Source of the DNA: a virus
Virus record (IMG/VR): IMGVR_UViG_3300030107_003368
Location: 1-23,532 of that record
Length of the DNA: 23,532 nucleotides
Strand: one strand, 5' to 3'
Of the stretch, positions 1-23,532 are shown one piece after another. The notes beneath the pieces were generated by a model. The model was not told the origin of the DNA. It did not search any database and worked only from the letters and a program-made list of their open reading frames with translations. Position numbers and translations under genes: made by a program. Numbering within the stretch: the first letter of the stretch is position 1; each line of letters opens with the position of its first letter.

Positions 1-23
1 CCCTGTCCCCTTGGATCTGAGGC

Positions 24-30
24 TTTTTTT
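24..30 (+). terminator. Possible weak intrinsic terminator T-run
   Basis: A run of seven T follows a weak potential stem (CCTT at 9-12 with GAGG at 19-22, including a T-G wobble). If real, it would end transcription of a gene lying upstream of the window. The stem is short and the sequence 5' of it is cut off, so the call is tentative. It could be only a T-run in a non-coding leader. Confidence 0.2.
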
Positions 31-55
31 GGGCTCCCCACCCCTCCATGCGTTC

Positions 56-106
56 GCATATACGCCCGCATAGCGACCGCATGTGGCTTTGCATATACGA
101 CCGCAT
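56..106. repeat. Short direct repeats in the leader
   Basis: Two 16-base direct copies, gcatatacgcccgcat (56-71) and gcatatacgaccgcat (91-106), differ at one base and start 35 bases apart. Between them is a partial copy, cgaccgcat (74-82), so the core cgMccgcat occurs three times. The array is in the only sizeable non-coding stretch upstream of the gene run. It could hold operator or promoter elements or a packaging-related site. No -10/-35 pair is convincing, and no function can be assigned from sequence alone. Confidence 0.45.
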
Positions 107-123
107 TGGCCTAGCATGGGGGC

Positions 124-378
124 ATGGAACTACCTGAAGGTATCCCGCCGCGTCCGATGGGCCCTCCGTCGCATGTCCGGCGGTGGGAGTCTGAGTATGG
201 GGCTGCTGTGAAGGCAGCGGAGGAAGCGGCGGCAGAGGCTGCGGCCAAGCAGGGGGCCGAAGAGTGGGCTGCTGCCCAGGCTGCTGTGGAGGCTGAGAAG
301 CCCAAGCCTGCTGCGAAGAAGAAGGCGACGAAGAAAAAGGCCACGAAGAAGGCCACGAAGAAGAAGGCGGGTTCCTGA
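124..378 (+). CDS. Small histone-like Lys/Ala-rich protein
   Basis: This 84-residue protein has a Pro-rich start (residues 1-15), an Ala/Glu helix-forming middle (about 25-58), and a C-terminal tail made almost only of Lys, Ala and Thr in repeated KKAT units (about 62-83). The tail resembles histone H1-like tails and would bind nucleic acid or another polyanion. The function is unknown. Candidates are a DNA-condensing virion protein or a small terminase partner, but nothing shows a small-terminase fold. A G-run lies immediately before the ATG, too close for an ideal ribosome site, so the start is the weakest part of the call. The TGA overlaps the ATG of the next gene (TGATG), indicating translational coupling. 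Confidence 0.6.
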   Translation: MELPEGIPPRPMGPPSHVRRWESEYGAAVKAAEEAAAEAAAKQGAEEWAAAQAAVEAEKPKPAAKKKATKKKATKKATKKKAGS

Positions 379-485
379 TGCCGAAGGTTGGTGGAAAGCA
401 CTACGCCTACACGGCGAAGGGCAAGGCTGCGGCTGCTGCGGCCCGGAAGAAGAAGTCGAAGAAGAAGGCCAAGGGCAAGCGATAG
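378..485 (+). CDS. 35-residue basic peptide
   Basis: A 35-codon frame begins at the ATG that overlaps the preceding stop and ends at TAG 483-485. The peptide begins MPKVGGKHYAYTAKGKAA and then becomes Ala-, Lys- and Arg-rich, finishing in KGKR. The opening Pro-Lys-Val-Gly-Gly-Lys / Tyr-Thr-x-Lys-Gly-Lys-Ala-Ala pattern is, from memory, a recurring style of tiny basic proteins next to structural genes of marine phages; this was not verified by search. Its tail composition matches that of the preceding gene, so the two may act together on DNA or be related. No enzymatic role is visible. Confidence 0.6.
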   Translation: MPKVGGKHYAYTAKGKAAAAAARKKKSKKKAKGKR

Positions 486-488
486 CGC

Positions 489-947
489 GTGGCGAGCTTC
501 GTCTACAACCTCTGGAAGCAGAAGCTGGCGGACGGCACCTACAGGTGGAACGCCAATTCTGACGGCGCTGGCGGGACGTACGAGATCGCGCTGACTGAGG
601 CTGTGCTTACAGACCCAGATCCGGACACGGTGACGGCTGCGCTGACGGGTGGCAACGAGTACGACGGCAGTTACTCGCGTACGGCTGTGGCGAGCCTGTC
701 GGTGGTGCTGGACGACACGAACAACCGGGCGCAGCTCGACGCGGCAGACACGACGGTCTCGTCTATTGGCGCGGACGGCGGGGGCCAGAAGGTCGAGGGC
801 GTGCTGCTGTATGTGAAGCCGAACGGCACGAGCGCGGATTCGAGTTACATCCCGGCGGCGTTCTTCGACCTGGCGACGGCGTTCTACGGGAACGGTTCGG
901 ACGTCACGTTCACCTGGGACTCGGTGGGGCTAATCACGCTGACCTGA
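489..947 (+). CDS. Putative beta-rich virion protein
   Basis: This 152-residue protein starts at GTG (489), three bases after the preceding stop, and reads MASFVYNLWKQKLADGTYRW. It is low in Lys/Arg and rich in Thr, Ser, Gly, Asp and Val with alternating hydrophobic residues, which fits a beta-sandwich virion protein. The opening (short helix, then DGTYxW, then YEIALT) resembles small phage proteins usually found beside tail or capsid genes, but I cannot name a family. There is no signal peptide, membrane segment or catalytic motif. The TGA overlaps the next ATG (TGATG), so it is probably co-translated with the 350-residue protein downstream and may belong to the same appendage. Confidence 0.65.
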   Translation: MASFVYNLWKQKLADGTYRWNANSDGAGGTYEIALTEAVLTDPDPDTVTAALTGGNEYDGSYSRTAVASLSVVLDDTNNRAQLDAADTTVSSIGADGGGQKVEGVLLYVKPNGTSADSSYIPAAFFDLATAFYGNGSDVTFTWDSVGLITLT

Positions 948-1999
948 TGGCGCTGGTTTTCAAGCAACTAGCAGGGACAGCGGCGAGCGCGGTCGATGCC
1001 TGTAACGCCAGCGACCACGACGTTGCGGCGACGGCCTCGAAGTGGGGTGCTCAGGTTGACGGCTCGACGGCGAACACGCAGTACACGCTGACGGTTCCGG
1101 GCGTTGACACGGGATCGGACAGCGTCGTTTTGCTGGCGCAGTGGGAGACTACGGGGCCTGAGTACGGCAGCCCTGGTGAGACGACGACCTGGGAGGCTGG
1201 CAACTGGATCTGCCGAGTGAACGTCTCTCAGGCGAACTCCAACGTCTTCTGGGACTCGGTGGAGATCTGCGCGTACAAGGACGGCTCTACGACGGCGATT
1301 GCCAGCAAGACTGGGATCGCAACGAACCTGTCCAGCACGGGGACCTTGAGCGAGACGATCACGACGGGTTCGCCGTCTACGGTTCCGGCAGGTGCGACGA
1401 TCCTGTGGTCGTTCTACTTTGGGCAGACGATCTCCACTGGGCGTGGCAACACGTTCAAGATCCGCTCGAACAAGAACCTGGCGACCCCGATCGCTAACAA
1501 GCGCGGGGTGGCTGCTACGACGTTCGCGTCTGCGAGCCTGCCGCCGGGAACCACGATGGGTGCGATCAGCGTTGCGGCTCCGACTGCGACGTTCGCCAGT
1601 GCGGCGATTGCCCCTGAGCTGGAGCGAGAGTACGTCAGCCCTACCTGGCGTGGAGTCATCAGCCAAGGAGCGCCTGTCGCGGCTGCACCCGTGGCGGAAG
1701 GCGCTGTCCAGCGTGGGTCAGTAAGCCACAGCGCAGTGGCCGCTGGCGCTACCAACTCGGGCTCGTTTGAGCGGGGTAACGCAGTGAGTGGGGGTGTGTT
1801 GGCTTCGACGGCAGAGTCGGGCAGCGCACACAGAGGTGTGGTCGGCACCGCTGCTTTGGAGGCGAGCGCAGTACCTGAGGGGTATTGCGTAAACGCTGTA
1901 GTCGGCCAGGGCAGTGTAGAGAGCGTTTCCATTTCGGAAGCCATGACCGTGCGAGGCGTTCTCGTCGGTGGAGGCCCCGAGGCTTTGAGCATTGGCTGA
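947..1999 (+). CDS. Putative virion appendage/fibre protein with C-terminal 20-residue repeats
   Basis: This protein has 350 residues. Residues 1 to about 180 look like a beta-sandwich: Ser/Thr/Gly-rich alternating strands, with a block around 75-175 containing NWICRVNVSQANSNVFW and ATILWSFYF that resembles beta domains seen in phage surface proteins. About 185-234 is an Ala/Pro-rich linker. Residues 235-335 are five tandem units of 20-21 residues, four of which open with Arg-Gly, and a sixth partial unit starts at 336. Such regular short beta repeats suit an elongated rod. The position directly upstream of the terminase matches where T7 keeps its fibre gene relative to its packaging genes. 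No receptor-binding tip or enzyme motif is recognisable. Confidence 0.6.
   Translation: MALVFKQLAGTAASAVDACNASDHDVAATASKWGAQVDGSTANTQYTLTVPGVDTGSDSVVLLAQWETTGPEYGSPGETTTWEAGNWICRVNVSQANSNVFWDSVEICAYKDGSTTAIASKTGIATNLSSTGTLSETITTGSPSTVPAGATILWSFYFGQTISTGRGNTFKIRSNKNLATPIANKRGVAATTFASASLPPGTTMGAISVAAPTATFASAAIAPELEREYVSPTWRGVISQGAPVAAAPVAEGAVQRGSVSHSAVAAGATNSGSFERGNAVSGGVLASTAESGSAHRGVVGTAALEASAVPEGYCVNAVVGQGSVESVSISEAMTVRGVLVGGGPEALSIG
1649..1951 (+). repeat. Five in-frame tandem ~60-bp repeats
   Basis: Within the 350-residue protein, units begin at residues 235, 256, 276, 296 and 316 (lengths 21, 20, 20, 20, 20). The sixth begins RGVLVG at 336. The consensus is R-G at positions 1-2, small hydrophobics at about 3-4 and 8-13, and Gly or Glu near position 17-18. 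The DNA copies are too diverged to be a recent slippage product, so the periodicity is maintained at protein level. Confidence 0.75.
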
Positions 2000-2014
2000 G
2001 GGGCCACCACTTTC

Positions 2015-2019
2015 AGGAG
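2015..2019 (+). promoter_or_regulatory. Ribosome binding site fixing the start at 2026
   Basis: AGGAG lies six bases before ATG 2026. The same frame is open upstream to 1885, overlapping the preceding gene, but only the 2026 start has this signal and gives a start right after the previous stop. Confidence 0.7.
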
Positions 2020-2025
2020 CACGCT

Positions 2026-2499
2026 ATGCCGAGGCAGTCAGTAGTCAGCACCGGGGAAGTCACCGAAGGGAACGCCTGGTTCTTTGCGTTCCGCGTGGTG
2101 CGCCCTGACGGCACGGTCGTCAGCGATGCTGACATTACAAACGACAGCAGCACGCAGCTCACCGTGACGATCTACTCTCACGACACGCAGGCGGCTATTG
2201 CTGACGAGCCGGTCATGGCTGCGACGACGAAGACGGGCACGGTGACCCGCAGCGATCACATTATGATCGCCACTGCTAACGCCACCATGCCGACAGACGG
2301 GTTCTGGGACGGCGTGGACTCGACGGGCTACAACTTCTTCTACAGCCAGTCGTACCAATCATGGATGGAGGGCGGGAAGCGTTACCGCGTCCAGTTCTCC
2401 CTGAAGTTGGGCGCAACCAACGCAGGCGTTGACAAGGGGGAAGTTGCCTGGGGCGACCTCAACTGGGCCGCAGTCGTTTACGTCAAGCCCATGGTGTGA
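2026..2499 (+). CDS. Putative virion protein, beta-rich
   Basis: This 157-residue protein starts at the ATG preceded by AGGAG. It reads MPRQSVVSTGEVTEGNAWFFAFRVVRPDG and continues as alternating strands with many Thr, Asp, Val and aromatic residues; the C-terminal part contains GGKRYRVQFSLKLG and WAAVVYVKPMV. The pattern fits an immunoglobulin-like or jelly-roll virion component. No catalytic motif is seen. It sits between the repeat-bearing appendage candidate and the nuclease, and its TGA is two bases before the nuclease ATG. It is most likely another appendage or head-surface protein; the function is inferred from context and composition only. Confidence 0.6.
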   Translation: MPRQSVVSTGEVTEGNAWFFAFRVVRPDGTVVSDADITNDSSTQLTVTIYSHDTQAAIADEPVMAATTKTGTVTRSDHIMIATANATMPTDGFWDGVDSTGYNFFYSQSYQSWMEGGKRYRVQFSLKLGATNAGVDKGEVAWGDLNWAAVVYVKPMV

Positions 2500-2501
2500 C
2501 T

Positions 2502-2852
2502 ATGAGTGCCCCGTACAAATACTCCAAGTGCCGTGTGGACCGGATCGTGGATGGCGACACGGTGGACCTGTGGATCAACCTCGGTTTCAGCACCTACGTC
2601 AAGAAGCGTTGCAGGCTGTACGGCATCAACACTCCCGAGTCGCGGACCAGGGACCTGGAAGAAAAGGCCCGAGGCAAGGCCGCGACGGCGCACATGGAGT
2701 CACTACTGGAGAGTGGCTTCTGCGATTTGGAGTCCCACGAACTCGGGAAATACGGGCGCGTGCTGGGGACGCTCTACGTTGACGGCGTCGATCTCAACAA
2801 GCAGATGATCGAGGACGGTCACGCCATCGAGTATTGGGGAGGGAAGCGTTGA
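2502..2852 (+). CDS. Staphylococcal nuclease-like (TNase family) endonuclease
   Basis: This 116-residue protein has the SNase/TNase fold signature. VDRIVDGDTVDL (12-23) carries the metal-binding Asp positions (D17, D19). CRLYGINTPESR (37-48) carries R38 and E46, equivalent to catalytic Arg35 and Glu43 of staphylococcal nuclease. GKYGRVLGTLYVDG has R86, equivalent to Arg87. At the Asp40 metal-ligand position this protein has N43, a substitution seen in some phage and bacterial members. There is no signal peptide, so it acts in the cytoplasm, probably in phage DNA processing or host DNA breakdown. An alternative GTG start at 2496 would add two residues. The stop overlaps the terminase start, tying its expression to packaging. 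Confidence 0.9.
   Translation: MSAPYKYSKCRVDRIVDGDTVDLWINLGFSTYVKKRCRLYGINTPESRTRDLEEKARGKAATAHMESLLESGFCDLESHELGKYGRVLGTLYVDGVDLNKQMIEDGHAIEYWGGKR
2838..2851 (+). promoter_or_regulatory. Ribosome binding site and TTG start of the terminase
   Basis: GGAGGGAA (2838-2845) lies six bases (from GGAGG) before TTG at 2849-2851, which overlaps the nuclease TGA at 2850-2852 (TTGA). An in-frame TTG at 2834 is also possible but lies before this signal, so 2849 is preferred. Confidence 0.7.
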
Positions 2853-4297
2853 GCAAGACGGTTGTTCACGACTACACCCCGTACGGAGCGGCGCGACAGC
2901 TCTGGTACATCCGCAGCGCGGAGGTGCTGCTGGAGGGCCCTGCCGGTACTGGTAAGTCTCGGGCGCTGCTGGAGTACATCAACTACCTGTGTGAGCAGTA
3001 CGCAGGCATTCGCGTGCTGATGCTGCGCCAAACGCGGGAGTCGCTGACGGAGTCCTGCCTTGTCACGTTCGAGCAGGAGGTGCTGTGGCCTGGGCACCCG
3101 GCGATCCACGGCTCTGCGTCGAGGAACACGCGACAGAACTACCAGTACCCCAACGGCTCCCACATCGTCGTCGGCGGTCTCGACAAGCCTGAAAAGACGT
3201 TCTCGACGCAGTACGACGTAATCTGCGTCTTTGAGGCACGCGAGATCGGCGGCGACACCTGGGAGTGGCTGGCCCGCGCGAACCGCAACTTCAAGATGCC
3301 GTGGCAGATGCGGATTGCGGATACCAACCCAGCGGGCGAGTTCCACTGGCTGAACACGCATTTCCCGCAGGGGTTCCGCGAAGTTCCCGAGCGCCACACT
3401 ACGGACAAGCGCATCCGTCTGCTGTCGCGGCATCGAGACAACCCGGTCTACTGGGATCACGACAAGGACGAGTGGACCCGCGAGGGCAACTCGTACGTCA
3501 ACGACATCCTAGGCAACCTGACTGGTGCGCGTCGAGCCAACCTCTACGAAGGCAAGTGGGCCAGCGAAGAGGGCGTCATTTTCGAGGAGTGGGACCCGTC
3601 AGTCCACATCATCGACCACGAAGATGTGCCCGAGATGAAGTGGCATTTCGCCAGCTATGACAAGGGCCTGCGGCACCCGGGCACCCTGCAAGTGTGGGGC
3701 GTGCGGGATGACGCGATGTACCTACTGCGCGAAATCTACCAGACCAACCAAAACCAGGACTGGTGGGCCGAACGTGTCATGGAGGCGCACCGGGACTTTG
3801 TCCTGCAAGCCCTGGTCTGCGATCCGAGCGAGCCCGAGTACATTCGGGTGTTCAACGACCGGCTGGGTGCAGCTCGGGGTAGAGACGGCGACCGCATTGC
3901 GCGTCGAGCCAGAAACGCGATCCGCACCGGCATCGACATGGTGCGCTGGGCGCTGTCCAAGGCTGACAACGGCCCGCGCATCTACATGGTGCGTGACTCG
4001 CTACAGGGCCGGGACCAGGCGCGTGTGGACGCAATGAAGCCGTGCTGCGTGCTGGAGGAACTGCCCAGCTATGTCTGGACGAAGTCGAGGGATGGGCGTC
4101 CGGTCAACGAGCGGCCTGATCCGACCTGCTCAGATCACGGAGTAGACGCGCTGCGTTACGCGGCGATGTTCCTGTGGAACAGGGATATGTCGCTGCCGGA
4201 CAAGCCTCCCGAGTACGAAGAAGGGACCTGGGGCAGCCTGCTCGGGCACACCGAACTTCACGAACAGAACATGGGCCTGACCGATGCTTTCAACTGA
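2849..4297 (+). CDS. terL: Terminase large subunit
   Basis: This 482-residue DNA-packaging motor subunit drives DNA translocation by ATP hydrolysis and cuts the concatemer. The N-terminal ATPase has Walker A GPAGTGKS (30-37), the acidic Walker B region DVICVFEAREI (E129 and E132), and the coupling-type motif RIADTNPAGEFHW. The C-terminal RNase H-like nuclease has three acidic clusters: ASYDKG (D271), VCDPSEPE (D325) and SDHGVDALRY (D429, D433). Length is normal for the family. The start is TTG with a strong ribosome site, overlapping the nuclease gene; the end overlaps the portal start by 14 bases. No small terminase is recognisable nearby, so it may lie outside the window or be one of the unassigned small genes. 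Confidence 0.95.
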   Translation: MSKTVVHDYTPYGAARQLWYIRSAEVLLEGPAGTGKSRALLEYINYLCEQYAGIRVLMLRQTRESLTESCLVTFEQEVLWPGHPAIHGSASRNTRQNYQYPNGSHIVVGGLDKPEKTFSTQYDVICVFEAREIGGDTWEWLARANRNFKMPWQMRIADTNPAGEFHWLNTHFPQGFREVPERHTTDKRIRLLSRHRDNPVYWDHDKDEWTREGNSYVNDILGNLTGARRANLYEGKWASEEGVIFEEWDPSVHIIDHEDVPEMKWHFASYDKGLRHPGTLQVWGVRDDAMYLLREIYQTNQNQDWWAERVMEAHRDFVLQALVCDPSEPEYIRVFNDRLGAARGRDGDRIARRARNAIRTGIDMVRWALSKADNGPRIYMVRDSLQGRDQARVDAMKPCCVLEELPSYVWTKSRDGRPVNERPDPTCSDHGVDALRYAAMFLWNRDMSLPDKPPEYEEGTWGSLLGHTELHEQNMGLTDAFN

Positions 4298-6158
4298 ACC
4301 CAGCGCCCTACTGACAGAGATCCAGTCGGCTATCCGCTACCGGGACAGCCGCATCGAGGAGCTTGACGACATCGTTCGCAAGTACACGGGGCCGTACTAC
4401 GCCTCCTCGGGAACCTCTGGGTCGAGCGACTACGCTCCCGAGAACACCTACTACGAGTACCTGAGCCTGATGATCCCCAGGCTGGTGTACGACAACCCTA
4501 GGGTGCAGGTGTCGTCGCGCCGCCCTGGCGTGCAGCAGGACGTAGCAGAGGCGCTCAGACACGGCCTCAACCGCTGGTGCAAGGACAGCAACCTGCGCGG
4601 TACGCTGGTCGAACTGGCGACCGACATGCTGCTAGGGTTTGGCATCTGCCTGGTGCGCCAAGAGGAAAACCAGGGCGTCACGCTGGCTGAAGACAGCCCG
4701 ATTGACGAGGCCACACCGCAGTGGCCGGTTATCGAGCGGATCTCGCAGCGCCGGTTCTTCGTGGACCCCCAGGCAGAACGCTGGAAGGACGCACGGTTCT
4801 ACGGCCACATCTGGCGCAGGGACAAGGACGACCTGCTGCAAGAGGCTCGGGACAACAAGGACGCGGGCTGGAACCTGGACATCATCGAGTCGCTTGCAGA
4901 AAGCGAATCGCCGGGCGACGAAGACAGCATCTTCAAGGACAAGGAGAGCAGCTATCGCGGGGAAATCTGGTGCTACGAGGTCTGGGTCCCCGAGGTCGAA
5001 CTAGACGACTCTCCGGGCGCAGACGCTGGGTTCCACGGCACCATCTACACGCTGGGTGTAGGCCAGTCGATCTCGTCTAGCGGCGAGGTCAACGCCAAGG
5101 CTGGATACGTCCGCGAACCGCGCCCGTTCTACGGCCCCAGGACGGGCCCCTACGTCATGTTCGGGGTCTACAAGGTCCCCGACAACATCTACCCGCTGTC
5201 GCCTCTGGTGGCGGTTGAGGCGCAGATCCAAGACCTCAACACCCACGTTAGCGCAGCCAGCGCGTCGATGATGAAGCACAAGCGCATCGTTGGCGTGAAC
5301 GACGCTCGCACGGCGCAGCTCGTCAAGAACGTCCAGCACGACTACGTCACGGTCGTCCCGTTCGAGGATGGCAAGGCGCTGGTGCAGGAGTTTGAGCTGG
5401 GCGGCCAGACCGAGCAGCAGGCTATTTGGATCAACACCTGCCGCCAGCGAGCCGACCGAGTCCTGGGCATGGACGAGGCGCTGCGCGGATCTGTGAGTGG
5501 CGCAGGAACGGCGACCGAGCACACGATTGCCAGCGAGGCTGCGAACACGCGCATGGCGTTTGTGCGCCAGGTGTTTGCTGACGCGACGGTCAACCTCCTC
5601 AACATCGTCGCGTTCTATATGTATCACGACGACTCGATTGTGTTCCCGCTAGGCGAGGACGCGATCAAGGAAATGGGCTTGCCCCCGGAGGCCGCAGTCA
5701 TCTTCCAAGGCGGCGGACACGGCGAGGCTGCTGGGTATGCGTTCGACGACCTCGATCTAAACATCGAGCCGTACAGCATGGAGCGGGCGAGCGAGGGTCT
5801 GGCTCAGAAGCGTGCCCTGGAGATGCACACGATCCTGATGAACTCGCTGCCGTCGATGGCGGCGTTCCCCGATTACCCCTGGCGCGACCACTTCGCCAAG
5901 ATCGGGAACGCAATGAACGCGCCGGATATGTCGGAGCTTGTCACTGACGACATGCTCGGGCGTCTCGCATCTGACTTGCTGCGAGCGCAGCAGTCTGAAG
6001 CGCAGGCTCAACCGAAGTCGTCTGAGCCGCGTCTGGGCAAGGATGTGGCGGGTGGTCCGCTCATGCCCACGAATGCACCGCGCCCGTCACGGGCAGTACC
6101 AATGATAGGGGAGATGATGGGGCAGATGCTTCAAGGCCCCATGCAACCAGGATCATGA
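4284..6158 (+). CDS. Portal (head-tail connector vertex) protein
   Basis: This 624-residue protein lies immediately after the terminase and before a scaffold gene, the classic portal position. The N-terminus (about 1-70) has a helix followed by YYEYLSLMIPRLVYDNPRVQV, and the middle has ERISQRRFFVDPQAERWKDA, both typical of podovirus portals. The helical region around 310-420 with many Gln/Arg (INTCRQRADRVLGMDEALRG) fits the stem and crown. The tail end is Met/Gln/Pro-rich. It forms the dodecameric ring through which DNA enters and leaves. The start lies inside the end of terL, and its stop overlaps the next ATG (ATGA). Length falls between T7 (536) and P22 (725) portals. Confidence 0.9.
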   Translation: MLSTEPSALLTEIQSAIRYRDSRIEELDDIVRKYTGPYYASSGTSGSSDYAPENTYYEYLSLMIPRLVYDNPRVQVSSRRPGVQQDVAEALRHGLNRWCKDSNLRGTLVELATDMLLGFGICLVRQEENQGVTLAEDSPIDEATPQWPVIERISQRRFFVDPQAERWKDARFYGHIWRRDKDDLLQEARDNKDAGWNLDIIESLAESESPGDEDSIFKDKESSYRGEIWCYEVWVPEVELDDSPGADAGFHGTIYTLGVGQSISSSGEVNAKAGYVREPRPFYGPRTGPYVMFGVYKVPDNIYPLSPLVAVEAQIQDLNTHVSAASASMMKHKRIVGVNDARTAQLVKNVQHDYVTVVPFEDGKALVQEFELGGQTEQQAIWINTCRQRADRVLGMDEALRGSVSGAGTATEHTIASEAANTRMAFVRQVFADATVNLLNIVAFYMYHDDSIVFPLGEDAIKEMGLPPEAAVIFQGGGHGEAAGYAFDDLDLNIEPYSMERASEGLAQKRALEMHTILMNSLPSMAAFPDYPWRDHFAKIGNAMNAPDMSELVTDDMLGRLASDLLRAQQSEAQAQPKSSEPRLGKDVAGGPLMPTNAPRPSRAVPMIGEMMGQMLQGPMQPGS

Positions 6159-6421
6159 CACGACGAACATACGTTTACCGCGACGGCAAGATGGTCGAGA
6201 AGAAGCAGCCGCGCCGAAAGAAGAACATCGAGTTCTCGGTCGCGCCTGATATCGGCTTCGCCTCGTACCAACTGCCGAAGAACTGGCAGCACCACAAAGA
6301 GGCAGGCGGCGAGTTTACTGATCGCGGCCAACCTATCTTTGGTAGCAGGAAGCAGATCGAAGAGTCTATGGCACGCGCTCGCGGCGAAGCGGGCACTCTC
6401 ATTGAGTACAACGAACTCTAG
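6155..6421 (+). CDS. Small conserved-looking phage protein next to the portal
   Basis: This 88-residue protein has a basic N-terminus (MTRRTYVYRDGKMVEKKQPRRKKN) and a compact C-terminus containing a SYQLPKNWQHHKE segment, GEFTDRGQPIFGSRKQIEE and GTLIEYNEL. Small proteins with an RxTYVYxxGKMVE opening and a 'grant or set region, residue, edit' C-terminus commonly sit between portal and scaffold in environmental phages; I recall this as a pattern, not a named family. A zinc-ribbon is not present. The ATGA overlap with the portal gene suggests coupled translation and a virion or assembly role. Confidence 0.7.
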   Translation: MTRRTYVYRDGKMVEKKQPRRKKNIEFSVAPDIGFASYQLPKNWQHHKEAGGEFTDRGQPIFGSRKQIEESMARARGEAGTLIEYNEL

Positions 6422-6429
6422 GTAGGATC

Positions 6430-7443
6430 ATGGCAGATCAAGAACAAGGGACGCCCGAGAGCGTCATCGAAACACTGACCGAGGCCCCTCCGACGCCGGA
6501 CTCCGCACCGGAGGTCAGCGCAGAGGAGGCTGCGGATCAGCGCGAGGACGAGGTCCTTGCCAAGCTAGACCCAGTTCCCGAGCCCGAAGGGCAGGTCGAG
6601 CAGGAACAACCGGAGGCGGCTTCCGAAGAGGAGGCAGCTCCCGAGACCGAGAGCACTGTCTCTAGCGACGAACTCGCGGAGGCGTACACAGTCCTGCGCC
6701 GTGATGGCTTCCAGCCGGAAGACCTGAAGGGCATGGACGAAGCCAGCATCATGAAGCTGGCCGAGCACCGTAAGAAGGTGCAGTCAGATGTAGATCGTCT
6801 ACTTCGTGAAGCCAGGGAGGGTGACAGCCCGCAGCAAGACCCTGACAGTGAGCAGACCCCCGAGGAGTCTGGCGTTGCTCAACAACAAGCAGAAGCCACG
6901 CCGGACCAACCCTTTAGGGCACACCTGCAAGCCACTGCCAAGCCCCTTGCTGAATACCTGGGCCTTGACGAAGAAGGCGAAAAGCTGCTGCTGAACTCAT
7001 ACGAGGCGATCATGGCCCCCATTACTGCCCAGTTGCAGCAGATGGACATGGCGATGGTTGCCCGCGATGTCGAAGCAGCAAGGGTCGCGCTTGTGGACAA
7101 GTACCCGCAAGTGGCCGACGCCAAAGGAGAGGCGATGCAGAAGGTCGTGGACCGTATGGCGAAACTCTATACGGCCTCACCGGAAGACTCCGACCAGACC
7201 ACAGTGGGTCTGATGGAGGAAGCCATCGTCCTAGAGTTTCGAGACGAGCTTCGCAGTGAGGCTGCGTCTGCCCAAGAGCAAATCAAAAAGTATCAACGTA
7301 ACGGCTTGCCGGATACGCCCAAGCGCCAGAAAGCGCCGGGCAAGGAACTCAGCGCAGAGGAGAGGGAGAACGAAATCCTCGCTCTGCTGGAGAGTGATCT
7401 GCCTGACCGACTGGAACGCGCGAAGGAACTAGGCGGTCGATAA
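6430..7443 (+). CDS. Capsid assembly scaffold protein
   Basis: This 337-residue protein is strongly acidic (Glu/Asp/Pro/Gln-rich over residues 1-80), with helical segments later (SVxxDELAEAYTVLRRDGF, then KLAEHRKKVQSDVDRLLREAREG) and a charged C-terminal end with many Lys/Arg (RNGLPDTPKRQKAPGKELSAEEREN). This acidic-helical architecture, plus position between portal and capsid, identifies a scaffold that directs capsid protein into proheads and then leaves. AGGTAGGA at 6420-6427 precedes the ATG. No protease domain is visible, so removal by exit rather than by self-cleavage is likely, as in T7 and P22. Confidence 0.85.
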   Translation: MADQEQGTPESVIETLTEAPPTPDSAPEVSAEEAADQREDEVLAKLDPVPEPEGQVEQEQPEAASEEEAAPETESTVSSDELAEAYTVLRRDGFQPEDLKGMDEASIMKLAEHRKKVQSDVDRLLREAREGDSPQQDPDSEQTPEESGVAQQQAEATPDQPFRAHLQATAKPLAEYLGLDEEGEKLLLNSYEAIMAPITAQLQQMDMAMVARDVEAARVALVDKYPQVADAKGEAMQKVVDRMAKLYTASPEDSDQTTVGLMEEAIVLEFRDELRSEAASAQEQIKKYQRNGLPDTPKRQKAPGKELSAEERENEILALLESDLPDRLERAKELGGR

Positions 7444-7463
7444 CCATTCGGAGATTTTGAGCT

Positions 7464-8639
7464 ATGGCTTCTGCACTGAGCACGTTCACTGACTTCGTAG
7501 ACACGACTGGCCCGTCGTTCCTGACTACGGCCAACGATGTCGTCAACGAAGCCTGCAAGAACAACTACCTGCTTCGGCGCTTCCTTCGCGGGAAGGGCCC
7601 CTCTGAGACTGTCCAAGGTGGATCGACCATCAAGGACACGATCATGTTCGACGACGCCAGTACCTTCCAGTACTACGAGCCGAACGAGACGTTCACTTGG
7701 GAGAACCCCCAGGTGCTCACCAACTGGGAGATCCGCTGGCGGTTTGCTGTAGACCACATGGCCTACACGGACCAAGAGGTCGAGCTGAACGCCGGGTCTG
7801 GCATGAGCCGTGAGGCTCGCCACCAGGCGTACAAGAACCTCAAGCGGACCAAAGAGCAGCGCCTGTGGACTTCCATGCTGAACGGCATGGAGGACGGCCT
7901 GTTCACCGTCCCGTCGAGCACCGACATGGAAGACGCTGGCGGTACTAAGCCGTACAGCCTCCCGACGTTCATCAACGAAGACGACAACGGCTCGTACCAG
8001 GCTGGCTTCACTACGGTCCAGGGCATCAGCTCGACCGATCAGACGAAGTGGGTTCCCCAGCAGATGCTGGGCAACCCGGCTGGCACCCGCAAGCAGGGCT
8101 ATACCTCAAAGGATGTCAACAACTCTGGAAACATCATCTCCCATATGGACGAGATGTGGGACGACGTTCGCTTCGTCCCGCCCCCGACCCACGAAGAGTA
8201 CTTTGACAACCCCGAACTGAACGCGATGTTCATTGCGTGCAGCCGTGCTGGCTCGCGCATCTACACGCAACTGCTTCGGGCGAGCCAAGACACCTTCGTC
8301 TCTAGCACCCGCCAAGACCCGGCGTACATGCGTCCGCAGTTCGCTGGCATCGACGTTGAGGCCGTGGCCGCACTAGACGACTACGCTGGCTATGAGGGCC
8401 AGTACACCGAAGGCAGCAGCAGCGCCACCAACCGTGGTCCGCGCTACTACTTCATCAACGCGAACTACCTGAAGTTTGTGTTCCACACGGAACGCTACCT
8501 CTACATGCACCCCTCGATGCGTCACCCGAACCAGCCGTTCACGACCATCGTTCCCGTTGACTGCTGGCACAACTTCGTGTGCCGCTCGCGCCAGCGCCAG
8601 GGCATTCTTGGGCCTGACGCGAACATCTACGAGTACTAG
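7464..8639 (+). CDS. Major capsid protein
   Basis: This 391-residue protein lies directly after the scaffold. It has the look of an HK97-fold capsid protein: an N-terminal helix (MASALSTFTDFVDTTGPSFL), an extended-loop-like region with TIKDTIMFDDASTFQYYEPNE, a long helix around 110-145 (MSREARHQAYKNLKRTKEQRLW), and beta-rich A/P-domain sequence near the C-terminus (YYFINANYLKFVFHTERYL, then FVCRSRQRQGILG). Length fits podovirus coat proteins. CGGAG at 7449-7453 serves as ribosome site. The family assignment rests on position and overall pattern, since capsid sequences are poorly conserved. Confidence 0.88.
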   Translation: MASALSTFTDFVDTTGPSFLTTANDVVNEACKNNYLLRRFLRGKGPSETVQGGSTIKDTIMFDDASTFQYYEPNETFTWENPQVLTNWEIRWRFAVDHMAYTDQEVELNAGSGMSREARHQAYKNLKRTKEQRLWTSMLNGMEDGLFTVPSSTDMEDAGGTKPYSLPTFINEDDNGSYQAGFTTVQGISSTDQTKWVPQQMLGNPAGTRKQGYTSKDVNNSGNIISHMDEMWDDVRFVPPPTHEEYFDNPELNAMFIACSRAGSRIYTQLLRASQDTFVSSTRQDPAYMRPQFAGIDVEAVAALDDYAGYEGQYTEGSSSATNRGPRYYFINANYLKFVFHTERYLYMHPSMRHPNQPFTTIVPVDCWHNFVCRSRQRQGILGPDANIYEY

Positions 8640-8654
8640 GCCCAACTAGAGAAC

Positions 8655-8671
8655 AAGGAGATATACAGATG
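8655..8671 (+). promoter_or_regulatory. T7 gene 10-like ribosome binding site
   Basis: The sequence AAGGAGATATACAGATG, including the start codon, differs at one base from the T7 gene 10 initiation region (AAGGAGATATACATATG). It should drive very strong translation of the decoration-like protein, which is needed in hundreds of copies per virion. Confidence 0.75.
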
Positions 8672-9124
8672 ACTTCGACTCTACCTACTAGCGGCCCGCT
8701 TGGCTTTGAGGTGCGGCCGGAAACGGCTTTGCTGACATGCACCAACGCTCTTGTCGAGGGCGACCTGGTCATGCTGACCCTGTCTTCGGGCGCGTACACG
8801 GCTTGCACTAAATCGGCCACTGCCGACAGTACGCCAGACCACATTCTCGGTGTGGCGCTTAGAACCGTTGCCGCCGGGGCGGTTGGCGAAATTGCCATCA
8901 AGGGCCAGGTCAAGGTGTCGCGCCACGACACGGGTGCCGCTGGCCTTGCGGTCATTTGCGGCGGTGCCGCTGGGCGGGTCACGGCAGCGCCGACCGATCC
9001 GACCGATGACGGGTCTGCCTACATCAAGGTCGTCGGCATTGCGCTGGAGGCGGCTGGCTCTGCCGGAAACTTGGTTGAGTGCATGTTTGATGGCCTGAAC
9101 GGTTTCGCCTCTACCAACAACTAG
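8669..9124 (+). CDS. Probable head decoration (capsid stabilising) protein
   Basis: This 151-residue protein is rich in Gly, Ala, Val and Thr, with LVEGDLVMLT, HILGVALRTVAAGAVGEIAI and KGQVKVSR. This 'loses/gains property, value is recycled through VAxGxxGEIxIxGxV' pattern is typical of small beta-barrel capsid decoration proteins (DUF2190-like or lambda gpD-like in role). It follows the capsid gene by 29 bases and has the strongest ribosome site in the window, consistent with a high-copy surface protein. An alternative is a capsid fibre base. No enzymatic motifs are present. Confidence 0.7.
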   Translation: MTSTLPTSGPLGFEVRPETALLTCTNALVEGDLVMLTLSSGAYTACTKSATADSTPDHILGVALRTVAAGAVGEIAIKGQVKVSRHDTGAAGLAVICGGAAGRVTAAPTDPTDDGSAYIKVVGIALEAAGSAGNLVECMFDGLNGFASTNN

Positions 9125-9138
9125 CACTGACAACTCAC

Positions 9139-9169
9139 AGCCGCCGGGGGCACTGCGCTCCTGGCGGCT
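9139..9169 (+). terminator. 13-bp hairpin between decoration protein and next gene
   Basis: AGCCGCC (9139-9145) pairs exactly with GGCGGCT (9163-9169). The stem extends inward through six more pairs (two G-T wobbles) to a five-base loop, giving 13 pairs in 31 bases. The following bases are CCCACCCTTC-like with no T-run, so it is not a standard intrinsic terminator. It may be an attenuator, an RNA-processing site or an mRNA-stabilising end for the abundant capsid and decoration messages. Confidence 0.6.
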
Positions 9170-9199
9170 ACCCACCCTTCAGAACAATGGAGTGCCGCT

Positions 9200-9505
9200 A
9201 TGGGGCTTAGGACAGACGTTTCCGTCCCGATCTACGACAGCAACACCGTCACGACGCAAGCCTCTGCCGCTGCGGCTACCGACATTACGGTGCCTGCAAG
9301 TGCCTACTACGTCATTTTCACTGCGGTGTCAGGCGTGTACTACATCGGGCAAGACGGCAGTGCCTCCACGACGGGTGTTTACATGGAGCAGGGCGCACCT
9401 GGGCCGTCAAACTTTGGCGTCCATGTAGAGCCTGGCACCGTAATCCAGGTCACTAGCGCGAGCAGCGCAGTGTTCAACTACACCTTCTTCTACAACAAGC
9501 TGTAG
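9200..9505 (+). CDS. Small virion protein, paralogue A
   Basis: This 101-residue protein starts MGLRTDVSVPIYDSNTVTT and ends FNYTFFYNKL. It is beta-rich with no charged helices, and includes VIFTAVSGVYYIG and PGTVIQV. GGAG at 9189-9192 precedes the ATG. The next gene is a clear paralogue with the same opening (MGLRT), the same P-x-x-DSNTxTT segment, VIFxAV, YIG, PGPxN and the same FNYTFFYNK end. The position between decoration protein and connector suggests a head- or tail-surface component, perhaps a short fibre or a second decoration protein. The function is not recognisable from sequence. Confidence 0.75.
   Translation: MGLRTDVSVPIYDSNTVTTQASAAAATDITVPASAYYVIFTAVSGVYYIGQDGSASTTGVYMEQGAPGPSNFGVHVEPGTVIQVTSASSAVFNYTFFYNKL
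9473..9499 (+). repeat. 27-base perfect direct repeat, copy 1
   Basis: The 27 bases encoding FNYTFFYNK at the end of paralogue A are identical to 9808-9834 at the end of paralogue B, including every third codon position, while the rest of the two genes has diverged. This marks the 3' boundary of a tandem gene duplication or a gene-conversion patch. Confidence 0.85.
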
Positions 9506-9507
9506 TC

Positions 9508-9837
9508 ATGGGCCTTCGCACAAACCCGACGTACCCGATCTGGGACAGCAACACAGCCACGACTCACGTTGACAAGTCCAGTCTAACTGGCGCGCAAACT
9601 ACCAGTGTGGCCGTGCCTGACCAAGCGTACTGGGTCATCTTTAGCGCCGTAGATCGCACGAACGCCGCTATTTACATCGGAGACAACACAGGCGCTGACG
9701 CTGACACGGGCATTTACCTAGAAGCCGATCCGCCTGGGCCTGCAAACGTCAGCCTGGCGTGCAGCCCTGGAACGACGTTCAAGGTGCGGCACGACGCTGA
9801 CGGCATCTTCAACTACACCTTCTTCTACAACAAGTAG
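9508..9837 (+). CDS. Small virion protein, paralogue B
   Basis: This 109-residue paralogue of the preceding gene starts two bases after its stop. It shares MGLRT, P-I-x-DSNTxTT, VIFxAV, YIG, TGxYxE, PGPxN, PGTxxxV and FNYTFFYNK, and carries small insertions (about residues 20-30 and 52-65) relative to paralogue A. It is beta-rich with no catalytic motif. Two adjacent divergent copies suggest that both are structural and perhaps form a mixed complex or specialised sites on the virion. Its stop is two bases before the connector ATG. Confidence 0.75.
   Translation: MGLRTNPTYPIWDSNTATTHVDKSSLTGAQTTSVAVPDQAYWVIFSAVDRTNAAIYIGDNTGADADTGIYLEADPPGPANVSLACSPGTTFKVRHDADGIFNYTFFYNK
9808..9834 (+). repeat. 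27-base perfect direct repeat, copy 2
   Basis: This is the second copy of the FNYTFFYNK-coding segment, identical in all 27 bases to 9473-9499. Confidence 0.85.
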
Positions 9838-9839
9838 CC

Positions 9840-10952
9840 ATGACCCTCACCGCTCACGACGCGATCCGGCACATCGAGCACACGCTGGCCTCTGACGGCG
9901 TTCCGGCGGTGGGGGCCATGCGTATCCTCAATGACGCGGGCAACTTCCTCGTCAACATGCACAACTGGCGCTGGCTTGAGTCAGAGCAGGCCACGTTGGA
10001 CTTCGAGAAGGATACGAACTACATCTGGCTGCCCAGCAACTTCAGGGAGCTGCTGGGGGTGCAGACCGCCGATGGTCTGAACCAAGGCATCCAGATGACC
10101 ACCCAGCAGAAGTTGCTGGAACTGCGGGCTGTCGCGGTCGCCAATAGCTTCGTGTACCAGGCTGCGGTGGTTCACGCGCAGAGACAGGTGGCGGCGTCGA
10201 GCCAGTTGGTGTCGGATGCGGACCCGCTTGACGCCAGCTCGCTGATCCTCAACGACGGCATCAACCCGGCGGTGACGTTTACCTTCCGCAACGCCGCAGG
10301 GCTGGCAGACCTAGCCAACACAGAGACGGCGACGGCCCGCAACGTCACCCTGGGTTCGACCCGCGCGGCCAGCATTACGGCCCTGACGGACGCGATCAAC
10401 AAGGCCCCGGCTCTGTTCTTCAAGGCCGCAGACAACAACACCACGACGCCAGACAGCAAGGTCAACTTGACCTACAGCCGCCCTGGCACGGTCGGCAACC
10501 TAGGCTTACACGGTAACTGGTTCACAGACAGCAGCAGCAAGTTTGCCAACCCAGCGAACATGCAGGGAGGCGTTGGTGGCGGCGCTCCTCGCCCGCGCCT
10601 GGACATCTGGCCGACCCCTACGGCTGACACCCTCGGGGCTGTGACCGTGTACTACCGGGCGGGCTGGATGGCCGTGGAGGACGACAACCAGTTCCTCTAC
10701 CTGCCCGAGTGGATGGAGACGCTGTACTTGTTCCTGGTCCGCACGTTTGCGCGTGGGTACGAGCGCGAGAGTGAGTTCAACATTGGAACTGCACTTGGGG
10801 CGATGGCTGCTTCGCCGCTGTTTACTGCCGCCCAGCAGCGCGACAAGGAAATGACCCCGAGCCTTGGGGCTATGGCGGGTGGCGCGGCGCAGGGCGTCGT
10901 CAACGCCTACGACTACTTCTGGAACTTCACCAGCACTAGCGCCCCTAGCTGA
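9840..10952 (+). CDS. Head-tail connector / tail tubular protein A-like with an inserted domain
   Basis: This 370-residue protein has two flanking parts that look like a podovirus adaptor (T7 gp11 class). These are residues 1-110, with AMRILNDAGNFLVNMHNWRWLESEQATL and NYIWLPSNFRELLGV, and about 249-350, with RPRLDIWPTP, VTVYYRAGW and YLPEWMETLYLFLVRTFARGYE. Such proteins ring the portal and bind the tail nozzle. Residues about 121-248 are an extra domain (SQLVSDADPLD...GGVGGG) that also occurs in the next gene. The TGA overlaps the next ATG (TGATG). The connector identity is from pattern and position; no search was possible. Confidence 0.8.
   Translation: MTLTAHDAIRHIEHTLASDGVPAVGAMRILNDAGNFLVNMHNWRWLESEQATLDFEKDTNYIWLPSNFRELLGVQTADGLNQGIQMTTQQKLLELRAVAVANSFVYQAAVVHAQRQVAASSQLVSDADPLDASSLILNDGINPAVTFTFRNAAGLADLANTETATARNVTLGSTRAASITALTDAINKAPALFFKAADNNTTTPDSKVNLTYSRPGTVGNLGLHGNWFTDSSSKFANPANMQGGVGGGAPRPRLDIWPTPTADTLGAVTVYYRAGWMAVEDDNQFLYLPEWMETLYLFLVRTFARGYERESEFNIGTALGAMAASPLFTAAQQRDKEMTPSLGAMAGGAAQGVVNAYDYFWNFTSTSAPS
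10200..10583 (+). repeat. Shared inserted domain, copy in the connector
   Basis: Residues about 121-248 of the connector match residues 595-716 of the nozzle-like protein. Both begin SQLV, contain an LxDGxNxAVxFTF strand pair, and then share a 60-residue block starting AINxAPALxFKAA and ending in GG, in which I count 35 identical residues. It is a beta-rich accessory domain of unknown partner. Confidence 0.8.
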
Positions 10953-13900
10953 TGCCTAGCCGCCAAGAGGATCTAAAGTACCCGATCCGGGGTATCTCCG
11001 AGACGTACGGCTTCTCCTACGCGGAGGAGTTGACTTCTCGGGACGAGCAGAACATGCGCTCGATTGATCCCACTAACGGCAGGATCAGAGGGGCGCAGCG
11101 CGCAGGTTTGGGCCTGTATGCCGGGGACGGCATGGCCGTTACAGACAAGAAGATCAAGGCGCTAGGCGTCACGCACACCAACAAGGTGCAGCTCGACTAC
11201 GCGCAGGATCTGACCCCGGCGACGACCGCAGGCAACAGTCCGTACAAGTTCACACCTGCCAGCCCGTGCGCGGACCTAACTCAAGACGAGTATGGGACGT
11301 ACTACGCGCTGACAGAAACAGGGCATGTGACGGTGTTCAACGAGGAGTTGGGCGTTGTCAACGAGTTCGACATGCCAGAGGAGGCTCTCGACCCCTCGAC
11401 AGACCCGCTGGGAGGAACCGGGGCCAGTGACACTGAGCAGCAGCCGCCGGTCGCGTCTTGCATCGCCGTCGATCAGTACCTGAACATCTACATCGGCACA
11501 GGCGCGGCCTCGGCTACGGTTCCCAAGTGGTGCGCCGTGTACTGCTTCGCGCTGCTTGAGGACGACACATACGAACTGGCCTGGACGCGCCCGATGAATG
11601 CGTACGTCCTCGACCTTAAGTTCTACAAGAACGACCTGTACGTCCTTGCCTCCACGGCCAGCAGCTCTAACAGCGGCGAACTAGAGTGCATTTCGGCCAA
11701 CATGACGTACACGACTGGTGGCGGAACGCACAAGCTGACGCTAAACGAAAGCGTTGACTATGCTCTGATGCCGGAAGTGGGCGACAAGGTCTACTTGCAG
11801 TCCGACCAACTCGCCAACGGAACAAGTGCTGCTGTCATTGCCGCAGCCGGGAACAACAGCGCATACCTCAAGTTTTCTAGTGAACTGGCAGGTGCTGGAA
11901 CTGCGGCAGACACATGGACTGTCAAAGCGTGGCCTCAGTACCTGGACTTGTATGTGCGGCGCTTTGCAGGCACTGGCCCTGCTACCATCGGCGGTGACTT
12001 TGACGAGCCGGTGGTGTCTGGTGAGCCGCAGATTACGTTCGCGGTAGACGCCAGCAGCCTTGGGCACAGAATCACCTACAGCGGCCCTGGTGATGCGTGG
12101 CCGGGCATGCAGCCCCGGGCGGGAGACACGATTACGGTCAGCAATGCTCATGCGTCTGCTAACAACGGAAACTTCACCGTCAAGCACGCAACGCCGACAG
12201 AGTTGGTCGTCGTTGAAACCGTCGCTGCGGAAACGCCTGGCGACCACTTTGTAGTTAGCTGGAACGGTGGCCCCGGAGGCCCGAAGATTCCGCCCGGCAT
12301 GACGCGGAGAGAGTGGTTCCAGAAAAAGGGGTGGGATCAAAATTACGGCGACTCTGTTTCCTTTGTCGTGTCTGACAAGACCTGCCCGGTCATAACCATC
12401 AAGAACCCTGGCTTCCGTAAGCGGTTCACGACCGGCATGCTGAACTTGCAGCAGCAGTCAGGGCGGATGGACATCAGTGACGAAGGAGAGATGTACGTCA
12501 CTTGGGCTGCGTTTGACACGACGGCAAGCCCGTTCCCGTGCGCGAAGTCCTACCTGGCGCGGGTGTCGTTGCAGGGCACTGGGGGCAAGCAGTACAACGC
12601 GATCAATGAGCTGGAGAACTCTGGCGAGGCGTCAGACTACGGGGGCATTGGTCTTGAGGTTATGGCGGGGCCTACGGTCAGCAACAAGTTGAGCGTTGTC
12701 ACCGCCGGGACCAACGTCGGGGTGCAGGCGACCAGCCAGTTGGTGTGTACGGGTAACCCATCGGACGGCCACACGATCACGCTGGACGACGGCACAAACA
12801 CGGCAGTCGTATTTACGTTTCAGACCACACCTGGCAGTCACACCACGACTAACCGCAAGGTCAAGATCGGCAACCAGACCTGGAAGACGGTTGCGTACCT
12901 AGTCGAAGCCATCAACGAGGCCCCTGCGCTTCTGTTCAAGGCCGCTCACAATGACCCGGCCACGCCTGACGCCAAGGCTAACCTAGCCTTCAAGACGTAC
13001 GGCACCGCAGGAAACCTTGAGGCGCACGGCAACTGGTTTGCAGAAAGCGCGACTAACTTTGCGGACCCAGTCAACTTGACTGGCGGCGCTACTAACAGCC
13101 AGCAACGCCATTTCCGACGCTGGACTGTGGAGTCTAACGGCACGTTTGCAGCCGACAGCAGCTTCGCGAGCAACGGCATTGACCTGGGCGACGACAACTG
13201 GGCGATTGCCGCAGCCGGGGCGCAGCGCATCCGCATCGCTCAAGATAAAGACTCGAACTACTACCTGCCGTGGACACGCGCTGGCGGGACAGGCGATTAC
13301 CCGAACACGACAGACCTCATCACAACAGACGTAGACGGCGCGAACATCAAGGAGTTCGTGTTCGACAACTATGACGCTTCGGTAGCCCTTTCGTGCGCTG
13401 TGCCGGACTATGACCTGCCGGACTACTCGAACTCCGATGCGGCCCCAACGACGCACACCTACGCACTTGTAGGCGTGGCTGACGGTGCCAGCGACAACTC
13501 GGTTTACCGAGCTGAGTTAACAACGGTGACTCAGGATGTGCTTTCGCCGCGTGACATGCATGTCCTGGCCGTAGCCGACACATCGTTCAAGCGTGTATTG
13601 GCTGGCTCCTTCGCGTCTCCGACCACTGCATCGGGAACCGCCGCTGTTGACGGCAGTGCTCCGTACGTCCAGATGGTCTCTGCGTTCAGCAAGATCTACG
13701 TCACTGACGGGCGCAGTTACTTCCAGTACGACCCGAGCGAGGGCAACAACGGCACGATCTCAGACTGGTCTTGCACGAGCTATGGCCGCATCCCGCAGCG
13801 GTGTCGCCTGCTAGAGACCTGGCGCGGTCGCATGGTTCTAGGTCGTGACCCTGACGACCCGAGTGCCTGGCATATGAGCCGGGTATTCGACCCGAACGAC

Positions 13901-14902
13901 TGGGACAACTTCCCGCAGAACCCTAGCTCGGCAGACGCGATCAGCGCCCGCAACAGCAAGGCTGGCGGGGTCCCTGGGGTCATCAACACGATCATCCCGT
14001 ACACCGACGACCTGCTGATCTTTGGGTGCGACTCTAGTATCTGGCAGTTGACTGGCGACCCTCGGGCGGGTGGTCAACTGGACCTTGTCACTGACGCTGG
14101 AGGCATTGCCTTTGGCCGTCCCTGGTGCAAGGACCCCACTGGTCGCCTGTGGTTCTTCGGTGCCGAGGGTGGCCTGTATGTCATGTCGCCGTCTACGGGC
14201 ATGACGAATGTGTCCGTGGGGCGCGTCGGGCGTGGGTTGCAGGAGATCGACCTAGCCGCCAACTACGTCCAGCTCGTCTGGAACTACCTGGACGAGGGTG
14301 TTCACATCTTTGTAATTCCGTTTGCGGAGCAAGGGGCCGCTGGGTACGGCACAATCAAAGACCACTGGTTCTACGACGCCCGCAACAATGCGTTCCACCG
14401 CGACAGGTTTGGCAGCGCGACGGGAGACCACATCCAGCCCACAGCGGCGATTGCGGTCAACGGGGATCTGTTCAACGACCGAGTCATCATGCTGGGCGGT
14501 GAGGATGGCCGCGTCCGGCGTTGGGGCCGGGACGACTCAGGCAACATCCCGGTAGACGACGAGCAGACCTCGGCCACTGCCGTCAAGGCCATCGACAGCT
14601 ACGTCACTGCTGGGCCGCTGGTGCCGGTGCAGGCTAGTTACGCGGCCCAGATGTCTGAGTTCACGGCAGTCCTTGGCGAAACCCAGGACGGCGCGAACTA
14701 CGAGTTCTTCGCGTCGGACAACGCCGAGAGCATGGGGGCGGCTAAGGCTTCTGGCTCTCTGCATGCGGGCCGCAACAAGGCCAAGCTGATTCGTGTGGCT
14801 GGGGACAATGTGTTCATTCGCATGCGTAACGCCTCTACGGGCCAGCGGTGGGCGTACGAGTCCGGCTCAATCAACATGGCGTCTGGTGGTCCCAAGCGAT
14901 GA
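10952..14902 (+). CDS. Large tail nozzle / tail tubular protein B-like
   Basis: This 1316-residue protein starts RGISETYGFSYAEELTSRD, then DPTNGRIRGAQRAGL, an opening typical of podovirus nozzle proteins (T7 gp12 class by role). Repeated segments of the kind 'observable, value, strand turn' such as YGTYYALTETGHVTVFNE, YLNIYIGTG and SFKRVLAGSF suggest a beta-propeller core. Residues about 950-1130 (WRGRMVLGRDPDDPSAWHMS, VFDPNDWDNFP, YTDDLLIFGCDSSIWQLTGDP, GRLWFFGAEGGLYVMSP) are the most family-like region. Residues 595-716 are the domain shared with the connector. At 1316 residues it is much longer than T7 gp12 (794), the extra length being inserted beta domains. It closes the tail and is the DNA exit channel. 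Confidence 0.8.
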   Translation: MPSRQEDLKYPIRGISETYGFSYAEELTSRDEQNMRSIDPTNGRIRGAQRAGLGLYAGDGMAVTDKKIKALGVTHTNKVQLDYAQDLTPATTAGNSPYKFTPASPCADLTQDEYGTYYALTETGHVTVFNEELGVVNEFDMPEEALDPSTDPLGGTGASDTEQQPPVASCIAVDQYLNIYIGTGAASATVPKWCAVYCFALLEDDTYELAWTRPMNAYVLDLKFYKNDLYVLASTASSSNSGELECISANMTYTTGGGTHKLTLNESVDYALMPEVGDKVYLQSDQLANGTSAAVIAAAGNNSAYLKFSSELAGAGTAADTWTVKAWPQYLDLYVRRFAGTGPATIGGDFDEPVVSGEPQITFAVDASSLGHRITYSGPGDAWPGMQPRAGDTITVSNAHASANNGNFTVKHATPTELVVVETVAAETPGDHFVVSWNGGPGGPKIPPGMTRREWFQKKGWDQNYGDSVSFVVSDKTCPVITIKNPGFRKRFTTGMLNLQQQSGRMDISDEGEMYVTWAAFDTTASPFPCAKSYLARVSLQGTGGKQYNAINELENSGEASDYGGIGLEVMAGPTVSNKLSVVTAGTNVGVQATSQLVCTGNPSDGHTITLDDGTNTAVVFTFQTTPGSHTTTNRKVKIGNQTWKTVAYLVEAINEAPALLFKAAHNDPATPDAKANLAFKTYGTAGNLEAHGNWFAESATNFADPVNLTGGATNSQQRHFRRWTVESNGTFAADSSFASNGIDLGDDNWAIAAAGAQRIRIAQDKDSNYYLPWTRAGGTGDYPNTTDLITTDVDGANIKEFVFDNYDASVALSCAVPDYDLPDYSNSDAAPTTHTYALVGVADGASDNSVYRAELTTVTQDVLSPRDMHVLAVADTSFKRVLAGSFASPTTASGTAAVDGSAPYVQMVSAFSKIYVTDGRSYFQYDPSEGNNGTISDWSCTSYGRIPQRCRLLETWRGRMVLGRDPDDPSAWHMSRVFDPNDWDNFPQNPSSADAISARNSKAGGVPGVINTIIPYTDDLLIFGCDSSIWQLTGDPRAGGQLDLVTDAGGIAFGRPWCKDPTGRLWFFGAEGGLYVMSPSTGMTNVSVGRVGRGLQEIDLAANYVQLVWNYLDEGVHIFVIPFAEQGAAGYGTIKDHWFYDARNNAFHRDRFGSATGDHIQPTAAIAVNGDLFNDRVIMLGGEDGRVRRWGRDDSGNIPVDDEQTSATAVKAIDSYVTAGPLVPVQASYAAQMSEFTAVLGETQDGANYEFFASDNAESMGAAKASGSLHAGRNKAKLIRVAGDNVFIRMRNASTGQRWAYESGSINMASGGPKR
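12734..13099 (+). repeat. Shared inserted domain, copy in the nozzle protein
   Basis: Residues 595-716 begin SQLVCTGNPSDG and end NLTGGATN, aligning over their length with connector residues 121-248. The first 13 bases of both copies (agccagttggtgt) are identical; the rest of the DNA is diverged, so the duplication or parallel acquisition is not recent. Confidence 0.8.
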
Positions 14903-15138
14903 ACAAGACCAAGGCGCAGCGCATCCGAGAGATGACAGCAGAGGGCGTAGGCGGGCTGCCTGTTGGGTCAACGCGGCCCGATGACCCTAGGTACAGGCGC
15001 TTCACCCAGGCCAGCACGATGCCGTACGAGCAGTACCACCCCTATGACTTTCATGTCGATTCGTTCGGAAGGCTACGCATTGGCGCGGCCCCTGATGGCG
15101 GCGGCTTCGGTAGGCAGGAGCGGAGGAGGAGGCCGTGA
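14899..15138 (+). CDS. Small protein of unknown function
   Basis: This 79-residue protein starts at the ATG that overlaps the nozzle stop (ATGA) and reads MNKTKAQRIREMTAEGVGGL. It has a basic helix at the N-terminus, an aromatic-rich middle (MPYEQYHPYDFHVDSFGRL) and a Gly then Arg-rich end (RQERRRRP). No family is recognised. The C-terminal DNA also supplies the GGAGGAGGAGG ribosome site of the next gene, so part of its Arg/Gly-rich tail may reflect that overlap. Coupling on both sides argues for a real gene with a structural or assembly role. Confidence 0.6.
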   Translation: MNKTKAQRIREMTAEGVGGLPVGSTRPDDPRYRRFTQASTMPYEQYHPYDFHVDSFGRLRIGAAPDGGGFGRQERRRRP

Positions 15139-15644
15139 TGATAAACCGCATGATTGACGGCAAAGAGATCAGCGTGGCCCCTCATGTCAATGTGTACCCG
15201 GCGACCGAAGAGGATGTCCCCCGCCTGTTGTGGCTGGGGCACCTGTTCAACGAGGAGAGCGGTCGCCAGTTCGACATTGACAACGACCACTGGTGCCACT
15301 TCTGGCAGCAAGCCATTGCGAACGACCTGGGATGTGCGTTCTACGCAGCGCCGTCTAGGGAGGCCGACCCTGTCGGCATGATTATGGGGATCGTGTACCC
15401 GTCACACATCGACCAGCGGCTAGAGGTGACCGAGTCGCTGTGGTACTTGAGCAAGCCGTACAGGAGAGCCCGCACGGGCATCGAACTGCTGGACGCCCTG
15501 GAATGCTTTGCCGAGCTTATCGGCGCATCACGGATCAACATGACCCATTTGGCGAACCCCCACGGCAGGCGCATCCATCGCCTGTTTGAGCGACGAGGCT
15601 ACGTTGCTGCCGAGTGCAGCTACTACAAAGAGGTGAACCAGTAA
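15138..15644 (+). CDS. GNAT-family N-acetyltransferase
   Basis: This 168-residue protein starts at ATG 15138, preceded by a very strong GGAGGAGGAGG (15122-15132) and overlapping the previous stop (TGATG). A GTG at 15135 is the alternative start. The fold order fits GNAT: an opening YPATEEDVPRLLWL, a central beta strand pair (VGMIMGIVYP, LEVTESLWYL), the acetyl-CoA-binding motif with R112-x-G114 in RRARTGIELLDAL, then a helix and IHRLFERRGYVAAECSYYKEV. It would transfer an acetyl group from acetyl-CoA to an amine. Single GNAT genes are found among tail genes of several podoviruses; the substrate is unknown. It could modify a virion protein or a host target. Confidence 0.85.
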   Translation: MINRMIDGKEISVAPHVNVYPATEEDVPRLLWLGHLFNEESGRQFDIDNDHWCHFWQQAIANDLGCAFYAAPSREADPVGMIMGIVYPSHIDQRLEVTESLWYLSKPYRRARTGIELLDALECFAELIGASRINMTHLANPHGRRIHRLFERRGYVAAECSYYKEVNQ

Positions 15645-16240
15645 TGGCTGCGGCAACCCCTATCTTTGCAGGCGCAAACGCCGCTATGGGCGTTTTGGGA
15701 ATGATCGAGGGCAAGCGTCAGACCGACAAAGCTGCGGACGCGAACCAGGCAGAGCGCGAACGGGCTTTGCGGTTCCAGCGCCGCATGCGTAAACGAGCCT
15801 TGCGTCAGATCAACAAGATGCAGAAGGGCGCGACCGAGAAGATCCTAGCCAGCAGCAAGCGGGCTAAGGGCGATGCGCTGACTGCGCTGGCTACAGGTGG
15901 CTGGGATACCGGGTCGGGCCAAAGCCTTGCGATGCGCCGCGCAGGTCAGCGTGACGAGGCTAACGCGCTGACGAACCTGGCAAGCGCAATGGCGGGGCAG
16001 CGTACTGCGGTGTACTCAGGCCAGGAGTTCCCCATGATCCAGTACGACACTGGGGCCGGGGCTCGAATGGCAGAGCAAGGCTGGGGCATGCTTGGCAGTG
16101 GGCTAGCCGGGCTTGTAGGCAGTTTAGGTCAGCCAAAGATGACAGCCGATCAGGGACTGGAAGCCCTCAAGGGCGGCCTGCAAGGCACCGCCAAAGCCTT
16201 CGCATCTGGTCTGCCCGACTACTGGAACCCGTACAAGTAA
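15644..16240 (+). CDS. Internal virion protein, T7 gp14-like by position and size
   Basis: This 198-residue protein starts at ATG overlapping the preceding TAA (TAATG), with AGAGGTGA just before it. The N-terminus is small-residue and hydrophobic (PIFAGANAAMGVLGMIEG). It is followed by a long basic amphipathic helix (about 20-70, many Arg/Lys/Gln) and a second helical stretch, then a Gly-rich hydrophobic segment (WGMLGSGLAGLVGSLG, about 147-162). T7 gp14 has 196 residues and lies just before gp15 and gp16, exactly as here. The predicted role is an ejection protein that inserts into the host envelope during DNA entry. Sequence similarity to gp14 was not established. Confidence 0.65.
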   Translation: MAAATPIFAGANAAMGVLGMIEGKRQTDKAADANQAERERALRFQRRMRKRALRQINKMQKGATEKILASSKRAKGDALTALATGGWDTGSGQSLAMRRAGQRDEANALTNLASAMAGQRTAVYSGQEFPMIQYDTGAGARMAEQGWGMLGSGLAGLVGSLGQPKMTADQGLEALKGGLQGTAKAFASGLPDYWNPYK

Positions 16241-16244
16241 ACCA

Positions 16245-18773
16245 ATGGCACGCCTACACACAGCACTCAAGAGCACGGTCGGCGGCAGTTACGCCACGGG
16301 TATGGGCGGGTTCGCTGAAGGCGTCCGCCAAGCGGAAGCCGACACGCGCCTAGACGAGCGGCATGAGCAGCAGATGGAGCTGGGACGCCAGCAGCTAGAG
16401 TTCGCAGAACTCAAGGCTGAAGAACTGGCAACGCAGCAGGAGACAGACCGCCTGTTGCGCCAGACCAAGCTGGACGACCTCCAGGGCAAGATCAAGGCTG
16501 GCGAGGATGTGTTCGGTGATCCGACGCTGGGCCTCGACCGCAAGCCGCTTGACGAGGCGACACTGCTGGTTCAGCAGCGCGAAGGCATCTTGGCGCAGGG
16601 CGGCTCGACGGCTGGCATCGACCGTGCGCTGGCGTTGAAGATAGACGAACTCGACGCCGTTGTGACGCAGGCCAAGCTGAAGCAGAACCGCAACAGCGAC
16701 ATTCGGTACATCACCGAAATGGCAAGCCGTGGCGACGTTGCGCTTGACGACGAGTACGTTGCCAGCCTGGAAGATATGACTCCCGCGCAGTTGGATCGCT
16801 TGCGCGACAACTGGGAGCGCATGGGGCAGGCGCAGCAAAGCGTGGGCTCCCTGCGAACCGCGCTGCTAGAAGAGGTCAATGGCTGGAACGCTACCACTAC
16901 TGCGGGCAGGCAGGCGCGAGACGCCTTCAAGCTGGCGATGGACAGCCCTATCCCGTCGCAGTACACCAACAAGCTGACGGGCCAGACTATGCGGATCGAC
17001 ACTCCGCAAGAGGTGGAGCAATACTACCGGGCCCTGTTCAACGAGAAGCTAATAGAGACGCTGCCTGCGGAGATTCAGGAGCTGATTGATGAAGGCGATG
17101 CTGAGGAAAAAGCAATGCCTACATACGAGGGCATGCGCGAACGGGCTACCGGAATCTTCAGCCAGCACCGCGCCCAGCAAGCCCAGGCCCAAGCCCAAGC
17201 AGCAGGCGTCGGCGTGCCTGGGACGCCGGTTGCTGACTCGGCCGACCCGGTTGATGCGGCGCTGGCAATTGGCGAGGGGGCCACAGTAGAAGGTGGCGGC
17301 GAAGCTGACGCAGCCTCGCCGTTTGACATGCGCCCAGCTAACGTGCGCGGCGTCACAAATGCGGCAGCACGCCAGAACATCGAGACGGCCCTTGTTCGCC
17401 TTGAAGAAGAATTGGCGGGCATTGACGCAGACCCCACACGGGCTGATGCAGCACGGCGGAATGAAGTGCAGCGCAGAATTGACAACTTCCGGTTCCGCCT
17501 GGCTCTTGGCGAGGCTGACCCCAACGGCCAGTTTAGCGCAGAGCAGAAGCTGGAAATGTTTGACACGGTGCGCCGCCAGGCTGCTCCTGTCCCCAAAGAA
17601 ATGCAGGCCCCAGCGCAGACTGGCACGGGTGATTCGTTGAGTTTGCGTGTGCAGAACGCTCGCGGCGCAACTAGCCCATCTGCGCGACAGAACATCGAGG
17701 CAACTATTGCTCGCCAGCAAGAAAAGTTGGCAGCTATGGATTCAGATCCTGAGTCAGAAGATAGACACCAGCGGTTGCGGCTTCAGCACACCATTGACCA
17801 CCTGCAATTCCGTTTGGCTCTAGGAGAAGCCGACCCAGACAACAAGTTTAGCGCAGACGAAAAGGTCGAGCTGTTTGTCAGTCTTCAAGGTCAATTAGCC
17901 CCTGTAGAGCCGCCTGTCGAGGCTGACGCCGCGCCTGTTCCCGGCCCGATGCCCAGCACAGAGTTTATGGGCGGTGTCGGCCTAGGCCCTAGGCTTGGCG
18001 GCCTAGGCATGGGTGCTGGCTACCAGCATCAAGACCTAGAAGGGCGCATGATAGCGGACGACCTTGCAGGCGCTGAAGTGGTCGAGGGCGTAGTCGGTCC
18101 TGCGGCACAGCAGCGCGCTGGCCGCGCCGACTTTGCTGCCTCTAACTTCGGCATGGGTGGCGTCGAGGACGTTGGCGAGGTGCGTGGCGGGCGCGAGCGT
18201 ACGCGCATTGCAAGCCCGCTGACAGCAGCTCGCAGACGCCCGCAGAGCATGCGGACCCGCGAGGAGCACCGCGCTGCTGTGGCCGACCTTGCGCGTCAGG
18301 CACAGGAACTGGAACAGCAAGAGACTGACAAGAAGCGCCGCGCTGAACTGGGCCGCGCACGCAAAGATCTGCTGCAAGAAGAGCAGCGCCTGGAGCAAGC
18401 CCTCGACGCATTCGAGTCGCGGCGCGAGCAGATGGAGCAGCAAATTGCAGGGGTCGGCGTTGGCGAAGGACAGCAATCTGCGCTGCCGCCTAACGACTAT
18501 GAGCGCCTGTCGCTGCTAGTCAGCAAGCAAGCGTCTGGAGCCACGCTGAGGCCGGTTGAAACGCAGGCGTTGAAGCGGCTACTTGCGGGTGTCGGCTCAG
18601 AGCAGGCGTGGGATCTGTACCGCGAGTTGGCTGCTGCTGGGTATGAGTACCCCGAACTGCTTGAAATCGCCCAGGACGACGGCAGGCGACCTGCGAGCGA
18701 CACTCCGGGGCGCGGCGTCGGAGGGCGCACAGGCCGTGGCTACGGGCGGCAGGCCAAGCCTGATGACAACTAG
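16245..18773 (+). CDS. Large internal virion (ejection) protein, T7 gp15-like by position, with a tandem domain duplication
   Basis: This 842-residue protein begins four bases after the previous stop. Residues about 25-85 are a coiled coil rich in Gln/Glu/Leu, and about 100-290 are helical. About 300-360 is an Ala/Pro/Gly linker. Residues 362-449 and 467-554 are two copies of an 88-residue helical unit (43 identical positions by my count) sharing ARQNIE and FRLALGEADP. A Gly-rich hinge lies at about 572-595, and another strong coiled coil (about 665-735) follows. The composition (Ala, Gln, Glu, Arg; no signal peptide or catalytic motif) fits an ejected channel or core protein. T7 gp15 (747 residues) is the positional counterpart; homology is inferred, not shown. 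Confidence 0.65.
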   Translation: MARLHTALKSTVGGSYATGMGGFAEGVRQAEADTRLDERHEQQMELGRQQLEFAELKAEELATQQETDRLLRQTKLDDLQGKIKAGEDVFGDPTLGLDRKPLDEATLLVQQREGILAQGGSTAGIDRALALKIDELDAVVTQAKLKQNRNSDIRYITEMASRGDVALDDEYVASLEDMTPAQLDRLRDNWERMGQAQQSVGSLRTALLEEVNGWNATTTAGRQARDAFKLAMDSPIPSQYTNKLTGQTMRIDTPQEVEQYYRALFNEKLIETLPAEIQELIDEGDAEEKAMPTYEGMRERATGIFSQHRAQQAQAQAQAAGVGVPGTPVADSADPVDAALAIGEGATVEGGGEADAASPFDMRPANVRGVTNAAARQNIETALVRLEEELAGIDADPTRADAARRNEVQRRIDNFRFRLALGEADPNGQFSAEQKLEMFDTVRRQAAPVPKEMQAPAQTGTGDSLSLRVQNARGATSPSARQNIEATIARQQEKLAAMDSDPESEDRHQRLRLQHTIDHLQFRLALGEADPDNKFSADEKVELFVSLQGQLAPVEPPVEADAAPVPGPMPSTEFMGGVGLGPRLGGLGMGAGYQHQDLEGRMIADDLAGAEVVEGVVGPAAQQRAGRADFAASNFGMGGVEDVGEVRGGRERTRIASPLTAARRRPQSMRTREEHRAAVADLARQAQELEQQETDKKRRAELGRARKDLLQEEQRLEQALDAFESRREQMEQQIAGVGVGEGQQSALPPNDYERLSLLVSKQASGATLRPVETQALKRLLAGVGSEQAWDLYRELAAAGYEYPELLEIAQDDGRRPASDTPGRGVGGRTGRGYGRQAKPDDN
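17328..17907 (+). repeat. Tandem in-frame duplication in the 842-residue protein
   Basis: The units 17328-17592 and 17643-17907 are offset by exactly 315 bases (105 codons). The encoded 88-residue units align without gaps, with 43 identities; the DNA differs widely at third positions, so the duplication is old and has been kept by selection on protein. Confidence 0.85.
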
Positions 18774-18808
18774 CCGGTAGACCGCGTCTCGACCCTGCGC
18801 CGATTGCC

Positions 18809-21800
18809 ATGACGATCCAAGACGAAACTCTCGCGGCGACAAACCAGCCGGTAGACCCGCTCAAGTCCTACGAGCGTCGGTTTCTGAAGGAGCAGGACAA
18901 GCACCAGAGAGACGCAGTCACGGAGGGCATGACGGCGCAGTTCGGCCGTGTCTTGACCGCTGACGAGGTGCGGGCGCAGGTCACGCCCGAGATGGTCAAC
19001 GAGTGGAAAGAGGCGGGCAACGCGCAGTTTGTGGCGCGGCTAGAGGATCGCCTAAACGAAGACTACGCGCTGGAGCGTTACGGGGCCGACCAGACGCGGC
19101 TGTGGGAGCGCCAGGTCATCCGGTCCAAGCCGATTGGCGCGTGGGAGTCGATGACAACCAACGTGCTGGGCGAGGAGCGCACCTTCGGCATTGCGCTGCC
19201 TTTCTTTTCGGCTGGCGCAGAGGGAGCTGGTTTCACTGAGTTGGTTGCAGCGGCTAGGGCTGACGCTGCTGGCACGGCCAGTGAGGAGCAGATTCGCCTG
19301 CTAGAAGACGCGGCGGACTACAACGCGCGAGAACGAGAAGCAGGCTGGGCGACGGCTGGCCGAATCCTGGGCGAAGCACCTGCGTTCCTGGGCGAGTTCT
19401 TGACTGGCGGAACGCTGGTCACAGGGCTGTCCCGCGCGGGAGTGCGCTATGCAGGAATGCGTGCTGTCTCCAACGCGCTGAAGAAGTACGGGGCTCTACG
19501 CATTGCGGCTCAAGGCGTAAGTCGCAGCAAGTTGACGGCTACGACGCGCATAGGCCGCATTGCTCAAGGCACAGGCCGGGCCGCTGTGGCTACGCCGTAC
19601 ATGCTGGGAGCCCAGGAGGCTGTTGGCGAGGTTGTGGGTGGCGTGGCTACCGGCTTCCAGGGCGGCGGCAGGCTGCGCTCTGCGATCAACACGGAGTTGC
19701 TGGAGCGCAACTTCGACATCAGCACAGACGAGGCCCTGCGGCTGTACACGGAGGCTGTAGACGACCAGGGCGTGCTGGATGTGCTGCCCAAGGCGCTGGC
19801 CGACCGCTCCATTGAGATCTTCTCGGAGTCTATGGGCGGCGCTCTGAGCGAACTGGTCCCGGCCATCAACATCACGGCGCTGAAGAAGCTGTCGAATGTG
19901 CGCGGGATCAAGAAGGCGCGAGAGGTGCTGGAGGCTGGCGGCTTCAACGGCGTCATCGAGGAGCTTGGCGAGGAGTTCCTGGGCGGTGTGCTGCGCGTGG
20001 GCGCGGCTGAGTTGGACCCGGAGACGTTTGCTGGCCTAGAGGGATCGCTCGACCAGTTCACGGACTGGCGCGAAATCGTCGGCATGGCGGCTGGCTTCGC
20101 TGGCATGAGCGGCACGGCTGCGACCCTTGGCTACACTGGCGAGCGCCTGTTCCGCGAGAAAGGTCTGCCGGTCGAGCAAGAGACACCGGAGCGTACGGAG
20201 CCGACGTTCGACACGGTGCTGGGCACGCGCGATGCTGCGCCGTCTGCTACTGAGGACTTGGCCGATGTGCAGGCTCGGGCCGTGGCTGAGGTGAACAGGG
20301 GCCTGGAGACCCTGGAGCGCCCCGAGGGCGAGCCTGCGCCGCAGGTGACAGTCGCTACGGAGATCAGCGACGACATGGCTGCTGAGATTGAGGCAGCCCG
20401 CGAGCTGGGCATCGACGTTATCCCGATGGACGGGATGCCGACACCTGTACCTGGGCAGTTCGTGGAGCCTGGTGTCGTGGCGCTGAACGCAAACGCCGAG
20501 GCGTATGTGCCTCCGGGGGCGTTGCCGAGCCAGCGCCACTGGTATCAGATCAGCGCGGTTTTCCTGCACGAACGAGTCCACGACCTTGTGGAGCGTCTGA
20601 AGGCTAGGCCGGACGACCTGCGGCAGTTGTTCCGCAACATGCAGGCTGTCAGCCCTGCACGGTTTGACGCTGCGTTGGATCACTACAACGACCTGCGCGA
20701 CAAGCAGGGTCTGGCACCGCTGAAGTTGCAGGAGCTAACTGACCCGGAAGCCAGCGCGTACAGCGAGGCAGCGGACGAGACTACGGCGTTCCTGGCCCAG
20801 CAGCTTGTGCCGTACATGGCCGAGATTGCACGCACGGGCGACACTCAGGTACTGGAGTCGATGCTTGCCACGGCTCCGAAGAGCCTGGTCGAGAAGATCC
20901 TCGATGCGCTGGTTTCGCTGGCGAACCTGATCCCGGGGCTGAACATCGACACCCGGGGGATCAAGCGTCTGCGTCAGGCGCTGCGGGAGCAGGGTGCCGA
21001 GCTAGAGGCTGAGGCCGCACAGGGCGACCTGAGAGCGCGTGCTGCGTACGCTAGGATTCTGGCCGAGGCGTTTGGGGCGCGGCCGCTGGAGGGCCCGCCT
21101 CAGCAGCAGGGCCCGCCTCAGCAGCAGGGCCCGCCTCAACTTCAGGGACCGCCGAGACCCACGCCCGCAGCACAGGAGCCTCGCCCCAGCGACGAGCAGG
21201 TCAAAGCAGACCTACGCCAGTATCGCACTGAGGGGCGCTGGAAGGGCGACCTGCGGTGGAGCGCAGATGCGCTGTTCCAGAAGTGGAAGCAGGTGCGAGC
21301 CGAACTGGCCGAGGAGCAGAGAGCCGCAGCGCAGGTAGAGCCTGAGCCTGCCCCTGAGCCTGCGGTCGCTGTCGAGCCTGAACCGGCGGCGGTCGAGCCT
21401 GCTCCCGAGCCTGCTCCGGTAGAGGAGCCTGCCAAGCCTCAGCAGCCGGGCAGGCGGCGACGGCGGCAGCGCGTGCTGGAGATCGGCAACCGCGTGCGCC
21501 TGCCTGACGGGCGCGAAGGCCGCGTCGTTGACCTGACTGGGTCTGACCGCATTGACCCGGCGTACGGCACCAGTGTCCAGCGGGCGCAGGTCGAGTTCCC
21601 TAACGGCGAGCGCGTCATTGTTCCGGCTGCTGACATGCAGCGCATCAGCCGTGGCACGCGCACGCCAGCCGAACAGCAACGACAGGAGGAGTATCGCAGG
21701 GAGCTGGAGCGTGGGGATATTCAGCCGCGCTTCGCCCTAGGCTGGCACGGCACGGGCGCGGAGTTCGACGAGTTCTCGACGGAGTTCATGGGCACTGGCG

Positions 21801-23532
21801 AGGGTGCCCAGGCGTATGGGTGGGGGCTGTACTTTGCGACCAAGCGGGCGGTTGCGGAGTGGTACCGGGCAAAACTTGCTGGTCGCATTGTATTTGTTCA
21901 CGAAAGCGGACGGCGCTTCGACGGAACCACGCCCCCAGGCTCCAAGAAAAGGGCAAAGAAGAAGGCATCGAGGAAAGGCGGTGCGGTCCCCGCAGCAGCG
22001 CCTGGCCCCCCCTCGGTTCGTGAAATCGAGTCCTATGCCTATGAGAGCCTTCAGGCTATGGGGGATGCGTTCTTAGACGGAGACTATCGCCTGACCCCAG
22101 AGATTGTCAGAGAGATGGCTCAAGAGGCGGCAAAGCATGAGCGCAGTCTTGCCGCACTTGAAACTCCTTATGCACCAAGGGCTGTACACCTTGGGGCTGC
22201 GAAGATCCTCGAAGACATAGGCTCCGTTGATGGCGGGGAATACAAGCTAGAGCTAAAAGGCGGCTCCCTCCTCCGCGTAGACCTCGCCCCCGCCGAGGAG
22301 GACTACCTCCTGTGGGACCGCCCGCTGTCGGAGCAGAGCGAGAAGGTTAGGGAGGCGCTGGGGCCCATTGTGGAGCGCATGGCCGACGACGCAGGGCTCT
22401 ACGTCGGGGAACATACTTTCGGAGAGGACTACCGGATTACCCGGTTCAAGGTCTTTCGTGGGGACGGCATGGAGGCACCCATCGCATTTGGTGGCGGCAC
22501 TCTCTACAAGACCCGTGAGGCTGCCGAGGCGGCCATCCGAAGTGCGTTCCAGAACGAAGCCCAGGACGGCAGCGATCTTTATAACCGACTCGCCACCCGA
22601 CCCTTCTTCGGCTCCGACCGCGCCGCCTCCCTCGCCCTCCTCGCCGCAGGCATCCGTGGCATCAAGTACCTGGACGGGACGAGCAGAGCTGCTGGCGAGG
22701 GCTCCTACAACTACGTCATCTTTGACGCCGCTGATGTCGAGATCTCGGGGCGCTTCGCCCTAGCGCCGAGTTTTAGCACCAAAGAAGCCGCTCAAGCGTG
22801 GAGCATACTGCAACGCGCCGAGCAGTACGCGCCAGAAGAGGGCGAGGACCCCATCAAGCACCGGGTGCTGTACCACAGCGGCACGTCCGAGGCGGAAGAT
22901 GTTCGAGGGGGAATTGAGCCGCGATTTGGCGACTGGCTTGCGGAGGTTCTAGCCGGTGCCACCGATGAAGAAATAGACGCCGAAGAGAGTTTTGTCCCCG
23001 TCGCCTACTTCGACGAAGTCCCCGGTTGGCTACGCACGCAGGTTGGGCGCAAGCTCGGAAAGAGCTACGAGGCCGTTACGAGGGACGATATCCGCGACCA
23101 CGGGTATCTCGCGGTGGTCTACAACGTGGACGAGGATACGGGAGAGCCAGTTCACAACATCTACCGTGTGCTCGACCCCCAAGCGGAGATGTCGGAAGTG
23201 GAGGACGCCACGGGAAAGGTGTCGCGCCTCTACGAAACCGAACTTTACGAGGAAGGCTTGTGGGGTCCGCCAAAGTCCCCCTTCGGGATGGAGCCCGGCG
23301 ACTTTATTACGGCGGATGTGATAGAGCCGGACGTTTTCCTCACCGGGGATGCGCTGTTGGAGTTCATGGACGCCTACAAGGCGACCATCAACCCGGATAT
23401 CCGCTTCGCCCTAGCGCCCACCAGTCTCCTTGAACGCTTCGACCCAGACGGCAAACTCACCGTCAAGTGGGAGGAGTTGAGCGAGAGCTTCGTGATCCGC
23501 ATGGCTGACCGCCTGCTGCCGGTCAAGAAGAT
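18809..23532 (+). CDS. Giant polyvalent ejection protein (partial): metallopeptidase-like and ADP-ribosyltransferase-like domains
   Basis: The frame stays open from ATG 18809 to the window end, over 1574 codons, so the C-terminus is missing. Residues 1-170 are charged and helical. About 175-400 holds hydrophobic helices and IEIFSESMGGAL / VIEELGEEFLGGVL segments. About 520-715 is a zincin-like domain with HERVH at 587-591 (HExxH) and acidic third-ligand candidates E653/E657. GPPQQQ and Pro/Glu linkers follow (about 762-880), then a beta-barrel-like segment (about 890-945). An ADP-ribosyltransferase-like domain spans about 972-1314 (H980 in WHGTG, Y1008 in GWGLYFA). A second LYHSGT-type domain spans about 1321-1531. 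The positional counterpart is T7 gp16. Inferred role: ejected into the host, where its domains modify or cut host proteins. Confidence 0.8.
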   Translation, partial: MTIQDETLAATNQPVDPLKSYERRFLKEQDKHQRDAVTEGMTAQFGRVLTADEVRAQVTPEMVNEWKEAGNAQFVARLEDRLNEDYALERYGADQTRLWERQVIRSKPIGAWESMTTNVLGEERTFGIALPFFSAGAEGAGFTELVAAARADAAGTASEEQIRLLEDAADYNAREREAGWATAGRILGEAPAFLGEFLTGGTLVTGLSRAGVRYAGMRAVSNALKKYGALRIAAQGVSRSKLTATTRIGRIAQGTGRAAVATPYMLGAQEAVGEVVGGVATGFQGGGRLRSAINTELLERNFDISTDEALRLYTEAVDDQGVLDVLPKALADRSIEIFSESMGGALSELVPAINITALKKLSNVRGIKKAREVLEAGGFNGVIEELGEEFLGGVLRVGAAELDPETFAGLEGSLDQFTDWREIVGMAAGFAGMSGTAATLGYTGERLFREKGLPVEQETPERTEPTFDTVLGTRDAAPSATEDLADVQARAVAEVNRGLETLERPEGEPAPQVTVATEISDDMAAEIEAARELGIDVIPMDGMPTPVPGQFVEPGVVALNANAEAYVPPGALPSQRHWYQISAVFLHERVHDLVERLKARPDDLRQLFRNMQAVSPARFDAALDHYNDLRDKQGLAPLKLQELTDPEASAYSEAADETTAFLAQQLVPYMAEIARTGDTQVLESMLATAPKSLVEKILDALVSLANLIPGLNIDTRGIKRLRQALREQGAELEAEAAQGDLRARAAYARILAEAFGARPLEGPPQQQGPPQQQGPPQLQGPPRPTPAAQEPRPSDEQVKADLRQYRTEGRWKGDLRWSADALFQKWKQVRAELAEEQRAAAQVEPEPAPEPAVAVEPEPAAVEPAPEPAPVEEPAKPQQPGRRRRRQRVLEIGNRVRLPDGREGRVVDLTGSDRIDPAYGTSVQRAQVEFPNGERVIVPAADMQRISRGTRTPAEQQRQEEYRRELERGDIQPRFALGWHGTGAEFDEFSTEFMGTGEGAQAYGWGLYFATKRAVAEWYRAKLAGRIVFVHESGRRFDGTTPPGSKKRAKKKASRKGGAVPAAAPGPPSVREIESYAYESLQAMGDAFLDGDYRLTPEIVREMAQEAAKHERSLAALETPYAPRAVHLGAAKILEDIGSVDGGEYKLELKGGSLLRVDLAPAEEDYLLWDRPLSEQSEKVREALGPIVERMADDAGLYVGEHTFGEDYRITRFKVFRGDGMEAPIAFGGGTLYKTREAAEAAIRSAFQNEAQDGSDLYNRLATRPFFGSDRAASLALLAAGIRGIKYLDGTSRAAGEGSYNYVIFDAADVEISGRFALAPSFSTKEAAQAWSILQRAEQYAPEEGEDPIKHRVLYHSGTSEAEDVRGGIEPRFGDWLAEVLAGATDEEIDAEESFVPVAYFDEVPGWLRTQVGRKLGKSYEAVTRDDIRDHGYLAVVYNVDEDTGEPVHNIYRVLDPQAEMSEVEDATGKVSRLYETELYEEGLWGPPKSPFGMEPGDFITADVIEPDVFLTGDALLEFMDAYKATINPDIRFALAPTSLLERFDPDGKLTVKWEELSESFVIRMADRLLPVKK
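20509..20620 (+). other. HExxH zinc-peptidase motif region
   Basis: HERVH at residues 587-591 (codons 20567-20581) follows a strand-rich block ending PGQFVEPGVVALNANAE, as in zincin-like peptidase domains of phage polyvalent proteins. A helix with SEAADETTAFL downstream offers E653 or E657 as third zinc ligand. Confidence 0.7.
21091..21155 (+). repeat. 18-bp tandem repeat coding GPPQQQ linker
   Basis: Two perfect 18-base units (21091-21108, 21109-21126), a third with three changes (21127-21144) and a partial fourth encode GPPQQQ, GPPQQQ, GPPQLQ and GPPR. This is a flexible linker after the peptidase-like domain, of a kind that grows and shrinks by slippage. Confidence 0.9.
21722..22750 (+). 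other. ADP-ribosyltransferase-like domain
   Basis: WHGTGAEFDEF (H980) and the block GTGEGAQAYGWGLYFA (Y1008) match the first and second motifs of H-Y-type ADP-ribosyltransferase folds in phage polyvalent proteins. LLWDRPLSEQSEKV, AGIRGIKYLDGTSR and NYVIFDAADVEI (to about residue 1312) recur in that domain type. Between the second motif and LLWDRPLSEQ is about 120 residues including a Lys-rich stretch (KKRAKKKASRKGG). NAD-dependent activity is inferred; a catalytic Glu is not pinpointed. Confidence 0.6.
22751..22767 (+). repeat. RFALAP junction motif (copy 2 of 3)
   Basis: cgcttcgccctagcgcc encodes RFALAP at residues 1315-1320. It is identical over 17 bases to 23402-23418 (residues 1532-1537), and its first 13 bases also occur at 21728-21740 (RFALG, residues 974-978). 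Each copy sits at a boundary between predicted domains. Confidence 0.85.

Follow-up and report, generated by a model that had tools for sequence, protein, structure and literature searches.

Effectors that phages deliver into their hosts are hard to recognise, and a position in the late operon is the usual clue to them. The closest described systems are the phage polyvalent proteins, for which the combination of MPTase and ART domains in one protein, together with injection, was set out in 2017 by Iyer et al. (PMC5512222), and the ARTs of phage heads, which were surveyed in 2022 (PMC9503650). Another comparable case is the virion RNA polymerase of N4 (gp50), an ejected protein of 3500 aa that has an HExxH domain (PMC12633501) and 0 cysteines, and that differs from the protein discussed here in carrying an RNA polymerase. 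We describe a locus at which an uncultured, probably short-tailed phage lineage likely encodes a giant polyvalent protein that is ejected; its N-terminal half lies in the sequence analysed.

The window, by which we mean the whole stretch of 23,532 nucleotides that was analysed, is the entire IMG/VR record (IMGVR_UViG_3300030107_003368), and the giant gene at its end is therefore truncated (Table 1). The frame begins with ATG, runs stop-free through 1574 codons (18809..23530) and is open at its 3' end; judging by the length of its relatives, the stretch in the window is perhaps half of the protein. Much of what a sequence-only reading of this DNA had listed within the long frame is there, namely an HExxH motif (HERVH, residues 587-591), an H...Y block (W-H980-G and G-L-Y1008-F) and low-complexity linkers with GPPQQQ and PEPAP repeats. 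The hydrophobic helices on the same list have weaker support, as the highest 19-residue hydropathy averages, 1.26 (at 423) and 1.40 (at 693), correspond to no clear transmembrane helix.

Table 1. Positions of the giant gene, its predicted domains and junction words, and selected genes of the window.
Feature	Position	Strand	Remarks
Portal protein, podovirus-like	4284..6158	+	phrog_1216, phrog_332; weak match to SU10 portal 7z44, E 0.012
GNAT acetyltransferase gene within the cassette	15135..15644	+	Pfam Acetyltransf_1 above cut-off; phrog_1249
208-aa gene, gp14 position	15614..16240	+	0 cysteines; syntenic; 25-33% identity to relatives
842-aa gene, gp15 position	16245..18773	+	0 cysteines; syntenic in G001, G011, G012, G002; alignment without PDB homologue
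Giant ORF, N-terminal 1574 aa of polyvalent protein	18809..23532	+	Cut by contig end; 0 cysteines
Conserved N-terminal helical domain, residues 90-450	19076..20158	+	27-31% identity to 4 relatives; common to relatives
Probable zincin metallopeptidase domain, residues 517-764	20357..21100	+	Homologous in G001, G012, G002, G011; HERVH at 20567-20581, E657 at 20777-20779
Low-complexity Pro/Gln/Glu/Ala linker, residues ~760-880	21086..21448	+	Break of ordinary composition at ~795-840
SH3/Tudor/KOW-like beta domain, residues 888-948	21470..21652	+	AF2 pLDDT 60-92; best Z 8.2 to Tudor 6hq9
RFAL copy 1	21728..21739	+	Directly upstream of ART, before the ART His
ART-PolyVal-like domain, residues 976-1313	21743..22747 (residues 979-1313)	+	H980 (21746-21748), GEGAQAYG (residues 997-1004), Y1008 (21830-21832), N1301; ~200-aa insert between halves
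RFAL(AP) copy 2	22751..22762	+	Directly downstream of ART
Module of residues 1319-1531, possible second ART of the sequence-only reading	22763..23401	+	58% identical in L145
RFAL(AP) copy 3	23402..23413	+	End of module 1319-1531

The relatives of this phage were found through its TerL, which led to 37 related viral contigs; the larger records were searched with the giant protein and their genes mapped. A common gene order emerged, running from TerL, portal and capsid through two tail-type genes, GNAT, a small protein and a protein of 580-840 aa to the giant, and in five TerL-linked relatives the giant frame is in, or consistent with, the same slot as in the window. Complete giants have 3116 aa (G001), 2438 aa (G011) and 3478 aa (G002), and partial ones more than 2970 aa (G012) and more than 2176 aa (G004). 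TerL matches among isolated phages were distant ones only, a host search by TerL in bacterial genome contigs gave no relative, and a peptide-pattern search of viral contigs gave no near relative of the whole giant. In one relative, G011 (L044), a further cysteine-free gene of 723 aa lies downstream of the giant, and the GNAT gene, whose position is kept in G001, G002 and G012, has 4 cysteines, unlike its neighbours.

The frame map agrees with the earlier placement of the giant after the 208-aa and 842-aa genes. The description of these two neighbours as gp14- and gp15-like holds for their order, size, lack of cysteine and synteny in relatives, but not for their sequence, as none of the cassette proteins matched T7 gp14, gp15 or gp16. 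A single member of the 208-aa family touches the 'DNA ejection' family phrog_21132 (E 0.07); the 842-aa and 1316-aa neighbours had no match in phage genomes, and profiles of the 842-aa protein, the nozzle and the adaptor gave nothing useful against the PDB. Similarly, the giant shares with T7 gp16 its position, being the last and largest gene of an ejection cassette, and its 0 cysteines, and the place of gp16 assigned to it by the sequence-only reading stands in that positional sense; homology does not, since searches of Pfam, PHROG and the PDB returned nothing that matches gp16, and no transglycosylase domain was detected in the protein.

Comparison among the giants revealed that their middle differs between relatives, unlike the conserved ends. 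At the N-terminal end, the alignment with four relatives spans residues 90-445. Within this conserved helical domain, a stretch at residues 339-433 is LPD14-like (23.2 bits, E 7.7e-5, under the Pfam PF18827 gathering score of 27), and a profile of the domain found no match in the PDB. At the other end, and beyond the reach of the window, G001, G012, G002 and G004 have in common a C-terminal region of 740-1050 residues. Two more viral contigs (L058 and L059) match the conserved N-terminal domain distantly, at 25%.

To the variable middle belong residues 976-1313, which we firmly assign to an ART-like domain. In an alignment of 45 divergent rows, H980, GEGAQAYG, Y1008 and Y1019 are invariant; the H...Y block had been read correctly from the letters. 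The AF2 model, with a core pLDDT of about 80-95, most resembles chain 9k3a_B of the cyanophage A4 pre-ejectosome, at Z 10.9 and rmsd 5.1 over 166 residues, and for the ART part the next match is tankyrase (Z 7.4). The span of 970-1315 proposed for it is indeed ART, but as one domain, whose halves the alignment places on either side of an insert of ~200 residues; tblastn recovers the ART of phage vir555 in two pieces, at 45% identity, within residues 976-1332. BFVD matches of the model are annotated as ART-PolyVal or as large polyvalent proteins. Searching the PDB with the ART profile by sequence gave chance matches only, and Foldseek of the model against the PDB gave nothing at E <= 0.001, its top rows being driven by the SH3-like domain. 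Since the Pfam match at residues 979-1027 (23.4 bits, E 1.1e-4) is under the PF18760 gathering score of 31.2, we call the domain ART-PolyVal-like; five other giants (L065, L080, L092, L107 and L145) exceed that cut-off. The wider family is matched by at least 572 viral stretches of IMG/VR, and MPTase and ART were already described together in polyvalent proteins in 2017 (PMC5512222), so that the idea of an unusual combination in the ejection slot finds no support.

Catalysis by this domain is less certain than its fold. ART-PolyVal and Tox-ART-HYD2 domains are defined by a His in strand 1, a Tyr in strand 2 and an Asp in strand 5, and at the place of the third residue D1306 is replaced by S or N in several relatives and no Glu is found, which makes NAD+ chemistry uncertain. 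N1301 is conserved in at least 90% of sequences, and both it and D1289 are more conserved than D1306.

Residues 517-764 are a probable zincin by motif. While the zincin fold comprises a helix, a three-stranded sheet and two helices, its motif is HEXXH with a Glu in the downstream helix, and such a candidate third ligand, E657, lies in a conserved helix downstream of HERVH and is kept in relatives, with HELVH aligned in G001 and G012 and HEGSH in G002. The AF2 model (pLDDT 68) has a helix, two strands and the HExxH helix but reaches no more than Z 3.2 against ArdC (6i89), and Foldseek of this mediocre model gave no confident PDB match. The zincin claim of the sequence-only reading therefore stands for the HExxH...E arrangement aligned in relatives, but not for a fold match. 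As to its target, processing of its own polypeptide by such a zincin is at least as likely as the attack on host proteins.

These two domains bear on an alternative in which the giant is an ejected structural core protein that aids DNA entry, its ART-like and zincin-like domains being inactive or structural relics. The unclear third ART residue, with no Glu, would suit such a reading, as would the giant of G011, which retains the zincin domain and has lost HExxH (YRELLRAH), and the N4 virion RNA polymerase, which according to PMC5512222 is packaged without processing although it has an MPTase. Against it, H980, Y1008 and GEGAQAYG are invariant across the 45 divergent sequences, HExxH is retained in G001, G012 and G002, and solo ART proteins hold the same motif as the ART of the giants. 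On balance, we regard relic domains as distinctly unlikely.

Independent evidence on delivery comes from amino acid composition. Cysteines were counted in the three cassette proteins of the window (208 aa, 842 aa and the giant), in G001, G011, G012 and G002, and in L140-L144. None of the 1574 residues of the window giant is a cysteine, and the 842-aa and 208-aa neighbours also have none; the giants of the family together have 0 cysteines in 15,752 aa, and the mean over the remaining genes of the family is 0.97%. The same depletion extends to 36 further giants with an ART, drawn from diverse phages (8 cysteines in 77,186 aa, vs 0.69% in neighbouring frames), and to 35 solo ART proteins (9 in 14,926 aa, vs 1.0% in neighbours). 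Ejection proteins of well-known phages are similar, with 1 cysteine in 2261 residues for T7, 0 in 4294 for N4, 0 in 1309 for P22, 0 in 2416 for phiKMV and 3 in 3155 for the cassette proteins of A-4L; summed over these five phages, ejection-slot proteins have 4 cysteines in 13,435 aa vs 109 in 15,370 aa for the rest of their structural proteins. Little or no cysteine is also seen outside the ejection set, in some scaffold and adaptor genes, so absence by itself is no proof of ejection; the giant of G027 has 8 cysteines in 4664 aa. Nonetheless, judged from sequence, the near-absence of cysteine supports ejection of the window giant, and a likely cause is that such proteins travel unfolded along a route that is oxidising or narrow. 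We did not find this observation in the literature searched, a body of work outside which most subscription journals fall. Given that neighbouring genes carry 0.5-1%, cysteine counts offer a simple and independent test for phage-delivered proteins.

A second line of evidence comes from the structural match, since the sequence of 9k3a_B is that of ORF27 (1717 aa) from Anabaena phage A-4L, a protein encoded in the corresponding cassette slot; a protein of this slot with an ART-like region has therefore already been seen in virions. ORF27, solved as part of the virion pre-ejectosome, aligns with the ART model over its region 952-1610 (Z 10.9), contains YHGT and GEWGSGTYF and has 1 cysteine; it differs from the window protein in giving no sequence match and having no HExxH, and its length is below that of the window protein's relatives. 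All of this bears on whether the giant might instead be a late-expressed cytoplasmic effector that is absent from the virion. Position alone is circumstantial, which leaves some room for that view, but the giant shares zero cysteine with the ejection-slot proteins of the five well-known phages, it keeps its position behind two other cysteine-free genes, and the A4 protein of the same slot, with its ART-like region, was solved in the virion. We thus hold a purely cytoplasmic protein to be very improbable. Three indirect lines of support favour delivery of the giant together with the phage DNA: the gene order of relatives, cysteine exclusion as in ejection proteins and the 9k3a_B match. To this extent the delivery implied by the earlier suggestion, that of a protein which helps DNA entry and carries several enzymatic warheads, is supported; a role in DNA entry is not, as neither a T7 gp16 match nor a transglycosylase was found, and the warheads are enzymes by prediction.

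The modules of the giant are bordered by a short recurring word. RFAL occurs three times in the window giant (0.05 expected, P 2e-5) and its longer form RFALAP twice (0.0004 expected), and the words differ by phage: RFALxP in the window, RFSKxP in G027, NYSI in the L069 group and RFQP in L067. Over-represented 4-mers sought without bias in other giants include NYSI, FSIS, RFQP, LFMP and FSLG. Among 18 non-redundant giants in which a word precedes the ART, the protein's own 4-mer recurs elsewhere 12 times vs 0.29 by composition; permuted pairings give 1.9 recurrences, with 3 of 10,000 permutations reaching 12, and the corresponding 3-mer figure is 0 of 10,000. A word precedes the ART in 19 of 34 giants vs 6 of 35 solo ART proteins (P 0.001). 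Away from ART, 9 of 20 word copies lie where an alignment of unlike giants ends, against an expectation of 3.5 (P 0.003), in a test whose word patterns were picked after the data had been seen and in which one word copy per protein is present at the ART by construction.

The clearest example of such an edge is the module at 1319-1531, for which a possible second ART had been suggested. It is a real and transferable module, as residues 1315-1550 are 58% identical in another phage (L145/G027) and the alignment runs from RFAL copy 2 to just past copy 3, but no ART fold was recognised in it, given a poor AF2 model (pLDDT mostly 30-60) and no Pfam match. The shared module is edged by RFALAP on both sides in the window and by RFSKRP on both sides in L145; the 2191-aa part of L145 contains no RFAL, and the 4664-aa giant of G027 has 8 RFSK-type words (0.34 expected). 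This frame (L147, G027:C1:29500-49400), on a 54-kb viral contig, also has three zincin-type motifs (HEAQH, HEAFH and HEAFGH) and at least one ART beside its eight words, and ahead of it lie two genes (350 and 403 aa) whose products lack cysteine.

Could the words be recombination seams, that is, short DNA repeats that serve module exchange and have no function in the protein? All three RFAL copies of the window share an identical 12-nt DNA sequence, CGCTTCGCCCTA, for which about 4e-4 would be expected from codon frequencies; this identity points to recent duplication there and is what seams would leave. On the other hand, in L060, L069, L071, L079, L080 and L145 the codons of the word vary and the peptide is kept, making the peptide the conserved entity, and the shared module that is edged by RFALAP in one phage and by RFSKRP in the other is the opposite of what a shared seam predicts. 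We therefore judge seams unlikely. Words that are repeated within a phage and differ between phages suggest, as far as their sequence can tell, a recognition or processing site, an observation that we did not find in the literature searched, whose coverage is incomplete.

When such processing would take place is a separate matter. Were the giant a maturation polyprotein, its zincin would cleave the RFAL junctions while still in the prohead, and each piece would be packaged on its own. Words at module edges, repeated within each phage and unlike between phages, fit this, and P1 DdrB is reported in PMC5512222 to be processed before packaging; the same source, however, has the N4 virion RNA polymerase packaged whole, and some word-bearing giants (L060, L069, L065, L094 and L107) have no HExxH or HExxxH in the stretch covered. 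Maturation in the prohead hence appears improbable to us. An embedded zincin as the general cutter of every word was also considered and dropped, given the giant of G011 without HExxH and the several word-bearing giants without the motif in the stretch covered. Our tentative proposal, which we hold to be possible rather than probable, is that giant ejection proteins are polyproteins in which every module is bordered by a phage-specific word, that incoming modules adopt the word of the recipient, and that a cognate factor, probably a peptidase, frees the enzymes after delivery.

Under the reading that we prefer, that of an ejected polyvalent giant, the protein would be packaged in the head and would then reach the host cell by way of the tail, possibly unfolded. 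Virion and entry work would fall to the conserved N-terminal domain and to the C-terminal domain known from relatives, and the exchangeable middle would supply effector modules, of which the ART would use NAD+ to modify a host target. As recognition sites, the phage-specific words at the junctions would most likely serve the proteolytic separation of modules, perhaps by the embedded zincin. Homology, word enrichment and the absence of cysteine are each beyond chance, so the observation is not accidental. If the polyprotein proposal is true, words and cysteine exclusion would be sequence signatures of host-delivered phage proteins, and the junction words make it testable whether polyvalent proteins are split into individual enzymes, and where and by what.

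Overall, the locus is best understood beside its closest counterparts. Among annotated phages, the giant of vir555 (Caudoviricetes sp., BK063671, 1974 aa) has an ART that is 45% identical, an HExxH motif and a place after an internal virion protein gene; it differs in having its ART before the zincin and no detected N-terminal homology, and is annotated as hypothetical only. Neither junction words nor cysteine exclusion is mentioned in PMC5512222 as far as its text was searched. Like the polyvalent proteins of that account, the window protein is very large and multidomain, is encoded near virion genes and combines a zincin-type MPTase with a Tox-ART-HYD2-type ART; what sets it apart from them is its conserved part, an N-terminal domain with sub-threshold similarity to LPD14. 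Two unlike enzymatic domains, ART-like and HExxH...E, are predicted by sequence in one chain, and the gene lies among virion genes. The protein thus joins an already known group, the phage polyvalent proteins, as a new lineage in the gp16 position.
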